Below the pieces are notes generated by a model that saw nothing but the letters and a program-made list of their open reading frames with translations, was not told the DNA's origin and ran no database searches. Shown one piece after another: positions 1 to 64,000 of a stretch of DNA of 64,000 nucleotides (the first letter of the stretch is position 1; the number at the start of each line of letters is the position of its first letter). Made by a program: the position numbers and the translations under genes. This DNA comes from Falsiroseomonas algicola (GTDB lineage: Bacteria > Pseudomonadota > Alphaproteobacteria > Acetobacterales > Acetobacteraceae), in the NCBI RefSeq assembly GCF_011040385.1, contig NZ_JAAIKB010000001.1, forward strand, positions 744,001-808,000, read 5' to 3'.

Positions 1-545
1 AGGTCGTTGGTGTTCACGCTGCCCTGCAGCCCCTGCGCGTTGAAGCCCTTGGGCCAGAGGCCGGTCGCATTCCGCAGCGCCTCGAACCCCTCCCGCAGGA
101 ACTCCCGCTCCTGGGCCTTCGGCAGGTGGTATTGTGGCGCGTGGCGGATGGCGCGGCCGCCGGCCTCATGCCCGCGCTCCACGATCTCCCGCGCCAGCTC
201 CGGATAGCGGCGGATGCTCTCCCCGATCATGAAGGAGGAGACGCGGATGCCGAGGCGGTCGAACAGGTCCAGCAGCCGCGGCACGCCTTCCTTTGCGCCA
301 TAGGTGCGGCCCTGGATCATCGGCAGGTTCGGGAAGCGCTGCCCCGCCTGGGGCGTGCCGGGCGGGCCGTTCTGCCACATGGCGGGCTGGCCGCCATCGG
401 CCTCGAACATCATGCAGACGCCGATGGCGAGGCGCGCACCACCCGGCCAGAAGGGCCCGCGTGGCCGCCTGGCCGGCTGCGCCAGGGCGGGCGAGGCCAG
501 CAACCCCGCCGCCGCGCCCATCACCACCCGCCTGCCGATCGCCAT
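1..545 (-). CDS. Polysaccharide deacetylase family protein, exported (3' part outside window)
   Basis: About 181 N-terminal residues are visible; the gene runs off the left edge. The start is the ATG at 545, followed by a signal peptide with an Arg-Arg pair and an A-L-A-Q cleavage region near residue 23. The segments around residues 41-52 (VCMMFEADGG) and 98-136 (DRLGIRVSSFMIG, then RGHEAGGRAIRH) fit the NodB/CE4 deacetylase fold. Established family knowledge: this fold removes acyl groups from carbohydrates or related amides using a metal held by an Asp and two His. Odd point: where the second metal motif normally reads H-S/T-x-x-H, this protein has Arg131 in place of the first His (His135 is kept). 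That suggests a divergent, possibly non-classical, member. The substrate is unknown. Confidence 0.75.
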   Translation of the reverse strand, partial: MAIGRRVVMGAAAGLLASPALAQPARRPRGPFWPGGARLAIGVCMMFEADGGQPAMWQNGPPGTPQAGQRFPNLPMIQGRTYGAKEGVPRLLDLFDRLGIRVSSFMIGESIRRYPELAREIVERGHEAGGRAIRHAPQYHLPKAQEREFLREGFEALRNATGLWPKGFNAQGLQGSVNTND

Positions 546-598
546 CCCGCCTCTCCCGTCGTTGCGTGGGCGGCAGATCGGGGGCGGTCAGGGAAGGG

Positions 599-1075
599 TC
601 AAGCCTCCAGCCCCCGCGCCACGCCGACCAACTGGTCCAGCGCCGCGCCCCAGCCATGCTCGAACCCCATCGCCGCGTGCCGCTCCCGGTCCGCATCGTC
701 CTTGTGCATGACGCGCGCGGTGTAGCGCGTGCCCTCGGCCACTTCCTCGAAGGTCAGCACCGCCGTGACGAAGGGGTTGGGCCGCGGCCGGAAGCCGGGC
801 AGCAGCGCATCCGTCCAGACCAGGCGGGAATGCGGCACCACCTCCAGCCAGCAGCCCGGCGGCTCATCCATCACCTGGCCCTCGGGGCTTTCCATCACGG
901 TGTGGAAGATGCCGCCGGGGCGAAGGTCCACCTCCGCATGGATCGTCTTCCAGGGATGCGGCGTGAACCAGCGCACCAGCAGCGCGGGCTCCGTCCAGCA
1001 GCGCCAGACCAGCCGGGGCGGCACCGCCACCACGCGGGTGAAGACCAGGTCGAGATCCTGGGCCGCGTCAGCCAT
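599..1075 (-). CDS. SRPBCC (AHSA1/START-like) domain protein
   Basis: A 158-residue protein that begins at the ATG at 1075, 8 bases inside the end of the upstream ArsR gene, so the two are translationally coupled. The N-terminal pattern VFTRVVAVPPRLVWRCWTEP followed by an LVRWFTPHPW segment, and the C-terminal helix with H-x-x-M-G-F-E-H-G-W, are typical of the AHSA1 (activator of Hsp90 ATPase homologue) branch of the SRPBCC fold. These proteins form a deep hydrophobic pocket; no catalytic role can be read from the sequence. Pairing with an SdpR-like ArsR regulator is a recurrent arrangement in bacteria, and the partner probably controls this gene. An upstream in-frame extension to 1192 is read-through inside the regulator gene and was rejected. 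Confidence 0.85.
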   Translation of the reverse strand: MADAAQDLDLVFTRVVAVPPRLVWRCWTEPALLVRWFTPHPWKTIHAEVDLRPGGIFHTVMESPEGQVMDEPPGCWLEVVPHSRLVWTDALLPGFRPRPNPFVTAVLTFEEVAEGTRYTARVMHKDDADRERHAAMGFEHGWGAALDQLVGVARGLEA

Positions 1076-1415
1076 GGTCGTTCTCCTCCTTGTGCAGTTG
1101 CAGGGCGAGGGCCTCCAGCCGGTCCAGCCGCCCCTCCCAGGCCGCGCGCTGCCGCGCCAGCCACTGCTCCGTCTCCGCCAGCGCCGCCGCATTCAGCGTG
1201 CAGGTGCGAACCCGCCCGGTCTTGCGGCTGGCCACCAGCCCGCTGCCCTCCAGCACCCGCAGGTGCTGCAGCAGCGTCGGCATGGCCAGGGTGAACGGCG
1301 CGGCAAGGTCGGAGACGGAAGCCGGCCCCTGCACCAGCCGCGCCACGATGGCGCGGCGGGTCGGGTCCGACAGGGCATGGAAGGCGCGGTCCAGCACCGC
1401 CTGATGGTTAGTCAT
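1068..1415 (-). CDS. ArsR-family transcriptional regulator (SdpR-like)
   Basis: A 115-residue winged helix-turn-helix protein. The segment HALSDPTRRAIVARLVQGPASVSDLA (shown here in parts: HALSDPTRR, then RLVQGPASVSDLA) is the hallmark N-terminal part of ArsR proteins. It is followed by the recognition helix region TLLQHLRVLEGSGLV and the wing SRKTGRVRTC. It lacks an obvious CxC metal site, so it is more like the SdpR/autorepressor type than a metal sensor. It is first in a two-gene unit with the overlapping SRPBCC gene and most likely represses its own operon. The promoter would lie in 1416-1496, the short gap to the divergent zinc-type operon. Confidence 0.88.
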   Translation of the reverse strand: MTNHQAVLDRAFHALSDPTRRAIVARLVQGPASVSDLAAPFTLAMPTLLQHLRVLEGSGLVASRKTGRVRTCTLNAAALAETEQWLARQRAAWEGRLDRLEALALQLHKEENDHG

Positions 1416-1496
1416 TTGCCTATCTATCCCGACAGCATCGCTGCCGTCCAGTCACGCGCCCGTCACCTCGCCCTTGCAGCCGGGATCGCATCAGTT

Positions 1497-1513
1497 ATGT
1501 TATACTGTACCAT
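1497..1513. promoter_or_regulatory. Candidate Zur operator
   Basis: The 17-base sequence ATGTTATACTGTACCAT lies 14 bases before the chosen start of the DUF1826 gene. It is an imperfect palindrome (6 of 8 arm pairs match) and agrees at 15 of 17 positions with the alphaproteobacterial Zur-box form ATGTTATANTATAACAT. It is also strikingly AT-rich for this genome. Zur represses zinc-acquisition and zinc-sparing genes when zinc is sufficient, and the downstream genes fit such a regulon. No zur gene is in the window. Confidence 0.7.
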
Positions 1514-1527
1514 TCGGACACGCCGTG

Positions 1528-2148
1528 ATGCCGCTCGACCTCGCCGACAGCCCCTCCCCCCTTTCCGCCATGGCCGCCCTCGCCCCCGTGCTGCGGGATG
1601 GCAGCAACGTGGCGGCCTGGCACCGCGCCCTGCCGGTCTGCCTCTTCGCCGGCCTGACGCCCCTGCTGGCCCGAGGCCCCTTCGTCGCGATCGCGGAGGA
1701 TGCGCCGGACGCGGCCCTCGCCACCCTCGCCCGTAACCTGCCACTGCCGGAGATGCTGCGCGCCGACATCGCGGCGCTGGCCACCACCTTCGCCGCCCTG
1801 GTCGGCCAGGACCGGGTCCGCATCCGGCTGGAGGCGCTGCGCGGCCGCGGCTGCCATCGCTGGCACGCCGATGCGGTCGGGCTCCGCCTGCTCTGCACCT
1901 ATGCCGGCCCGGGCACCGAATGGCTCGACCTCACCGGCGGCGCCGCCCTCGCCCGCCGGCTCGACCCCGCCCACCTGATGATGCAGCCCGAACGCCTCGG
2001 CACCGGCGACGTCGCGGTCCTCAAGGGGGAGGCCTGGCCCGGCAATGCCGGCAATGGCTGCATCCACCGATCGCCCCCCAACCCCGATGACGCGCCGCTC
2101 CGCCTCGTCCTCTGCCTCGACGAGCCCGGCCGGTTCCCCGCGCCATGA
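1528..2148 (+). CDS. DUF1826 domain protein, probable zinc-homeostasis partner of the COG0523 GTPase
   Basis: A 206-residue protein starting at the ATG at 1528 (MPLDLADSP). A longer start at 1474 is possible but would place the Zur-like palindrome inside the coding region, so the shorter form is preferred, although no clear Shine-Dalgarno is visible. Conserved-looking blocks are [24 protein letters not shown] (shown in parts: RWHAD, then [13 protein letters not shown]) and the C-terminal [10 protein letters not shown] with His and Cys residues that could bind metal. The biochemical role of DUF1826 is not established. From memory, family members recur next to COG0523 GTPases. Here the stop codon overlaps the GTPase start (ATGA at 2145), so the two are made together, probably under zinc limitation. 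Confidence 0.75.
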
Positions 2149-3344
2149 GTGCCGATCGCCGCCTGCCCGTCACCGTGCTCTCCGGCTTCCTCGGCGCCGG
2201 CAAGACGACGCTGCTGAACCATGTCCTGGCGAACCGGGAGGGCCGCCGCGTCGCCGTCATCGTCAACGACATGTCGGAGGTGAACATCGACGCCGCCCTG
2301 GTCGGCAATGCCAGCAACCTCTCCCGCACCGAGGAACGCCTGGTCGAGATGTCCAACGGCTGCATCTGCTGCACGCTGCGGGAGGATCTGATGCAGGAGG
2401 TGACGAAGCTCGCCAGGGAAGGCCGCTTCGACGCCCTGCTGATCGAGAGCACCGGCATCTCCGAGCCCATGCCCGTCGCCGCCACCTTCGACTTCAGGAC
2501 GGAGGATGGCTTCTCCCTCTCCGACATCGCGCGCCTCGACACGATGGTGACGGTGGTGGACGCCGCCGCCTTCCTCGCGGATTACGGCAGCGCCGACAGC
2601 CTCCGCGCCCGCGGCCAGGCGACCGGGGAGGAGGATACGCGCCTGCTGGTCGACCTGCTGGTGGAGCAGGTGGAATTCGCCGACGTCATCGTCGTGAACA
2701 AGGCGGACCGCGTCACGCCGGAGGAGATGGGACGTCTCGCCGGCATCCTCGCCACCTTCAACCCGCGGGCGGAGATCGTGGCCAGCGTCCAGGGCCAGGT
2801 GCCGCTGCGCCATGTGCTGGAAACCGGCCGCTTCGACTTCGCCAGCGCCTCCCAGGCCGCCGGCTGGGCGCAGGCGCTCTCCGGCCAGCACCTGCCGGAA
2901 AGCGAGGAATTCGGCATCACCAGCTTCGTCTGGCGCGCCCGACGCCCGCTCCACCCCGCCCGCTTCAAGCGCCTGATCGAGGGCGACCTGCCCGGCGTGA
3001 TCCGCGCCAAGGGCTTCTTCTGGCTCGCCACCCGCATGCCCTGGGCGGGGTCCTGGCAGCTGGCCGGCGCGGTCGGGCGGCATGAGGCCGCGGGCTTCTG
3101 GTGGGCCGCCCAGCCGCGGGAGCGCTGGCCCGACAATCCCGAATGGCGCCGCGGCGTCATGGCCAATTGGCAGGAACCCTTCGGCGACCGGCGGCAGGAG
3201 ATCGTCTTCATCGGCGTGGGCATGGAGGAAGCCGCGCTGCGCCGCGCCCTCGATGCCTGCCTGCTGACGGAGGACGAGATGCGCGGCGGCCCCAAGGCCT
3301 GGGGCCGCTTCCAGGACCCCTTCCCCGCCTGGCGCCAGGGCTGA
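2145..3344 (+). CDS. COG0523 (CobW/ZNG1-like) GTP-binding metallochaperone
   Basis: A 399-residue G3E-family GTPase. Walker A is GFLGAGKTT (residues 14-22), the metal-binding CxCC motif is C73-I-C75-C76 in NGCICC, and the base-specificity motif NKAD is present (VVNKADRV). A CobW C-terminal domain occupies roughly residues 260-380. Family members use GTP hydrolysis to deliver metal, often zinc, to client proteins under metal starvation. The overlap with DUF1826 and the Zur-like operator upstream point to zinc rather than cobalt (cobalamin) or nickel. The gene ends 4 bases before the convergent YkvA-like gene. The family call is secure; the metal and client are inferred. Confidence 0.92.
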
Positions 3345-3348
3345 TCCC

Positions 3349-3714
3349 TCAACCCAGCCACCACCACAGCGCCGCGGCCCCCAGCGCCACCCACAGCGCC
3401 ACCACCGCCATCGCGCCCGCCCGGCTCACGGGGCGTTCGGCGATGGCGCTGGCCTTCGCCGAAAGCTCCGCCTTCAGCCCCGGCGGGATAATCCGCAGCA
3501 CCAGCCACACCAGGCCGGGCAGCAGCACCAGCTCATCCAGCAGCCCCAGCACCGGGATGACATCCGGGATCAGGTCGATGGGGGAGAAGGCATAGGCCGC
3601 GATCCCCGCCGCCAGCAGCCGCGCCGCCCAGGGCACGCGCGCATCCCGCGCCGCCAGCCACAGCAGGATCGCCTGCCGCTTCAGCGCCCGCGCCCACCCC
3701 CTCAGCCGATCCAT
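3349..3714 (-). CDS. YkvA/DUF1232 family small membrane protein
   Basis: A 121-residue protein. The stretch AAYAFSPIDLIPDVIPVLG followed by LLDELVLLPGLVWLVLRIIP is the defining DUF1232 pattern (SPIDLIPD). It has one hydrophobic segment around residues 30-75 and a second C-terminal transmembrane segment (residues about 98-120, ending ALWWWLG). The function of this widespread family is unknown; a membrane location is predicted. It is transcribed convergently with the COG0523 GTPase and stands alone on its strand. Confidence 0.85.
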   Translation of the reverse strand: MDRLRGWARALKRQAILLWLAARDARVPWAARLLAAGIAAYAFSPIDLIPDVIPVLGLLDELVLLPGLVWLVLRIIPPGLKAELSAKASAIAERPVSRAGAMAVVALWVALGAAALWWWLG

Positions 3715-3779
3715 CCCGCCCCCGGATTGAGCCCCCTCGCCGCCGCCCCTACCATCCAGGCCATCACGGGGGAAACGCC

Positions 3780-4757
3780 ATGCACAACCTCACCCGCCGC
3801 AGCCTCGGCGCGGCCACGCTCGCCCTGCTGCCCACGGCCACAAGCGCCCAGGCGCCCTACCCCGGCACGCGCCCCGTCTCCATCGTCGTCTCCTTCGCGC
3901 CCGGCGGTTCCACCGACACCGTCGCCCGCCTGGTCGCGCAGCAGCTGGGCCGCATCCTCGGGGGCAGCTTCGTGGTGGAGAACCGCCCCGGCGCCAGCGG
4001 CACCATCGGCAGCGCCCATGTCGCCCGCTCCCGCCCGGATGGCTACACGCTGCTCTTCGCGGGCAGCGGCACCTATTCCATGTCGGGGCACCTCTACCCC
4101 CAGCGCGGCTATGACGAGGAGGCGAACTTCACCCCCCTCGGCTCCGTCAGCACCTCCTCCCTCTTCCTCTGCCTGAGCCCGAAGCACGGGACGCGCGACA
4201 CCGCCGCGCTGATCGCGCGTGCCAAGGCAGCGCCGGGCCGCCTCAGCTACGCCTCCTCCGGCGCCGGCGGTTCCGCCCACATCATCACGGAGCTCTTCCT
4301 GGAAGGGGCCGGCATCCAGGTGGAGAACGTCACCTATCGCGGCGGCGCCCCCGCCGTGCAGGCCGTCATCACCGGGGAGGTCGAGATGGCCTTCGTGGAG
4401 GCGGTGACGGCGCTCCCCCTGATCCGCAACGGCGACGTCATCGGTGCTGCCGTCACCAGCGCGGAGCGCAGCCCGCTGGCCCCGGAGATCCCGACCATCG
4501 CCGAAGCCGCGCTGCCGGGCTTCGAGGGCACGACGCTGCTGGCCATGTTCGCCCCCGCCGGCACGCCGGAGGAGATCGTCCAGCGCCTGCACCAGGGCAT
4601 CGCGGAGGCGATGCGCCAGCCCGACCTCATCGCCCAGCTCCGCGCCGGCGCCGTCTTCCCGAGGGTCATGACCCCCGAGGAATTCCGTCCGTTTCTCGCC
4701 AGCGAGAGGCGCCGCTGGCTGGCCGTGATCCGCAGCCGGGGCATCAAGGCGGAGTAG
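3780..4757 (+). CDS. TTT (Bug) family solute-binding protein
   Basis: A 325-residue periplasmic binding protein of the tripartite tricarboxylate transporter family. It has a signal peptide with a twin-Arg (NLTRRSLG...TSAQA), the typical start of the mature domain RPVSIVVSFAPGGSTD, the VVENRPGASGTIG loop and the Y-R-G-G-A-P-A-V hinge. Established for the family: it captures carboxylates or similar small anions for TctA/TctB. No tctA or tctB lies nearby, as is common for Bug expansions. The ribosome site GGGGGAAACGCC precedes the ATG. Its closest relatives in the window by wording are the genes at 41900 and 42977 (shared GYDEE/GYDDD-type block and ...VIRSRGI C-terminus). The ligand is unknown. 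Confidence 0.9.
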   Translation: MHNLTRRSLGAATLALLPTATSAQAPYPGTRPVSIVVSFAPGGSTDTVARLVAQQLGRILGGSFVVENRPGASGTIGSAHVARSRPDGYTLLFAGSGTYSMSGHLYPQRGYDEEANFTPLGSVSTSSLFLCLSPKHGTRDTAALIARAKAAPGRLSYASSGAGGSAHIITELFLEGAGIQVENVTYRGGAPAVQAVITGEVEMAFVEAVTALPLIRNGDVIGAAVTSAERSPLAPEIPTIAEAALPGFEGTTLLAMFAPAGTPEEIVQRLHQGIAEAMRQPDLIAQLRAGAVFPRVMTPEEFRPFLASERRRWLAVIRSRGIKAE

Positions 4758-6632
<1,875 letters not shown>

Positions 6633-6685
6633 GCCCGGGGCGCTTCGTCAGCTTCCGATCCGCCCGCGGATCAGCCTGCGGACCC

Positions 6686-7099
6686 TCAATTCGGCCCGAT
6701 ATGGATCTCGACCCGGCGGCTCTGCACCGGCACGGCATCGAAGGGCACGGCGCCGCGGCCCTGCTGGGTGATCTGCCCGCGCGGCACGCCGGCGGCCACC
6801 AGCTCATTCACCACCCGCTCCGCCCGGGCGCGGGAGAGGGCGACCGTCGGCGCCAGGCCGGGCTCGGGCGCGGAGAAGCCCAGCACGCGCACCGGCGCGC
6901 CGGGGTAGCGCTTCGCCACCTCCGCCGCGTCGCGGATCACGGCCTTGGCCTCCTCGCTGGTGGCGATGCTGTCATCCTCGAAGAACACGACGCGGACGGG
7001 CTGCGCCGCCAGCTGGGCGCCCATCGGGTCGGTCGGCGCGCAGGCGGCCAGGGCCGGCAGGGCGAGAAGGGCGGCAAGGCCGAAAGCGCGGCGATTCAT
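6686..7099 (-). CDS. OmpA-family lipoprotein
   Basis: A 137-residue protein starting at the ATG at 7099 (MNRRAFGLAALLALPALAACAPT). The leader is a lipoprotein signal with lipobox A-L-A-A-C, so the mature protein should be lipid-anchored at Cys20. The rest is a compact OmpA-like domain with SRARAERVVNELVAAGVPRGQI and the C-terminal SRRVEIHIGPN, which normally binds peptidoglycan. It probably links the outer membrane to the wall. A longer in-frame start at 7162 has no signal peptide and was rejected. Divergent from the gene at 7264. Confidence 0.85.
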   Translation of the reverse strand: MNRRAFGLAALLALPALAACAPTDPMGAQLAAQPVRVVFFEDDSIATSEEAKAVIRDAAEVAKRYPGAPVRVLGFSAPEPGLAPTVALSRARAERVVNELVAAGVPRGQITQQGRGAVPFDAVPVQSRRVEIHIGPN

Positions 7100-7263
7100 C
7101 GAACTGGGCTCCCCAGATGTGTTGTCGCATTGGTCGCCCGCGGCCCGGTCCCCGTCAATCACGCCAGCACCTTAACCGCCGTTTTCACACCACACGGAAA
7201 CGCCACTCGCATTCCGGTTGTGGCGCCACCTTCGGTTAACCATCCGTCCCGCATCTTGCGACC

Positions 7264-8307
7264 GTGCCCGACCAAGCCAGCCCTGCCCCGGTCTCCCATG
7301 CCATCCCGCCGCCGCGGCCGGAGCTGCCCGATCCCCGTCGCTTCGACCCGGTCGTCTTCCCTGGCGCCGAGGCCGGGGAGGTCTGGCCGCCCACCCACCT
7401 CAACTTCCACGCCCCCTGGATGCATGAGGCAGGCCTGGGCTTCGAACGCGACGCGAGCGGCGGCATCGCCGTGGTGCGGTCCTTCGCCCATCTCCGCCTG
7501 CTCGTGGATATCGATACCGCGCACCAGCTCTTCGACCTCGCCCCCGGCAGCCGCGACTTCCGCCTGCTGCGCCTGGTGCCCGCCGCGCTGCGCTGCGTGG
7601 AGCGCATCATGCCCGGCGACCCCCTGCCCGGCCCCCTGCTGGATGAGGAGGAGGAGGTGCCGGAGGAGCACCACCTCTACGCCGCCACCACCGCCATGGT
7701 GGAACGCCTGGCCGGCCAGGCCGGGGAGGAAGGCCAGGCCCTGGCGGAGGCCATGCGCCGCGTGCCCCCCGGCCCCGGGATGTTCGAGGCCGCGGTCGCC
7801 CGCTGCATCACCCGCTTCGGCTTCCCCATGGCGACGGTGGCGCCCCTCGCGCGCCGCCTGCAGCGCCTGGCGAATGCCCATGCGCGGGTGCTGGCCACCG
7901 CCGCCGCGCAGCCGGACTACGAATCGATGGAGAAGGTCGTCTTCCGCACGCGCCAGACGCTGGGCGCCGATCGCGGCTGGGTCGGCGGCGGGCTGCTGAC
8001 CCGCGCCATGGACAATCTGCTGCCGCAGATCAGCCGCCCGCGCCGCGCCAGCGCCGCCATCGCCGCGGCGGCCGAGGAAGCGATGCGCCGCCCCCTGCCG
8101 CTGGAGGCACCGACGCGCCTCATCCTGGAACAGGATGGCTACCGCGACCGGCTGCTCGACATCTCCGTCTTCTGGCGCCGGCTTTCCGCCGCCTGGATGA
8201 CGGTGGACCCCGACACGACCGACCGGCGGGAGATCGAGGCGCTCGCCCGCAACACCCTGCGGCGCCTGGCGCTCACCTCCCTCTACCGCGCACCGGACGA
8301 GCCTTAA
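7264..8307 (+). CDS. Conserved hypothetical protein of unknown function
   Basis: A 347-residue protein with a GTG start at 7264; no earlier in-frame start and no good Shine-Dalgarno were found. I do not recognise a family. It is rich in Ala, Arg and Leu, with no signal peptide or membrane helix. The N-terminal third is Pro-rich (APVSHAIPPPRPELPDPRRF) and the middle has an acidic run (DEEEEVPEEHH, residues about 121-131). The C-terminal half is predicted helical, with DRGWVGGGLLTRAMDNLLPQI. Codon use matches neighbouring genes and favours this strand over the long antisense frame. A cytoplasmic protein is likely; no function is proposed. Confidence 0.6.
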   Translation: MPDQASPAPVSHAIPPPRPELPDPRRFDPVVFPGAEAGEVWPPTHLNFHAPWMHEAGLGFERDASGGIAVVRSFAHLRLLVDIDTAHQLFDLAPGSRDFRLLRLVPAALRCVERIMPGDPLPGPLLDEEEEVPEEHHLYAATTAMVERLAGQAGEEGQALAEAMRRVPPGPGMFEAAVARCITRFGFPMATVAPLARRLQRLANAHARVLATAAAQPDYESMEKVVFRTRQTLGADRGWVGGGLLTRAMDNLLPQISRPRRASAAIAAAAEEAMRRPLPLEAPTRLILEQDGYRDRLLDISVFWRRLSAAWMTVDPDTTDRREIEALARNTLRRLALTSLYRAPDEP

Positions 8308-8476
8308 GGTTCTTGCCCTCAAGCGCCGGGCGGCCGCATCCGCGGCCTTGGCTCGCCGCATAAGCGGCGGGCCGCGTTCCGGGACCCCATGAGCGTTGCG
8401 AAGCAACGCACATGGGCACCCGTCGCGGCCTCGGCCGACTGCGTCGGCCGCGAGTCACGCCATCATGCCGTCGGTC
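8308..8476. repeat. Intergenic palindromic cluster between convergent genes
   Basis: This 169-base gap separates two convergent genes and is packed with hairpins. GCCGC-ATAA-GCGGC lies near 8354-8367. The stem CCCATG-a-GCGTTGC / GCAACGC-a-CATGGG with loop GAA spans 8386-8416. CGGCCGAC-TGC-GTCGGCCG spans 8432-8450. It probably serves as a bidirectional transcription barrier, and may be a REP-like element; there are no T-tracts. Part of its wording (CCTTGGCT followed by GC-rich stems) recurs at 29289-29327. Confidence 0.55.
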
Positions 8477-9190
8477 CTACCCCTCGACATCCAGCGCATA
8501 GCCGGCGGAGCGGACGGTGCGGATGATGTCCACCTCGCCCTCCCCGTTCACGGCCTTGCGGAGCCGGCGGATATGCACGTCCACCGTGCGCGGCTCCACA
8601 TGGATGTCGCGGCCCCAGACGGCGTCCAGCAGCTGCTCCCGCGTGAAGACGCGCCCGGGATGGCTGAGGAAGAACTCCAGCAGCCGGTATTCCGTCGGGC
8701 CGAGATGCAGCGACCGCGCGCCGCGCGTCACCCGATGCGCGTCCTGGTCCATCACCAGGTCGGCGTAGCTCAGCCGCCCCTTCACCGGCACCGCGCCGGA
8801 TCGCCGCAGCAGCGCCCGGATGCGCGCCAGCAGCGCGTCCATGACGTAGGGCTTGGCGATGTAGTCGTCGGCGCCGGTATCCAGCGCCCGCACCGCATCC
8901 TGGTCCTCGGTCCGCGCCGTCACCATGATGATCGGCAGGTCCCGCGTGTTGGGCCGGCGGCGGATCTGCCGGCAGACCTCGAGCCCCGAGAGCTGCGGCA
9001 GCATCCAGTCCAACAGGATCAGATCCGGCTTCCCTTCCGCGACGCGCAGCAGCGCCTCCTGCCCATCGGTCGCTTCCTCCACGCGGAAGCCCTGCTTCTC
9101 CAGGTTGTAGCGCAGCAGCGTCAGCAGCGGCGCCTCATCCTCCACCACCAGGATGGTGGGCTTGGCCAGGCTGCCAATGGCTTCGGGCAT
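8477..9190 (-). CDS. phoB: Phosphate regulon response regulator PhoB
   Basis: A 237-residue OmpR/PhoB-type regulator. The receiver domain (residues about 11-130) has the acidic pair E17-D18, phospho-acceptor Asp61 in LILLDWMLP, and Lys in the YIAKPY loop. The C-terminal winged helix has RVFTREQLLDAVWG and RTVDVHIRRLRKAV, the PhoB-type recognition helix. It activates phosphate-starvation genes when phosphorylated by PhoR. It is the last gene of pstSCAB-phoU-phoB, 11 bases after phoU. Unusually, no phoR is next to it in the window. Confidence 0.93.
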   Translation of the reverse strand: MPEAIGSLAKPTILVVEDEAPLLTLLRYNLEKQGFRVEEATDGQEALLRVAEGKPDLILLDWMLPQLSGLEVCRQIRRRPNTRDLPIIMVTARTEDQDAVRALDTGADDYIAKPYVMDALLARIRALLRRSGAVPVKGRLSYADLVMDQDAHRVTRGARSLHLGPTEYRLLEFFLSHPGRVFTREQLLDAVWGRDIHVEPRTVDVHIRRLRKAVNGEGEVDIIRTVRSAGYALDVEG

Positions 9191-9201
9191 GGCGGGCTCC
9201 C

Positions 9202-9924
9202 TTACTCAGGTGGCCGGACGACGGCATAGGCGGAGGCATCGGCCTTGGGCCGGTCCTCCGGCAGGCTGTCGCCGCGCACGGCGTAGTGCACGGTTTCCGC
9301 GATGTTGGTCGCGTGGTCGCCGATGCGTTCCAGGTTCTTGGCGATGAACAGCAGATGCGTGGCCGCGGTGATGTTCCGCGGATCCTCCATCATGAAGGTC
9401 AGCATCTCCCGGAAGATGCCGTTGTAGACATCGTCCACCGGCTCATCCGCCGCCCAGACGCGCTCCGCGGCTTCGGCATCGTCATTCACCAGCGCATCGA
9501 TCGCGAGCTTCAAATTCTCCTGCACCAGGCGGGCCATGCGGGTGAAGCCGTTCAGGCTGCCGATGGCGGGCTGCTGCGCGATGACGATGCTGCGCTTGGC
9601 GCCGTTGCGGGCGTAGTCCCCGATCCGTTCCAGATTATGCGCCACCTTCATGGCGGCGACGATGAAGCGCAGGTCGCTCGCCATGGGCTGGCGCGTCGCC
9701 AGGATGCGGATGCAGAAGGCCTCGATCTCCCGCTCCAGCTGGTCGAGCGCCGCATCGCGCCCGATCACCTCGGCGGCCAGCGTCGCATCGCGCCGCGTCA
9801 GCGCGACCGTCGCGTCATTCACCTGCCGCTCCGCCAGGCCGCCCATGCGGGCCACCATGTCCCGCAGGCGGCGGAGCTGTTCGTCATAGCTGCGGACGAT
9901 GTGCTCGCCCTGTTCCATCGGCAT
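9202..9924 (-). CDS. phoU: Phosphate signalling regulator PhoU
   Basis: A 240-residue all-helical protein with two PhoU repeats, each with the family's metal-contacting pattern (EAFCIRILATRQPMASDLRF and the later MMEDPRNITAATHLLFIAKNLERIGDHATNIAE, shown here in part as NLERIGDHATNIAE). The first repeat carries the related NLERIGDYARNGAK. PhoU links the Pst transporter to PhoR and dampens the Pho response when phosphate is plentiful. It sits 16 bases after pstB and 11 before phoB, so it is co-expressed with both. Confidence 0.95.
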   Translation of the reverse strand: MPMEQGEHIVRSYDEQLRRLRDMVARMGGLAERQVNDATVALTRRDATLAAEVIGRDAALDQLEREIEAFCIRILATRQPMASDLRFIVAAMKVAHNLERIGDYARNGAKRSIVIAQQPAIGSLNGFTRMARLVQENLKLAIDALVNDDAEAAERVWAADEPVDDVYNGIFREMLTFMMEDPRNITAATHLLFIAKNLERIGDHATNIAETVHYAVRGDSLPEDRPKADASAYAVVRPPE

Positions 9925-9940
9925 GATGCCAGTCTCCCGA

Positions 9941-10774
9941 TCAGCCGAAGCGGCCCGTGATGTATTCCTGCGTCCGCTTCTCCCGCGGCGCGGTGAAGAG
10001 CTGCGCGGCCGGCGCCACCTCGACCAGCTCGCCGAGGTAGAAGAAGGCCACCTGGTCGGCGCAGCGCGCGGCCTGCTGCATGTTGTGCGTCACGATGCAG
10101 ATGGTGAAGTCGCGCTTCAGCTCGTCGATCAGCTCCTCGATCTTGAGGGTCGAGATCGGGTCGAGCGCGCTGGTCGGCTCGTCGAACAGGATGACTTCCG
10201 GCCGCACCGCGATGGTCCGCGCGATGCAAAGCCGCTGCTGCTGCCCGCCCGAAAGCCCCATGGCGCTGCTCTGCAGACGGTCCTTCACCTCGCCCCAAAT
10301 CGCGGCGCGGGACAGCGCCCATTCGATCCGGTCGTCCATCTGGGACTTCGACAGCTTCTCATGCAGCCGGATGCCGAAGGCGATGTTCTCGTAGATCGTC
10401 ATCGGGAAGGGGGTGGGCTTCTGGAACACCATGCCGACCTTGGAGCGCAGCTCGTTCAGGTCCACATCGGGGGCGATCATGTTGCGCCCCTCCATCAGCA
10501 CCTCGCCCTCCGCCCGCTGGCCGGGATAGAGGCTGTACATTCGGTTCAGCACGCGCAGCAGCGTGGACTTGCCGCAGCCGGAGGGGCCGATCATGCCCGT
10601 CACCTGCCGGTCCGGCAGTTCCAGGTTCACGCCCTTCAGCGCCTTGTTCGCCCCGTAGAAGAAATCGAGGTTGCGCACCGAGATGCGCGACGCCTGGTTG
10701 ATGGCCGCGGAGGATCGTGCCTGCATGCCGCCGAAGGACGTCGCGGGCGCCGTCGGCGCGTCGGTGGAGCTCAT
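9941..10774 (-). CDS. pstB: Phosphate ABC transporter ATP-binding protein PstB
   Basis: A 277-residue ATPase starting at the ATG at 10774. Walker [10 protein letters not shown], the Q-loop in [11 protein letters not shown], the signature LSGGQQQR, Walker [13 protein letters not shown] and the switch His in IVTHNMQQA are all intact. It energises high-affinity phosphate import with PstA and PstC. The N-terminal ~35 residues (Ala/Ser/Thr-rich) precede the ABC domain and look like a short unstructured extension. An upstream in-frame extension runs through pstA and is an artefact. Gaps of 14 and 16 bases to pstA and phoU indicate one operon. Confidence 0.95.
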
Positions 10775-10788
10775 GGGTTCCGGTCCCC

Positions 10789-11706
10789 TCACGTGCGGCT
10801 GCGCAGCACGCTGCGCGCCAGGATGTTCAGAAGCAGCACCGCGAGCGTGATCAGCAGCGCGCCCGCCCAGGCCAGCTCGATCCAGTCCTGGAACGGCGAG
10901 CCAGCATAGGAGTAGATGGTGATCGGCAGGCTCGGCATCGGCCCGTTCAGGTTGGTGGACCAGGCATTGTTGCCGAGGCTGGTGAAGAGCAGCGGCGCCG
11001 TCTCGCCGGCGATGCGGGCGATGCCCAGCAGCACGCCGGTGATGATGCCCGACGTCGCCGCGCGCCAGCACACCGTCACGATCATCTTCCACTTCGGCGC
11101 GCCGAGCCCGATCACCGCCTCCCGCAGCGTGTTCGGGATCAGCGCCAGCATGTCCTCCGTCGTGCGCACCACGATGGGGATGATGATGATGGACAGCGCG
11201 GCCACGCCTGCCCAGCCGGAGAAGCCGCCGAAGGGCAGCACCAGCAGCTGGTAGACGAAGAGGCCGATGAGGATGGAGGGCGCCGAGAGCAGGATGTCGC
11301 TGACGAAGCGCACCGCATTGCCGAAGGAGGAGCCCCGGGCGTATTCCGCCAGGTAGGTGCCGACCAGCATGCCGATCGGCGTGCCGATGATGGTCGCCAG
11401 CGCCACCTGGATCGCGCTGCCGACGATCGCGTTCAGCAGCCCGCCCTGCGATCCCGGCGGCCGCGTCACCTCCGTGAAGACGGAAAGGTTCATCGCCCCG
11501 AAGCCCTTGTAGAACAGGGTCACGAGGATGGAGGCAAGGAACACCAGCCCGATCGCCGTCGCGGCGTAGGACAGGCTGCGGACGATGATGTCCGCCCGCT
11601 TCCGGCTGCGGCCCAGCGCCGCGGCCACCGCCTTGTCCTTGGCGGGGCCAGAGACGCCCGGGTTCGCCCCGTGATTCGTCCCCTGAGGGGTCATGGTCGC
11701 GCTCAT
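10789..11706 (-). CDS. pstA: Phosphate ABC transporter permease PstA
   Basis: A 305-residue inner-membrane permease with about six transmembrane helices. The cytoplasmic EAA-type coupling loop is in [29 protein letters not shown], of which the core is [11 protein letters not shown]. The family block [19 protein letters not shown] follows. The N-terminal 35 residues are polar and precede the first helix. It forms the channel with PstC. The 4-base gap to pstC and 14-base gap to pstB indicate tight operonic coupling. Confidence 0.94.
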
Positions 11707-11710
11707 GGCA

Positions 11711-12682
11711 TCAGGCCTTCAGCCGGGACCGCAGCAGCCAGCGCGACAGCGCGAGCACCGCGAAGGACAGGACGAAGAGGATGAAGCCCAGCGCCAGCAG
11801 CGCGGAGAGCTTCAGGCTGCCCATCTCGCTCTCGCCGAATTCCAGCGCGACGACGGAGGCGATGGTGTTGCCCGGGCCGAAGAGGGAACTCGAGATGCGG
11901 TTGGCGTTGCCGATCACGAAGGTCACCGCCATCGTCTCGCCCAGCGCACGGCCGAGCCCGAGCATGATGCCGCCGGCGACCGAGATGCGGGTATAGGGCA
12001 GCACCACGCCCTTCATCACCTCCCAGGTCGTGCAGCCAAGCCCGTAGGCGCTTTCCTTGTAGACCGGCGGCACCTGCTCGAACACGTCGCGCATGGTGGC
12101 GGCGATGAAGGGCAGGATCATGATCGCCAGGATCAGCGCCGCGGTGAAGATGCCGGTCCCGAAGGGCGGGCCCTGGAACAGCGCGCCGATGAAGGGCAGC
12201 TCGCCCACGCTGTCGATCACGGCGGGCTGCACATGCTGCGCCATGATCGGCGCGATCAGGAAGAAGCCCCACATGCCGTAGATGATGCTGGGCACCGCCG
12301 CCAGCAGCTCCACCGCCGTGCCGACCGGCCGGCGCAGCCAGGGCGGCGCCAGCTCCGTCAGGTAGAAGGCGACGCCGAAGGCGACCGGCACTGCCAGCAG
12401 GATGGCGAGCACCGCCGTCACGATGGTGCCGTAGATGGAGACGCCGGCGCCGAACACCTCCTGCACCGGGTCCCATTCGGTGGACCAGATGAAGGGCAGG
12501 CCGAAGGCGCGGAAGGCGGGAAGCCCGCCGATGAACAGCTCGATGATGATGCCGCCGAGCAGCAGCAGCACGAAGCCGCCCGCGGCATGGCAGGCGGCTG
12601 AGAAGAGGGTGTCGCCCAGATTCGACGAACGCCGCGCCGGCTTGGGCACGGCGCCGGGCGTCATGGTCACGGCTTGCTGCAA
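11711..12682 (-). CDS. pstC: Phosphate ABC transporter permease PstC
   Basis: A 323-residue permease with about six transmembrane helices, starting at 12682 (a start at 12664 is also possible). It carries PstC-type blocks: [33 protein letters not shown] and [16 protein letters not shown] (the coupling loop), then [16 protein letters not shown]. It partners PstA in phosphate import. It is separated from pstS by 81 bases that hold a very stable hairpin, which should reduce its expression relative to the binding protein. Confidence 0.94.
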
Positions 12683-12714
12683 GGGGACTCTCCCGAGGTC
12701 GTCACGCCCGAATT

Positions 12715-12747
12715 CGCGTGGCGGGGACCAGGTCCCCCCGCCACGCG
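12715..12747. promoter_or_regulatory. Strong stem-loop between pstS and pstC
   Basis: CGCGTGGCGGGG and CCCCGCCACGCG form a perfect 12-base-pair stem around a 9-base loop. An alternative pairing lengthens it to 14 pairs with a 2-base bulge. It lies 17 bases past the pstS stop codon. Such 3' stems after a binding-protein gene usually protect the upstream mRNA from exonucleases or partly terminate transcription, giving more binding protein than permease. No T-tract follows, so stabilisation or partial attenuation is favoured. Confidence 0.6.
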
Positions 12748-12763
12748 GTCACCGGTCCTGTCC

Positions 12764-13816
12764 TCAGGCGGTCCAGACCGGCTGCCCGTTGACCTTGATC
12801 TGGTTGCGCCAGGCGCCGCGGATCGCGTCATGCACCTGGTTCGGCAGCGGGATGTATTCCAGCTCCTGGGCCAGGGCCGCGCCGTTCTTGAAGGCCCAGT
12901 CGAAGAACCGCATCACGTTGCGGCTGCGATCCGCATCCGTCGGGTTGGTCGGCAGCAGGATGAAGGTCGGCGAGACGATCGGCCAGGACGTCGCGCCATG
13001 CTGGTCGATCAGGCTGGCCGCGAAGCCCGGCACCGTCCAATCCGCATTGCTGGCGGCGGCGATGAAGCTGTCATGCGTCGGGCGCACGAAGTTGCCGGCC
13101 TTGTTGCGCAGCTGCGTCGTCACCAGGCGGTTGGTGATGGCATAGGCGTTCTCGACATAGCCGATGGCGCCGCGGATGTTCCGCACCGTGCCCGCCACGC
13201 CCTCATTGCCGCGCGCACCCGTGCCCGCCGGCCAGCGGACGGAGGTGCCGACGCCGACGCGGTTCTTGAACTCCTCCGACACGGCGGAGAGGTAGGACAC
13301 CCACACGAAGGTCGTGCCCGACCCGTCGGCGCGATAGGCCGGCGCGATCGCCAGGTTCGGCAGCGTCAGGCCGCGGTTCAGCTCGACGATCCGCGTGTCG
13401 TTCCAGCGCGTGATCTTGCCGAGGTAGATGTCGGCCAGCAGCTCGCCCGTCAGCTTCAGCTGCTCGTTCTCGATCCCCGGGATGTTCACGATCGCGACCA
13501 GCGACCCCATCACGGAGGGGAACTGCAGCAGGTTGCCCTCGGTCAGCTGCTGCGCCGTCAGCGGCGCGTCGGTGGCGCCGAAATCGACCGTGCGGTTGCG
13601 GATCTGGTTGATGCCGGCGCCGGAGCCCACGGACTGGTAGTTCACCGCGATGCCCGTGGCCGCGCGGCCGGCTTCCGCCCACTTCTGATAGACGGGGTTG
13701 GGGAAGGTCGCGCCCGCGCCGGTGATCGTCGCCTGCTGTGCCAGGGCCTGCCGCCCGGAGACGAGCCCAGCCCCGATCGCCGCGCCGGTACCGAGCAGGA
13801 AATGCCGCCTGTCCAC
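12764..13816 (-). CDS. pstS: Phosphate-binding periplasmic protein PstS
   Basis: A 350-residue binding protein. The N-terminus DRRHFLLGTGAAIGAG is a Tat-type signal (RRxFL) with cleavage near RQALAQ (residue 27). The mature start ITGAGATFPNPVYQKW, the phosphate-loop text YQSVGSGAGINQIRNRTVDFGATDAPL (core GSGAGI and DFGATDA) and RADGSGTTFVWVSYLS are characteristic of PstS. It captures phosphate in the periplasm for PstCAB. It is the first gene of the operon; a three-repeat Pho box lies about 85 bases upstream. Confidence 0.95.
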   Translation of the reverse strand: MDRRHFLLGTGAAIGAGLVSGRQALAQQATITGAGATFPNPVYQKWAEAGRAATGIAVNYQSVGSGAGINQIRNRTVDFGATDAPLTAQQLTEGNLLQFPSVMGSLVAIVNIPGIENEQLKLTGELLADIYLGKITRWNDTRIVELNRGLTLPNLAIAPAYRADGSGTTFVWVSYLSAVSEEFKNRVGVGTSVRWPAGTGARGNEGVAGTVRNIRGAIGYVENAYAITNRLVTTQLRNKAGNFVRPTHDSFIAAASNADWTVPGFAASLIDQHGATSWPIVSPTFILLPTNPTDADRSRNVMRFFDWAFKNGAALAQELEYIPLPNQVHDAIRGAWRNQIKVNGQPVWTA

Positions 13817-13900
13817 GTGTCTCTCTCCGCTATCTGTGCGTCGGGCCCTGAGAAAGCGGACCCCTCGCGGCGCCTTCTAGGCGCGGCAGGCGACGCCTCG

Positions 13901-13929
13901 ATTGCAGTTTGATGAAGCTTCGATGACAG
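13901..13929 (-). promoter_or_regulatory. Pho box (PhoB binding site) upstream of pstS
   Basis: On the minus strand three 7-base repeats occur exactly 11 bases apart: CTGTCAT, GCTTCAT and CTGCAAT, separated by CGAA and CAAA. The first is a perfect match to the Pho-box half-site and the others keep 4-5 of 7 bases. The 11-base period and AT-rich spacers match PhoB dimers binding head to tail. It lies 85-113 bases before the pstS start. Confidence 0.8.
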
Positions 13930-13965
13930 TGGCCGCGACAACCCGCCCGGTTGTCGATGAGTTCA

Positions 13966-14370
13966 TCATCCCGCCAGGGCGATGCGGGTGCGGTTCCAGC
14001 CCCCCTCGGCAGGGCCGTAATCCAGGCTGGCCGCCATCCTGCGCACCAGCGCCAGGCCCATGCCGCCGACCCGGTCATCGGCCAGGGACGGCACCGCCGG
14101 TACCGGCGCCTCCCGCGGGTCGAAGGGGGCGGCCGCATCCTCGATGACCAGCACCGCGCCACCCTCCGCCGCCTCCACCGTCACCCGCGCCGGCGGCGGA
14201 TCGCCCGCGAATCGGCCATGCATGGCCAGGTTCGCCAGCAGCTCCTCCGTCACCAGCGCCAGGCGATAGGTGGCGGCCGGGGAGAGCCCGGCCTCCGCCG
14301 CCCAGGATTCGATGGCCGCCTGCGCGCCCGGAATCGCCGCCATGCCGATGGGGACGGAAAGAAGCAGCAT
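13966..14370 (-). CDS. RsbW-like anti-sigma / serine kinase ATPase domain protein
   Basis: A 134-residue HATPase_c_2 domain. The N-box has Glu and Asn47 in TEELLANLAMHG, the G1 box is VIEDAAAPFDP and the G2 box is VGGMGLALVRRM. Such proteins are ATP-dependent kinases of STAS antagonists or anti-sigma factors. The start codon overlaps by one base the stop of the STAS gene, so the pair is co-translated. No sigma factor or PP2C phosphatase is adjacent, so the downstream target is not evident. It precedes pstS by 149 bases, but the Pho box in between suggests an independent unit. Confidence 0.88.
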   Translation of the reverse strand: MLLLSVPIGMAAIPGAQAAIESWAAEAGLSPAATYRLALVTEELLANLAMHGRFAGDPPPARVTVEAAEGGAVLVIEDAAAPFDPREAPVPAVPSLADDRVGGMGLALVRRMAASLDYGPAEGGWNRTRIALAG

Positions 14371-14741
14371 CAGGCCGCCAGCCTCGCCAGCGCCTCCTCC
14401 TCCGTCGCCACCAGCGGCAGCACCTGGTCCAGCGCCATGGCCGTCAGCACCTCCGCCACCATGGGCTGGGCGCCGAACAGCACCACCTTGCCGCCGCGGC
14501 GCGACACCACCCGGGCGCCCGACAGCAGCAGCCGGATGCCCAGCGAGGACAGGAAATCCAGCCCCGTCAGGTCCAGCACCGCGCTCTTGCCCGAAGCGGC
14601 CAGCGTCGCCGTGAAGGGCGTCTCCACCTGGCCCACCGTGCCGGTATCCAGCCGCCCCGCCAGCACGATCTTCTGGGCCTGCCCGTCGATCTCAACCACC
14701 TCGAACGTCACGTCGCGCTCCCTCGTTGCACGGCCGGTCAT
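14370..14741 (-). CDS. STAS-domain anti-sigma factor antagonist
   Basis: A 123-residue STAS domain (residues about 12-115). The core AVLDLTGLDFLSSLGIRLLLSGARVV contains the conserved phosphorylatable Ser (Ser65 or Ser66 in DFLSSLGI). Family role: in the unphosphorylated state it binds the partner ATPase and frees the sigma factor or other target. It is the first gene of a two-gene unit with the RsbW-like kinase. Confidence 0.88.
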   Translation of the reverse strand: MTGRATRERDVTFEVVEIDGQAQKIVLAGRLDTGTVGQVETPFTATLAASGKSAVLDLTGLDFLSSLGIRLLLSGARVVSRRGGKVVLFGAQPMVAEVLTAMALDQVLPLVATEEEALARLAA

Positions 14742-14824
14742 CTAGACCAACCCCGCGCGGCCCTGGCGTGACACTTCCACGACACCGGCACCACTGCCAG
14801 CATGGAAGCCGGAGGAGAACGACC

Positions 14825-15730
14825 ATGCTCGACCCGGAACCGGAGGGGCCCGTCCCCTCCCCCGCCGCGCGGCTGCGCGCCGTGCTCGAAGCGCCCGGCA
14901 TCGCCGTGGTGCCGGGCTGCCATGATGCGATGGGCGCGCGGCTCATCGCCCGCGCCGGCCTGCCCGCCGCCTTCCTCTCGGGCTACGCCGTCTCCGCCGC
15001 CCGGCTCGGCCTGCCCGATGCCGGCCTGATCTCCTACCGGGAGATGCTGGATGCGGGGCGGGAGGTCTGCGCGGCGAGCCCCATCCCCGTGATCGGCGAT
15101 GCCGATACCGGCTTCGGCAACCCCGTGAATGTCCGCCGCACCATCGCGGGCTACCACCAGGCCGGCTTCGCCTGCGTGATGATCGAGGACCAGGTCTTCC
15201 CCAAGCGCTGCGGCTTCGCCCAGGGGCTGGAGGTCGCACCGCGCGAGGAGGCGCTGATGCGCCTTCGCGCCGCGCTCGATGCGCGCGACGCCATCCGCAA
15301 GGCCGGCGGCGACCTGCTGGTGATCGGCCGCACCGACAGCCGCGCGGCGGTCGGCCTCGACGAAGCGCTGTGGCGCGCCCAGGCCTTCGCCGAACTCGGC
15401 GCCGACATCGTCTATTTCGAGGCGCCCCAGTCGACGCAGGAAATGGAAGCGCTGCACCGCGTCACCGGCGCCACGCCGACCATGCTGGCCCAGGTGGAGA
15501 AGCCCGGCCGCCCCTTCCTGGCGCCGAAGCAGGCGGAGGCGATCGGCTACGACATCCTGCTGCTCGGCGTCACGCTGCTGAACGTGGTGATCCGCGCCCA
15601 GCAGGATGCGCTGGCCCTGATGGCGCAAGGGCAGCACCCCGGCCCGGACCGGCTGCTGCCCTTCGACGAACTCTACGACCGCGTCGGCTTCAACGCGTAT
15701 TACGAGATGGAACGGCGCTACGCGCGCTGA
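14825..15730 (+). CDS. Isocitrate lyase / PEP mutase superfamily protein (oxaloacetate decarboxylase-like)
   Basis: A 301-residue TIM-barrel enzyme starting at the ATG at 14825, which follows a strong ribosome site (GGAGGAGAACGACC). Superfamily residues are clear: the metal-binding GDADTGFGN (Asp92, Asp94), the EDQ (121-123), and the flexible loop K-R-C-G (127-130), which carries the catalytic Cys found in lyases. FEAPQS and the C-terminal helical swap are also present. Members cleave or form C-C or C-P bonds of 2-oxo acids: methylisocitrate, oxaloacetate, dimethylmalate or carboxyphosphonoenolpyruvate. The exact substrate cannot be set from sequence. The stop is 3 bases from the convergent autotransporter stop. 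Confidence 0.85.
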   Translation: MLDPEPEGPVPSPAARLRAVLEAPGIAVVPGCHDAMGARLIARAGLPAAFLSGYAVSAARLGLPDAGLISYREMLDAGREVCAASPIPVIGDADTGFGNPVNVRRTIAGYHQAGFACVMIEDQVFPKRCGFAQGLEVAPREEALMRLRAALDARDAIRKAGGDLLVIGRTDSRAAVGLDEALWRAQAFAELGADIVYFEAPQSTQEMEALHRVTGATPTMLAQVEKPGRPFLAPKQAEAIGYDILLLGVTLLNVVIRAQQDALALMAQGQHPGPDRLLPFDELYDRVGFNAYYEMERRYAR

Positions 15731-15733
15731 CGC

Positions 15734-18475
15734 CTACCAGGTCCAGCGCATGCCGATGGTCAGCAGATGCTCCGTGCCGCGATCGGTGCGGAGCGCGTCG
15801 TAATCGGCCACCACGGCGAAGCGGTCGCCGCGATGGGCGGTGACGCCGATGCCGCCCTGCAGCCCGTTCTGGCCGGTCCGCGCGGAGTCGATCCCGAAGG
15901 CCGCGCCGCCCAGCCGGTGCGTGGACCGGCCGAGCCCGTCCTGCATCTCCCTCACATAGCCGATGCGGGCTTCCGGCCGCAGCTGCAGCCCGTTCTCCAG
16001 CGTGAAGCTACGCCCCGCCGCCACGCCGATGCCCGCCCGCAGCGCATCCGCCGTGCGGCCGTCCACACTCAGGTTCAGCGCGCCCGCCCCCGTCTCCGTG
16101 AAGCCGCGCCGCGCGATGCGGTCCCATCGCAGATGCAGCCGCGGCTCGACATCGATCCCCTCGATCCGGGTGGAGACGCCGATGCCGGCCTCCGCCGACC
16201 AGTCCATGCCCTGGCTTTCCGCCGTGGCGCGGCGCGACAGGGTGCCGAAGCCGATCGGGCGCCGCGCATCGTAGCGGCTGAGCCCGGTGCCGAGCGTGAC
16301 ATCCAGGAAGGGCTTCGCCGTCGCCTCGGTCGGCGGCGCGTAGAGGCCGTAGAGGCTCGCCTGGTAGCTCTCGATCCGCACCTCGCCGGTCGATCCATCG
16401 CCATCCACCTGGCCGCGCAGGAAGCCGAGCGCGATGCCGCCCGTCAGCCCCGGGGCGAGGCGGCGGTCGGCGCCGACCAGCGCGCCGCCGCTCTGCCGGC
16501 TGTAGCCCGGCGCGATGCCGTCGCTGCCGGTGGACCCGAATCCGCCCAGCGCCCGGCCCCAGACGGACCATCCCGGCAGGCCGAAGCCCTCCCCATCCCC
16601 GCCATCGCCGGCGGGCTGGTCATCGGCATCCAGGCCGACCCCGGCGCCCGGCATGGCCGACATCCGCGCGATGCGCGCGCTGTCCAGCGCCACGCGCGGC
16701 GCAAGCGCGCCCTGCGCACCGACCAGGCCCGCATCGCCCGTGCGGATCGCCGCCATGCGCTGGCTGGTCGCCTGGCCGAAGATGCGCCGATGCGCCAGCG
16801 ACGCCGCCAGCGCATCGGCATGGATCACGCCCGACATCTGGTCGAGCGCCGCGGGGATGGCGCTGGCCGGCAGCGCGTAGAGCGCGCCGAAGACGGCCCC
16901 GGCATCGCCCTCGATCCGCAGCCCCGCCGCCGGGCGGATCGCGTCCACCGCCCCGCCCGTCGCCTGCTGGTTCACGCGCTGCCCGACGCCGAGCGCCGAA
17001 AGGTCCGCGTAGCGCGCCGGCGTCAGCACCAGGTCCAGCGTGTTCGCGCCATAGATCGCATCGAAGCGCGACCCCGCCGGCAGCCCTTCCGTCGGCTGCG
17101 TCAGCCCGGCGAAGCTGCCTAGCAGCCCGCCCTCCGCCTGGATCACCCGGAAGGACTGGCCGATGGCGGGGGTGAAGCTGTTCGTCGCATCCCCGCTGAT
17201 GCCGCGCAGCGCCGGCGCCAGCGTGCCGCCCGCCGTCAGCGTGTTGCCCGCACCCGTCACCAGGATCCGGTCATACGATCCGCTGCCCGTGCCGGTGCCC
17301 GGGCCATCGATCTCGAGGCGCGTGGTCGATCCCGCGCCCAGCGTCACCGGCGCGGTGAAGGTCATGATCCCTGGCGAACTGCCCGGGGACAGCGTGCCAT
17401 CGATGGTCGTCGCGCCGCCGATGGTGCCGCCACCCGTCAGCGTGCCGCCGGCCTGCACCACGACAGGGCCGCCCAGCGAGCCCTGCACCACCAGCGTGCC
17501 CTGCTGCACCAGCGCGCCGCCCGCATTCTGCGCGTCGCCCTGCAGCGTCAGGCGGCCGAGCCCGATCAGCTGCAGCTGCCCGTCGCCCGTGATGGCGCCC
17601 AGCAGCACGACAGGGCCCTGGCTGGTGTCGATGATGCCGTTCGTCGCCTCCACCACCACCGGCTGGGTCAGCGCGGCGGCAGCGGTCGGGCGGAAGGTGC
17701 CGCCGCGGAAGGTCACCGTGCTGGCCTGCGCGGCGCTGTCCGTCTGGTCGAAGGACCCGCGGCTGGTGTCGATCGCCGTGCCGCCGGACAGGCCACCGAT
17801 CGGCACCACGGCATAGCGGATGGTCCCGCCGCCGAACATCGTGTCGCCGCTCGCCTCCCCGTAGAAGGCGATGGAGGAGAAGGTGCCGCTGTCGCTGATC
17901 GCGGCGACGAAGGTCATCGCCTGGCCGTAGCGCGCATCACCGGGATTGTCGGACCGCTGATTGGCGCTGCCGACCAGGATCGGCGTGCCGCCATCGAAGG
18001 CGATGTAGAGCGCGCTGGGGTAGCAGCAGGTCGCCCAGCCCTCCAGCTCCACCGCGAAGGCGTTGATCGGGGAGGAGAAGGTGAAGACCAGCCCGCTGCC
18101 CGGCGGATCGGCGGAGGACGCCTCCATCCGGATGGCATCGCCGCTGTTGAAGGTGCCGCTCGGCCCCTGGATGTTCTGGAAGCTCGACGTGCGCGTGCTG
18201 CGCGTGGTGCCGTCGCCGGAGGTGATGGTGAAGGCGCTGCGCGCCCAGCTGGTCTGGTTGCTGGTCAGGCTCGACAGCAGGTCCGTGTTCACCGTGCCGC
18301 CGGCGGCGGTGACCCGGTTGTCGAAATCCGTGCGCCCTTCCGCGATGCTGTCGAAGAAGGTCGCCGTCGCGGCCGGCGCCAGGCGCGGCAGGCCGGCCAC
18401 CAGGGCCAGGCTGGATGCCGACAGCAGCAGGCTGGCGGCACCGGCGGAAAGGCGTCGCGAACGCGGAGACGGCAT
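15734..18475 (-). CDS. Autotransporter outer-membrane beta-barrel protein
   Basis: A type Va secreted protein of about 913 residues. The start at 18475 is chosen because AAGGG lies 7 bases upstream; an ATG at 18496 adds 7 residues. A signal peptide (residues 1-~36, ending APAATA) precedes a ~230-residue N-terminal domain that includes a Cys-Cys pair (WATCCYPSALYIAF). A Gly/Thr-rich beta-helix stretch (GGTLVVQG-type repeats, GTLSPGSSPGIM) follows. The C-terminal ~280 residues form the translocating barrel, ending in the aromatic TIGMRWTW. The passenger likely stays attached or is released at the surface. No protease signature is visible in the passenger. Its function is unknown, perhaps adhesion. 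Confidence 0.9.
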   Translation of the reverse strand: MPSPRSRRLSAGAASLLLSASSLALVAGLPRLAPAATATFFDSIAEGRTDFDNRVTAAGGTVNTDLLSSLTSNQTSWARSAFTITSGDGTTRSTRTSSFQNIQGPSGTFNSGDAIRMEASSADPPGSGLVFTFSSPINAFAVELEGWATCCYPSALYIAFDGGTPILVGSANQRSDNPGDARYGQAMTFVAAISDSGTFSSIAFYGEASGDTMFGGGTIRYAVVPIGGLSGGTAIDTSRGSFDQTDSAAQASTVTFRGGTFRPTAAAALTQPVVVEATNGIIDTSQGPVVLLGAITGDGQLQLIGLGRLTLQGDAQNAGGALVQQGTLVVQGSLGGPVVVQAGGTLTGGGTIGGATTIDGTLSPGSSPGIMTFTAPVTLGAGSTTRLEIDGPGTGTGSGSYDRILVTGAGNTLTAGGTLAPALRGISGDATNSFTPAIGQSFRVIQAEGGLLGSFAGLTQPTEGLPAGSRFDAIYGANTLDLVLTPARYADLSALGVGQRVNQQATGGAVDAIRPAAGLRIEGDAGAVFGALYALPASAIPAALDQMSGVIHADALAASLAHRRIFGQATSQRMAAIRTGDAGLVGAQGALAPRVALDSARIARMSAMPGAGVGLDADDQPAGDGGDGEGFGLPGWSVWGRALGGFGSTGSDGIAPGYSRQSGGALVGADRRLAPGLTGGIALGFLRGQVDGDGSTGEVRIESYQASLYGLYAPPTEATAKPFLDVTLGTGLSRYDARRPIGFGTLSRRATAESQGMDWSAEAGIGVSTRIEGIDVEPRLHLRWDRIARRGFTETGAGALNLSVDGRTADALRAGIGVAAGRSFTLENGLQLRPEARIGYVREMQDGLGRSTHRLGGAAFGIDSARTGQNGLQGGIGVTAHRGDRFAVVADYDALRTDRGTEHLLTIGMRWTW

Positions 18476-18508
18476 CGAGGGGCCCTTTTGGCGCATGATC
18501 CGCCAGGG

Positions 18509-18529
18509 CTTAGCGAGGCATCCGCTAAG
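18509..18529. promoter_or_regulatory. Inverted repeat upstream of the autotransporter
   Basis: CTTAGCG and CGCTAAG are perfect complements around a 7-base spacer, 34 bases before the chosen autotransporter start. It may be an operator or a 5' leader stem. A second AT-rich element (TTAACCGG on the minus strand) lies next to it. Confidence 0.4.
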
Positions 18530-18573
18530 GACCGGTTAATCCGATCCCGTTCTGAAACCGGAACGCGCGTCTT

Positions 18574-19548
18574 TCATTCGGCCGTGGCGCCCGAGGCACG
18601 GACGACGGCGGCCCATTTCGTCACCTCCTGCCCGAGGTAGCTGGCGAAGTCCGCGCGGCTCCGCGCATCCGGCGCGAAGCCCATCGCGTCCAGCCTTCCG
18701 CGCGTCTCGGCGGCCGTCAGCGCCTTGTTGATCTCGGCATTCATGCGGTCGCAGATGGCGGCGGGCGTGCCGTGCGGCGCCATCAGCCCGAACCAGGTCA
18801 GCGCCTCGAAGCCCGGATAGCCCTGCTCCGCCACGGTGGGCACATCCGGCAGCGCGGCATCGCGCCGCAGGCTGGTCACGGCGATCCCGCGCAGCCGGCC
18901 CTCCCGCACCATCGGGAGCGCCGGCGGCAGGCTCGTGCTGCCGATCGGCACCTGCCCGCCCACCACCGCCGTCACCGCCTGCGCCGGGCCGAAGGGCACG
19001 TGCTGCACCTCCACCCGCGCCAGGCTGCGGAACAGCAATTCCATGCCGAGATGCGTCGTGGTGCCGATGCCGGAGGAGCCGTAGTCCAGCCCCCTCGTCC
19101 GCGCTTGCGCGATCAGTTCGCCGAGGCTGCCGACCTGCAGCTTCTCGGGATTGACGGTGATGATGTTGGGCGTGGAGGCCAGCATCGCCACCGGCTCCAG
19201 ATCCGTCAGCGCATCGTAGCCGGCATTGCGGAACAGGGACGGGTTCACGGCATAGGCGACGGAATGCGCCAGGAAGACGCTGCCATCGGGCGGGCTGCGC
19301 CGCACCGCGACGGTCGCGATATTGCCGCCCGCGCCCGGCCGGTTCTCCACCACCACGGGCTGGCCGAGCGCCGGCGTCAGCGCATTCGCCAGCGCCCGGG
19401 CCAGCACATCCGTGCTGGCGCCAGGCGGGAAGGCCACCAGGATGCGTACCGGCTTGTCAGGCCAGGGCGCCTGCGCGAAGGCCGGCACCGTCAGCAGGCC
19501 CGCCGCGGCGCCGAACGCGGCGCGACGGCCCATCATCATGCGCCCCAT
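18574..19548 (-). CDS. TTT (Bug) family solute-binding protein
   Basis: A 324-residue TTT binding protein. The start at 19548 (MGRMMMGRRAAFG) follows GGGGGGAAG at good spacing; a longer form to 19569 lies in a hairpin. A signal peptide ends at VPAFAQ. Family blocks are DKPVRILVAFPPGASTDVLAR (core AFPPGASTD), VVENRPGAGGNIATVAVRR and DYGSSGIGTTTHLG. It lies 86 bases after the FAH-family gene on the same strand, so the likely ligand is a carboxylate metabolised by that hydrolase. This pairing is inference. Confidence 0.88.
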   Translation of the reverse strand: MGRMMMGRRAAFGAAAGLLTVPAFAQAPWPDKPVRILVAFPPGASTDVLARALANALTPALGQPVVVENRPGAGGNIATVAVRRSPPDGSVFLAHSVAYAVNPSLFRNAGYDALTDLEPVAMLASTPNIITVNPEKLQVGSLGELIAQARTRGLDYGSSGIGTTTHLGMELLFRSLARVEVQHVPFGPAQAVTAVVGGQVPIGSTSLPPALPMVREGRLRGIAVTSLRRDAALPDVPTVAEQGYPGFEALTWFGLMAPHGTPAAICDRMNAEINKALTAAETRGRLDAMGFAPDARSRADFASYLGQEVTKWAAVVRASGATAE

Positions 19549-19560
19549 GGTCCCGCTTCC

Positions 19561-19586
19561 CCCCATCATCGTTTTCGTTGATGGGG
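19561..19586 (-). promoter_or_regulatory. Leader hairpin overlapping the TTT gene's Shine-Dalgarno
   Basis: CCCCATCA and TGATGGGG pair perfectly, and an inner CG-TTTT-CG adds two pairs. On the minus strand its distal arm covers four of the G residues of the GGGGGGAAG ribosome site at 19564-19556. It could reduce translation of the binding protein unless melted. Confidence 0.4.
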
Positions 19587-19634
19587 CGAAGCATATCCCC
19601 AGCGCGCGACGCCGGGGAAGGGACTGGCGGTCGC

Positions 19635-20507
19635 TCAGGCGAAGGCGGGGTCGTCCGCGATGGTGTTGCGCAGCACGCCGATGCCCTCGACCTCGATCTC
19701 CACCACCTTGCCCGGCGCCAGGAACAGCGGCGGCTTGCGCGCATAGCCGACGCCGGACGGCGTGCCGGTCGCGATCACGTCGCCCGGCTCCAGCGTCATG
19801 ACCTCGGAGATGATCTCGATCGCGCGGGCGACGGTGAAGATCATGTCGCCCGTCGTGCTGTCCTGCACCGTCTGGCCATCCACGCGCGCGCAGATGCGCA
19901 GCGGCGCCGCGCCCGGCGGCAGCTCATCCGCCGTCACGATCTCCGGCCCGAAGGCGCCCGTCGCGTCGAAGTTCTTGCCCATCGTCCACTGCGTGGACTT
20001 GCGCTGGTAGTCGCGCACGGAGCCGTCGTTGAACAGCGAGTAGCCGGCCACGTAGTCCAGCGCATCCGCCTGCTTCACGCAGCGCGCCCGCTTGCCGATG
20101 ATGATCGCGAGCTCCGCCTCATAGTCCAGCTTGTCGGAGACGCCGGGTCGCAGGATCGGCTGGTCGGGCCCGACCAGGCTGGTCTGCACGCGGAGGAACA
20201 TCGCCGGGTAGTCCGGGATCGGGTTGCCGCCTTCCTTGGCGTGCAGCGCATAGTTCAGCCCGATGCAGGCCACCTTGCCAGGGCGCGGGATCGGCATGCC
20301 GAGCGTGAGGTCCGACCGCTTCCGCCGTGCGGAGGCCGGCGCCGAGGCAGCGGCCGCGGCCAGCTTCGCCAGCCCCTCCGCCCCCAGGCCCACGATCTCC
20401 AGCATGTCGGTGGGGAAACCGGCGAGGTCGCCGACCGGCACCACCTCCTCCCCGATCCGCACCCCCGGCGCGCTGCGCCCATTCTCGATGAAGCTGAGCA
20501 GACGCAT
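19635..20507 (-). CDS. Fumarylacetoacetate hydrolase (FAH) family protein
   Basis: A 290-residue enzyme starting at the ATG at 20507 (MRLLSFIENGRSAPGVRI). The N-terminal subdomain precedes the catalytic FAH fold beginning at CIGLNYALHAKEGG. Metal ligands are in LDYEAELAIIIGK (two Glu) and the downstream Asp of FNDGSVRDYQRK. TPSGVGYARKPPLFLAPGKVVEIEVEGIG (core GTPSGVG) closes the site. Family members hydrolyse or hydrate 2,4-dioxo or 2-oxo acids such as acylpyruvates. It heads an apparent operon with the downstream TTT binding protein. Three CGACARAAA-type repeats upstream may bind a regulator. Confidence 0.9.
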   Translation of the reverse strand: MRLLSFIENGRSAPGVRIGEEVVPVGDLAGFPTDMLEIVGLGAEGLAKLAAAAASAPASARRKRSDLTLGMPIPRPGKVACIGLNYALHAKEGGNPIPDYPAMFLRVQTSLVGPDQPILRPGVSDKLDYEAELAIIIGKRARCVKQADALDYVAGYSLFNDGSVRDYQRKSTQWTMGKNFDATGAFGPEIVTADELPPGAAPLRICARVDGQTVQDSTTGDMIFTVARAIEIISEVMTLEPGDVIATGTPSGVGYARKPPLFLAPGKVVEIEVEGIGVLRNTIADDPAFA

Positions 20508-20533
20508 GCGACGATTCCCTGCCGTGGTTCGGG

Positions 20534-20571
20534 CGACAAAAATGCTCCGACAGAAAAAATATCGACAAAAA
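20534..20571. promoter_or_regulatory. Three direct repeats CGACARAAA in a divergent promoter
   Basis: CGACAAAAA (20534), CGACAGAAA (20548) and CGACAAAAA (20563) are spaced 14 and 15 bases apart in an AT-rich island between the FAH gene and the divergent fecR-like gene. The spacing and conservation suggest an operator or activator site; the regulator is unknown. Confidence 0.45.
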
Positions 20572-20656
20572 CCGGCCCCGGCAAGCCATGGCACCACCGC
20601 TGGCCCACCCGCCCCTTCCGCGCGATAGTCCCAGCCCCGCAACGGCAAGGCGCCCC

Positions 20657-21271
20657 ATGACGCAGACCCTGTTAGGCCGACGCGGCCTTTCCGCCGCCGC
20701 CCTGCTGCTCGGCGCCGCCGGCCCGGCCCCGCGCCGGATCGGGGAGGCGGTGGAGGTCACCGGCACCGCACGCGCGGAGCGCCCCGGCGCCACCCGCCCC
20801 CTCGCCCCCGCCGCCCCGCTCGGCGAGGGCGACACGCTGGTCACCGGCGCCGACTCCCGCCTGCTGGCTCGCCTCGCCGGCGACATCGAACTCCGCCTCG
20901 GCGCCCTGGCACGCCTGCTGCTGGACAGCGTGCCCGCCACCCCGCGGGACGGGGCCGGCACGGTGCTGCGCCGCGCCGCCGGCGCGCTCTGGTTCAGCCG
21001 CCCCGAGACCGCCCCCCGCGCCCCCGTCGCCATCGTCTCCCCCGCCGCGCTGATCGGCGTCCGCGGCACCGCCTTCTGGGCGGGCGAGATCGACGGCCGC
21101 TTCTCCGTCCTCGTCGAGCGGGGCGAGGCCGCGGTCTCCGCGGGCGGGCGGCTTGTCACGCTCGGTCCCGGCTTCGGCACCGATATCGAGGGCGGCGTGC
21201 CGGAGGATCCGCAGCGCTGGGCCCCCGCGCGGATCGCGCGCGCCCTCGCCATGGTGGGCCTGCCGCGCTGA
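20657..21271 (+). CDS. FecR-domain protein, exported
   Basis: A 204-residue protein starting at the ATG at 20657. A signal-like segment (GRRGLSAAALLLGAAG) precedes a FecR domain (IGEAVEVTGTARAERPG, then PLGEGDTLVTGADSRLLARLAGDIELRLG). VAIVSPAALIGVRGTAFWAGEIDG is the characteristic T-P-x-A-x-x-x-V-R-G-T block in altered form. Proteins of this type are periplasmic ligand or polymer binding modules and often sit beside CHASE2 cyclases. Its stop codon overlaps the likely start of the cyclase by 4 bases, so it may act as an upstream sensing partner. Confidence 0.82.
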   Translation: MTQTLLGRRGLSAAALLLGAAGPAPRRIGEAVEVTGTARAERPGATRPLAPAAPLGEGDTLVTGADSRLLARLAGDIELRLGALARLLLDSVPATPRDGAGTVLRRAAGALWFSRPETAPRAPVAIVSPAALIGVRGTAFWAGEIDGRFSVLVERGEAAVSAGGRLVTLGPGFGTDIEGGVPEDPQRWAPARIARALAMVGLPR

Positions 21272-23346
21272 GCCCCTTCCGCTGGGGCCTCGCCGCCGCT
21301 TCGCTGCTGCTCGGCCTCCGCCTGCTGCTGCCGGGGCCCGCGGGCCAGGCGCGCGATGCCGCGCTCGACACGCTGCTCGCCGCCTGGCCCCGCCCCGGCC
21401 CCACGCCCCCCGTGCTGATGGTGGCGATCGACCGGGAGAGCCTGGCCAGCCTCGGCCCCTGGCCCTGGCCGCGGGACCGCATCGCCGCCATCCTGGACCG
21501 GCTGGCCGAGGCCGCCCCCGCCGCCATCGCCACCGACATCCTCTTCGAGGCGCCCGACCGCGCCGCCCCCGCCGTGCTCGCCCGCCGCCTGGCCGACGCG
21601 CTCCCGCCCGACGAGTCCGCCGCGCTCCGCCTCCGCGCCGCGCGGCTGCCGGACCACGATTCGACCCTCGCCATCTCCCTCGCCGCCGCCCCCGTCGCGC
21701 TCGGCTTCCTGCTGGCGCCGGAGCCGACGCCGCCACCCGCTTCCCCCGGCGGCTTCGCGGTGCTCGGCAGCCCCGCGGCGCTGACGCCGCTCGCCGCCCC
21801 CGGCGCCGCCATTGCCCTGCCCGCCCTGGTCGCCGCCGCCGCCGGCCATGGCGCGGCCTCGCTGGAGGGCGGCCGCGTCCGCGCCGTGCCGCTGGTGGTC
21901 CGCGTCGGCGACGAACTCCGTCCCGGCCTGGTGCTGGAGGCGCTGCGCCTGGCGCTCGGCGGTTCCTCCCCCCTGCTGGACGCCGCCGGCCCCGCGATCC
22001 GCCTGCCGCAGGTGGTGCTGCCGCTGGATGAGGGCCTGTCCATCCGCCTGCACCCCGGCGCTCCTTTGCCGACCGTCTCCGCCGCCGCGCTGCTGGCGGG
22101 GGAGGTCCCTTCCGCCGCCATCCAGGGCCACATCGTGCTGCTGGGCGGCACCGCGCCCGAACTCGGCGCGCTGCGGGAAGCCGGCTTCGCCCCGCTCGTC
22201 CCGGGCATCCGGTTGCAGGCGGAGGCGCTGGCCCAGGCCATGACGCTCTGGCTGCCCCGCCGCCCCGCCTGGCTGGACAGCGCGGAGATCGCCGCCGCCG
22301 CGGCGCTCAGCCTGCTGGGCGCCGCGGCCGGGGCGGTGCTGCCGCCCCTCGCGCTGGCGGGCTTCGCCGTCGCGGCACTCTTCGCCGTGCCGGTCGGCGT
22401 GCTGGCGCTGCTCTCGGCCACCATGCTGCTGGCAGACCCGCTGCTGCCGCTGGCCGCGCTGCTGGCCCCTGCCGCCATCGCCGCCCTCGCCGCCTTCATC
22501 GCCACCCGCGCCAGCCGCGCGCGGCTGGTGGCGCGCTTCGCGCAGTCCCTGCCGCCCGCGCTGGTGGCGCGCATCGCGCGAGAGCCGGGCCTGGTGCGGA
22601 TCGGCGGCGAGGCGCGGCGCATGAGCTTTGTCTTCACCGACATCGCGGGCTTCACCACGCTGGTGGAGCGCAGCGGCCCCGCCGCGCTGATCGGGATGCT
22701 CGACGCCTATATCGCCGGCGCGGCCGAGATCATCGCCCGCCATGGCGGGACGCTCGACAAGGTGGTGGGGGATGCGCTGCACGTCATGTTCGGCGCGCCG
22801 CTCGACCAGCCCGGCCATGAGCGACACGCCGTGGCCTGTGGCATCGCGCTGGCCGAATACGGCCAGGACTTCGCCCGTCGCCACGCGGCCGAGGGCTTCG
22901 GCATCACGAGGGTCGGCATCGCGACCGGCGTCGCGATCGTCGGCGATGTCGGCGGCGGGCGGGTGCTGGACTACACCGCCCATGGCGATGCGGTGAACCT
23001 GGCCGCGCGCCTCGAACAGGCCAACAAGATCTTCGGCACAACGGTGCTGCTGGATGGCGAGACGGCCGCCGCGCAATCCGGGGAGGGCTTTCGCTGCCTC
23101 GGCCGCCTCGCCGCCCGCGGCCGCAGCGCCGCCGTCGATGTCTATGCGCCCTGGGATGCGCCGCAGGAGGCGCGCACCGCCTGGGACGAAGGCCTGGCCG
23201 CGCTGCTGGCCGAGGATGCCGACGCCGCCCGCGCCGCCTTCACCCGCGTCGCCGCACTGCTGCCGGAGGACGCGCCGACGCTGTTCCAACTGGACCGCCT
23301 GAATCGCGGATTTTCGTCAATCTCGGTGGACCAGCGCGGCGGCTGA
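21268..23346 (+). CDS. CHASE2-domain adenylate cyclase, class III
   Basis: A membrane sensor making cyclic AMP. The order is an N-terminal membrane helix (FRWGLAAASLLLGLRLLL), an extracytoplasmic CHASE2 domain beginning ARDAALDTLLAAW and VLMVAIDRESLASLGPWPWPR, three membrane helices, and a cyclase domain. The cyclase has both metal Asp (FVFTDIAGFT, KVVGDALHV), the adenine-specifying Lys in LDKVVGD, and the transition-state Asn/Arg in GDAVNLAARLE, so it should be active. No ATG/GTG/TTG start precedes the first helix. The only plausible start is CTG at 21268, overlapping the fecR-like stop (CTGA). Starts at GTG 21406 or ATG 21412 would cut off the first helix and the CHASE2 beginning. Confidence 0.85.
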   Translation: MSPFRWGLAAASLLLGLRLLLPGPAGQARDAALDTLLAAWPRPGPTPPVLMVAIDRESLASLGPWPWPRDRIAAILDRLAEAAPAAIATDILFEAPDRAAPAVLARRLADALPPDESAALRLRAARLPDHDSTLAISLAAAPVALGFLLAPEPTPPPASPGGFAVLGSPAALTPLAAPGAAIALPALVAAAAGHGAASLEGGRVRAVPLVVRVGDELRPGLVLEALRLALGGSSPLLDAAGPAIRLPQVVLPLDEGLSIRLHPGAPLPTVSAAALLAGEVPSAAIQGHIVLLGGTAPELGALREAGFAPLVPGIRLQAEALAQAMTLWLPRRPAWLDSAEIAAAAALSLLGAAAGAVLPPLALAGFAVAALFAVPVGVLALLSATMLLADPLLPLAALLAPAAIAALAAFIATRASRARLVARFAQSLPPALVARIAREPGLVRIGGEARRMSFVFTDIAGFTTLVERSGPAALIGMLDAYIAGAAEIIARHGGTLDKVVGDALHVMFGAPLDQPGHERHAVACGIALAEYGQDFARRHAAEGFGITRVGIATGVAIVGDVGGGRVLDYTAHGDAVNLAARLEQANKIFGTTVLLDGETAAAQSGEGFRCLGRLAARGRSAAVDVYAPWDAPQEARTAWDEGLAALLAEDADAARAAFTRVAALLPEDAPTLFQLDRLNRGFSSISVDQRGG

Positions 23347-23348
23347 CG

Positions 23349-24314
23349 TCAGTCCAGCGGGATGTTGAACCCCCGGATCACCCCCCGATACTGCGCCACC
23401 GTCTCCTCCATCAGCCGCCCCAGCGCCTCCGGCGAGGACGAGACCGCCCCCGCCCCTGTCCCCTCCACCGCCGCCCGGTATTCCGGGCTCGCTACCGCCT
23501 CCACCACCAGCCGGTTCACCGTGGCCACCACCGGCGCCGGGATGCCGCTGGCCCCGCAGACGCCGAGCCAGCCCTGCGCCACCAGGTCGATCCCCTGTTC
23601 CCGCAAGGTCGGCACGTCAGGCGCCACCGGGAGCCGTTCGGGGCTGGTCATCCCGATCGCCCTCACCTGCCCGGCCTGCGCCAGCGGCATGGTGTTCACC
23701 AGAGGCCCCACGAACAACTGCAACCGCCCCGCGATGAGGTCCTGCAGCACCGGCGGCGTGCCGCGATAGGGCACCTCCACCATCCGCGCGCCCACCAGCC
23801 CCTCGAAGATCCGCGCCACGAGATTCGGCATGGAGGCCCCGCCGACATGCCCGAAGGCCACCGCCTCCGGCCGCGCCGCCGCCAGCGCCGCGAAGTCACG
23901 CGCATCCCGCGCGGGCAGGCTGTTCGGCACGACCAGCGCGTAATAGGCCCGCGTGATCTGGGAGATCGGCGCGAGGTCCGACAGCGGATAGGGCCGCGCG
24001 GTGCCGAGCGTGTTGAGCGCGTCGATATAGGTGCAGACCAGCAGCGTGTGCCCGTCCCTCGGCTGGGACATGACATGATCCAGCGCGATGCGGCCGCCGG
24101 CGCCGGTGCGGTTCTCGACCACCACGGGCTGCGGGAGGCGGGCGCGGAGTTGCTCGGCAATGATGCGGGCGGGGATGTCCGTGGGGCCACCGGCGGGGAA
24201 GCCGACGAGGAGGCGGACGGGGCGCGTCGGCCATTCCTGTGCCGCCGCCTGCCCCGCCCCCGCGGACAGCATCGCCACGCCCAGCGCCAGGCCGCGCAGC
24301 ATGTTCGGCATCAT
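23349..24314 (-). CDS. TTT (Bug) family solute-binding protein
   Basis: A 321-residue binding protein with a signal peptide ending GQAAAQ. Family text: TRPVRLLVGFPAGGPTDIPAR (core GFPAGGPTD), VVENRTGAGGRIALDHV and VEVPYRGTPPVLQDLIAG. The ligand is unknown. It is monocistronic by appearance: the sulfite-oxidase pair upstream is separated by 70 bases with a terminator-like hairpin, and it ends 2 bases from the convergent cyclase gene. Confidence 0.88.
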   Translation of the reverse strand: MMPNMLRGLALGVAMLSAGAGQAAAQEWPTRPVRLLVGFPAGGPTDIPARIIAEQLRARLPQPVVVENRTGAGGRIALDHVMSQPRDGHTLLVCTYIDALNTLGTARPYPLSDLAPISQITRAYYALVVPNSLPARDARDFAALAAARPEAVAFGHVGGASMPNLVARIFEGLVGARMVEVPYRGTPPVLQDLIAGRLQLFVGPLVNTMPLAQAGQVRAIGMTSPERLPVAPDVPTLREQGIDLVAQGWLGVCGASGIPAPVVATVNRLVVEAVASPEYRAAVEGTGAGAVSSSPEALGRLMEETVAQYRGVIRGFNIPLD

Positions 24315-24333
24315 GGCCGTATCCCCCCTCGTT

Positions 24334-24354
24334 CCGGGGGCAGCATCCCCCCGG
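24334..24354 (-). terminator. GC-rich hairpin after the sulfite-oxidase pair
   Basis: CCGGGGG and CCCCCGG form a perfect 7-base-pair stem with a 7-base loop in the 70-base gap between the cytochrome gene and the TTT gene. No T-tract is visible, so termination would be weak or Rho-assisted. Confidence 0.4.
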
Positions 24355-24384
24355 CCGCCCGCGGCGACAAGGCGCGCAGCCGCC

Positions 24385-24732
24385 TCAATTCAGGAACGGG
24401 TTGCGCCCCCGCTGTGGCGCCTGGGCCGGCCCGAAATGCTGCGCGAGATAATCGACGATCAGGACACGGAACTCCCCTTCCAGCGGGTTCATCCCGTGCC
24501 GTTCCGTCATCCAGTCCATCAGCCCGTCCCACTGCCGCCGCGTGAAGCGGCTGCGGCGGATCAGTGCCGTGTCGTGGCAGACGGTGCAGTAGCCGAAGGT
24601 CTCCGACCGCCCCTCACCCTCCGGCAGGATCGTCTCTTCCTCCGGCGCCCGTTCCGTGGCGGACACCGGCTGCGCGCCGGCCGGGGTCGCCAGCAGCGCG
24701 CAGGCCAGCAGGCAAGCAAGGCGCCCCTTCAT
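24385..24732 (-). CDS. Small c-type cytochrome, partner of the sulfite-oxidase family enzyme
   Basis: A 115-residue exported protein: signal peptide to about residue 20 (LLATPAGAQ), then a single heme-attachment motif CTVCH at about residues 49-53. The downstream helix RRQWDGLMDWMTERHGM supplies candidate axial Met ligands. Its start overlaps the stop of the molybdoenzyme gene (ATGA), so the two are produced together. It probably takes electrons from the Mo centre and passes them to the respiratory chain, as in SorAB-type sulfite dehydrogenases. Confidence 0.85.
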   Translation of the reverse strand: MKGRLACLLACALLATPAGAQPVSATERAPEEETILPEGEGRSETFGYCTVCHDTALIRRSRFTRRQWDGLMDWMTERHGMNPLEGEFRVLIVDYLAQHFGPAQAPQRGRNPFLN

Positions 24733-26048
24733 GCGCCGACCAGGATGGCGATGCGGCTGATGGGATTCGCCCCGTAGCCCTGCGGGTTCCAGTTGGCGGC
24801 GAGGTGAGGCTGCATGCGGCCTCGGCTGTCCGTCGCGCGGTACCAGACCTCGTAGTAGCCATCCGCCGGCAGCGCCACGCGCCCGGTCCAGCGCTGCCAG
24901 GCATGGCGGTTGGCGGGCGCCGCCACCTGCATCTCCGTCCAGGTCGCGCCGAAATCGACGCTGGCATGGACGGCGCGCACGGTGTCGTCCCCGGCCCAGG
25001 CCGCGCCGCGCAGGTCGAGCGTCCGGGTGCCGGCGGCAAGCCTGGTGCCATGGGCGTGGCTGCTCAGGATGGATCGCACCGGCATGCTCTCCATCTCAGC
25101 GAAGTCGCGGCCATTGTTCTCGCTGCCGGGAACGATCGGCCGGACCGGGATGCGATAGCTCGTGCCACCCATGCCCTGGCCCGTATGGGGCTTGTCGAGC
25201 AGCGTGATGCGCGTGAACCACTTCTGGCTGAGGCTGCCCGGCCAGCCCGGCACCAGCAGCCGCGCCGGCGCGCCATGCACCTGCGGGATGGCCGCGCCGT
25301 TCATGCGGAAGGCGATCAGCGTATCCTCGTCCATCGCCTTCGCCAGCCGCATGCCGCGGCTGATGGCGGCGCGGTCGGTGGCGCCGGAGAGGTGCGGGTC
25401 CGCGCCGAAATGCCCGGTATGGCTGGCGGAGGGCTTCACCCCCGCCGCCGCCAGCACGTCCCGCAGCCGCACCCCCGTCCATTCCGCGTTGCTGATGGCG
25501 CCGTTGCCCCATTGGTTGCCCCGGGTCTGCGGCTGGAAGTGGCTGCGGCCATTGCCGCCGCATTCCATCTGCAACTGCCGCGTCACCACCGGGAAACGGC
25601 TTTCCAGCTCGCCCAGGGTGAGTTCGAGGGGCGTGTTCACCTCGCCATCGATGCGGATCTTCCACCCGCGGGGATCGCCGGCCACGGGATCCGGCACCTG
25701 GCCGTTGTTGCGGATGAAGAACTTGTCCGCGGGCGTCACCGCGTCATCCAGCAGGTGCTCGGGCGTCTCCGCGTTGAGCGGCCGCTCACCCTGGATGATG
25801 AGGGGCGCCTTGCCCTCCATGCGCAGGAATTGCGGCGCGTCCTGCGCCGCGGCGGGGCGCGTGAGGAGCGCGGGCGCGACGCCCGCCGGCAGGTGGCCGC
25901 CGAAGGGGATGGCGGCGCCGACCGCGCCGCCCATGGCCGCGAGCGCAGCCCCCTTCAGCGCGCCGCGCCGGCCGAAGGCGAGAGCGTCGGCGCGCTCGGG
26001 ATCGTCGCGATAGAGCTCCTCGACGGAGCGTTCGGGCTTCCGTGCCAT
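24729..26048 (-). CDS. Sulfite oxidase family molybdopterin enzyme (SorA/SoxC-like)
   Basis: A 439-residue protein starting at the ATG at 26048 behind AGGAGG (14 bases upstream); a 12-residue longer start was rejected. A Tat signal is present (FGRRGALKGAALAAMGG). The Mo-ligand Cys163 lies in QMECGGNGRS, and the pterin-binding HGAPARLLVPGWPG and the C-terminal dimerisation domain (VRAVHASVDFGATW) follow. The family oxidises sulfite, or sulfur bound in the Sox cycle, in the periplasm. A dedicated cytochrome follows immediately; no other sox genes are present, so direct sulfite oxidation is more likely. Substrate is not proven. Confidence 0.9.
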   Translation of the reverse strand: MARKPERSVEELYRDDPERADALAFGRRGALKGAALAAMGGAVGAAIPFGGHLPAGVAPALLTRPAAAQDAPQFLRMEGKAPLIIQGERPLNAETPEHLLDDAVTPADKFFIRNNGQVPDPVAGDPRGWKIRIDGEVNTPLELTLGELESRFPVVTRQLQMECGGNGRSHFQPQTRGNQWGNGAISNAEWTGVRLRDVLAAAGVKPSASHTGHFGADPHLSGATDRAAISRGMRLAKAMDEDTLIAFRMNGAAIPQVHGAPARLLVPGWPGSLSQKWFTRITLLDKPHTGQGMGGTSYRIPVRPIVPGSENNGRDFAEMESMPVRSILSSHAHGTRLAAGTRTLDLRGAAWAGDDTVRAVHASVDFGATWTEMQVAAPANRHAWQRWTGRVALPADGYYEVWYRATDSRGRMQPHLAANWNPQGYGANPISRIAILVGA

Positions 26049-26114
26049 GGCCTGTTTCCTCCTGTGTTGCAGGGAGAAAGCCATGGCACGGGACCAGCCC
26101 GCAAGGCGGTAATT

Positions 26115-27062
26115 CTACTCCGCGGCCAGCGGCATCGCCTGGCCCGGCAGTCGCCAGCCATATTCCGCATCGAGGCCGAGCGCCTTCACGATCGCGACAC
26201 CCCGCGCCAGGTGGTCCGGCTTGAGGCCCGTCAGCGGCCGCCGCAGGTCGCCCGCCGGCAGCCCCACCGCCTTCATCAGGGACTTCACCGCCACCGGGTT
26301 GATGGCGCTGTAGGTGAAGTGCAGCAGCGGCAGCAGGCGGAGATAGGTCTCCCGGAACACCACGGACTGCTCCGGCGTCGTCCAGGGCGTGGAGAGCCGA
26401 GCCATGCCGGCCGGGTCGATGTTGCCCGTCATGTTCGCCGTCCCATGCCCGCCAAGCGACATGGTCGGCACGACGAGTCCCAGGTTGGGGCTGTCGCAGC
26501 ACATGATCGTCGCGTCGGGCTGCGCGGCGCAGACCTGCGCCACCTGGCCGACGCGCGTCGTGCTTTCCTTCAGCACCACGATGTTCGGGTGCTTCATGAG
26601 GCGCAGCAGGTGGTCCCAATGCAGGTCGGACTTCACCCGCGGCGGGTTGTTGTAGATGCCGATGGGCAGTTCGACCGCATCGGCGCATTCCGCGAAGAAG
26701 GCCTCGATGTCGTCCTCGGGGGCGCAGATATAGGCGGGTGCCGCCAGGATCGCGCCATCGGCGCCGGCGGCCTTGGCGTGCTTGAGGTAGGCGATGGTGG
26801 CGGCCGTGCTGGTGCCCGTGCAGCCATAGAACATCTTCATGCCGCCCACCTTCATGGCGGCGGTCTTCTCGACGATCTCCCGCCGCTCATCCGGCGTCAG
26901 CATGGAGACCTCGCCCGTCGAGCCCATGATCAGCACGGCGGAGGTGCCGGACTTCGCATGCCAGTCGATCAGCGTTCGGAAGCCGCCGAAATCGACGCTG
27001 CCATCGGCGTTGAAGGGGGTGATGAGGGCGACGAAGGATCCCTCGATCCGCATCTTGGCCAT
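26115..27062 (-). CDS. DapA-family (dihydrodipicolinate synthase-like) aldolase/lyase
   Basis: A 315-residue class I aldolase of the NAL/DapA family. The Schiff-base Lys165 is in IVVLKESTTR, the catalytic Tyr137 in IGIYNNPPRV, and the GSTGE motif is at residues about 47-51 (MGSTGEVSML). The family condenses or cleaves pyruvate-containing substrates (lysine biosynthesis, sialic acid, 2-keto-3-deoxy sugars and others). Because the genome needs only one biosynthetic DapA and this gene is beside catabolic and TTT genes, a catabolic aldolase is plausible, though lysine synthesis cannot be excluded. It is 66 bases upstream of the sulfite-oxidase gene on the same strand. Confidence 0.85.
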   Translation of the reverse strand: MAKMRIEGSFVALITPFNADGSVDFGGFRTLIDWHAKSGTSAVLIMGSTGEVSMLTPDERREIVEKTAAMKVGGMKMFYGCTGTSTAATIAYLKHAKAAGADGAILAAPAYICAPEDDIEAFFAECADAVELPIGIYNNPPRVKSDLHWDHLLRLMKHPNIVVLKESTTRVGQVAQVCAAQPDATIMCCDSPNLGLVVPTMSLGGHGTANMTGNIDPAGMARLSTPWTTPEQSVVFRETYLRLLPLLHFTYSAINPVAVKSLMKAVGLPAGDLRRPLTGLKPDHLARGVAIVKALGLDAEYGWRLPGQAMPLAAE

Positions 27063-27218
27063 GGGCGCACCTGCAAGGTTGGGGACCGAACGCTAGCAAC
27101 TCGGCGCATGCCTGGGTAGGCGGTCGAAATCACTGGCAGCGGAAGCGATGTTCCTTGTATGTTTCGTCCGCCGCCGCCCGACCCGCGCCCCGCACCCCGC
27201 GAAATCGGTGCTAAACGC

Positions 27219-27236
27219 GCATAATCGGCATAAGCG
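27219..27236 (+). promoter_or_regulatory. Tandem 9-base direct repeat in the promoter region of a TTT operon
   Basis: GCATAATCG is followed directly by GCATAAGCG (8 of 9 identical), flanked by GCTAA and TTAGC, which can pair around it. It sits in the AT-richer part of the 278-base divergent gap between the DapA-like gene and the TTT operon, about 105 bases before the latter's start. A promoter or regulator site is plausible. Confidence 0.35.
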
Positions 27237-27340
27237 GGTTAGCGACTTAAATGTCACACCCGTCACGATCCGCCTCGCGACGGGGCTTCCCCTGCCACCG
27301 GGTCCGCCGCAATTCTTCCGGGATAGAAGGAGGAATTCGC

Positions 27341-28318
27341 ATGCTGGCCCGCCGATCCCTGCTGCTCGCCGCCCCTGCCCTGGCCGCGATCCCGATCGGC
27401 GACCGCGCGCTGGCGCAGTCCTGGCCGTCGCGGCCCATCTCCATCGTCGTGCCCTTCCCGCCCGGCGGCTCGAACGACCTGCTGGCGCGGCCGCTGGCGG
27501 CGAAGCTCCAGCAGGCGCTGGGCGGCCATCCCGTGGTGGTGGAGAACCGCGGCGGCGCCGGCGGCACGGTGGGCGCGGCGCAGGTGGCGCGCAGCGCGCC
27601 GGATGGCCACACGCTGATGTGGGGCCATGTCGGCACGCTGGCCGTCAACCCCTTCATCTACCCCAACATTCCCTATGACGTGCTGCGGGATTTCGCCCCC
27701 GTCGCACTGGTGGCGACGCTGCCCGGCGTGCTGGCCATCCACCCCTCCGTCCCCGCCCGCACCACGGCGGAGTTCATCGCGCTGGCCAAGGCGCGGCCCG
27801 GCACGCTGGAATATGGCAGCGCCGGCAATGGCAGCGCGTCCCACATCACCATGGCGAGCTTCTGCGACGCCGCGGGGATCGACCTGATCCACGTCCCCTA
27901 TCGCGGCAACGGCCCGATGCTGGCGGATCTGCTGGCCGGCCGCTTGAAGGTCGCCTTCGCCGGCGCGCCCGTGGTGCTGCCCGGCGTCCGCGACCGCCTG
28001 CTGGTGGCGCTCGGCATGAGCGCCGCGCGCCCCTCCGCCTCCATCCCCGGCATCAACCCGGTGGCGGAGGCGCTGCCGGGCTATGAGATGGTGCAGTGGC
28101 ACGGCCTGGTCGCCCCCGCCGCGACGCCGCCTGCCATCATCGCGAGGATCAACGAGGCGGTGAACGGCCAGCTCAACGACCCCGAGTTGCAGCAGCGCCT
28201 GGTGATGGAGGGCGCCGACGCCGCGCCCCGCACGCCCGACGCCTTCCGCGCGCTGATCGCGAGCGAGCTCGAGCGTTTCCGCGGCCTGATCACCCGCGCC
28301 GGCATCCGCGCGGATTGA
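27341..28318 (+). CDS. TTT (Bug) family solute-binding protein
   Basis: A 325-residue binding protein with ATG at 27341 behind the strong ribosome site GAAGGAGGAATTCGC. The signal peptide runs to DRALAQ. Family text: SRPISIVVPFPPGGSNDLLAR (core PFPPGGSND), VVENRGGAGGTVGAAQVAR and EYGSAGNGSASHI. It is the first gene of an operon with a second TTT protein 10 bases on, then a dihydroxyphthalate-decarboxylase-like protein. A binding role for an aromatic or other carboxylate is likely but not proven. Confidence 0.9.
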   Translation: MLARRSLLLAAPALAAIPIGDRALAQSWPSRPISIVVPFPPGGSNDLLARPLAAKLQQALGGHPVVVENRGGAGGTVGAAQVARSAPDGHTLMWGHVGTLAVNPFIYPNIPYDVLRDFAPVALVATLPGVLAIHPSVPARTTAEFIALAKARPGTLEYGSAGNGSASHITMASFCDAAGIDLIHVPYRGNGPMLADLLAGRLKVAFAGAPVVLPGVRDRLLVALGMSAARPSASIPGINPVAEALPGYEMVQWHGLVAPAATPPAIIARINEAVNGQLNDPELQQRLVMEGADAAPRTPDAFRALIASELERFRGLITRAGIRAD

Positions 28319-28328
28319 GGACAAGACG

Positions 28329-29285
28329 ATGATCCGACGCCGTTCCCTCCTGGCCGGCAGCGCGTTGCTGGCCGGCACCGCAAGCGCCCAGGAAGCGCGC
28401 GGCCCCGTCCGCGTGGTGGTGCCCTCTCCGCCCGGCGGCCCGCCGGACCTGATCCTTCGCGCCATCCTGCCCAAGATGTCGGCGACGCTGGGCCAGACGC
28501 TGGTGACGGAGAACCGCGCCGGCGGCGGCGGGCTGGTCGGCACCGCCTATGTCGCGCGGACGCCGCCAGACGGGCAGACCTGGCTCTTCACCACCGCCAG
28601 CCACACCAACATCCCGCCCTTCAATGACAACGTGACCTACGACCCGGTGCGGGACTTCACCCATGTGACGCTGGCCGCGCAGAATTTCGGCCAGGCGCTG
28701 GTGGTGCATCCCTCCGTCCCCGCGACCAACCTGGCGGAGCTGGTGGCGCTGGCGAAGGCCAGGCCCGGCGCGCTGACCTATGCCAATGCCGGCAACGGCA
28801 CCGCCAGCCACATCCCGGCCGAGCTGATGAAGACCATGACGGGCACGGACATCCTCTCCGTCCCCTATCGCGGGGTTGCCGAGGCCACGACGGACCTGCT
28901 CGCCGGCCGCATCGACATGTTCTTCGTCGGCACGCAGATCGCCTTGCAGCACGTCCAGGCCGGGCGGCTCCGCGCCATCGCACTGACCGGTGCGCGGCGC
29001 TGGAAGGGCATGCCGGATGTGCCGACGCTGCAGGAACAGGGCCTCACGGGCTTCGATGTCGTCAACTGGTTCGGCCTCTGGCTGCCCGCCGGCGCCGCGC
29101 CCGCGCTCGTCAACCGCATTCACGGCGCCGTCGCGAGCGCGGTGCGGGACCCCGAGGTGATGCAGCAATTCGACAATCTCGGCCTGGAAGGTGTCGCCAT
29201 GCCGCCCGACCAGTTCGCGCCCTTCGTGGCGGAGCAGGCCCGCATCGCGCAGGAGATCGGCCGCCGCGTCGCCCGCCCGACCTGA
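28329..29285 (+). CDS. TTT (Bug) family solute-binding protein
   Basis: A 318-residue binding protein, second in its operon. The signal peptide ends AGTASAQ. Family text: VRVVVPSPPGGPPDLILR (an unusual PP-D in place of S-T-D), VTENRAGGGGLVGTAYVAR and TYANAGNGTASHIPAEL. The change of the substrate-loop Ser/Thr to Pro suggests a different ligand from its neighbour. A perfect 8-base-pair stem-loop follows its stop codon by 13 bases. Confidence 0.88.
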   Translation: MIRRRSLLAGSALLAGTASAQEARGPVRVVVPSPPGGPPDLILRAILPKMSATLGQTLVTENRAGGGGLVGTAYVARTPPDGQTWLFTTASHTNIPPFNDNVTYDPVRDFTHVTLAAQNFGQALVVHPSVPATNLAELVALAKARPGALTYANAGNGTASHIPAELMKTMTGTDILSVPYRGVAEATTDLLAGRIDMFFVGTQIALQHVQAGRLRAIALTGARRWKGMPDVPTLQEQGLTGFDVVNWFGLWLPAGAAPALVNRIHGAVASAVRDPEVMQQFDNLGLEGVAMPPDQFAPFVAEQARIAQEIGRRVARPT

Positions 29286-29298
29286 TGCCCTTGGCTGC

Positions 29299-29318
29299 GC
29301 GGATCGTCGCCGATCCGC
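29299..29318. repeat. Stem-loop after the TTT gene, palindromic unit
   Basis: GCGGATCG and CGATCCGC pair perfectly around a 4-base loop; an overlapping CCGCC-TTC-GGCGG stem follows. It lies in the 69-base gap inside the operon and its context resembles the palindromic cluster at 8308-8476. Confidence 0.5.
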
Positions 29319-29354
29319 CTTCGGCGGCCGCAGGCTGCCCCCAGGAGACATGGC

Positions 29355-30338
29355 TTGATCCTCACCATTGCCTGCGCCCCCTATGACCGCGTCCGCGCCC
29401 TCTTCGATGGGCGCGTGACCCTGCCTGGCATCCGCCTGGTGCCGGTGCCCATCCACTCCGAACTGAGCTTCCCCCGCGCCTTCTCCCGCGCCGAGTTCGA
29501 CGTGACGGAGCTCTCGCTCTCCTCCCAGCTCATCCAGGTCTCGCGCGGCGAGGCCGCCTATGACGCCATCCCCGCCTTCGTCTCCCGCGCCTTCCGGCAC
29601 GGCTGCATCTACCTCCGCGCCGATGCCGGCATCGGCGATGCCAAGGGGCTGGAGGGAAGGCGCGTCGGCATCCCGGAGTACCAGATGACGCTCGGCCTCT
29701 GGCTGCGCGGGATCCTGGCCGATGACCACGGCGTCGATGTGAACGGGATCAGCTGGCGCACCGCCGGCACCAACCAGGCGGGGCGCCGCGAACGCCTGCC
29801 GCTCGAACTGCCGCCGGGCATGGATGTGCGGCCGCTGCCGGAGGGTGCAACGCTCAACGCCGCGCTGCTGGCGGGCGAGATCGACGCCATCCTCTCGCCC
29901 ACGGAACCCCTGGCCTTCGCGGAGGGCGATCCGCGTGTCGTGCGGCTGTTCCCGGACCCGCGCGCCGCCGCCATCGCCTGGCACCGCCGCACCGGCTTCC
30001 ACCCGATCATGCATGTCATCGGGCTGCGCAAGGACATCGCGGCCCGGCACCCCGGCCTCGCCGGCCAGCTGCACGCCGCCTTCGACCAGGCGCGCCGCCT
30101 CGGCCTCGCGGACATGGAGGCCGATCTCCGCCACTCCTCGCTCAGCCTGATGCTGCCCTTCCTGGCGGAGGAATGGGCGGCCACGAAGGCGCTGCTCGGC
30201 GCCGATCCCTGGACCTATGGCATCGCCGCCAACCGGGCGGAGCTGGAGGCGATCGCCCGCTGGTCCCACGCCCAGCACCTGTCCCGCCATCGGCTGTCGG
30301 TGGAGGAGATGTTCCACCCGGAAACAGCGGACAGCTGA
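29355..30338 (+). CDS. 4,5-dihydroxyphthalate decarboxylase-like protein (binding-protein fold)
   Basis: A 327-residue protein with a TTG start at 29355, 7 bases after AGGAG. The ATG at 29350 is out of frame and opens only a two-codon frame (Met-Ala-stop) that overlaps the start. The N-terminus LTIACAPYDRVRALFDGRVTLPGI, then AEFDVTELSLSSQLIQ, and the later RVGIPEYQMTLGLWLRGIL (cores VGIPEYQMT and LWLRGIL) match the Pht5-type decarboxylase family, which shares a fold with periplasmic binding proteins. No signal peptide. The family decarboxylates 4,5-dihydroxyphthalate to protocatechuate, but many members have unknown substrates. Its operon with two TTT proteins suggests uptake and use of an aromatic or dicarboxylic acid. 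Confidence 0.8.
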   Translation: MILTIACAPYDRVRALFDGRVTLPGIRLVPVPIHSELSFPRAFSRAEFDVTELSLSSQLIQVSRGEAAYDAIPAFVSRAFRHGCIYLRADAGIGDAKGLEGRRVGIPEYQMTLGLWLRGILADDHGVDVNGISWRTAGTNQAGRRERLPLELPPGMDVRPLPEGATLNAALLAGEIDAILSPTEPLAFAEGDPRVVRLFPDPRAAAIAWHRRTGFHPIMHVIGLRKDIAARHPGLAGQLHAAFDQARRLGLADMEADLRHSSLSLMLPFLAEEWAATKALLGADPWTYGIAANRAELEAIARWSHAQHLSRHRLSVEEMFHPETADS

Positions 30339-30396
30339 AGGGGAACCCCGCCACCCCCGCACCTGTTGACCCGGCAACCCCGCCGGAGCGCCGCCC

Positions 30397-31329
30397 ATGT
30401 CCCGCCTGCTGACGCTCGCCGCTGCCCTGGGCGGCTTCGCCCTTGCCACCCACCAGGCCGCCCGCAACGCCGAGCGCGCCCGTGCCGCCCCCGGCCGCTT
30501 CATCGCCGTCGATGGTGTCCGCCTGCACATCCTGGACCGCGGCCCGCCGGCGCCCGATGGCCCGCCCGTGGTCCTGCTGCACGGCAATGGCAGCATGGTG
30601 GAGGATTTCGACAGCAGCGGGCTGATCGACCTCCTCGCCCGCCACCGCCGCGTGGTCGCGATCGACCGCCCCGGCTTCGGCCGCAGCGACCGGCCGCGCG
30701 ACCGCGACTGGACGCCGGAAGCGCAGGCCGCCCTGATTGCCGCGGCGCTGGAACGGCTCGGCCTCGTCCGCCCCATCGTGCTGGGCCACAGCTTCGGCGC
30801 GGTGGTCGCGCTGGCGCTGGCGCTGGACCATGCGAGCCGCATCGGCGGGCTGGTGCTGGAGAGCGGCTATTTCTTCCCGACCCTGCGCGCGGACGCCGTG
30901 CTCTTCTCGCCGCCTGCCATCCCGGGCATCGGCGACGTCATCCGCTACACCTATGGCCCGCCGCTCGGCCGCGCGGTCGCAAAGCCGATGATCCGGCGGA
31001 TGTTCGCGCCGCTGCCGGTGCCTCGGCGATTCAAGCGGGAATTCCCGCTGCCCCTCACCGTCCGCCCCTGGCAGATCCGGGCGGTGGCGGAGGACAGCGC
31101 GGCGATGGTCCCGGCCGCGCGCCGCCTGTCGCAGCGCCTCGGCCAGTTGCACCTGCCCGTCACGATCCTGGCGGGGGAGGAGGACCGGATCGTCAGCCCG
31201 AAGCGCCAGGCACAGCGCCTGCACGCGATGCTGCCGGACAGTCGCCTGGTCCTGCTGCCCGGCGCCGGCCACATGCTCCACCACGCCTCCCCGGCCGTGG
31301 TGGAGGAGGCGATCCTCAGCCTGGCGTGA
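30397..31329 (+). CDS. Alpha/beta hydrolase
   Basis: A 310-residue hydrolase. An N-terminal hydrophobic segment (residues 3-20) may be a membrane anchor. The catalytic triad is readable: Ser132 in GHSFG, Asp in GEEDRIVSP and His in GAGHMLHH; the oxyanion block is LLHGNGSMVEDF. Such enzymes cleave esters, C-C bonds of diketones or haloalkanes; the substrate is not predictable. It follows the Pht5-like gene by 58 bases on the same strand and may belong to the same operon. Its last 14 bases overlap the end of the convergent TTT gene. Confidence 0.88.
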   Translation: MSRLLTLAAALGGFALATHQAARNAERARAAPGRFIAVDGVRLHILDRGPPAPDGPPVVLLHGNGSMVEDFDSSGLIDLLARHRRVVAIDRPGFGRSDRPRDRDWTPEAQAALIAAALERLGLVRPIVLGHSFGAVVALALALDHASRIGGLVLESGYFFPTLRADAVLFSPPAIPGIGDVIRYTYGPPLGRAVAKPMIRRMFAPLPVPRRFKREFPLPLTVRPWQIRAVAEDSAAMVPAARRLSQRLGQLHLPVTILAGEEDRIVSPKRQAQRLHAMLPDSRLVLLPGAGHMLHHASPAVVEEAILSLA

Positions 31330-32296
31330 GCCCGGCGGCGCGCACGATCGGCGCGAAGGACGCCAGTTCGGCCTGCACGAAGCGGGTGAAAGCCTCCGGC
31401 GTGCTCTCCGGCGGCGGGGCTCCCAGCAGCTCCTCGAAGCGCGCGATGGTGGCGGGATCGGCCAGCACGGCGCGCACCGCCTCCGCCAGCCGCGCCACGA
31501 TGGCGGGCGGCAGGCCGGCGGGACCGGAGAGGCCGAACCAGGCGGCGCTGACGACATCGACGCCGCTCTCCCGCAGCGTCGGCAGGTCCGGGAAGCGGGC
31601 GGAACGCGCGGCGCTGCTGACGGCGAGGCCCCGCAGCGCACCGGAACGGATATGCGGCCCGGCACTCGGCAGGCTGTCCAGCATGGCCGGCACCACGCCC
31701 GCGATGGTGTCCGTCAGCGCCGGCCCCGCGCCGCGATAGGGCACGGCATTCACCTTCACGCCCAGCGCCATGCCGAGCCGGATGCCGGCCAGGTGGCTGG
31801 AGGTGCCGATGCCCGCGACGGCGAAGTCGATCTCCCCCGCCTCCCGCGCCATGGCGGCGAATTGCGCGAAATCCCGCGCACGATGCCCGGGGTTGGCCAC
31901 CAGGACGGAGGGGCTGGTCGCCACCAGCGCCACATGGGTGAAGTCGCGCATCGCGTCATAGGGGATGGCCGGGTAGAGCGCCGGCGAGACACCGTGGGAG
32001 GTGCTGTTGGACATCGCCAGCACATGCCCATCCGGCGCCGCCTGCGCCACGGCAGCCGCGCCGATGGTCGCCCCCGCCCCCGCCCGGTTCTCCACCACCA
32101 CGGGCTGGCCGAGCTGCGCGCCGAGCCGTTCCGCCACCAGCCGCGCCATCACATCGGTGGTGCCGCCGGGGGCGAAGGGGACGATGAGGCGGATCGGGCG
32201 CGTCGGCCAGGATTGCGCCCGGGCGGGCATGGCGGACAGCAGGGGGGCGAGCAGCAGCGGCGCGGCCAGCGCCGCGCGGCGGGTCAGGGCAGGCAT
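31316..32296 (-). CDS. TTT (Bug) family solute-binding protein
   Basis: A 326-residue binding protein with a signal peptide ending AMPARAQ. Family text: TRPIRLIVPFAPGGTTDVMAR (core PFAPGGTTD), VVENRAGAGATIGAAAVAQ and VNAVPYRGAGPALTDTIAG. A ribosome site (GGAGGAAAACGCC) precedes the ATG. It lies downstream of the carrier-protein operon, separated by 90 bases holding a hairpin, so it is probably a separate unit. Ligand unknown. Confidence 0.88.
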   Translation of the reverse strand: MPALTRRAALAAPLLLAPLLSAMPARAQSWPTRPIRLIVPFAPGGTTDVMARLVAERLGAQLGQPVVVENRAGAGATIGAAAVAQAAPDGHVLAMSNSTSHGVSPALYPAIPYDAMRDFTHVALVATSPSVLVANPGHRARDFAQFAAMAREAGEIDFAVAGIGTSSHLAGIRLGMALGVKVNAVPYRGAGPALTDTIAGVVPAMLDSLPSAGPHIRSGALRGLAVSSAARSARFPDLPTLRESGVDVVSAAWFGLSGPAGLPPAIVARLAEAVRAVLADPATIARFEELLGAPPPESTPEAFTRFVQAELASFAPIVRAAGLTPG

Positions 32297-32361
32297 GGCG
32301 TTTTCCTCCGGCTTTTGGGCGGAGTGTCGCGCCGAGTGCCGCTCGCCTCAACCCGGCGGCG

Positions 32362-32393
32362 GGCTCAAGCCTGGATCACGCCAGGCTCAAGCC
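32362..32393 (-). terminator. Hairpin of two GGCTCAAGCC repeats at the end of the carrier-protein operon
   Basis: GGCTCAAGCC occurs at 32362-32371 and 32384-32393, with CCTGG and CCAGG between, giving an imperfect hairpin of about 9 pairs. The second copy contains the stop codon of the GNAT gene. It may terminate or stabilise the operon transcript; there is no T-tract. Confidence 0.45.
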
Positions 32394-33070
32394 GCGCGGG
32401 ACAGCGCCTGCCGCGCCTGCCCGGCCTCGTCGAAATTGGCGGGGTCCAGCCAGGCGGAGAGGGCTGCGCGGCGCGCCGGCCATTCCTCCGCCAGCAGCCC
32501 GTACCAGTCCGTGTCCCGCCGCCGCCCGCGCGCGATCATGTGGGCGCGGAGCCGCCCCTCATGCCGGAAGCCCAGGCGTTCCGCCGCGCGGCCGGAGGCG
32601 GGGTGCAGCGCGTTGCACTTCCAGCCCACGCGCAGGTAGCGCAGGTCACCCAGCAGCAGGTCCAGCAGCAGGAAGCAGGCCTCCGTCGCGGATCGCGTGC
32701 GCGCCAGGCCCGGCGGGAACCAGAGATTGCCGAGTTCTGCCGAGGCGTGGTTGGGCCGGATGTCGAGCACGCCGATCCAGCCCGCCGCCGGCCCCGGCTG
32801 GCCATCGGCCAACAGCGGACGCACGGCCCACAACAGCTCTTCCTTGCTCGCGGCCGCCAGGCGTAGATAGCCGCGGAAGGCGGCCTCGCTGCCGAAGGGG
32901 CCGAAGGGCAGGTAGGTGAAGCTCTCCGGCGCCGCCGCCGCCTGCGGCCAGAGGGCGGCCGCATGGTCGCCCGACAGCGGCTCCAGCAACGTCCAGTGTC
33001 CGCGGATCGGGCCCGCCACGGGACGCTCCCGCGGCGCTGCGTCCACGGCCTCTCCGGGCCAGTCGGTCAT
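32387..33070 (-). CDS. GNAT-family N-acetyltransferase (RimJ/RimL-like)
   Basis: A 227-residue acetyltransferase starting at the ATG at 33070, overlapping the acyltransferase stop (ATGA). The RimJ/RimL pattern is clear: WTLLEPLSGDHAAALWP at the start, a GWIGVLDIRPNHASAELGNLWFPP strand pair (core ELGNLWFPP), the acetyl-CoA loop GLARTRSATEA and the C-terminal RAAERLGFRHEGRLRAHMIARG (core RLGFRHEGRLRAH). It uses acetyl-CoA to modify a small molecule or protein amino group. As last gene of the amino acid:carrier-protein operon it may acetylate the released amino-acyl product. This is inference; these enzymes are also common alone. Confidence 0.9.
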   Translation of the reverse strand: MTDWPGEAVDAAPRERPVAGPIRGHWTLLEPLSGDHAAALWPQAAAAPESFTYLPFGPFGSEAAFRGYLRLAAASKEELLWAVRPLLADGQPGPAAGWIGVLDIRPNHASAELGNLWFPPGLARTRSATEACFLLLDLLLGDLRYLRVGWKCNALHPASGRAAERLGFRHEGRLRAHMIARGRRRDTDWYGLLAEEWPARRAALSAWLDPANFDEAGQARQALSRAA

Positions 33071-34218
33071 GCCAGGCGCCGCCCGCCGGCGAGCACGCCA
33101 TAGAGCGCCGGGGAGACCCGGAAGATCAGCACGCCTGCCGCGGCGACGATGGCGATGGTCAGCGCGACGGAGGCGCCGTAATGCGCGAGCAGCCAAGCCT
33201 CCCCGGTCGCGGGCATCACGCGCGACAGCACCTCCTTCACCAAAGCGATGGCGGGGTAATGCGCGGCATGCAGGAAGAAGGCGAAGCCGCCCCAGCGCGC
33301 CAGCTGGCCGCCCCAGCCGGTGGAAGCGAGTTGCAGGCAGGCGCCCCAGCAGGCCGCGACGCCGAGCGGACGGATCAGGCGCGTCACGACATCGAGCCAG
33401 GCGATGGTGGCGGGGTCCGCCATGTCCACCACCAGCGGCGCCAGGGTGCGCATCGCCGTCAGGGCGGCATAGGCGACCAGCAGCGACAGGGTGACACCCG
33501 CACTGATCCGGAGGTTCCACTCCCGCCGCCGCGCCAGGGCGCCGAGGTAGAAGAAGAACAGCACGTCGGTCCGGATGAAGATGCCGAGCGTGAAGCCCGC
33601 CGCCCAGACCGCGGCCAGCACCACCGCACCCGCGATCGGCGCATGGCGCAGCGCCAGCCAGATCAGCGGCGCGCAGAGCACCGTGACGAAGAGGTCGCGC
33701 ACGAACCAGAACTGGAAGGCGATCGGCACCTCCGTGATGCCGAACACCGCATTGGCGTAGTCCCAGCCATCCGCCGTCGCGACCTGCAGGTTGAACTGCT
33801 GCGCGAAGCCGATGGTGGGCGCCACGCGCTGCGCCATGATGGCGATCGCGAGCGTCGCCAGGTTCCACAGGACCAGCGGCAGCAGCAGCGACCGCATGCG
33901 GCCCTGCACCTTGCGCCCGATCCCCTGCCCAGCGCGGTCGCCACCGCCGAAGAACAGCCAGCCGGACACGGCGCTCAGCAGCGGCACGGCGCTGAAGAAG
34001 AAGAAGGTCAGGAAGCCGTTGATGAAGGTCGCGACGCGCGGACCGTCCGGATCGATGCCCTGGAAGGGCTGCCGATGGTCGCCCGGCAGGTTGAAGTAGT
34101 GCAGGAAGACCAGCCCGATCACCAGCGCGACGCGGGCGAATTCGATCGTCTGCGTCAGCGCGGCGGGGCTCTCCACCGGGCGCGCGAGGTCATGCGGTGC
34201 GGTCAGCACGGCGCTCAT
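33067..34218 (-). CDS. Membrane acyltransferase (acyltransferase-3 / OpgC-like)
   Basis: A 383-residue integral membrane protein with about ten helices. The N-terminal helix begins IEFARVALVIGLVFLHYF, holding the family's essential His (LHYF); AFQFWFVRDLFVTVL is the typical FWFVRDLF motif of OpgC-like acyltransferases. Family knowledge: such proteins move acyl groups (acetyl, succinyl and others) across the inner membrane onto glycans or lipids. It overlaps the GNAT gene and sits 21 bases after the tandem hydrolase. It is the likely membrane step delivering a group to an extracytoplasmic acceptor. Confidence 0.88.
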   Translation of the reverse strand: MSAVLTAPHDLARPVESPAALTQTIEFARVALVIGLVFLHYFNLPGDHRQPFQGIDPDGPRVATFINGFLTFFFFSAVPLLSAVSGWLFFGGGDRAGQGIGRKVQGRMRSLLLPLVLWNLATLAIAIMAQRVAPTIGFAQQFNLQVATADGWDYANAVFGITEVPIAFQFWFVRDLFVTVLCAPLIWLALRHAPIAGAVVLAAVWAAGFTLGIFIRTDVLFFFYLGALARRREWNLRISAGVTLSLLVAYAALTAMRTLAPLVVDMADPATIAWLDVVTRLIRPLGVAACWGACLQLASTGWGGQLARWGGFAFFLHAAHYPAIALVKEVLSRVMPATGEAWLLAHYGASVALTIAIVAAAGVLIFRVSPALYGVLAGGRRLA

Positions 34219-34239
34219 CGTCCTTGTTCCTTCGCGGTG

Positions 34240-35958
34240 TCAGCGCGCGGGCAGCGCGAGGTTGGGCAGGCCGCCCGGCAGGGCGCGGTCGCGATGACCG
34301 GTATTCGCGCCGACCGGCGCCTCCACACTGTCCAGCCGGAGCGCCGCATCCTCGATCAGCGCCGCGGCTTCGGCCTGCATGGCAAGCGGCGCCAGCGCGT
34401 GCTCCGTGCCCTCCAGCACCCGGCAGCGCACCAGCGGGAAGCCGCAGAGCCGCCGGCCGTGCCGCCCGAAATGGGCGCGCAGCTCCCGCAGCCCACGATC
34501 CCCGCGGCTGTAGCCCAGCAGCACATGCACCCGCCGCGCGGCCAGGCGCCGCATCCAGGCGGAGGGCGCGTCCAGCCCGGTCTCGATCCCGATCCTCGCC
34601 AGCAGGCGGTCGGCTTCCGCCTTCAGCCGGCGGACCAGCATGCGGGGGCGCCGGAGCCAGGGCCTCTCGCCCGGTGGCGGCCCGCCATCCAGCGCCGGGG
34701 CACCGCCCTGGCTACGATCGAAGGCCGGCAGGTTGAACAGCGCCAGCCCGTCGATCCGCGAATCGATCAAGGCGAGACGCAGCGCCGCATGCGCGCCGGA
34801 GCAGAGCCCGACCGCGAGGCAGCGGGAGGCTCCTTCCGCCGCAAGCAGGTCCCGCCCTGCCCGCGCGGCCGGGACCAGGAAATCGGCAAAGGGATCGGGC
34901 GCGACGGCGGGGTCGGCGCCTTCCGGCGCGTCGCTGTCTCCAAGCCCGGGCAGGTCCATCCGCAGCGAGGGGATGCCCGCCTCGGCCAGGCGCCGCGCCA
35001 GCCGCACGCCGAAGCGGCCGACGCCGACATGGCCATTCGCCCCGGTATTCAGCAGCAGCGCGGCGGTGCGTCGCGCCTGGCCAGGTGCCGGGCTGCACAA
35101 CACGCCGACCAGGCTGCCGCCCGGCCCGAAGCGCAGCACGGATTCGATCGCACCGCCGCCGACCGGCCGCGGCAACGACTCCGCCACCTCTGCCGCTCCC
35201 GTGGCGACGCTCGCATCCTCCGCAAGCCAGGCGCTGGCACGGTCGAAGGCACCGACCGGCACTCGCGCCTCATGCGCCGGCGCCAGGAAGCTCTCCAGCC
35301 CCTCCAGGGCCTCGAAGGCCACGGCCGGGGCCACGCGGCGCGCGGACGCGGCAGCGCGGTCCATGATCATGACGCGCGGCACGGCAGCGCGACAGAGCGC
35401 CGCGGAAAGGTCGGCGCCAGCCAGGTCCTCGAGCTCCTCGACCGGCCAGAGATGGCCCGCCACCTCGATGCCATCGACCCAGTCGTCGCGACTTGCGCCG
35501 ACCTGCGCGGCCAGCAGCATGTGGCGGCGATGGGTGCGGCCCTGCGCCACCGGCGCCAGCAGCAGCAGCGCGGCGACCTCGCCAGGCCGGCGTGACGCCG
35601 CCTGCGCGGCGATCAGCGCGCCGAGGCGAAGCCCGGCCAGGGCGACCTCGGTGACGCCGGCCTCGGCGCGCATCCAGTCCATCGCCTCCAGCACCGCAGC
35701 GCGCGCATCCTCCAGCCGGAAACGCTCGCCCGGGCTGTCGCCGCTGCCCGGATGGTCGAAGCGGAGCACCGGGAGGCCGAGCGCCGCGCATCGCATGGCC
35801 AGGTCGCGCAGCCCGCGATGGGCCAGCAGCGCCTCATGCCCCTCCGGCGCCACGATGACCACGCCACGCCCGAGGGCGGGCAAGGCCGGCGGGTGGAACC
35901 AGCCGTGGCAGCCCGCGACGGTGACCGGCACCGCGCGAGGAGGTGCCGGCGCGTTCAT
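34240..35958 (-). CDS. Fusion of two alpha/beta hydrolase domains with altered nucleophiles
   Basis: A 572-residue protein made of two hydrolase-fold domains (residues about 1-250 and 265-560). In the first, the nucleophile elbow reads G109-L-R111-L-G, so Ser is replaced by Arg. In the second it reads G384-L-C386-S-G, so a Cys occupies the nucleophile position. From memory, these elbows resemble the exosortase A-associated hydrolase families 2 (GLRLGALL) and 1 (GLCDGA), here joined in one chain. The first domain is probably not a classical hydrolase; the second could be a thiol-nucleophile thioesterase or acyltransferase. The start overlaps the ligase stop (ATGA), so the two are coupled. It could take the aminoacyl group from the carrier protein. 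Confidence 0.85.
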   Translation of the reverse strand: MNAPAPPRAVPVTVAGCHGWFHPPALPALGRGVVIVAPEGHEALLAHRGLRDLAMRCAALGLPVLRFDHPGSGDSPGERFRLEDARAAVLEAMDWMRAEAGVTEVALAGLRLGALIAAQAASRRPGEVAALLLLAPVAQGRTHRRHMLLAAQVGASRDDWVDGIEVAGHLWPVEELEDLAGADLSAALCRAAVPRVMIMDRAAASARRVAPAVAFEALEGLESFLAPAHEARVPVGAFDRASAWLAEDASVATGAAEVAESLPRPVGGGAIESVLRFGPGGSLVGVLCSPAPGQARRTAALLLNTGANGHVGVGRFGVRLARRLAEAGIPSLRMDLPGLGDSDAPEGADPAVAPDPFADFLVPAARAGRDLLAAEGASRCLAVGLCSGAHAALRLALIDSRIDGLALFNLPAFDRSQGGAPALDGGPPPGERPWLRRPRMLVRRLKAEADRLLARIGIETGLDAPSAWMRRLAARRVHVLLGYSRGDRGLRELRAHFGRHGRRLCGFPLVRCRVLEGTEHALAPLAMQAEAAALIEDAALRLDSVEAPVGANTGHRDRALPGGLPNLALPAR

Positions 35959-36896
35959 CGCGCCGGCCAGAGCGCGTCGCGCACCGCCTGCGGCCAGGCG
36001 GCGGGATCCATGCCGTGGTGGCGCAGCAGCGCCAGCACGATGCGTTCCAGCCCGAAGCCCGCGCAGCCCGTATGCGCCAACTCGCCATCCGCGGCGCGGA
36101 TGCCATAGGCCTCGGCGAAATGCGTGACGTGGTAGTTGAAGGACCCGCAGGCGTTCGGGCGATCGGGATCGCTGATCGGCACCAGGATCTCGAACTTCAG
36201 GCGCTGGCTGCGCTGGCCGTCGCGCATCAGCGGCGCGGCGCGGCCGAAGAAGGGATCGTTGGCGATGTCGGTCGCGGCCGGCAGGTGAAGGGCCGCGAAC
36301 ATCGCCATGGCGCGATCCATCCAGCGCGACTGGAAGGCGCGGATGCGATCGGGCGTGCCGAAGCAGACCTGTTCGCGCTGCCGGAACATCTGCATGCGGA
36401 CGGGATCGACGGAGGGCTCTCGCCGGAAGCAGTAGGAGGAGCTGTCCACCAGCCAGCCTTCCTCCGGCAGCCGCCCCCGGGCGGCCACGATGGGATAGAC
36501 GGGATAGCAGGAGGCCGGCGTCAGCATCACATCCGCCGGCTGCATGTGGCTGGCGAAGCCGCCCTGTTCCGGCGTGCAGGCCAGCGCGCGCCGGTGCGCG
36601 GAATCATCGCCGCAGAAGCAGGAAACTCCGGCCGTGAGCTGAGGGAAGTTGCGGAAATAGCCGCTGGCCTCGAAGCCCGCGCGCGTCATGGCGGGCGGGA
36701 AGCGCAGCACCTCCACGCGATCGCCATCGGCGAGGCGACCGACCATGGCATCGACGGCGGCGACCGCGGCCTCGAACGCCTCGCCCCGGCCATAGAGTCC
36801 ATCGACGCCCGTCGGCAGCAGGTGGCCATGGCGGACCAGTTCCTCCCGGAACAGGTCGGCCGGCGTCTCGGTGGTGGCCATTATGGCGATATTCAT
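35955..36896 (-). CDS. Amino acid--[acyl-carrier-protein] ligase (class II synthetase homologue)
   Basis: A 313-residue protein starting at the ATG at 36896 behind GAGAGGA. It has the catalytic core of seryl-tRNA-synthetase type without the tRNA-binding arm. Motif-like blocks are MLTPASCYPVYPIVA, SSYCFRREPSVDPVRMQMFRQREQVCFG (core CFRREPS and FRQREQVCFGT), and C-terminal motif 3 HTGCAGFGLERIVLALL. Conserved Cys and Glu fit the zinc site known in the family. Established: homologues in Bradyrhizobium and Agrobacterium activate Gly or Ala and load it onto the phosphopantetheine of a small carrier protein, not tRNA. The carrier gene is directly upstream. The amino acid used here is not known. Confidence 0.92.
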   Translation of the reverse strand: MNIAIMATTETPADLFREELVRHGHLLPTGVDGLYGRGEAFEAAVAAVDAMVGRLADGDRVEVLRFPPAMTRAGFEASGYFRNFPQLTAGVSCFCGDDSAHRRALACTPEQGGFASHMQPADVMLTPASCYPVYPIVAARGRLPEEGWLVDSSSYCFRREPSVDPVRMQMFRQREQVCFGTPDRIRAFQSRWMDRAMAMFAALHLPAATDIANDPFFGRAAPLMRDGQRSQRLKFEILVPISDPDRPNACGSFNYHVTHFAEAYGIRAADGELAHTGCAGFGLERIVLALLRHHGMDPAAWPQAVRDALWPAR

Positions 36897-36921
36897 CGGT
36901 TTCCTCTCGGCGACCCGTGCG

Positions 36922-37173
36922 TCAGGCGGCGAGGGAATGACGATGCAGTTCCTCCGCCGCATCGATCAGCGCGGCGATGGTGGAAAAGGTTTCACGTCGC
37001 AACAAGTGATCAGGGAAACTTGAACCGAAATGTTCCTCCAGCCCTACCATCACCTCGACCGCGCCGAAGGAGGAGAGGCCCGCATCGAAGAGGTTGGCCG
37101 TCAGCGACAGCTGCGCGGCCGGCACGGCGAGATCGCCATTGGTCGCAAGGATTCCACGCACCACGTCTTCCAT
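36922..37173 (-). CDS. Small carrier protein for the amino acid:CP ligase
   Basis: An 83-residue four-helix carrier protein. The start at 37173 (MEDVVRGILATNGD) has GAGGG just upstream; an ATG at 37185 and one at 37230 are less likely. Phosphopantetheine would attach to Ser35 in LFDAGLSSFGAVEVM, where the usual D-S-L reads S-S-F. The following LEEHFGSSFPDHLLRRETFSTI closely resembles carriers served by these ligases (core FPDHLLRRETFSTI). It is the first gene of a five-gene operon and lies 25 bases before the ligase. The promoter should be in 37174-37409, an AT-richer gap. Confidence 0.88.
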   Translation of the reverse strand: MEDVVRGILATNGDLAVPAAQLSLTANLFDAGLSSFGAVEVMVGLEEHFGSSFPDHLLRRETFSTIAALIDAAEELHRHSLAA

Positions 37174-37320
37174 CGCCGCCCTCATCTGCTGGAGAGGGCG
37201 GCATATTCGCGCGTGCTGGCGCGCACACAATTCAACTCGGCATCAAGTCGTGGCTGCAACAGCCAACCTTAATTCGCGGAAAGGTGGAACCGCCGAAGGG
37301 TTAACGAAACGCAAGACGTA

Positions 37321-37336
37321 GCAACGGTTTCGTTGC
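37321..37336. promoter_or_regulatory. Short hairpin upstream of the carrier-protein operon
   Basis: GCAACG-GTTT-CGTTGC is a perfect 6-base-pair stem, and a second inverted pair AACGAAAC (37303-37310) / GTTTCGTT (37327-37334) overlaps it. It lies between the stop of the CoxL-like gene and the carrier-protein start, so it could be an operator for the carrier operon or a weak terminator. The two overlapping palindromes favour a binding site. Confidence 0.4.
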
Positions 37337-37409
37337 AGCCTGTCGTCGTTACCCCAGGCGCGTGTCGCGTGGGATCACGACATCGCGCGTGTCGCGGTGC
37401 CGACAGCGC

Positions 37410-39740
37410 CTATTGCATCGCGCGCCATATCCGCTCCGGCGTCGCGGGCATGTCGAGATGGGCGACTCCGATCGCATCGCAGACGGCGGAGATCACCGCG
37501 GGAAGCGCTCCGACCGTCCCGGCCTCGCCCGCCCCCTTGGCGCCGAGGGGGTTCATCGGAGTGGGCTGCGGGTTCGACCGCACGGCGACGAAGGGCATGT
37601 CGACGGCGCGCGGCATGGCGTAGTCCATGAAGGAGGCGGCGAGGAGTTGTCCCGTCTCCGGGTCGAAGACCGCCTCCTCCATCAGCGCCTGGCCGAGCCC
37701 CTGCGCCACGCCGCCCTGGATCTGGCCCTTCAGCAGCAGCGGGTTCACAACCGTGCCGACATCATCCACCACGGTGTAGCGCGTGACCGCCGCGGCGCCC
37801 GTCTCCGGGTCCACCTCAACCTCGCAGAGGTGGCAGCCATTCGGGAAGGTCGCGTCCTGCGGCGCGACGATGGCGGTGGCGTGCAGGCCCTTCTCCTCCC
37901 CCTGCGGCAGCCCGCCCGGCACATGGGCGGCGCGGGCCACCTGCTCGATCGTCACGGCGCGGTCGGTGCCGGCGACGGTGAAGCGGCCCTCGGCGAAATC
38001 GATGTCGGCGCCGGCGGCTTCCAGCATCAGGCCGGCGATGTGGCGGCCACGCTCGACGATGCGCTCGGCGGCGCGAGTCATCGCCGTGCCGCCGGCGATG
38101 ATGGACCGGCTGCCGAAGGTGCCGCGGCCATGCGGCAGCGCATCGGTGTCGCCATAGGCCACGCGGACCTTCAGGGGATCGAGCCCCAGCATGGTCGCCG
38201 CCATCTGGCGGAAGGCCGTCTCATGTCCCTGGCCGTGGCTGTGGCCGCCCAGGAGCAGCGTGCAGTGGCCATCGGAGCCGAAGCGAATCTCGACACCTTC
38301 CTCGCCCGGCATCTTGGCGGGGCCGGCGCTGATCTCGATGGCATTGGCGATGCCGAGGCCGAGCTTGCGGCCGCGCGAAGCCGCCTCCGCGCGGCGGGCG
38401 GGGAAACCGGCCACATCCGCGGCCTCCAGCGCCATCGCCATGCCGCGCGGGAAGTCGCCGCTGTCATAGGTGAAGACGAGGCCCGTGCGGAACGGCATCT
38501 CCTGCGGCTGGATCAGGTTCTTCCAGCGCAGCGCAGCGCGATCCATGCCGAGATGCAGCGCCGCCATGTCGATCACACGCTCGATCGCATAGGTCGCCTC
38601 CGGCCGCCCGGCGCCGCGATAGGGCGCGGTCGGCTGCGTGTTGGTGAAGGCGCCCAGCACCTCCGCATGGATGGCGGGCGTGCGGTAGACGCCGGCCAGG
38701 CCGCCCAGGTTGTTGGTGGAGGAATGCGGCGTCAGCAGCGCGAGATAGGCGCCGAGATTGGCGACGGTGCGGATGCGGAGCGCGAGGAAATTGCCTTCGG
38801 CGTCCAGCGCCAGTTCGACCGTGCTGTCATTGTCCCGCGCATGGGCATCGGATTGCAGCGCCTCGCTGCGATCGGCCACCCAGCGCAGCGGCCGGTTGAG
38901 GCGCTTCGCGGCCCAGAGCAGCGCGGCCTGTTCCTGCGTGGGGTGGCTGCGGAGCCCGAAGGCGCCGCCCATGTCGTTGGCCACGACGCGCAGTGCGGAG
39001 GACCCGGCGCCCAGCACCGGTGCCAGCGTGTCGCGCAGATTGTGCGGGCCCTGCGTGCCGTTGCGCAGCGTCCAGCGCCCCTCCGCCTCGTCCCACTCCG
39101 CGATGGCGGCGCGGGGCTCCATGGGGTTGGCGGAGACGCGGCTGATGCGGAAATCGAGCGCCACGCGATGCGCCGCGCGCGCGAAGGCCGCGCCAACGGC
39201 GGCCGCATCGCCCTGGGCGAAACCGAAGCCGATATTGTCCGGGCAGAGATCGGGCCAGACCAGGGGCGCGCCGTCGGCCAGCGCCGCCGTGGCGCTGGTG
39301 ACGGCGGGCAGAACCTCCCACTCCACCTCCACCGCTTCCGCGGCGTCGCGCGCCTGCTGCTTCGTCTCCGCCACGATCAGCGCGACGGGATCGCCGACAT
39401 GCTTGGCGGCACCCATGGCCAGCGGGCGATAGGGCGGGCGGGGCATGGGGCTGCCATCCGGGCGCTGGCGAGGCACGGCGCAGGGCAGCGTGCCGATGCC
39501 ATCCGCCACCGCATCCTCCCCGGTCAGCACGGCGATCACGCCAGGCAGGGCGAGCGCGGCGGCGACATCGATGGAGAGGATGCGCGCATGGGCGTGGGGG
39601 GAGCGCAGGAAGACGGCGGCGGCGGCATCAGGCGCGCGCAAATCGTCGGTGTAGCGGCCCTGGCCGCGCAGCAGGCGCGCATCCTCGAACCGCCGGATGG
39701 GCTGGCCGATTCCATTCGGGTTGGTGGCGTTCTGCTGCAT
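37410..39740 (-). CDS. Molybdenum hydroxylase large subunit (xanthine dehydrogenase/CoxL form II family)
   Basis: A 776-residue catalytic subunit. The N-terminal IGQPIRRFEDARLLRGQGRYTDDL is the family opening; the active-site loop reads APYRGAGRPE (form II, not the CO-oxidising AYRCSFR); the catalytic Glu is in GAKGAGEAGTVGALPA near the C-terminus. It hydroxylates aldehydes or N-heterocycles with a Mo-cytosine-dinucleotide cofactor. The FAD and 2Fe-2S subunits that normally accompany it are absent on both sides, so it must pair with subunits encoded elsewhere. A divergent TetR gene 96 bases away is the probable regulator. Downstream it ends 236 bases before the carrier-protein operon. Confidence 0.92.
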   Translation of the reverse strand: MQQNATNPNGIGQPIRRFEDARLLRGQGRYTDDLRAPDAAAAVFLRSPHAHARILSIDVAAALALPGVIAVLTGEDAVADGIGTLPCAVPRQRPDGSPMPRPPYRPLAMGAAKHVGDPVALIVAETKQQARDAAEAVEVEWEVLPAVTSATAALADGAPLVWPDLCPDNIGFGFAQGDAAAVGAAFARAAHRVALDFRISRVSANPMEPRAAIAEWDEAEGRWTLRNGTQGPHNLRDTLAPVLGAGSSALRVVANDMGGAFGLRSHPTQEQAALLWAAKRLNRPLRWVADRSEALQSDAHARDNDSTVELALDAEGNFLALRIRTVANLGAYLALLTPHSSTNNLGGLAGVYRTPAIHAEVLGAFTNTQPTAPYRGAGRPEATYAIERVIDMAALHLGMDRAALRWKNLIQPQEMPFRTGLVFTYDSGDFPRGMAMALEAADVAGFPARRAEAASRGRKLGLGIANAIEISAGPAKMPGEEGVEIRFGSDGHCTLLLGGHSHGQGHETAFRQMAATMLGLDPLKVRVAYGDTDALPHGRGTFGSRSIIAGGTAMTRAAERIVERGRHIAGLMLEAAGADIDFAEGRFTVAGTDRAVTIEQVARAAHVPGGLPQGEEKGLHATAIVAPQDATFPNGCHLCEVEVDPETGAAAVTRYTVVDDVGTVVNPLLLKGQIQGGVAQGLGQALMEEAVFDPETGQLLAASFMDYAMPRAVDMPFVAVRSNPQPTPMNPLGAKGAGEAGTVGALPAVISAVCDAIGVAHLDMPATPERIWRAMQ

Positions 39741-39836
39741 CGGACGTCCCCTGGCTTCCCCTCGCCTACCGCCGGCGCCACGCGCCGTCCATTCGGGGCG
39801 CTTGCGTCAGGGTGAACGGACCGTAGAGTCCAGACC

Positions 39837-40484
39837 ATGGAAACGCCAAGTGCCACCCCCGCCCCCCGCCGCACCCGCGCGCCGGAAGCGACCAGGCGCG
39901 CCATCCTGGATGCGGCGCGGGCGGAGTTCGCGGCCAAGGGCTACGCCGGCGGGCGCGTGGACGACATCGCGGCGCGCACCGCGACCTCCAAGCGCATGAT
40001 CTACTACTACTTCGGGGGGAAGGAGCAGCTCTACGCCGCGGTGCTGGAGGAGATGTATGGCGGCATGCGCGATGCGGAGGCCGCGCTGGCGCTGGACAGC
40101 CTGCCGCCGCCGGAGGCGATGCGCCGCCTGGTGGAGGTGACCTTCGACCACCACGCCGCGCATCCCGAATTCGTCCGACTGGTCAGCGTGGAGAACATCC
40201 ACGAGGCGAGCAACGTGAAGCAATCGCCCGACATCCGCGCGCGCAACGCGACCGTGATCGGGCGGATGTCGGCGCTGCTGAAGCGGGGCGAGGCGAGCGG
40301 CGATTTCCGGCGGGGCATCGACCCGATCGACCTGCACATGCTGGTCAGCAGCTTCTGCTTCTACCGCATCTCCAACCGCCACACGCTGGGCGCCATCTTC
40401 GGGCGGGACACGATGGACCCCGCCACCGCGGCGCGGCAGCGGGAGATGATCGTGACGGCGGTGCTGCGCTACGTCTCGCCCTGA
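39837..40484 (+). CDS. TetR-family transcriptional regulator
   Basis: A 215-residue regulator. The DNA-binding domain is residues about 15-65: RRAILDAARAEFAAKGYAGGRVDDIA, then the recognition helix TSKRMIYYYFGGKEQLY (cores AEFAAKGY and MIYYYFGGKEQL). The C-terminal domain (HPEFVRLVSVENIHEASNVK) resembles NicR-like ligand-binding domains. It is divergent from the CoxL-like gene and likely controls it in response to an aromatic or heterocyclic compound. Its stop directly abuts that of the convergent DUF3309 gene. Confidence 0.9.
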   Translation: METPSATPAPRRTRAPEATRRAILDAARAEFAAKGYAGGRVDDIAARTATSKRMIYYYFGGKEQLYAAVLEEMYGGMRDAEAALALDSLPPPEAMRRLVEVTFDHHAAHPEFVRLVSVENIHEASNVKQSPDIRARNATVIGRMSALLKRGEASGDFRRGIDPIDLHMLVSSFCFYRISNRHTLGAIFGRDTMDPATAARQREMIVTAVLRYVSP

Positions 40485-40649
40485 TCAGATCCGCCCGAGC
40501 ACCATCAGCACGACGATGATGATCAGCACCGTGCCGAGCACGCCGACGCCGCCATGGCCGAAGCCATAGCCATAGCCGCCGAAGCGCCCGCTGAAGCCGC
40601 CGATCAGCAGGATGATCAGCGCGATGAGGAGGATGGTGCCGAGCGTCAT
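40485..40649 (-). CDS. DUF3309-family small membrane protein
   Basis: A 54-residue protein starting at the ATG at 40649 (MTLGTILLIALIILLIGG). Two hydrophobic segments flank a Gly/Tyr-rich loop (RFGGYGYGFGHGG), ending LMVLGRI; this is the DUF3309 pattern. The function is unknown. A longer start at 40691 would extend into the stop region of the preceding gene and lacks the motif. It lies 4 bases after an even smaller membrane protein gene, and the two are probably co-transcribed. Confidence 0.8.
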   Translation of the reverse strand: MTLGTILLIALIILLIGGFSGRFGGYGYGFGHGGVGVLGTVLIIIVVLMVLGRI

Positions 40650-40653
40650 GGCC

Positions 40654-40794
40654 TCAGTTCGCCTGCACGCTGAGGCGCTGGCCGCCGACATTCACATCCA
40701 GCACCGTGTTGTTCTTGTTGTAGGCCCAGACGCCGACGCCGCCCGCGATGGCGGCGATCAGCGCGACGACGATAATGACGGATTGGCGGGACAT
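40654..40794 (-). CDS. 46-residue membrane-anchored small protein
   Basis: A very short frame starting at the ATG at 40794 (MSRQSVIIVVALIAAIAGG) with a stop at 40654. It has one N-terminal transmembrane helix (residues about 5-24) followed by a polar tail KNNTVLDVNVGGQRLSVQAN. The coding reading is supported by its codon use, the 4-base gap to the DUF3309 gene and an amphipathic tail with no stop in frame. It is below most length cut-offs, so it is easily missed. Its function is unknown; a periplasmic-facing tail is likely. Confidence 0.65.
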   Translation of the reverse strand: MSRQSVIIVVALIAAIAGGVGVWAYNKNNTVLDVNVGGQRLSVQAN

Positions 40795-40869
40795 GTGACG
40801 CACTCCGGTTGATGGATACGCGCGCCCAACACCCCCGGGGTGGGCCGGGTTCCCATCGTTCCGGAAGAA

Positions 40870-41763
40870 TCAGCGCCCCAGCGACGCCTTGAACCCCGCC
40901 AGCATCCGCTCCGCATCCGGCACCAGGCCGGTGAAATGCGTGAAGGCATGCGCGGCCTGGAACACCGCCATGCCCCCGCCATCGAGCGTGCGGCAGCCGA
41001 GCCGACGCGCTTCCGCGAGCAGCGCCGTCTCCAGCGGGAAATAGACGATCTCCGCCACCCAGAGCCGCGCATGCAGCAGCGCTGGCGGGAGCGGCGTGCC
41101 CGGCAGCTTCGCCATGCCGACGGGCGTGCAGTTCACCAGGCCGTCGGCGGCGGCGACCTCCGCCGCCAGATCGGCCGCCGGCACCGCGCGGCCCTCGCCG
41201 AAGCGGGCTGCGAGAGACGCCGCGAGTTCGGCCGCGCGCCCAGCATCCACGTCATGGACCGCGAGAAGCTGCACGCCCGCATCCAGCAGCGCCTGCGCCA
41301 CGGCCGAACCGGCGCCGCCCGCGCCCAGCTGCACCACGCGGTCCCGCGCCACGCCGGGCAGGCCCCGCCGGAAGCTCTCGCCGAAGCCGCTGCAATCCGT
41401 GTTGTGGCCGATCCGCCGCCCGTCCCGCAGCACCACCGTGTTCACCGCGCCCAGCGCCGCCGCTTCCGGCGACAGCTCGTCCAGCAGCGGGATCACCTGC
41501 TGCTTGCTGGGGAAGGTGATGTTGAGGCCGCCGTAGCCCATCCGCTCCGCCGCCACCAGCAGCTCCGGCAGCACCGAAGCGCCGCCCGCGATGCGATCGA
41601 GGTCGATGATGCGGTAGACGCAGGGAAAGCCCTGCGCCGCCGCTTCCGCCATGTGCATCGCCGGCGTGCGGCTGGCCTGGATGCCCGCGCCGATCAGGCC
41701 GAGCACCAGCCCCTTCTCCTGCAACGTGGTCATGGCGGCGGCGGGCGGAAGGCTGTCGGGCAT
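40870..41763 (-). CDS. aroE: Quinate/shikimate dehydrogenase, NAD-type
   Basis: A 297-residue enzyme starting at 41763 (AGGA upstream). It interconverts shikimate or quinate and the 3-dehydro acids. Catalytic Lys is in NITFPSKQ, the Asp of the substrate pair in GHNTDCSGF, and the dinucleotide loop is LGAGGAGSAV. The next strand ends VHDVDAGRA: an acidic residue where NADP enzymes carry Arg, so NAD is the likely cofactor, as in catabolic quinate/shikimate dehydrogenases such as QsuD. The gene is divergent from two TTT proteins and a 3-dehydroshikimate dehydratase, supporting a catabolic role rather than biosynthesis. Confidence 0.88.
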   Translation of the reverse strand: MPDSLPPAAAMTTLQEKGLVLGLIGAGIQASRTPAMHMAEAAAQGFPCVYRIIDLDRIAGGASVLPELLVAAERMGYGGLNITFPSKQQVIPLLDELSPEAAALGAVNTVVLRDGRRIGHNTDCSGFGESFRRGLPGVARDRVVQLGAGGAGSAVAQALLDAGVQLLAVHDVDAGRAAELAASLAARFGEGRAVPAADLAAEVAAADGLVNCTPVGMAKLPGTPLPPALLHARLWVAEIVYFPLETALLAEARRLGCRTLDGGGMAVFQAAHAFTHFTGLVPDAERMLAGFKASLGR

Positions 41764-41814
41764 GGACGCATCCTGTCTCGTCTTGGCCGCTTCAGAAAGG
41801 GCTTGCGTGATTTA

Positions 41815-41830
41815 TGGACTAACCAGTACA
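41815..41830. promoter_or_regulatory. Candidate operator between aroE and the quinate-type operon
   Basis: TGGACTAACCAGTACA is an inverted repeat (ACT-N4-AGT with outer TG/CA; 5 of 6 arm positions pair). It lies 85 bases before the TTT start and 52 bases before aroE. Its context is AT-rich, and its form resembles GntR/FadR-type sites (TGGT-N3-TCCA on the other strand). No regulator is encoded beside it. Confidence 0.4.
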
Positions 41831-41899
41831 TACACGTCAACGGGATCGACGGCCGCGCCTCTGGCGCGAAGCCCCGGACCGGAGGAACGGAGACCAGGA

Positions 41900-42889
41900 A
41901 TGACCCAGCTGACCCGCCGCGGCCTCGGTGCCGCGTCCCTTGGCCTGATCGCCGGCGCCGCCGCGCGCCCCGCCCTTGCGCAGGATGCCTGGCCCGGCAC
42001 GCGCCCTGTCACCATCGTGGTGTCCTGGGCGCCGGGCGGCTCCTCCGACTTCACGGCGCGGCTGCTGGCGCAGGGGCTGGCACGGGAACTGCCGGGCAAT
42101 GTCGTCGTGGACAACCGCCCGGGGGCTTCCGGCACGATCGGCCATGCCTCCGTCGCCCGCGCCCGGCCGGATGGGCAGACGCTGCTGCTCGGCGTGAACT
42201 CCACCTACGCCATGTCGCGGCACCTCTTCCCCAATCGCGGCTATGACGATGATCGTGCCTTCACGGGCATCGGCCGCGTCGCCGTCTCCCCCATCTTCCT
42301 CTGCGTCAGCAACGCGCTCGGCGTGCGGGACATCGCGGGCCTGGTGGCGCGTGCGAAGCGGGAGCCGGGCAAGCTCTCCTACGGCTCCTCCGGCGCCGGC
42401 TCCTCGGCCCATCTGGCGACGGAGCTGTTCCTGCGCGCGGCGGGGATCGACGTCCTGAACGTCACCTATCGCGGCGGCGCGCCGGCGGTGCAGGCGCTGG
42501 TGGCGAATGAGGTGCAGGTCGCCTTCGTCGATGGCGTCACCGCCCTTCCCCTGATGGCCGCGAACCAGATCGTCGCCATCGGGATCAGCAGCCTGGAGCG
42601 GAACTCGCTGGCGCCCAACGTGCCGACCATCGCGGAATCCGGCTTCCCGGGCTTCGAGGCGACGACCAACTGGTCGCTCCTCGCCCCCGCCGGCACGCCC
42701 CAGGCGATCATCGACCGGCTGGCCGCCGCGAAATCCGCCGTGCTGCGGACGCCGGAGGTGATCGAGCGCATGCGCCAGGTCGCGATCGTGCCGATGGACG
42801 GCACGCCGGCCCAGTTCCCGGAATACCTGGCGGCCGAAAGCGCCAAATGGGGCGAGGTGATCCGCAGCCGGGGCATCACCCTGGAATGA
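41900..42889 (+). CDS. TTT (Bug) family solute-binding protein
   Basis: A 329-residue binding protein starting at the ATG at 41900. A twin-Arg signal (LTRRGLGAASLG...RPALAQ) and family text (TRPVTIVVSWAPGGSSDFTAR, core SWAPGGSSD; VVDNRPGASGTIGHASVAR; VTYRGGAPAVQALV) are present. It resembles the protein at 3780 in its Y-P/F-P-N-R-G-Y-D-D block and VIRSRGITLE end. It is first in a three-gene operon with a second TTT gene and a 3-dehydroshikimate dehydratase, so quinate, shikimate or dehydroshikimate is the likely ligand (inference). Confidence 0.9.
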   Translation: MTQLTRRGLGAASLGLIAGAAARPALAQDAWPGTRPVTIVVSWAPGGSSDFTARLLAQGLARELPGNVVVDNRPGASGTIGHASVARARPDGQTLLLGVNSTYAMSRHLFPNRGYDDDRAFTGIGRVAVSPIFLCVSNALGVRDIAGLVARAKREPGKLSYGSSGAGSSAHLATELFLRAAGIDVLNVTYRGGAPAVQALVANEVQVAFVDGVTALPLMAANQIVAIGISSLERNSLAPNVPTIAESGFPGFEATTNWSLLAPAGTPQAIIDRLAAAKSAVLRTPEVIERMRQVAIVPMDGTPAQFPEYLAAESAKWGEVIRSRGITLE

Positions 42890-42919
42890 TCCTGCGACAT
42901 CGCTAAAACCGTGCCCATC

Positions 42920-42945
42920 GGCCGGCCCCCATCCCGGGGCCGGCC
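42920..42945. repeat. Strong stem-loop between the two TTT genes
   Basis: GGCCGGCCCC and GGGGCCGGCC form a perfect 10-base-pair stem with a 6-base loop, 30 bases after the first TTT stop codon and 31 before the second start. It may stabilise or attenuate the transcript after the binding-protein gene. Confidence 0.55.
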
Positions 42946-42976
42946 CCAGGTGATCCGAAGGGGAAGGAAACCGACC

Positions 42977-43945
42977 ATGATCACGCGTCGTCTGCTGGGC
43001 GGCCTGGCCGCCGCGCCGTTCATCGCCCGCGGCGCTGCCGCACAGGATGCCTGGCCGAGCCGGCCCGTCACCCTCGTGGTCCCCTGGGCCGCCGGCGGGT
43101 CCACCGATGCGGTGGCGCGCATCCTGGCCGCCAGGCTCACCGCCGATAGCGGCCGCGGCTTCGTGGTGGACAACCGCACCGGCGCCAACGGCACCATCGG
43201 CTTCAACTCCGTCGCCCGCGCGCGGCCGGATGGCTACACGCTGCTGGTCTCCACCGTCAGCACCTACGCCATGGCGCCGCACATGATGACGCTGCCCTAC
43301 AACAACGAGCGTGACTTCGTGGGCATCGGCCTGATGGCCGCGATGCCGATGATCCTCTGCGTCAACAAGAATTTTCCGGCCAACACGCTGGCGGAATTCG
43401 TCGCCGCGGCGAAGCGGCCCGGCGCCAATGTCACCTACGCCAATTCCGGCGTCGGCTCCTCCACGCACCTGGCGACGGAGCTGTTCCTGCAGACCGCGGG
43501 GCTGCAGCTGGTCGATGTCGGCTATCGCGGCGGCGCGCCGGCGGTGCAGGGCGTGCTGGCGAACGAGACGCCGATGATCGTGCAGGCCGCCTCCGGCGTG
43601 CTGCCGCTGATCCAGGCCGGCGAACTCAAGGCGCTCGCCATCTCCACGCGGGAGCGCAGCCCGGTGGCGCCGAACATCCCGACCTTCCGGGAGCAGGGCT
43701 TCGCGGAGTACGAGGTGTACGAACACATCGCGCTGCAGGGCCCGGCCGGCCTGCCCGATGCCATCATCAACCGCGCCAATGCGCTCGCCAAGGCCGCGCT
43801 GGAAGCGCCGGAGACGCGGGAGCGCCTGGCGGCGCTGGCCGTGGTGCCGGTGGTCGGCACGCCCGGCGAATGGCCCGCCTATTTCGCCGCCGAGAACGAG
43901 AAGTGGCGCGGCATCATCCGCAGCCGCAACATCACCCTTCAGTAA
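42977..43945 (+). CDS. TTT (Bug) family solute-binding protein
   Basis: A 322-residue binding protein starting at the ATG at 42977 behind GGGGAAGGAAACC. The signal peptide ends RGAAAQ. Family text: SRPVTLVVPWAAGGSTDAVAR (core PWAAGGSTD), VVDNRTGANGTIGFNSVAR and VGYRGGAPAVQGVL. It is the second binding protein in the 3-dehydroshikimate dehydratase operon and is followed at once by another perfect hairpin. Two such proteins for one pathway could serve different ligands or the same ligand at different affinities. Confidence 0.9.
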   Translation: MITRRLLGGLAAAPFIARGAAAQDAWPSRPVTLVVPWAAGGSTDAVARILAARLTADSGRGFVVDNRTGANGTIGFNSVARARPDGYTLLVSTVSTYAMAPHMMTLPYNNERDFVGIGLMAAMPMILCVNKNFPANTLAEFVAAAKRPGANVTYANSGVGSSTHLATELFLQTAGLQLVDVGYRGGAPAVQGVLANETPMIVQAASGVLPLIQAGELKALAISTRERSPVAPNIPTFREQGFAEYEVYEHIALQGPAGLPDAIINRANALAKAALEAPETRERLAALAVVPVVGTPGEWPAYFAAENEKWRGIIRSRNITLQ

Positions 43946-43948
43946 GAG

Positions 43949-43971
43949 GCATCCCGAACCCGCCGGGATGC
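43949..43971. repeat. Stem-loop directly after the second TTT gene
   Basis: GCATCCCG and CGGGATGC pair perfectly over 8 bases with a 7-base loop, starting 3 bases past the stop codon. It is the same layout as after the preceding TTT gene and after pstS. Confidence 0.55.
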
Positions 43972-44008
43972 GCTATGCGTGTCCCGGCGCCTGATGGGAC
44001 GAGAAAGC

Positions 44009-45853
44009 ATGCAGCGGTCGATCGCCACGGTCTGTCTCTCGGGCACGCTTCCGGACAAGCTGGAATCGGCCGCCGCGGCGGGGTTCGAGGGGGTGGAGAT
44101 CTTCGAGCAGGATCTCCTCGCCTTCGATGGATCGCCCGCCGAGGCCGGGCGCATGGCCGCCGATCTCGGCCTCGCCATCACCATCTTCCAGCCCTTCCGC
44201 GACTTCGAGTCGATGCCCGAGCCCGCGCGCGCCCGGAACATGGACCGGGCAGAGCGGAAATTCGATGCGATGCAGGCGCTGGGGACGGACCTGGTCCTGG
44301 TCTGCTCCAATACCCAGGCCGCCGCGATCGACGACCCTGCCCGCGCCAGCGCCGACCTGCGGGAGATGGCGGAGCGCGCCGCGAAGCGGGGGCTGCGCGT
44401 CGGCTTCGAGGCCCTCGCCTGGGGCCGCCATACCAACCGATGGCGCCAGGCCTGGGACATCGTGAAGCGCGCGGACCATCCGGCGCTCGGCCTGATCCTC
44501 GACAGCTTCCACACGCTCTGCCTCGGCGACGACCTCGAGGGCCTGTCGCAGGCGGTGCCGCCGGAGAAACTGTTCTTCCTGCAACTCGCGGATGCGCCGC
44601 GGCTGAGCATGGACCCGCTTTCCTGGTCCCGCCACCACCGCACCTTTCCCGGCCAGGGGGAGCTGGATGTCGCGGGCTTCCTGCGCGCCACGCTGGATGC
44701 GGGCTACAAGGGCCCCCTCTCGCTCGAGATCTTCAACGACGAATTCCGCGCCGCCCCCTCCCGCCGCATCGCCCGCGACGGGCTGCGCAGCCTGGTCTGG
44801 CTCGGCGAACAGGCGAAGGTCGCGGCGCTGCCGGCGGTGCCGCGGCTCGCGGGGATCGAGTTCGTGGAGTTCGCGGTGGATGAGACGGCGCGCGCCGAGC
44901 TCGCCGCCTTCATCGCCGCGCTGGGGTTCCGCCGCGCCGGCACGCATAAATCGAAGGCCGTGGAGCTGTGGCGCAACGGCGGCGCCAACATCGTGCTGAA
45001 CGCGGAACCCGACAGCGCGGCGGCAGAGCGCTTCGCGCAGCTCGGCGCCACGGTCTGCGCCATGGCCTTCCGCGTCGATGATCCCGCCCGCGTCGTGGCA
45101 AGGGCGGAGGCGCTGCGCTGCCCCACCTTCCGCGAACGGGTCGGCGAGGGCGAGCGCCGCATCCCCGCCGTGCGCGCGCCGGACGGCACGCTGATCTACC
45201 TCGTGCAGTCGCCGAGCCCGACCCCGATCTGGGAGGACGACTTTCATCTGTTGCCCGATGCGGGGGAAGACAAAGGCGGCCTGACGGGCATCGATCACGT
45301 CGCGCAGGCGCTGGCGCCCGGGATGCTCGACAGCTTCGTCCTGTTCTACCGCGCGGTCTTCGGGCTGGAAGCCGATGCGCCTTGGGAGTTGCCGGACCCC
45401 TACGGGCTGGTGCGGTCCCGCGCCTTCACGGGCGGGGACGGGTCGGTGCGCCTGCCGCTCAACGTCTCCGAAAGCACGCGCACGGGCACGGGGCGTTTCG
45501 TCTCGGCGCTGGCCGGCGCCGGCGTGCACCACATCGCCTTCGCCACGAAGGATGCCGCCGCGGTGGTCGATGCGGCCTCCACCCGCGCCGCGCCGCTGCT
45601 CGACATTCCCGAGAACTACTACGAGGACCTCGCCGCGCGCGTGGGGCTGGAGGATGCGGCGCTCGCGGGCCTACGCGAACGCCACCTGCTGTTCGACCAG
45701 GACGGCACCGGCGGCGTCTTCCTGCACGCCTATACCGCGCCCTTCCATGACCGCTTCTTCCTGGAGATCACGGAGCGGGAGGGCGGCTATGCCGGCTTCG
45801 GCGCGGTGAACGCGGCCGTCCGCATGGCCGCGCAGCAGCGCGGAAGGGGCTGA
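44009..45853 (+). CDS. 3-dehydroshikimate dehydratase (isomerase-fold plus HPPD-like domain)
   Basis: A 614-residue two-domain enzyme. The start at 44009 (MQRSIATVCLSGTLPDKLES) matches the usual family beginning; a GTG at 43979 is less likely. Residues 1-~275 are a sugar-isomerase-type TIM barrel with metal-site text GVEIFEQDLL, GLRVGFEAL, LDSFHTL and SLEIFNDEF. Residues ~285-600 resemble 4-hydroxyphenylpyruvate dioxygenase (GIDHVAQAL, VHHIAFATKD, FFLEITEREGGYAGFG). Such fusions (QuiC1 type) dehydrate 3-dehydroshikimate to protocatechuate. Together with the divergent NAD-type shikimate dehydrogenase this gives quinate/shikimate to protocatechuate conversion. The stop directly abuts that of the convergent kinase gene. 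Confidence 0.9.
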   Translation: MQRSIATVCLSGTLPDKLESAAAAGFEGVEIFEQDLLAFDGSPAEAGRMAADLGLAITIFQPFRDFESMPEPARARNMDRAERKFDAMQALGTDLVLVCSNTQAAAIDDPARASADLREMAERAAKRGLRVGFEALAWGRHTNRWRQAWDIVKRADHPALGLILDSFHTLCLGDDLEGLSQAVPPEKLFFLQLADAPRLSMDPLSWSRHHRTFPGQGELDVAGFLRATLDAGYKGPLSLEIFNDEFRAAPSRRIARDGLRSLVWLGEQAKVAALPAVPRLAGIEFVEFAVDETARAELAAFIAALGFRRAGTHKSKAVELWRNGGANIVLNAEPDSAAAERFAQLGATVCAMAFRVDDPARVVARAEALRCPTFRERVGEGERRIPAVRAPDGTLIYLVQSPSPTPIWEDDFHLLPDAGEDKGGLTGIDHVAQALAPGMLDSFVLFYRAVFGLEADAPWELPDPYGLVRSRAFTGGDGSVRLPLNVSESTRTGTGRFVSALAGAGVHHIAFATKDAAAVVDAASTRAAPLLDIPENYYEDLAARVGLEDAALAGLRERHLLFDQDGTGGVFLHAYTAPFHDRFFLEITEREGGYAGFGAVNAAVRMAAQQRGRG

Positions 45854-48337
45854 TCAGGCCGCCGGCAGGGTGATCCGGAATACCGCGCCCGAGCCCTCAT
45901 TGGTGGCGACGATGGTGCCGCCCATCCCGGTCACGAGCCCGTGGCAGATGGACAGGCCAAGCCCCGTGCCGCGGTCCGGCCCCTTGGTGCTGACGAAGGG
46001 CTGGAACAGGCGCGCCAGCACGGCATCCGGCAGGCCACCGCCCGTATCGCTCACCGTCAGCCGGACCTGACCCGCGGCCGCGTCCGTCACGGCCTCCACC
46101 ACGATGCGCCGAGGCCCGTCGCCCTGCACCACGGCGTCGCGCGCATTCATGATCAGGTTCGACAGCACCTGCTCCAGCGCCACCAGATGCCCCAGCACCA
46201 CCGGCGGCGGATCGCCGAGCGTGATCACCAACTCCACCTGCGCGTCGCGCAGGCTGGCGCCGACCAGGGATTGCGCGCCCTCGATCGCCGCCTGCAGGGG
46301 CACGGGCTGCGGCTCGCCCCCCATCTCCGGCCCGCGCGCGAAGCGGCGGAGATGCTCGATCACGTCGGCGGCGCGCCGCGCGTAGCCGATGATGCGCTGC
46401 AGCCGCTGCCCGGCAGCACTGCTGTCGCCACGGTCCAGCGCCGATTGCGTGTTGGTGGCGGCCAGCGTGATGGCCTGCAGGGGCTGCTTCAGCTCATGCG
46501 CCAGCCCGGCCGACATCTCCCCCAGGGAGGCCAGGCGCGCGCCGGTGATGGCGCGGGCCTTGGCTTCACGCTCCGCCGTCACATCCGCGATGTATCCGAC
46601 GATTTCCGTCCGCCCATCGCCGGCGGCATGCATCGCCTGCATCGTGATGACCACCGTGATCACGCGGCCATCGGCACAGCGCAGCGCATGGTCGCCGCTC
46701 ACCGCGCCATCGCGCGCAAGCGCGGCCCATTCGGCGGCAAGCCGCGCGGGGTCGTCCACGATGCTGAGCAGCCCGCCCTGCCCGGCCAGCGCGTCCACCG
46801 TCCAGCCGGCCATCCGCTCGATGCCGCGGCTCATGTAGGTCTTCTCAAAGGTGCCGTCGTCGGAGACGCGGCCGCGGAACACCACGACGGGGGCGGCGCC
46901 CAGCGTCTGGTCCAGTTCCAGCCGCGCGGCTTCCGCGCGTTGCGCGGCCTGGTACTGGGCCGTGACGTCGCGGGTGTAGCCCACGACCTCCCCGCCGCCA
47001 TCGGGGCGAGACGATACGCGGACCAGCACCGTGGACATCCAGCGATAGCTGCCATCGGGCTGGCGCAGCTGCCAGTCATACTCCGTGCTGCCCCGCGCCA
47101 GCGCATCGGCGATGCACTCATCGATCCAGGGCGTCCCCTTGGCGACGTAGGATGTCCAATCCGTCAGGCCGTTGAGCCGCCCATCCGTCCAGCCCGTGAC
47201 GCGTTCCACATCACCGCCGCGATAGAGCAGGCGCGAGGGTCCGCGCGGGCCCTCGCTGTCGCGCAGGAAGAGCACGACGGGCAGGCCGCGATGCAGCCTT
47301 TCCACCTGCCCGCGGCCCTGCAGCAGCGCCGCCGCTTCCAGCCGGAGGCGCGCGGCGCGGGAGGCCGCGACGCCGCCCGCCACGGCGATCAGCCCCGCCG
47401 CCGCCAGCCCCAGCACCATCAGGCGGATGGTGGTCTCCAGCGCTGGCAGCGACAGCAGCTGCGCCTCGGCCTGCACGGCCGCGAAGACCGTCAAGTTGGT
47501 GTCGGGTACGGGGCGGATGGCCCGGAACTGCTCCACGCCCGTGAAGGCATTGCGGCCGGCGGAGGAGGCGCGGCCAGATTCGCCCCCGGCCTCGCGCCAG
47601 GCTTCCATGCTCGGCGGCACCTGACCGATCAGCCGCGCCGAGACGTCCGGCGCCCCCTTCTGCACCCGCGCCAGCAACTCCCCCTGCCGGCGCAGCAGCG
47701 CCACCACGTCGCCATCCTGCTGGGCGACGGAGGCGAGGGAGCGGGAGAGGTCGCCGGGATCGAGCCCCACCATCATGGTGCCGGCGAAGGCCCCGGTGGC
47801 GTCGCGCAAGGCCTGGGCCGCCAGGATCACCGTGAGGCCCGTGCCGCGCCCGATCTGCGGCGCCGTCAGGAAGGTGCCCGGGAAGCCGTCCCGCAGCGCG
47901 ATGAAATAGTCACGGTCCGCGGCGTTGAAGCTCTGCGCCATGACGTTGGTGGACCAGCGTAGGCCGCCATCGGCGCCGAGGATGACGATGCTGAGGAAGG
48001 GCGTCGGCCGCCCGCCGCGGTCGCGCAGAGTCTGGCGCAGCGCCTCCTCCATCTCCCGCCGCACCGGACCCTGCTCCGCCGCGTCGAGCGCGGCCCAGCG
48101 CTGCGCCAGCACCTTGAAGCCGGACAGCTCGTCCAGGCTGCGAAGCACGAATTGCGCGGCGATCTCGGCGGCGGCCTCCGCGCGCCCAAGCGCTACCTCC
48201 TCATGCTCTGCCCGTTCCCGCGCCACGAAGCGCTGCCCCGCATATTGCGCGCCCGCTGCCACGGCGAGCACGCCGATCACCGCGATGATGGGCCAGAAGG
48301 GGCGGCGCGAATGCCGGGCGGTGGGGGACGGGGTCAC
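45854..48337 (-). CDS. Membrane sensor histidine kinase with Cache-like and two PAS domains
   Basis: An 827-residue kinase. A membrane helix at residues ~14-33 precedes a periplasmic Cache-like region (FNAADRDYFIALRDGFPGTFLTAPQIGR, core DRDYFIALRDG), then a second helix (LMVLGLAAAGLIAVAGGVAASRA). Two PAS regions follow, then the catalytic core: the phospho-acceptor His in GLAHELKQPLQ, the N-box Asn in NLIMNARDAV, and G-boxes DTGGGLPD and GTGLGLSICHGL. It senses an unknown signal and autophosphorylates. No response regulator is adjacent, so its partner is elsewhere. Confidence 0.92.
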   Translation of the reverse strand: MTPSPTARHSRRPFWPIIAVIGVLAVAAGAQYAGQRFVARERAEHEEVALGRAEAAAEIAAQFVLRSLDELSGFKVLAQRWAALDAAEQGPVRREMEEALRQTLRDRGGRPTPFLSIVILGADGGLRWSTNVMAQSFNAADRDYFIALRDGFPGTFLTAPQIGRGTGLTVILAAQALRDATGAFAGTMMVGLDPGDLSRSLASVAQQDGDVVALLRRQGELLARVQKGAPDVSARLIGQVPPSMEAWREAGGESGRASSAGRNAFTGVEQFRAIRPVPDTNLTVFAAVQAEAQLLSLPALETTIRLMVLGLAAAGLIAVAGGVAASRAARLRLEAAALLQGRGQVERLHRGLPVVLFLRDSEGPRGPSRLLYRGGDVERVTGWTDGRLNGLTDWTSYVAKGTPWIDECIADALARGSTEYDWQLRQPDGSYRWMSTVLVRVSSRPDGGGEVVGYTRDVTAQYQAAQRAEAARLELDQTLGAAPVVVFRGRVSDDGTFEKTYMSRGIERMAGWTVDALAGQGGLLSIVDDPARLAAEWAALARDGAVSGDHALRCADGRVITVVITMQAMHAAGDGRTEIVGYIADVTAEREAKARAITGARLASLGEMSAGLAHELKQPLQAITLAATNTQSALDRGDSSAAGQRLQRIIGYARRAADVIEHLRRFARGPEMGGEPQPVPLQAAIEGAQSLVGASLRDAQVELVITLGDPPPVVLGHLVALEQVLSNLIMNARDAVVQGDGPRRIVVEAVTDAAAGQVRLTVSDTGGGLPDAVLARLFQPFVSTKGPDRGTGLGLSICHGLVTGMGGTIVATNEGSGAVFRITLPAA

Positions 48338-48430
48338 GAACGCGTTATGTCCGGCTTGTGTTGCCAGCCTTCTTAACCGGGCACCCCTGCAGGATCGAGT
48401 TTTAACGACCGCGGATCATTTTTCGGACAA

Positions 48431-49603
48431 TCAGCGCCGGATGAGGATGTAGTTCACCGTCAGATCGATCGTCACCCCGTTCGGATCGGCGGGCGGCGGG
48501 AAGGCTGGCAGCGTCGCGCCGCTGAAGGGAAAGGTCGCCCCGAAATTGAGGGAGGGCGACACGGAAGGCCCGGTGAGGCGCACGCTCCGCACCTGGCCAT
48601 CCGGGCCCGCGATGACCTGCACCCGCACCGTGCCGGACTCACCAAGCTGCGCCGCCCGCAAGGGAAAGCGCAGGTTCTGGTCCATCCATCGGCGGAAGGC
48701 CGCGCTCCAGTCGGCACCGACCTGCGCGCCGGTGACGCGCACGCTGGGGTCGGTGCTGGCCGCGCCTTCCGCCAGGCGGGGATCGACGGTGAGGTCCAGC
48801 CCCTGCGCCTGGCGCCGCCCGGGCGGCGCGCTGCGGGATGGCGCGCCAAGCTGCACGCCACCGGGCACGAAGACGCTGCCGGGCGGCAGCACGGGCGCGG
48901 CCTGCTGTCGCGGCGGCTCCGCGGCCGGGCGCGGCGGCGCCTCGAAGCGCGGGCGAAGGCGCAGCGGCTGGGCGGGCGGCAGGATCTCCGCCGCACTCGG
49001 CAGGGGTGGCGGCTCCGCCGCCTCCGGCGGCGGGGCTTCCGGCACGGGCAGTGCCGTGGGCGGGGGCGGCGGCAGCAGGGCGACCACGCCGGGTGGCGCG
49101 GGTGGCGGCGGGGGCGTGACGGCGGGCGGGGCGGCGGGCGCCGGGGGTGGAGGCGGCGCCGGCGGGCGGGGCGCGGGTGGCGGCACCACGCGGGCTTCCG
49201 GGAAGGGCGGTGCGGGCGGCGGCGGCGTGGCGGGCGGAGGCGGCGGCTCCGGCGCTTCCACGGGTGCGGGCGGGGCGCTGGCCTGGGGCGGGGCGGGCAC
49301 GGCCTCCGCCACCAGGGGCGCGTCCGCCGCGGGCGGCACCTCGAAGCCCGGGGGCGGTTCGGCTGCCGAACGCTCCGGGCTGCCGCCCTCGAAGACAACC
49401 TCGATGGCCGGGGCGATGGCGTTGAGGTCGCGACGGTCCCGCGGACCCTCCCAGAGCAGCAGCGCCATCACCAGCGCATGCAGCAGCGCCGAGCCCAGCA
49501 GCCAGGCCAGCACCCGCCGCCGGCGAGACCGGCGCGGCACAGGCCCGGGCCGGGAGGCGCCGAAACGCGGCAAGGGGGAGGAAGGGCGGGGATTCTCTGA
49601 CAC
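48431..49603 (-). CDS. TonB-family energy-transducing protein, proline-rich
   Basis: A 390-residue TonB-type protein. A short cytoplasmic N-terminus (RRSRRRR) precedes one membrane helix (VLAWLLGSALLHALVMALLLW, residues ~31-51) carrying the helix His typical of TonB (LLHAL). A long Pro/Ala-rich periplasmic linker (residues ~80-270) follows, then a C-terminal TonB domain (RRWMDQNLRFPLRAAQLGESGTVRVQVIAG, core GESGTVRVQV). It should couple proton-motive force to outer-membrane receptors, but no exbB, exbD or receptor gene is nearby. Confidence 0.88.
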   Translation of the reverse strand: MSENPRPSSPLPRFGASRPGPVPRRSRRRRVLAWLLGSALLHALVMALLLWEGPRDRRDLNAIAPAIEVVFEGGSPERSAAEPPPGFEVPPAADAPLVAEAVPAPPQASAPPAPVEAPEPPPPPATPPPPAPPFPEARVVPPPAPRPPAPPPPPAPAAPPAVTPPPPPAPPGVVALLPPPPPTALPVPEAPPPEAAEPPPLPSAAEILPPAQPLRLRPRFEAPPRPAAEPPRQQAAPVLPPGSVFVPGGVQLGAPSRSAPPGRRQAQGLDLTVDPRLAEGAASTDPSVRVTGAQVGADWSAAFRRWMDQNLRFPLRAAQLGESGTVRVQVIAGPDGQVRSVRLTGPSVSPSLNFGATFPFSGATLPAFPPPADPNGVTIDLTVNYILIRR

Positions 49604-49677
49604 GGGCCGGGACCGGATAGACGATCCCGGCGGCCATGGGGAGGAAACCGGCCGTGACGAAGTGTGCGCCCCGGCGG

Positions 49678-51714
49678 TTACGCCAGGATCGCCACCCCAT
49701 CCGCCGCCCGCACCCCCTGCCCCGCCGGCAGGACGAAGAGCGGGTTGATCTCCGCCTCCAGCAGCCGGTCGCCCAGCGCCTCGCCCATCCGGGCGAAGCC
49801 CAGCACGGCCTCCACCAGCGCGGCCTCATCCGCCGGGGGGGCGCCGCGGAAGCCGGCCAGCAGGCGATGCGCCTTGAGGCCGCGCACCATGGCCAGGGCA
49901 TCGGGCCGGGACAGCGGCAGCATGCGGAGCGCGGTGTCGCCGAAGACCTCCGCCGCCGTGCCGCCGGCGCCCAGCAGCACGGCGGTGCCGAGATGCGGGT
50001 CGCGGATCAGGCCGAGGATCATCTCGACCCCGCCCGTCACCATCTCCTGCACCAGCACGCCCTCGGCCTGCGGGATTTTCGCGACCAGCGCGGCGGCGGT
50101 GGCGGCCACCTCGCCCGGCGCGACCCGCAGCGCCACGCCGCCAATGTCGGACTTATGCGCGATGTCGCGGGCCAGGATCTTCACCACCAGGCGGTCGCCG
50201 AGCCCGGCGGCCGCGACGCCCGCTTCCGCCGGCGTCCGCGCGGCCACTTCCCGCACCGGAGTCACGCCGTAGCGGGCGAAGAGGCGCTTGGCCTCCGCCT
50301 CATCCATCGGGCCGGAGGGCAGGTCCAGCGCCTCGGCCGGCGCTTCGGGAGCCAGGGCCGGGGTGGGCCGGGCGAGCGCAGCGAGGATCGCGGCGATCCC
50401 CTCCGGCGTGGTGGAGGCGGGGACGCCACGCGCATTCAGCCCGGCCGCGATGTGGGGCGCGTGGGGGCTGACATAGGCGATGACGGGCTTCGCGCTGCCG
50501 GCCCGCGCTTCCAGGATCGCATCCGCCACCAGCGTCGGCTGCGCGAGCGCGGAGGAGCCGACGATGACGACCAACTGGTCGTAGGAGGGGCTGTCGAGCA
50601 GCGCGGTGATGGCGCCCCGGAACAGGTCCGGCCGCACGCCGGCCAGCGTCACGTCCACCGGGTTGCCCGCCACCGCCTCCCCGATCAGCGCGCCGATCCG
50701 CTCTGCCGTCGGCGGGTCGAGCGGCGGCAGCGTGCCGCCCGCGAGCCCCGTCGCATCCGCGACCAGCGCGCCGGCGCCGCCGGTCGAGGTCAGCACCGCC
50801 ACCCGGAACCCCGCCGCGCGACGCTCGCCGGACAGCGCGGCGGAGACCTCCAGCAGGTCGGAGAAGCGATCGACGCGGATCACGCCGAGGCTGGCGAAGA
50901 AGGCGTCATACATGCGGTCGGCGCCGGCCATGGCGCCGGTGTGGGAGATGGCGGCCTGCGCCCCCGCCTCGCTCCGCCCGACCTTGAAGACGACGACGGG
51001 CTTGCCCGCTGCCGCGGCACGGCGCGCGGCGCGGCGGAAGGCGGCGGGGTTGCGGATGCCCTCCAGGTACAGCGCGATGCAGCGGGTCGCGGGATCATCG
51101 ACCAAGTGGTCCAGCACCTCGGCGGCCTCGATGTCGCCCTCGTTCCCCGTGGCGATGAGGCGCGCGAAGCCGATGCCCGCCGCCGCGCCGCGCGACAGCA
51201 GCGCGCCGAGGATGCCGCCGGATTGCGACACCACGGAAAGGCCGCCCGCGGGCAGATCCTCGAATTCCAGCGCGCCCGTCGCACTCAGCACGATGCGGTC
51301 GGCGAGGTTGACCAGGCCGGTGGTGTTGGGGCCGAGGAGGCGCATGGGCCCGCAGGCCGCGCGCAGCCGGGCCTGCTTCGCCATGCCATCCTCGCCGGTC
51401 TCGCCATAGCCGCCCGCCAGCACGATGGCTGCCTTGCAACCCTTGGCCGACAGGTCCCGCAGCGCCTGCTCCGCGCGTTCCGGCCCGACCAGCACGATGC
51501 CGACATCCGGCGCGCCAGGCAGCGAGGCCACATCGGGGAAGCAGCGCAGCCCCGCGATCTCCGTGGCCCGCGGGTTCACCGGCCAGACATCACCGGCGAA
51601 GCCGTGCCGCACCAGGTAGCCGACCGGCCGCCCGCCCGTCTTGGTCAGGTCGGTGGAGGCACCAACCACCGCGACGCTGCGGGGCCGCAGCAGCGCATCG
51701 AGGCCCGCGCTCAC
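49678..51714 (-). CDS. NDP-forming acyl-CoA synthetase (acetyl-CoA synthetase ADP-type, fused subunits)
   Basis: A 678-residue protein with alpha and beta parts fused. It opens with a CoA-binding domain (RSVAVVGASTDLTKTGGRPVG, core VAVVGAST), followed by succinyl-CoA-synthetase-like domains with the phosphorylatable His in ISHTGAMAG. A C-terminal ATP-grasp domain has DIAHKSDIGGVALRV and EGVLVQEM. It would make an acyl-CoA and ATP/ADP reversibly, or activate an acid. It overlaps the enoyl-CoA hydratase gene (ATGA), which follows a TTT binding protein gene, so an imported carboxylate may be activated here. Confidence 0.9.
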   Translation of the reverse strand: MSAGLDALLRPRSVAVVGASTDLTKTGGRPVGYLVRHGFAGDVWPVNPRATEIAGLRCFPDVASLPGAPDVGIVLVGPERAEQALRDLSAKGCKAAIVLAGGYGETGEDGMAKQARLRAACGPMRLLGPNTTGLVNLADRIVLSATGALEFEDLPAGGLSVVSQSGGILGALLSRGAAAGIGFARLIATGNEGDIEAAEVLDHLVDDPATRCIALYLEGIRNPAAFRRAARRAAAAGKPVVVFKVGRSEAGAQAAISHTGAMAGADRMYDAFFASLGVIRVDRFSDLLEVSAALSGERRAAGFRVAVLTSTGGAGALVADATGLAGGTLPPLDPPTAERIGALIGEAVAGNPVDVTLAGVRPDLFRGAITALLDSPSYDQLVVIVGSSALAQPTLVADAILEARAGSAKPVIAYVSPHAPHIAAGLNARGVPASTTPEGIAAILAALARPTPALAPEAPAEALDLPSGPMDEAEAKRLFARYGVTPVREVAARTPAEAGVAAAGLGDRLVVKILARDIAHKSDIGGVALRVAPGEVAATAAALVAKIPQAEGVLVQEMVTGGVEMILGLIRDPHLGTAVLLGAGGTAAEVFGDTALRMLPLSRPDALAMVRGLKAHRLLAGFRGAPPADEAALVEAVLGFARMGEALGDRLLEAEINPLFVLPAGQGVRAADGVAILA

Positions 51715-52496
51715 TTCTTCGACTTCTCGAGGAAGGCGGTGACGGAGGCGCGGTGTTCCGCGGTGGTGTAGCAGATCGCCTGGCTCTGGCTGCCGATGGC
51801 CAGCACCTGCTCGAAGGTCGATTCAAGGCTGCGGTCCAGCGTCGCCTTGGCCAGCGCCAGCGCGGCCGAAGACCCCGCCCCCACCTGCTCCGCCCATGCC
51901 TGCGCCTGCGCCAGCAGATCGCCGTCCGGCGCGACGCGATCCGCGAGCCCCATCGCCAGCGCCTCCGCCGAACCGACGCGGCGGCCGCTGAACACCAGAT
52001 CCTTGGCCTTCGACAGCCCGATGCGCCGCGGCAGGAAATACATGCCGCCGCCATCCGGGATCAGGCCGCGATTGATGAAGCTCATGGTGAAATGCGCGGC
52101 CTCACCGGCCAGGATGAAGTCGCAGGCCAGCGCCACATCGGCGCCGAGCCCCGCCGCCGCGCCATTCACCGCCGCGATGGTCGGCTTCGGCATCAAATGC
52201 AGCAACGTGATCGACTTGTGCGTGCGCGCCTGGCGGCGCCAGCCATTGATCGCGACCTCCTCGGCCGATGCCGCCAGGCGGTTCTTCATGCCCCGCACAT
52301 CGCCGCCGGCGCAGAAGGCCGTGCCGGCGCCCGTCACCACCAGCGCCTTGATGGCGGGGTCGGCGGCGACCGTCTCCAGCGCCTCGATCATCTCGCCGCG
52401 CATGGCATCGTCGATCGCGTTGCGCACCGCCGGGCGGTTCAAGGTCAGCGTCGCGATGCCGTTGGTGACGGCCAGCAGGATGGCGGGGTCTGACAT
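51711..52496 (-). CDS. Enoyl-CoA hydratase/isomerase family protein
   Basis: A 261-residue crotonase-fold protein with ATG at 52496. The oxyanion-hole blocks are present (GTAFCAGGDVRGM, and NGAAAGLGADVALACDF). The two catalytic Glu of classical hydratases are not evident: the first position reads SFINRGLIPDGGG (no P-E) and the second lies in AKDLVFSG (Asp). This fits isomerase/hydrolase-type paralogues of the PaaG kind rather than a true enoyl-CoA hydratase. It sits between a TTT binding protein (13-base gap) and the acyl-CoA synthetase (overlap), so it probably acts on the CoA ester of the imported acid. A long upstream extension in frame is read-through and was rejected. Confidence 0.88.
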   Translation of the reverse strand: MSDPAILLAVTNGIATLTLNRPAVRNAIDDAMRGEMIEALETVAADPAIKALVVTGAGTAFCAGGDVRGMKNRLAASAEEVAINGWRRQARTHKSITLLHLMPKPTIAAVNGAAAGLGADVALACDFILAGEAAHFTMSFINRGLIPDGGGMYFLPRRIGLSKAKDLVFSGRRVGSAEALAMGLADRVAPDGDLLAQAQAWAEQVGAGSSAALALAKATLDRSLESTFEQVLAIGSQSQAICYTTAEHRASVTAFLEKSKK

Positions 52497-52509
52497 GACG
52501 CGATGGTCC

Positions 52510-53481
52510 TCAATCGACTCGAAGGTTGGCGCGACGCACCACGCCGGCCCAGCGTTCGCGGTCGCTGGCCAGCAGGCGGGTGAAGTGGTCGGGTGCGGGG
52601 CTTGGCGCGATCTCATCGACGCCGGCCTCGATGAGGCGGCGGCGGATCTCCGCATCCTCCATCGCGCCCTTGGCGGCGGCGTGCAGCGTGGCGATGCGGT
52701 CGGCGGGCGTCCCCGCGGGAGCCAGCAGCCCGTACCAGGTGGCGCTGTCCAGCTCCGGAAAACCCTGTTCCACGCTGGTGGAGAGATCGGGCAGCGCGAC
52801 GCTGCGCGACTGCCCCGCGACGGCCAAGGCACGCAGCGTATTCGCCGCGATATGCGGCTGCAGCGGTGCCGAGGCATTGGTCAGGATATCGAGCCGCCCG
52901 CCCAGGATGTCGTTCAGCGCCGGGCCGGTGCCGCGGTAGTGGATCGCCTCCAACTCGATCCCCAGCACCACGCCGATCATGGCGCCCAACGCATGACCGT
53001 TGGTGCCCACGCCCGGCGTGCCGAAGCGCAGCGGTTCGCGGCGCTGCTTCCCGAAGGCCTGCAACTCCGCCAGGTTCCGCGCCGGCAGCGACGGATGGAC
53101 GCAGATCACGTTGGGCGAGGCGCCGAGATAAGCGATGGCCGCGAAGTCCCGCACGGGGTCGTAGGGCAGGCGCGGCTGCACGAGCGAGGAAATGACGAAG
53201 CTGCCCGATCCCGCGAGCAGCATGGTGTGCCCATCCGCCGGCGCCTTGGCCACGGCGTCATTCCCGAGCACGCCGCCCGCGCCGCCCCGGTTCTCCACCA
53301 CCACGGGCTGGCCGAGCCTGGCGGCCATGCCATCGGCCAGCATGCGCCCGACCACGTCGTTGCTGCCGCCGGCGGTGAAGGGGATGACCATGCGCACGGG
53401 GCGCGCAGGGAAGGATTGTGCGTAGGCAGGCAGGGGCAGCAGGGCGGCGGGGAGCAGCTTCAGGGCATCGCGGCGACGCAT
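52510..53481 (-). CDS. TTT (Bug) family solute-binding protein
   Basis: A 323-residue binding protein with a signal peptide ending LPAYAQ. Family text: ARPVRMVIPFTAGGSNDVVGR (core PFTAGGSND), VVENRGGAGGVLGNDAVAK and IHYRGTGPALNDILGG. It heads an operon with a crotonase-fold enzyme and an NDP-forming acyl-CoA synthetase, so its ligand is probably a carboxylic acid destined for CoA activation. The LysR gene is divergent, 121 bases away, and is the likely regulator. Confidence 0.9.
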   Translation of the reverse strand: MRRRDALKLLPAALLPLPAYAQSFPARPVRMVIPFTAGGSNDVVGRMLADGMAARLGQPVVVENRGGAGGVLGNDAVAKAPADGHTMLLAGSGSFVISSLVQPRLPYDPVRDFAAIAYLGASPNVICVHPSLPARNLAELQAFGKQRREPLRFGTPGVGTNGHALGAMIGVVLGIELEAIHYRGTGPALNDILGGRLDILTNASAPLQPHIAANTLRALAVAGQSRSVALPDLSTSVEQGFPELDSATWYGLLAPAGTPADRIATLHAAAKGAMEDAEIRRRLIEAGVDEIAPSPAPDHFTRLLASDRERWAGVVRRANLRVD

Positions 53482-53565
53482 GGTTGTTTCCTCCGGTCGG
53501 CGGCGCTTCGGCCGCCTGGTTCAGGCTGTGTGACGGCATGGGGCAGGCGGCGCCAGCGCGCAATG

Positions 53566-53583
53566 CTTGCCCTACCCCAAGCC
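53566..53583. promoter_or_regulatory. Inverted repeat in the LysR / TTT divergent promoter
   Basis: GCTTG-N8-CAAGC is a perfect palindrome 20 bases before the LysR start. LysR proteins usually bind T-N11-A palindromes in such intergenic regions; here the outer T and A are 12 bases apart, so it is an approximate fit. Autoregulation by LysR is plausible. Confidence 0.4.
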
Positions 53584-53602
53584 GCGGTTATGCTGCCCGG
53601 CC

Positions 53603-54466
53603 ATGAAGCCTGACCTTCCGTCGCTTGCCGCGCTGCGCAGCTTCGCCCTGGTGGCGGAGACGGGCAGCCTGACGGCGGCCGGGGCGCGGCTGAACCTGAC
53701 CCAGCCCGCCATGAGCCGGCGCATCCGCGAACTGGAATCGGTGCTGGGCGTGGCGCTGGTGCATCGCGGCGCCAATGCGCTGCGGCTGACAGAGGAAGGG
53801 GAGCGCTACGCCGCGGCGCTGAGCCGCGCCTTCGCCGACATCGCCGCCGCCACGGCGGCGCTGCGCGGCGCCACGCCGCTGCGCATCCGCGCCTATACCA
53901 CCTGGGCCCTGCGCTGGCTGATCCCTCGCCTGCCCCGCTTCCGCGCCCTGCATCCGGGGCAGGAGGTGGAGGTGGTGACCAGCACCGATCCGGTGGTGGA
54001 TTTCGCGCGAGAGGCGTTGGACGCCGCCATCCGCACCGCACCGGCCGACAAGCCGCCCGGCCGCGGCGCGGTGCGCCTGCAACCCGTGATGGTCGCGCCC
54101 TTCGCCGCGAAACGCGGGCGGCTGGAGGTGATGAGCCTGCTCGGCAGCCGCGTCCGCCCGCGCGACTGGGCACTGTGGCACGACGCCGAGGGCCTGCCGC
54201 CCCCCACCTCCCCGCTGCTGTTCGAGAGCACCACGCTCGCCATCCAGGCGGCGGCGGAAGGGCTCGGCGCCGTCATCTGCTCGCCCGCCTTCGTGGCGGA
54301 GGAGGTGCGGCGCCGGCGGCTGGTCCAGCTGTCGAAGACCGAGGCCCCGACCGGCGACCATTACTGGCTGCTGCTGCCCCCCGGCACGCCGGCGCCGCGC
54401 GTCGCGGCCTTCCGCGACTGGCTGCTGGCGGAGGCCGTGCCGCCTACCCCCTCCAGCGATCCCTGA
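53603..54466 (+). CDS. LysR-family transcriptional regulator (GcvA-like)
   Basis: A 287-residue regulator starting at the ATG at 53603. The N-terminal winged helix has LRSFALVAETGSLTAAGARLNLTQPAMSRRIRELE (core GSLTAAGARLNLTQPAMSRR). The effector domain follows (TPLRIRAYTTWALRWLIPRLPRF). It is divergent from the TTT / enoyl-CoA-hydratase / acyl-CoA synthetase operon and should control it in response to a metabolite of that acid. Its last 23 bases overlap the 3' end of the convergent ChbG-like gene. Confidence 0.9.
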   Translation: MKPDLPSLAALRSFALVAETGSLTAAGARLNLTQPAMSRRIRELESVLGVALVHRGANALRLTEEGERYAAALSRAFADIAAATAALRGATPLRIRAYTTWALRWLIPRLPRFRALHPGQEVEVVTSTDPVVDFAREALDAAIRTAPADKPPGRGAVRLQPVMVAPFAAKRGRLEVMSLLGSRVRPRDWALWHDAEGLPPPTSPLLFESTTLAIQAAAEGLGAVICSPAFVAEEVRRRRLVQLSKTEAPTGDHYWLLLPPGTPAPRVAAFRDWLLAEAVPPTPSSDP

Positions 54467-55298
54467 GCACGCGGAAGCCGCTTCGCGCGACGCCGTGCGC
54501 GTCCATCACCGCCTGCATGGTGCCATCGCCGAAGCGCTGATACTCGCCGATCCGCCACTCCGGCTTCTGCCGCGGATGCGCCGCCGTGATCGCCTCGATA
54601 TCGCCAGGCGCATTCGGGTGCAGCGAGACGAAGGTGATCCCCTCCCCACCCGGCACGACGATGTCGCTGTAGTTCTCCGCAGTCACGTCGCGGTTTGGCG
54701 TCATGGCGAAGCGCTCGATCACCGGCATGCCGGCCTCGCTCATCATCGCGAAGGCGTCCGCATAGAGTCCGCGATCCACCTCGCCGAGCTTCAGCACGCC
54801 GAGATAGCTGTCGATCGCCCGCGGCAGCAGCAGCGGCAGCCGGTATTCGCGGGCGAGGTCGAGCGTGTGCGGAAGGATCTCCGGCGCCAGCGCCGCGCCC
54901 ATATGCGTGTCGAGATGCGTGGCATCGATGCCCATGGCCAGCGCACGATCGATCTGCGCCCGCATTTCCGCCAGCGCCGCCTCCGGCTTCACCGTCGCAC
55001 GCAGGGTCGCGACGTTGGGCGGGAAGTAGCCATCGCCATCCATCAGCCCCGACGCGGGGGAGCGCGTGGAGATCGGCCCCCAGCGATAGGCGGGCCATTC
55101 GCTGGTCAGCGTCAGATGCACGCCAAGGTCGAGCGATGCATCGCACCTAGCCTCGGCTGCGATCTCCGGGAACCAGGGGCACGGCACCATGACGCTGCCG
55201 CTGTCGATCCGCCCCGCGCGGAACAGCGCGAGGTACGCGACATTCGCGCCATGGCACATGCCGACATCATCGGCATGCAGGATGACGGTCTTCGTCAC
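54444..55298 (-). CDS. ChbG/HpnK (YdjC) family carbohydrate deacetylase
   Basis: A 284-residue metal hydrolase. HADDVGMCHGAN (Asp-Asp metal pair, then His) opens the domain, GVHLTLTSEW and HLDTHMG supply the His ligands, so the deacetylase centre is intact. The family removes acetyl from N-acetyl sugars such as chitobiose or hopanoid precursors. It is the last gene of the iolD-iolE strand and its start overlaps iolE's stop (ATGA), suggesting a role in an inositol- or sugar-related pathway rather than chitin use. The exact substrate is unknown. Confidence 0.87.
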   Translation of the reverse strand: MTKTVILHADDVGMCHGANVAYLALFRAGRIDSGSVMVPCPWFPEIAAEARCDASLDLGVHLTLTSEWPAYRWGPISTRSPASGLMDGDGYFPPNVATLRATVKPEAALAEMRAQIDRALAMGIDATHLDTHMGAALAPEILPHTLDLAREYRLPLLLPRAIDSYLGVLKLGEVDRGLYADAFAMMSEAGMPVIERFAMTPNRDVTAENYSDIVVPGGEGITFVSLHPNAPGDIEAITAAHPRQKPEWRIGEYQRFGDGTMQAVMDAHGVARSGFRVLRDRWRG

Positions 55299-56179
55299 CC
55301 GAAGGCGGCAGCCGCGAAGCGGGCGAGGTTGTCATGCCCCATCCGCGCATAGGTGAGCGGATGCGCGATGGCGGGATCCTGCTCCGCCTCCACCACCAGC
55401 CAACCGGAATAGCCCGCGGCGGCGATATGCGGCAGCACGGCAGCGTAATCCACGCAGCCATCGCCCGGCACGGTGAAGACGCCGGCCAGCACGCTGTCGA
55501 GGAAGGAGAGGTTCCGCGCCTTCACATCCGCCATGACATCGGCGCGGATATCCTTGGCATGGAAATGCGTCACGCGCTTCGCGTGGTTCTTCGCGGCGCG
55601 GACAGGATCGCCGCCCGCGAAGGTCAGATGGCCGGTGTCGAGCAGCAGGCCGACATGCTTCGTGCCCGCCATCATGCGATCGATCTCGGCCTCGCTTTCG
55701 ATCAGCGTGCCCATGTGGTGGTGATAGGCCATCGCCAGGCCGCGATCGCCTAGCCGCTTCGCCATCTCATCGAGCCGCGGCAGCAGCACATCCCACTGCG
55801 CCTCGGTCAGGACCGGCCGCTCCGCCACCGGCTTGCCCTTGTTGCCATGGATGGCGCTGGTCACCTCGCAATGCACCATCGCCGTGCAGCCCAGCGCGGA
55901 GAGCAGCGCGATATGCGGCTCCGCGGCTTCCATCTCCGCATCCACGTCGCGCTCCAGCAGGTTCGACCCGTACCAGCCGGAGGCGAGCGCCAGCCCATGA
56001 GCATCCAGGATCGGCTTCAGCGCGGCGGGCGTGCGCGGGAACTTGTTGCCGAGCTCGACACCCGCGAAGCCCGCGAGCTTCGCCTCCGCCAGGCAGGTCT
56101 CGAGCGGCGTTTCCGCGCCGAGTTCCGGCATGTCGTCATTGGTCCAGGTCAGCGGGTTGATCGCCAGCTTCACGCGCAT
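55295..56179 (-). CDS. iolE: Inosose dehydratase IolE
   Basis: A 294-residue TIM-barrel isomerase/dehydratase. The N-terminus INPLTWTNDDMPELGAETPLE (core NPLTWTNDDMPELG) is diagnostic of IolE. Metal-site text includes AYHHHMGTLIES, LLLDTGHLTFAGG, HFHAKDIR and LVVEAEQDPA. It dehydrates 2-keto-myo-inositol to 3D-(3,5/4)-trihydroxycyclohexane-1,2-dione, the second step of inositol catabolism. It is 1 base after iolD and overlaps the deacetylase gene downstream, so all three are one transcript. Confidence 0.93.
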   Translation of the reverse strand: MRVKLAINPLTWTNDDMPELGAETPLETCLAEAKLAGFAGVELGNKFPRTPAALKPILDAHGLALASGWYGSNLLERDVDAEMEAAEPHIALLSALGCTAMVHCEVTSAIHGNKGKPVAERPVLTEAQWDVLLPRLDEMAKRLGDRGLAMAYHHHMGTLIESEAEIDRMMAGTKHVGLLLDTGHLTFAGGDPVRAAKNHAKRVTHFHAKDIRADVMADVKARNLSFLDSVLAGVFTVPGDGCVDYAAVLPHIAAAGYSGWLVVEAEQDPAIAHPLTYARMGHDNLARFAAAAFG

Positions 56180-56180
56180 C

Positions 56181-58013
56181 TCAGTGTTCCTGCTTCTTCA
56201 GCGCCGCCTCATAGGCGCGCCGTGCTGCAATCTGGGCCTCGCCCTTGGGCGCCGCGGCCACGGGCACGTCCCACCAGGCGCCGCCCTCCGCGGTGCTCAC
56301 CTGCGGGTCGGTATCGATGACGATGACGCTGGTGCGCTTCGCCGCCAGCGCCTTGGGCAGCGCCGCTTCCAGCCCGGCGATTCCGTCCACCTTGGTGGCG
56401 ATGGCGCCCATGGATTTCGCATGCAGCGCGAAATCGACGCGCGGCGCGGCATCCTGCAGCAGGTTGTTGAACGGCGCGCCGCCGGTGCCTCGCTGCAGAC
56501 GGTTGATACAGCCGAAGCCCCTGTTGTCCAGCACCACGATGGTCAGCTTCGCGCCGAGCATGACGGAGGTCGCGATCTCGCTGTTCATCATGAGGTAGCT
56601 GCCATCGCCGACCAGGACCACGACGTCCCGCTTCGGCAGCGCCATCTTCACGCCGAGGCCGCCCGCGATCTCATACCCCATGCAGGAATAGCCGTATTCC
56701 AGGTGGTAGCTGGCCGCATCCGTTGCGCGCCACAGCTTATGGAGTTCGCCCGGCAGGCCGCCGGCCGCGCAGACGACGACGCCATCCGCCGGCATGGCGC
56801 GGTTCACGGCGCCAAGCACCTGCGCGTCGGAAGGCAGCGCCGTGTCCTTCGGCTTCGGTGCCGCCGTCACCTTCTCCACCATGCGGTGCCAGCGCGCGGT
56901 CGCGGTCACCGCCTTCTCCTGCCATTCCCGCGGCGCTGCCCAGCGGCCGAGCGCGCCGCTCAGCGCCGCCAGGCCGCGGGCGGCATCGGCCACCAGCGGC
57001 TGGCCCTCATGCTTCACCGCATCGAAGGCGGCGACGTTGAGGCCAAGCAGATGCGCGCCGCCGAACAGCGCGCGCGATCCACTGGTGAAGTCCTGCAATC
57101 GCGTGCCGACCGCCAGCACCAGATCGGCCTTGGCCGCCAGCGCATTGGCCGCCGCGCTGCCTGTCACGCCGATGGCGCCGGCATTGCGCGGGTGGTCCCA
57201 GGAAAGGCTCCCCTTGCCCGCCTGCGTCTCCGCCACCGGCACGCCGTGGCGATGCGCGAAATCGGCCAGCGCGGCCTCCGCGCCGCTGTACTTCACGCCG
57301 CCGCCGGCCAGGATCAGCGGGCGCTTCGCGGCCTTCAGGGCCTCCGCCGCCGCCGCCAGCTCCCGCGCATCCGGCTCCGGCGCGCGGGCGCGGTGGAGGC
57401 GCTTGCGGAAGAACTCGGCGGGCCAGTCGAAGGCCTCGGTCTGGACATCCTGCGGGAACGCGATGGTCACGGGGCCGCATTCCACCGGGTCCGTCAGCAC
57501 CCGCATCGCCGCCGGCAGCGCCGCCAGCAGCTGCTCCGGCCGCATGATCCGGTCGAAGTAGCGCGACACCGGGCGGAAGCAGTCATTCGCGGAGACGGTC
57601 GCGTCCGCGAAGCTCTCCACCTGCTGCAGCACCGGGTCCGGCCGGCGATTCGCGAAGACGTCGCCGGGCAGCAGCAGCACCGGCAGCCGGTTCACATGCG
57701 CCAGCGCCGCCGCCGTCACCATGTTGGTGGCGCCCGGCCCGATGGAGGTGGTGCAGGCCATCATGCGGCGCCTGGCATGGGCCTTGGCGAAGGCGATGGC
57801 GGCATGGGCCATGGCCTGTTCGTTATGCGCCCTGAAGGTCGGCAGCGCCTTCCGGTTCGCCTCCAGCGCCGGCCCGAGTCCCGCGACATTGCCGTGCCCG
57901 AAGATCGCGAAGACGCCCCCGAACAGGGGCAGCGTCCGGCCCTCGACCTCGGTCATCTGGGCGGCAAGGAAGCGCACCGTGGCCTCGGCGGCGGTCAGGC
58001 GTATGGTGGCCAT
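56181..58013 (-). CDS. iolD: 3D-(3,5/4)-trihydroxycyclohexane-1,2-dione hydrolase IolD
   Basis: A 610-residue thiamine-diphosphate enzyme. The N-terminal pyrimidine-binding domain has AHNEQAMAHAAIAFAKA (core HNEQAMAH, the ThDP-activating Glu) and the C-terminal pyrophosphate domain has VVLVGDGSYLMMNSEIATS (GDGSYLMMN) for Mg-ThDP. It opens the inositol-derived ring to give 5-deoxyglucuronate. It is first in the minus-strand iolD-iolE-deacetylase operon, divergent from iolG. IolB and IolC, which complete the classical route, are not in the window. Confidence 0.93.
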   Translation of the reverse strand: MATIRLTAAEATVRFLAAQMTEVEGRTLPLFGGVFAIFGHGNVAGLGPALEANRKALPTFRAHNEQAMAHAAIAFAKAHARRRMMACTTSIGPGATNMVTAAALAHVNRLPVLLLPGDVFANRRPDPVLQQVESFADATVSANDCFRPVSRYFDRIMRPEQLLAALPAAMRVLTDPVECGPVTIAFPQDVQTEAFDWPAEFFRKRLHRARAPEPDARELAAAAEALKAAKRPLILAGGGVKYSGAEAALADFAHRHGVPVAETQAGKGSLSWDHPRNAGAIGVTGSAAANALAAKADLVLAVGTRLQDFTSGSRALFGGAHLLGLNVAAFDAVKHEGQPLVADAARGLAALSGALGRWAAPREWQEKAVTATARWHRMVEKVTAAPKPKDTALPSDAQVLGAVNRAMPADGVVVCAAGGLPGELHKLWRATDAASYHLEYGYSCMGYEIAGGLGVKMALPKRDVVVLVGDGSYLMMNSEIATSVMLGAKLTIVVLDNRGFGCINRLQRGTGGAPFNNLLQDAAPRVDFALHAKSMGAIATKVDGIAGLEAALPKALAAKRTSVIVIDTDPQVSTAEGGAWWDVPVAAAPKGEAQIAARRAYEAALKKQEH

Positions 58014-58135
58014 GGGACTGGTCCTGGACGTTTCGGCGGGGCCGAGTTGACGGCCGGGCCAGTGTTACGGATTGATGACAGGCCCCACAAGCCGGGGCCG
58101 CCAAACGCGGTCCCCAGGGGGCCATAAGGGACGCC

Positions 58136-59125
58136 ATGCTGCAATTCGCACAATTCGGGGCCGGGCGCATCGGCGCCATCCACGCCGCCAACCTCGCCGC
58201 CAGCGGAAGGGCGGCACTGCGGCACATCGTGGACGTCCACGCCCCCTCCGCCGCGGCGCTCGCCGCGAAGCATGGCGCCACGGTCAGCGACACCGCGACC
58301 GCGCTGGCTGACCCCGCCGTGGGCGCCGTCATCATCGCCAGTTCCACCGACACCCATGCGGACCTGGTCATCGCCGCCGCCGAGGCCGGCAAGGCCATCT
58401 TCTGCGAGAAGCCGATCGACCTGTCCCTGCCCCGCGTCGATGCCTGCCTGGCCGCCGTCGCCAAGGCCGGCGTGCCCATGCTGGTCGGCTTCAACCGCCG
58501 CTTCGACCCCAACTTCGCTGAGCTCCACCGCCGCATCGGCGCCGGCGCCATCGGTGCCGTCGAGCAGGTGGTCATCACCAGCCGCGACCCGGGCCCGCCG
58601 CCGGTTTCCTACATCAAGGTCTCCGGCGGCCTGTTCCGGGACATGACGATCCACGATTTCGACATGGCCCGCTGGATGCTGGGCGAGGAACCCGTCGAGG
58701 TCTTCGCCACCGGCGCCGTCCTTGTGGACAAGGCGATCGGCGAGGCCGGCGACATCGACAGCGCCATGATCATCCTCAAGACCGCCTCCGGCCGCATGGC
58801 GCACATCAACAACAGCCGCCGCGCCGCCTATGGCTACGACCAGCGCGTGGAGGTGCATGGCAGCGCCGGGCGGCTCATCGCGGGCAACCGCATCGGCACC
58901 ACGGTGGAGCAGGCCGATGGCAAGCATGTTGCCACCGACCTGCCGCTGCACTTCTTCCTGGAACGCTACGCCGATGCCTACCGCATCGAATTGGCGGCCT
59001 TCCTTGACGCCGTCGAGAAGGGCACGCCCATGCCCGTCGGCGCGGAGGATGGCCGCCAGGCGCTGGTGCTGGCCGACGCCGCCTACCGCTCCCTCACCGA
59101 GGGCCGCCCGGTGAAGGTGGCATGA
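58136..59125 (+). CDS. iolG: Inositol 2-dehydrogenase IolG
   Basis: A 329-residue GFO/IDH/MocA-family NAD oxidoreductase. The Rossmann loop is FGAGRIGAIHAANLA, the conserved EKP motif is IFCEKPIDLS, and catalytic Asp and His are in GGLFRDMTIHDFDMARWML. It oxidises myo-inositol to 2-keto-myo-inositol, the first catabolic step. AAGGGA precedes the ATG. It is divergent from iolD (122-base gap) and overlaps the downstream SDR gene (ATGA), so it heads the plus-strand operon. Confidence 0.92.
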   Translation: MLQFAQFGAGRIGAIHAANLAASGRAALRHIVDVHAPSAAALAAKHGATVSDTATALADPAVGAVIIASSTDTHADLVIAAAEAGKAIFCEKPIDLSLPRVDACLAAVAKAGVPMLVGFNRRFDPNFAELHRRIGAGAIGAVEQVVITSRDPGPPPVSYIKVSGGLFRDMTIHDFDMARWMLGEEPVEVFATGAVLVDKAIGEAGDIDSAMIILKTASGRMAHINNSRRAAYGYDQRVEVHGSAGRLIAGNRIGTTVEQADGKHVATDLPLHFFLERYADAYRIELAAFLDAVEKGTPMPVGAEDGRQALVLADAAYRSLTEGRPVKVA

Positions 59126-59913
59126 CCGTCCTGCCGACAGTCTCGCTCGAAGGCCGCTGCGTGCTCGTCACCGGCGGCACGCAGGGAATCGGGGAGGCCT
59201 GCGCGATCGCCGCGGCGGAGGCCGGGGCCCGCGCCGTCTGCATCACCGGCCGCAACGCCGAACGGGGTGCCAGCGTCGTCGCCGCGCTGACGGCGCTCGG
59301 CGCGCAGGCGCATTTCGTCGCGGCCGACCTGGCGGATGCGGAAGCCACCGCCGGCATCGTCACGCAGGCGGAAGCGGCGCTCGGCCTGGTGGATGGGCTG
59401 GTGAACGCCGCGGGTCTGACCGACCGCGGCACCATCCTCGGCACCGATGTCACGCTGTGGGACAGGCTTTTCGCCATCAACGCCCGCGCGCCCTTCATCC
59501 TGACGCAGGCGGTCGCGCGCCGCCTGGTGGCGGAGAAGCGCACCGGCACCATCGTCAACGTCATCACCATGTCGAGCCACGGCGGGCAGCCTTTCCTGAC
59601 CGGCTATTCGTCGTCCAAGGGCGCGCTCGCGGTGCTGACCAAGAACACCGCGCTCGGCCTCCGCCCGCACCGCATCCGGGTCAACGGCATCAATCTCGGC
59701 TGGGCGGACACGCCGGGCGAACACGTGATCCAGCAGAAGGACGGCAACCCGCCAGACTGGCTGGAACGCGCCGCGCCCGCGCAGCCCTTCGGGCGGCTGG
59801 TCAGCGCGCCGGATGTCGCGGGGCTCGCGACCTATCTGCTGTCCGATGCCTCGGGCATCGTCACGGGATCGCTGATCGACTTCGACCAGAACGTCATGGG
59901 GGCTTACGAGTGA
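59122..59913 (+). CDS. Short-chain dehydrogenase/reductase
   Basis: A 263-residue SDR. The cofactor loop TGGTQGIGE, the structural NAAG (VNAAGLTDR), and the catalytic Tyr-x-x-x-Lys in GYSSSKGALAVL are present. ITGRNAERG follows the second strand, so NADP is possible. Being coupled to iolG and an inositol-phosphatase family gene, it probably oxidises or reduces another cyclitol or a related sugar, but the substrate is not known. Its stop overlaps the GTG start of the next gene (GTGA). Confidence 0.9.
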   Translation: MTVLPTVSLEGRCVLVTGGTQGIGEACAIAAAEAGARAVCITGRNAERGASVVAALTALGAQAHFVAADLADAEATAGIVTQAEAALGLVDGLVNAAGLTDRGTILGTDVTLWDRLFAINARAPFILTQAVARRLVAEKRTGTIVNVITMSSHGGQPFLTGYSSSKGALAVLTKNTALGLRPHRIRVNGINLGWADTPGEHVIQQKDGNPPDWLERAAPAQPFGRLVSAPDVAGLATYLLSDASGIVTGSLIDFDQNVMGAYE

Positions 59914-60695
59914 ATACTCGCGAACTCGCGCTGCGGCGCGACGCGGCAGCCGCCATCGCGCGGGATGCGGCGCAGGGCGCCTTCCTCATGCGCGCCCGCG
60001 GCATGGGCGCGGCCAGCTTCAAGGGCGCCCAGGACTTCCTGACCGAGGCCGATGGCGCCACCGAACGCTTCATCCGCGACCGCCTCGCCACCATCTTCCC
60101 CGGGGAGGCCGTGCTGGGCGAGGAGATGGGCGGCGGCCTTGGCGCCGTGGACGGCCCGCTCTGGATCATCGATCCCATCGATGGCACCTCCAACTTCTCC
60201 CGCAACGGGCATCGCTGGTGCGTCTCCATCGGCATGGCGCTCGACGGCAAGGCCGTGGTCGGCGCCGTCGCCCGCTATGTGCCGTCCGAGGTCTTTGCCG
60301 GTGCCAAGGGCTGCGGCGCCACGCTCAACGGCGTCCCCATCAAGGCCTCCGCCATCGACAGCATGGCCCGCGCGACCATCGAGGTCGGCTGGTCGATGCG
60401 CCGTCCGCTCGCCGCCTTCCACCAGCTCAGCCAGTCCATCATGGGCATGGGTGCGGGGCTCCGCGTCGGCGGGTCCGGCACGCTCGGCCTGGTGGAGGCC
60501 GCGAATGGCCGGCTGGAGGGCTATATCGAGCAGCACATCAATTCCTGGGATGCCTGCGCCGCCGTCGCCATCGCGCGGGAAGCCGGCGCCTGGGTGAACG
60601 AGTTCGACAGCGGCGACTGGCTGGCCAGCGGCAATCCCGTCGGCATCGGCGCGCCGGCGCTGGGTTCCATCCTGGCACCGCTCCTCGGCCCTTGA
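59910..60695 (+). CDS. Inositol monophosphatase family protein
   Basis: A 261-residue phosphatase with a GTG start at 59910, overlapping the SDR stop. Metal ligands are Glu71-Glu72 (LGEEMGGG) and Asp88/Asp91 in WIIDPIDGTSNF; the C-terminal WDACAAVAIAREAG supplies the third Asp. The family dephosphorylates inositol phosphates, sugar bisphosphates or similar. Sitting with iolG, an SDR, and an AfuAB-like importer downstream, it may free inositol from inositol phosphate, or act on an imported sugar phosphate. That role is inference. Confidence 0.92.
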   Translation: MNTRELALRRDAAAAIARDAAQGAFLMRARGMGAASFKGAQDFLTEADGATERFIRDRLATIFPGEAVLGEEMGGGLGAVDGPLWIIDPIDGTSNFSRNGHRWCVSIGMALDGKAVVGAVARYVPSEVFAGAKGCGATLNGVPIKASAIDSMARATIEVGWSMRRPLAAFHQLSQSIMGMGAGLRVGGSGTLGLVEAANGRLEGYIEQHINSWDACAAVAIAREAGAWVNEFDSGDWLASGNPVGIGAPALGSILAPLLGP

Positions 60696-60739
60696 GCCTG
60701 CCGCCCGCCCGGCCTTAACTGAACCGTCAAAGTCCCGGA

Positions 60740-60757
60740 CCGGCCCGATAAGGCCGG
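60740..60757. promoter_or_regulatory. Short stem-loop before the binding-protein gene
   Basis: CCGGCC and GGCCGG form a 6-base-pair stem with a 6-base loop in the 84-base gap between the phosphatase and transporter genes. It may attenuate read-through from the upstream operon. A strong AGGAGG site follows for the next gene. Confidence 0.4.
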
Positions 60758-60779
60758 CCACACCAGGAGGTTTCCGTCC

Positions 60780-61814
60780 ATGTCCCTCACCCGCCGTCTC
60801 CTCGCCACCGGCCTTGTGCTGGGCGGCACCGCCTTGCTCCCGGCCGCCGCCAGCGCGCAGGGGAACCTCGTCGTCTACTGCTCGGTGCAGGAGGAATGGT
60901 GCCGGCCGATGATGCAGGCCTTCGAGCGTGCGTCAGGCGTGCGCGTCTCCATGACCCGCAAGTCGAGCGGCGAGACGATGACGCAGATCCGTGCGGAGGC
61001 CACCAATCCCCGCGGCGATGTCTGGTGGGGCGGCACGGGCGACCCGCATATGCAGGCGGCGGAGGAGAACCTCACCGTCGAATACCGCTCCCCCCGCCTT
61101 GCCGAGTTGCATGATTGGGCGGTGCGCCAGGCGGAGCAGACGCAGTTCCGCACCGTCGGCATCTATGCCGGCGCGCTCGGCTATTCCTACAATGTCACGG
61201 AACTGAACCGCCGCCGCATCGCCGCGCCCCGCTGCTGGGCGGACCTCGCCAAGCCGGAATTCCGCGGCGAGATCCAGGTGGCCGATCCCAACACCAGCGG
61301 CACCGCCTACACCATGCTCGCGACGCTGCTGCAGGTGATGGGGGAGGAACCGGCCTTCACCTACCTCCGCGCGCTCCATCGCAACGTGAACCAGTACACG
61401 CGCTCCGGCGCCGCGCCGGCGCGCGCGGCCGCCACCGGCGAAACCCTTGTCGGCATCACCTTCCTGCATGATGCCGTCACCCAGAAGATCGCTGGCGCCC
61501 CCGTGGAAATCGTCGCCCCCTGCGAGGGCACGGGCTACGAGATCGGCTCCATGTCCATCATCCGCGGCGCCCGCAACCTGGACAATGCGCGGCGCTTCTA
61601 TGACTGGGCGCTGTCGCCGGAAGCGCAGGGCATCGCGGGGCAGGCCAATTCCTACCAGCTGCCCTCCAACCGCAACGCCCCGATCCCGCCCCAGGCGCCG
61701 CGCTTCGAGAACATCCGCATGATCGACTATGATTTCGCGCGCTGGGGCTCGGCGGCGGAGCGCACGCGCGTGATCACCCGCTGGGAACGCGAAGTACGCG
61801 CCGGCTCCCGCTAA
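60780..61814 (+). CDS. ABC transporter periplasmic binding protein, AfuA/FbpA-like
   Basis: A 344-residue binding protein, ATG behind AGGAGG. The signal peptide ends AAASAQ; the mature domain opens NLVVYCSVQEEWCRPM. Later blocks are DPNTSGTAYTMLATLLQ, YTRSGAAPARAAATGETLVGITFLHDAV and CEGTGYEIGSMSIIRGARN. These match a group usually labelled iron(III) binding, but the tandem Tyr of true ferric-binding proteins is not apparent. AfuA-type members carry sugar phosphates instead. It is followed 9 bases later by its permease. The adjacent phosphatase and inositol genes make a phosphorylated cyclitol or sugar a plausible ligand. Confidence 0.85.
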   Translation: MSLTRRLLATGLVLGGTALLPAAASAQGNLVVYCSVQEEWCRPMMQAFERASGVRVSMTRKSSGETMTQIRAEATNPRGDVWWGGTGDPHMQAAEENLTVEYRSPRLAELHDWAVRQAEQTQFRTVGIYAGALGYSYNVTELNRRRIAAPRCWADLAKPEFRGEIQVADPNTSGTAYTMLATLLQVMGEEPAFTYLRALHRNVNQYTRSGAAPARAAATGETLVGITFLHDAVTQKIAGAPVEIVAPCEGTGYEIGSMSIIRGARNLDNARRFYDWALSPEAQGIAGQANSYQLPSNRNAPIPPQAPRFENIRMIDYDFARWGSAAERTRVITRWEREVRAGSR

Positions 61815-61823
61815 GCCTTCGCC

Positions 61824-63995
61824 ATGGGCGCGTTGACCCTCGGCCGCGCGGCGCTGCTCTGCGCCGCGATCGGCTTCCTCCTCGCGCCCTGGCACGGGCT
61901 TGAGAATGGGGCGTTGGCCGCCTGGCCGCGTGGCGCCGCCTCGCCACTGGTGGCGCTTCTGCTCGATGGCTCCCGCTGGTGGCTCTGGCCGGTGGCGGCG
62001 CTGCTGGCCGCCGTGGCGCCCACGCTGCTGCGGGGCCGGGCGCAGGGCCTGCTGATGATGGTCGCCGGCGCCGGCGTCGTCGCCTGGATCTTCCTGATGG
62101 GCCACGCCATCGGCCTGCGCGGCCTGGCCTGGGAAGGCCTGGCGCCGCTGCTCGGCGCGCCCCCGGCGCAGCCCTCGCTCGGCTGGGGCGCGCTGCTGGT
62201 GCTGGCGGGCGGCGTCGCGCTGTTCTCCGCGGGGCTTGCGGCGCGCGGCAGCTTCGGCGCGGATGCCTTCGTCAGCTTCCTCGTCTGCGGCAGCGCCTTT
62301 CTCCTGCTGCTCTTCGTCTTCATCCCGCTCGTCACCATCCTCTCCGCCGCGATCTATGAGGATGGGCGCTTCGCGCCGGAGGCCATGGCCGCCCGCCTGA
62401 CGGCGCCGGAGGCCTGGTCGCTCGCCTGCGTCACCACCCATGCCGGCTGCGGCGTGGTGTGGAACACGCTGCTGCTGGCGACGCTGACGGGCGTGATCTC
62501 CACCCTGCTCGGCCTCGGCTTCGCGCTGCTCGCCGTGCGCGGCAATGTCCGCGGCGCCGTCGCCTTCCGCGCGATGACGATCCTGCCCCTCATCACGCCG
62601 CCTTTCGTGGTGTCGCTCGCCCTGATCGTCCTGTTCGGACGCACCGGCATCGTCACCGGCTTCCTGTGGGAGCATTTCGACATCCCGCGCAGCCGCTGGA
62701 TCTACGGGCTGCCGGGCGTGCTGCTGGCCCAGGTCCTGGCCCAGGCCCCCGTCGCCTTCATGCTGCTGGACGGCGCGCTGCGCGCCATCGCCCCGAGCCT
62801 GGAGGAAGCCGCCAGCACCATGGGCGCGAAGCGCTTCAAGGTCTTCCGCAGCGTCACCTGGCCGCTGCTGAAGCCCGCACTCGCCGCCGCCTTCCTGCTG
62901 GGCTTCGTGGAAAGCCTTGCCGATTTCGGCAACCCCCTCGTGCTGGGCGGCGACTTCGACGTGCTCTCCACCCGCATCTTCTTCGCCATCGCCGGCGCGC
63001 GGCACGATCCGGGCCGCGCCGCTGCGCTGGCCCTGCTGCTGCTGGCGCTGACCTTCGGCGCCTTCGCGCTGCAGGCGCTCTGGCTCGGCAAGCGGCGCTA
63101 CACCACCGTCACGGGCAAGGGCGACAGCGGCCTGCCGGCGCCGCTGCCGAAGGGCCTCAAGCTCGGCTGCTCCATCGTGGTGTGGCCCTGGATGGCCTTC
63201 ACCGCCGTGGTCTACGGCATCATCCTGGTCGGCGGCTTCGTGCGCGACATCGGCCGCGGCGACATGGAATTCACCTGGCGCCACTTCCTGACGGGCTTCG
63301 AGGTCGAATGGCACAACGGCCTCGACTTCCGCGGCAGCGCCTGGGACAGCCTGTTCACGACGATCGAGGTCGCGGCCATCGCCGCGCCACTGACGGCGGG
63401 CCTCGGCATCCTGCTCGCCTGGCTGATCGCGCGGCAGTCCTTCAAGGGACGGGGCACGCTGGAATTCATGACCATGCTGTCCTTCGCCATCCCGGGGACC
63501 GTGGTCGGCGTCTCCTACGTCATGGCCTTCAACGTGCCGCCCGTCGAACTGACGGGCACGGCGCTGATCCTCATCATCTGCTTCGTCTTCCGCAACCTGC
63601 CCGTCGGCGTGCGCGGCGGCCTCGCCGCGCTGGCGCAGATCGACAAGTCGCTGGACGAGGCCTCCGCCACCATGGGTGGTGGCGCGCTGTCCACGCTACG
63701 CCGCGTCGTGCTGCCGCTGCTGCGGCCCGCGATCGTCGCCTCGCTGGCCTTCAGCTTCGTCCATGCGATGACGGCGGTCTCGGCGGTGATCTTCCTCGTC
63801 TCCGCGCAGCACAACCTCGCCACCGTCTACATCGTCGGCCGCGTGGAGGCCGGGGAGATGGCGCTCGCCATCGCCTATTCCACGGTGCTGATCGTCATCA
63901 TGCTGGCCGTCGTGCTCGGCATCGAGAAGCTGGTCGGCCGCGCGCAGATCGGCCGCCGCGCTGCCACGCCCACCACCATGCACGCCGGAGCCTGA
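61824..63995 (+). CDS. ABC transporter permease, two fused transmembrane domains (FbpB/AfuB-like)
   Basis: A 723-residue permease in which two MetI-type domains are joined. The first N-terminal ~150 residues add several hydrophobic helices. Two EAA coupling loops are visible: EEAASTMGAKRFKVFRS (first half) and DEASATMGGGALSTLRR (second half), each near the membrane-exit PLLKPA/PLLRPA. It forms the channel for the AfuA/FbpA-like binding protein upstream. The ATPase gene that should follow lies beyond the right edge; the stop codon at 63993-63995 is inside the window. Confidence 0.92.
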   Translation: MGALTLGRAALLCAAIGFLLAPWHGLENGALAAWPRGAASPLVALLLDGSRWWLWPVAALLAAVAPTLLRGRAQGLLMMVAGAGVVAWIFLMGHAIGLRGLAWEGLAPLLGAPPAQPSLGWGALLVLAGGVALFSAGLAARGSFGADAFVSFLVCGSAFLLLLFVFIPLVTILSAAIYEDGRFAPEAMAARLTAPEAWSLACVTTHAGCGVVWNTLLLATLTGVISTLLGLGFALLAVRGNVRGAVAFRAMTILPLITPPFVVSLALIVLFGRTGIVTGFLWEHFDIPRSRWIYGLPGVLLAQVLAQAPVAFMLLDGALRAIAPSLEEAASTMGAKRFKVFRSVTWPLLKPALAAAFLLGFVESLADFGNPLVLGGDFDVLSTRIFFAIAGARHDPGRAAALALLLLALTFGAFALQALWLGKRRYTTVTGKGDSGLPAPLPKGLKLGCSIVVWPWMAFTAVVYGIILVGGFVRDIGRGDMEFTWRHFLTGFEVEWHNGLDFRGSAWDSLFTTIEVAAIAAPLTAGLGILLAWLIARQSFKGRGTLEFMTMLSFAIPGTVVGVSYVMAFNVPPVELTGTALILIICFVFRNLPVGVRGGLAALAQIDKSLDEASATMGGGALSTLRRVVLPLLRPAIVASLAFSFVHAMTAVSAVIFLVSAQHNLATVYIVGRVEAGEMALAIAYSTVLIVIMLAVVLGIEKLVGRAQIGRRAATPTTMHAGA

Positions 63996-64000
63996 CGCCG

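What the first reader, a model, noticed from the sequence alone, without database searches (positions are those of the whole stretch)
32387..37173. Amino acid:carrier-protein operon with hydrolase, membrane acyltransferase and GNAT
Seen: five tightly packed genes (gaps 25 or 21 bases, others overlapping) encoding a phosphopantetheine carrier, an amino acid:CP ligase, a double alpha/beta hydrolase, an OpgC-like membrane acyltransferase and a GNAT enzyme. Known: such ligases load Gly or Ala onto dedicated carriers, but the onward fate of the aminoacyl group is not known to me. Inference: this operon supplies the missing steps. The hydrolase could transfer or release the aminoacyl group, the membrane protein could pass it to an extracytoplasmic glycan, lipid or protein, and the GNAT could N-acetylate it. 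That would be a non-ribosomal aminoacylation pathway of the cell envelope.
Basis: partly seen in the sequence, partly recalled or inferred. Interest (0 to 1): 0.85.

Follow-up and report, generated by a model that had tools for sequence, protein, structure and literature searches.

The report
Compact amino-acid-on-carrier envelope operon
A five-gene bacterial operon that loads an amino acid onto a small carrier protein looks like a stripped-down relative of a module that elsewhere often sits among genes for surface polysaccharides, which suggests that its long-unknown job is to decorate the cell surface with amino acids.

Summary
In detail: five tightly packed minus-strand genes encode a carrier protein (CP), an amino acid:CP ligase, a double alpha/beta hydrolase, an AT3 membrane acyltransferase and a GNAT. 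I found the five-gene set only in Roseomonadaceae/Acetobacteraceae (three named genera and a MAG). Elsewhere, mostly in Alpha- and Betaproteobacteria, the ligase sits in CP-dehydrogenase-ligase-DUF1839-GH2-hydrolase, often among exopolysaccharide genes (52 of 80 loci), including the Burkholderia bep cluster. The window clade lacks dehydrogenase, DUF1839 and GH2 there and has AT3 and GNAT instead. The hydrolase is the constant partner: in two genome samples all 22 genomes that encode it have this ligase (19) or another amino-acid-activating enzyme near it (3: DltA-like, exosortase-associated, NRPS module). Its N-domain mostly has Arg at the nucleophile site; its C-domain has an invariant Cys (167 of 167) with Asp and His. 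Best reading: aminoacyl-CP to hydrolase-Cys to a surface glycan, with AT3 and GNAT as clade-specific finishing steps (inferred). Surface-sugar aminoacylation was predicted in print in 2010; the hydrolase role, this variant and an alkali blind spot in the Bep structure I did not see stated in the papers my searches brought up.

The parts
36922..37173 (-). carrier protein (CP), 83 aa; predicted phosphopantetheine Ser35 (37069-37071)
   Evidence: PF00550, NF005480; best solved relatives 4h2w_C aminoacyl carrier protein and Atu2571; the second Ser of GLSS is kept in all 14 sequences of the alignment
35955..36896 (-). amino acid:CP ligase (class II seryl-tRNA-synthetase-like), 313 aa; C130, E175 and C278 at the recalled Zn-ligand sites
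   Evidence: NF005479 431.6 bits; 4h2w_A E 1.6e-81 and Bll0957 3mey_A E 1.2e-79; the three residues are invariant in A1 (27 sequences), checked
34240..35958 (-). double alpha/beta hydrolase, 572 aa: N-domain with Arg111 at the nucleophile site, C-domain with Cys386, Asp487, His520
33067..34218 (-). AT3 membrane acyltransferase, 383 aa, with the R-X10-H motif (R29, H40)
   Evidence: PF01757; R29 and H40 invariant in A3 (15 sequences) and checked; motif as described in passages of PMC9558356 and PMC7448272
32387..33070 (-). GNAT acetyltransferase, 227 aa, RimJ/RimL-like; the operon copy is one of two in this genome
   Evidence: PF13302; 3tcv E 2.6e-38; a second paralog on contig C88, 48% identical
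37174..37409 (.). intergenic stretch upstream of the CP, presumed promoter region
   Evidence: Position only; the sigma-70 consensus scan of 32200-37500 found no site

Best explanation
The operon is a compact, carrier-protein-dependent aminoacylation module for a surface glycan. (1) The ligase adenylates a small amino acid (Gly or Ala by family precedent) and loads it on the CP phosphopantetheine arm. (2) The double hydrolase takes the aminoacyl group from the CP thioester onto Cys386 of its C-terminal domain and hands it to a hydroxyl of a cytoplasmic sugar precursor or carrier; the Arg-type N-domain is catalytically dead and may dock the CP or the acceptor. (3) In this clade the AT3 protein carries out the membrane step (acylation of an extracytoplasmic glycan) and (4) the GNAT caps the amino group. 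Step 1 rests on family membership; step 2 is inferred from co-occurrence and catalytic residues; steps 3 and 4 are inferred from operon membership only. None was shown by experiment here.
For: Ligase and CP match the characterised family members Bll0957 and Atu2571. Hydrolase-ligase co-occurrence: in 398 phylum genomes 28 have the ligase over cut-off and 17 the hydrolase at E<=1e-60, 16 shared; of 20 ligase genomes that I picked, 19 were held and all 19 have the hydrolase. The hydrolase lies near a CP even where the activating enzyme is another one: DltA-like adenylation enzyme in L174, exosortase-associated ligase plus decarboxylase in L188; in L189 a C-A-T NRPS module precedes two separate hydrolase genes. 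Taken together, the 22 hydrolase genomes (the window's own and G468, the centre, included) have this ligase (19) or another activating enzyme near the hydrolase (3). Cys nucleophile 167/167, Asp 160/167, His 163/167; Cys386 lies at a nucleophile elbow of the model. Envelope link: a WcaJ-type gene in 38 of 80 loci, each reaching at most 10 kb from the ligase, and any of seven polysaccharide-type genes in 52 of 80, against 1-8 PF02397 matches per whole genome in 30 genomes. The homologous module lies in the B. cenocepacia bep region (L168/L169); in the related becA-R cluster a becG (acyl-CoA dehydrogenase) transposon mutant had reduced biofilm (PMC5507470, passages). In the 150-genome family sample the AT3 subfamily (E<=1e-50) is found in 4 genomes, three of which are the three with the five-gene operon.
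Against: The window operon and its orthologs are not next to polysaccharide genes: the genome's four PF02397 matches are on other contigs and L018-L021 have none of the polysaccharide-type hits. becF, by gene order perhaps the CP gene, was in the library and not a hit in the biofilm screen (PMC5507470). The published Bep repeat shows no aminoacyl group, although it was extracted in 0.3 M NaOH and read in NaOD (PMC7084887, passages), which would strip esters. The AT3 beside the hydrolase in B. cenocepacia (L169) gave no blastp hit to the window AT3 at E 1, so the two AT3s look separately recruited. One AT3 relative (G024) lies beside a CopB gene, with none of the module's genes in 17 kb. The GNAT belongs to a common family. 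Twelve ligase genomes, all of a second ligase clade, lack the hydrolase at E<=1e-60. Of 34 plasmid records with a hydrolase match I opened 4: three are canonical and one has no activating enzyme within 8 kb. Searches scored only the best 3-4 candidates per genome, so weak copies can be missed.
Confidence: 0.45

Rival explanations
1. The GNAT, not the hydrolase, is the aminoacyl transferase: it takes the aminoacyl group from the CP and forms an amide, as GNAT-fold Fem/MprF/VlmA enzymes do from tRNA, and the hydrolase is an editing thioesterase that clears mis-loaded carriers.
For: In the five operon-bearing genomes searched, the best GNAT match is the operon copy, and it stays beside the CP even where its order has changed (L021/L164). 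GNAT-fold aminoacyl transferases are described in PMC2922099 (passage). A chain named carrier protein, GNAT family transferase is among the CP's PDB matches (8zt4).
Against: The GNAT was not found in the module outside this clade, and its nearest solved relatives are named as acetyltransferases. A Cys kept in 167 of 167 hydrolases is not needed for editing.
Confidence: 0.15
2. The hydrolase is a release thioesterase and the operon makes a small soluble product (for example an N-acylated amino acid) rather than a decorated glycan.
Against: The wider module repeatedly sits among exopolysaccharide genes and the operon contains a membrane acyltransferase.
Confidence: 0.2
3. Dlt-like direct route: the AT3 docks the charged CP itself and passes the aminoacyl group across the membrane, as DltB does with D-Ala-DltC; the hydrolase is auxiliary.
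For: AT3 proteins are held to move acyl groups from a cytoplasmic donor across the membrane (PMC7448272, passages; PMC12423673, start of abstract in the listing), and a CP arm has the same pantetheine end as CoA. In L174 the activating enzyme itself is DltA-like.
Against: This AT3 subfamily was not found in the other ligase loci, so it cannot be the general acceptor. I did not search for an AT3 that uses a carrier protein.
Confidence: 0.15
4. AT3 and GNAT are passengers with an unrelated role and only CP, ligase and hydrolase form a pathway.
For: Both belong to widespread families; an AT3 relative occurs without the module (G024).
Against: The association survives in three named genera and a MAG, with changed flanks and one changed gene order.
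Confidence: 0.15

Closest known systems
Amino acid:[carrier protein] ligases of Bradyrhizobium and Agrobacterium with their carriers (Bll0957; Atu2571)
   Same: Ligase (E 1.6e-81) and CP (E 5.8e-14) match by sequence; residues at the recalled Zn-ligand positions are kept.
   Different: The window clade lacks the neighbouring dehydrogenase and DUF1839, and adds AT3 and GNAT. The biological role was stated as unknown in a 2022 review (PMC9437257, passage).
Canonical module CP - acyl-CoA-dehydrogenase-like - ligase - DUF1839 - GH2 - double hydrolase (e.g. Azospirillum lipoferum 4B AZOLI_RS28510-28485)
   Same: Shares CP, ligase and double hydrolase.
   Different: Three middle genes are missing in the window; DUF1839 has no match in the whole genome held.
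Burkholderia bep/bec biofilm exopolysaccharide cluster
   Same: The B. cenocepacia region holds the canonical module, a double hydrolase and an AT3 next to it (L168/L169; PMC3584217, passages).
   Different: Its AT3 is not detectably similar to the window AT3; no glycan synthesis genes were found beside the window operon.
Exosortase A (XrtA) associated hydrolases 2 and 1 (TIGR03101, TIGR03100)
   Same: Same order and same Arg/Cys pattern; L188 carries a fused pair over both cut-offs.
   Different: The window halves score 70.8 and 85.3 bits, below the cut-offs of 202.75 and 168.45.
Dlt system (DltA/DltC/DltB/DltD)
   Same: Works alike in outline: amino acid activation, carrier, polytopic acyltransferase.
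   Different: Loading enzyme is class II synthetase-like and the membrane protein is AT3, not MBOAT.

Membership tests
amino acid:[carrier protein] ligase | NF005479 score over the curated cut-off | tested here: met
   431.6 bits against 357
amino acid:[carrier protein] ligase | catalytic core without the tRNA-binding domain of SerRS | tested here: met
   313 aa; matches only positions 310-504 of the 518-position SerRS model NF002120
amino acid:[carrier protein] ligase | Cys/Glu/Cys zinc ligands (Cys131, Glu176, Cys279 of Bll0957, recalled) | tested here: met
   C130, E175, C278 present and invariant in A1; the Bll0957 numbers are from memory
amino acid:[carrier protein] ligase | charges a carrier with Gly or Ala | not testable with these tools
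   needs enzymology
AT3 acyltransferases (PF01757) | Pfam score over gathering cut-off | tested here: met
   68 bits against 31
AT3 acyltransferases (PF01757) | R/K-X10-H motif in helix 1 | tested here: met
   R29 and H40; motif from PMC7448272 (passage)
XrtA-associated hydrolases TIGR03100/TIGR03101 | scores over curated cut-offs | tested here: not met
   85.3 < 168.45 and 70.8 < 202.75: relative, not a member
Dlt system | DltA-type AMP-binding loading enzyme | tested here: not met
   ligase hits only PF00587 in Pfam at E up to 1, no PF00501
Dlt system | DltC over cut-off | tested here: not met
   NF003464 23.7 bits against 68
Dlt system | MBOAT-type membrane transferase | tested here: not met
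   AT3 hits only PF01757 at E up to 1
canonical CP-ACAD-ligase-DUF1839-GH2-hydrolase module | DUF1839 present | tested here: not met
   no PF08893 match in the window's genome as held
canonical CP-ACAD-ligase-DUF1839-GH2-hydrolase module | CP, ligase and double hydrolase in one gene cluster | tested here: met

The most novel reading that the evidence does not exclude
The pair hydrolase 2 + hydrolase 1 is a general carrier-protein-dependent aminoacyl transferase for bacterial surface polysaccharides, fed by at least four kinds of loading enzyme (SerRS-like ligase, DltA-like enzyme, NRPS module, exosortase-associated ligase). The window operon is then the minimal free-standing form: a Gram-negative counterpart of the Dlt system in which an AT3 protein performs the membrane step. 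This would also assign a function to the exosortase-associated hydrolases.
Probability: 0.3. Interest if true: 0.85.

Novelty: new variant of a known kind. Interest (0 to 1): 0.66.

Why it matters
What amino acid:carrier protein ligases are for was called unknown in a 2022 review (PMC9437257, passage). The comparison gives that question a testable form. It names a constant partner, a Cys-type double hydrolase. It ties the pathway to biofilm polysaccharides, with a mutant phenotype of a neighbouring gene already in print. It points to a concrete reason why a substituent could have been missed: the Bep polysaccharide was extracted in 0.3 M NaOH and read in NaOD, conditions that remove esters, and the reported backbone has no amino sugar to carry an amide. 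The window operon offers a five-gene system small enough to reconstitute.

Tried and rejected
Window genes as part of a local polysaccharide locus: rejected on what was examined; the flanking genes scanned are a molybdopterin hydroxylase subunit, a shikimate-dehydrogenase-like protein, a TetR regulator, a lone alpha/beta hydrolase and two TctC receptors, and no PF02397 gene lies on that contig. Window AT3 as ortholog of the Bep AT3: no blastp hit at E 1. AT3 as exclusive operon marker: one relative beside CopB. GNAT as operon-specific family: relatives in 9 of 10 hand-picked genomes, operon-less ones among them. Cispentacin-type carrier (NF058660): 33 bits against a cut-off of 80. Solved relative of the AT3 by sequence: none at E 0.01. 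Promoter and terminator scans found nothing. No tRNA and no Rfam match at gathering score in the window.

Literature (open-access library; listings are capped, and I opened passages of nine papers only): two searches brought nothing on the fate of the aminoacyl group; 32 led to the 2022 review and the 2010 note; 27 and 28 led to the becA-R paper and the DUF1839 classification; 38 to the bep papers; two listed nothing on point by title and start of abstract; 18 concerned cispentacin, a different system; 84 the AT3 motif. The 2010 PNAS paper is not held and is recalled.

Selections before counts: the tree left out 19 listed loci (duplicates, truncated or distant, among them the MAG L021/L164) and half of the canonical rows (45 of 90 kept); its root is a midpoint and several rows are long branches. 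Of the 12 ligase genomes without hydrolase, longer stretches were taken for four (L170-L173); the rest were seen in 3.9-kb loci only. Polysaccharide-type genes were found by blastp (E 1e-10) with nine reference proteins cut by coordinates from fetched loci, seven of which count towards the 52 of 80; Burkholderiaceae and Methylobacterium make up most of it, and no shuffled control was run. One search printed maps of 31 of 80 loci; searches cover all 80. The Fisher test treats related genomes as independent and takes as the same 398 genomes, as their handles and sizes suggest. For G625 and G764 the ligase itself was not searched genome-wide. The fold list may be filled by one common fold.
Full report
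OBSERVATION. The window lies on contig C11 of genome G000, by its nearest relatives a Roseomonas-like Acetobacteraceae. Family scans give a carrier protein, an amino acid:CP ligase over its curated cut-off, a two-domain alpha/beta hydrolase, an Acyl_transf_3 protein and a GNAT. The ligase's best solved relatives are Bll0957-type structures (E 1.6e-81 and 1.2e-79); the CP's are the aminoacyl carrier protein of 4h2w and Atu2571. The three residues at the zinc-ligand positions that I recall for Bll0957 are conserved.

CONSERVATION. Gene content within 8 kb of the ligase, centre to centre: 43 loci CP-ACAD-DUF1839-GH2, 25 the same plus the hydrolase, 4 CP-hydrolase-AT3-GNAT, 4 CP-ACAD-DUF1839, 2 CP-ACAD-hydrolase, 1 DUF1839-GH2-hydrolase, 1 none of these; some loci are cut short by contig ends. 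The window-type set is in L018 (Roseomonas ponticola), L019 (Paracraurococcus ruber), L020 (Belnapia moabensis) and L021 (a MAG whose ligase frame is interrupted), plus L163 (unnamed family member G121); L164 (G041) is the same contig as L021 by length. In the ligase tree the window and L018, L019, L020, L163 form one clade (100/99). In a 150-genome family sample 11 genomes have a ligase match and 9 are over cut-off; three of those nine carry the window-type set (G000, G121, G041). So the variant is real, cross-genus and patchy.

WHAT CHANGED. The canonical order, also seen in annotated plasmids (Azospirillum lipoferum 4B; Azospirillum sp. TSH58; A. brasilense; 4 of 34 matching records opened), is CP - acyl-CoA dehydrogenase-like - ligase - DUF1839 - GH2 - hydrolase. 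DUF1839 is papain-like, and the authors of a 2023 classification suggested glycan processing at the cell wall (PMC10318531, passages). BtrH, an acyl carrier protein:aminoglycoside acyltransferase, is papain-like too (same source), so DUF1839 may be a carrier-dependent transferase (inference). Loci with CP-ACAD-ligase-hydrolase (L022, L028, L161) look like intermediates. The window genome has no DUF1839 match.

THE CONSTANT PARTNER. In 398 phylum genomes the ligase is over cut-off in 28 (44 at E<=0.001) and the hydrolase (E<=1e-60) in 17; 16 are shared (Fisher p 3.6e-20; genomes are related, so this p is optimistic). The 12 ligase genomes without the hydrolase fall in a second ligase clade, with the dehydrogenase beside the ligase and no DUF1839 or hydrolase in the DNA seen (longer stretches for 4 of the 12). 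Of 20 ligase-bearing loci asked, 19 genomes were held and 19 have the hydrolase. A 300-genome sample of the order of G468 added five hydrolase genomes. Three of these have the canonical module, with lower-scoring ligases (L185-L187, 413-421 bits). The remaining three of the 22 have another activating enzyme near the hydrolase: G468, which has no ligase match, a DltA-like amino acid adenylation enzyme (TIGR01733, 346 bits) and a CP, next to Wzc and a GDP-mannose dehydratase; G625 the exosortase-associated ligase (TIGR03098, 816 bits) and decarboxylase (TIGR03099, 632 bits) on the opposite strand, and a weak CP match (30 bits); G764 a C-A-T NRPS module followed by separate hydrolase 2 and hydrolase 1 genes. 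A counter-example is a Caballeronia plasmid copy without any activating enzyme annotated within 8 kb.

ENVELOPE LINK. 38 of 80 loci hold a WcaJ-type gene within about 10 kb and 52 of 80 at least one polysaccharide-type gene, while whole genomes have 1 to 8 PF02397 matches each (30 genomes). In B. cenocepacia the ligase module and the double hydrolase are about 16 kb apart on one contig with an AT3 beside the hydrolase; the published cluster lists Bcam1333 (Acyl_transf_3), Bcam1334 (TIGR03100 hydrolase) and Bcam1341 (predicted acyltransferase) (PMC3584217, passages). In the related becA-R cluster a mutant in becG, an acyl-CoA dehydrogenase gene, had reduced biofilm, 0.84 against 1.25 (PMC5507470, passages); that the genes after becG are the ligase and DUF1839 is my inference from L168. 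Against: becF was in the library and not a hit. The polysaccharide isolated as Bep has a Gal-Glc-Gal-Man repeat without amino sugar, was purified in 0.3 M NaOH and read in NaOD (PMC7084887, passages); the words amino acid, glycine, alanine and substituent do not occur in its text. So an amide-linked amino acid has no place on it, but an ester-linked one would have been removed by the method.

PRIOR ART. The 2010 note added in proof of PMC2922099 (passage) proposed from gene neighbourhoods that this synthetase paralog ligates an amino acid to an amino group of a cell-surface sugar, with the uncharacterised ORF (Atu2574) as ligase. My results agree on the surface glycan, and suggest for the window variant, which has no DUF1839, that the Cys hydrolase can act as the transferase.

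AT3 AND GNAT. The AT3 has the R-X10-H motif (PMC7448272, passage). In 150 family genomes its subfamily (E<=1e-50) is found in four: the three operon genomes and G024 beside a CopB gene. The GNAT belongs to a common family: in ten genomes chosen by hand, nine have a relative at E<=1e-15, and the five best matches are the operon copies; three of those genomes have a second copy, two (G121, G557) have the operon copy alone. Roles as membrane step and amino-group cap are inferences.

VERDICT. A new variant of a known kind of system, with a solid core (CP-ligase-Cys hydrolase) and unproven ends (AT3, GNAT, acceptor).

Noticed in passing
   Followed up: partly
L188 3035-9367 and L189 3858-8970: Loci where hydrolase 2 and 1 are fused (L188, exosortase-type) or separate (L189, behind an NRPS module); hydrolase 1 has a Cys at the same site in both. 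Suggests a function for TIGR03100/TIGR03101.
   Followed up: partly
L162, L170-L173: Second ligase clade: dehydrogenase next to ligase, no DUF1839, GH2 or double hydrolase in the stretch; in L162 WcaJ- and Wzc-like genes lie upstream.
   Followed up: no
window 37410-39740 (-), 40870-41763 (-), 39837-40484 (+): Molybdopterin hydroxylase large subunit, shikimate-dehydrogenase-like protein and a TetR regulator just upstream of the operon; of the four loci compared only R. ponticola L018 shares this stretch.
   Followed up: partly
window 28329-29285 (+) and 31316-32296 (-): Two TctC-type tripartite tricarboxylate receptor proteins, with a lone alpha/beta hydrolase gene (30397-31329 +) between them.
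   Followed up: no
L199 (Caballeronia sp. NK8 plasmid pNK83), 8001-9824: A double hydrolase standing alone, followed by amino acid transporter and 4-hydroxyproline epimerase genes.
   Followed up: no
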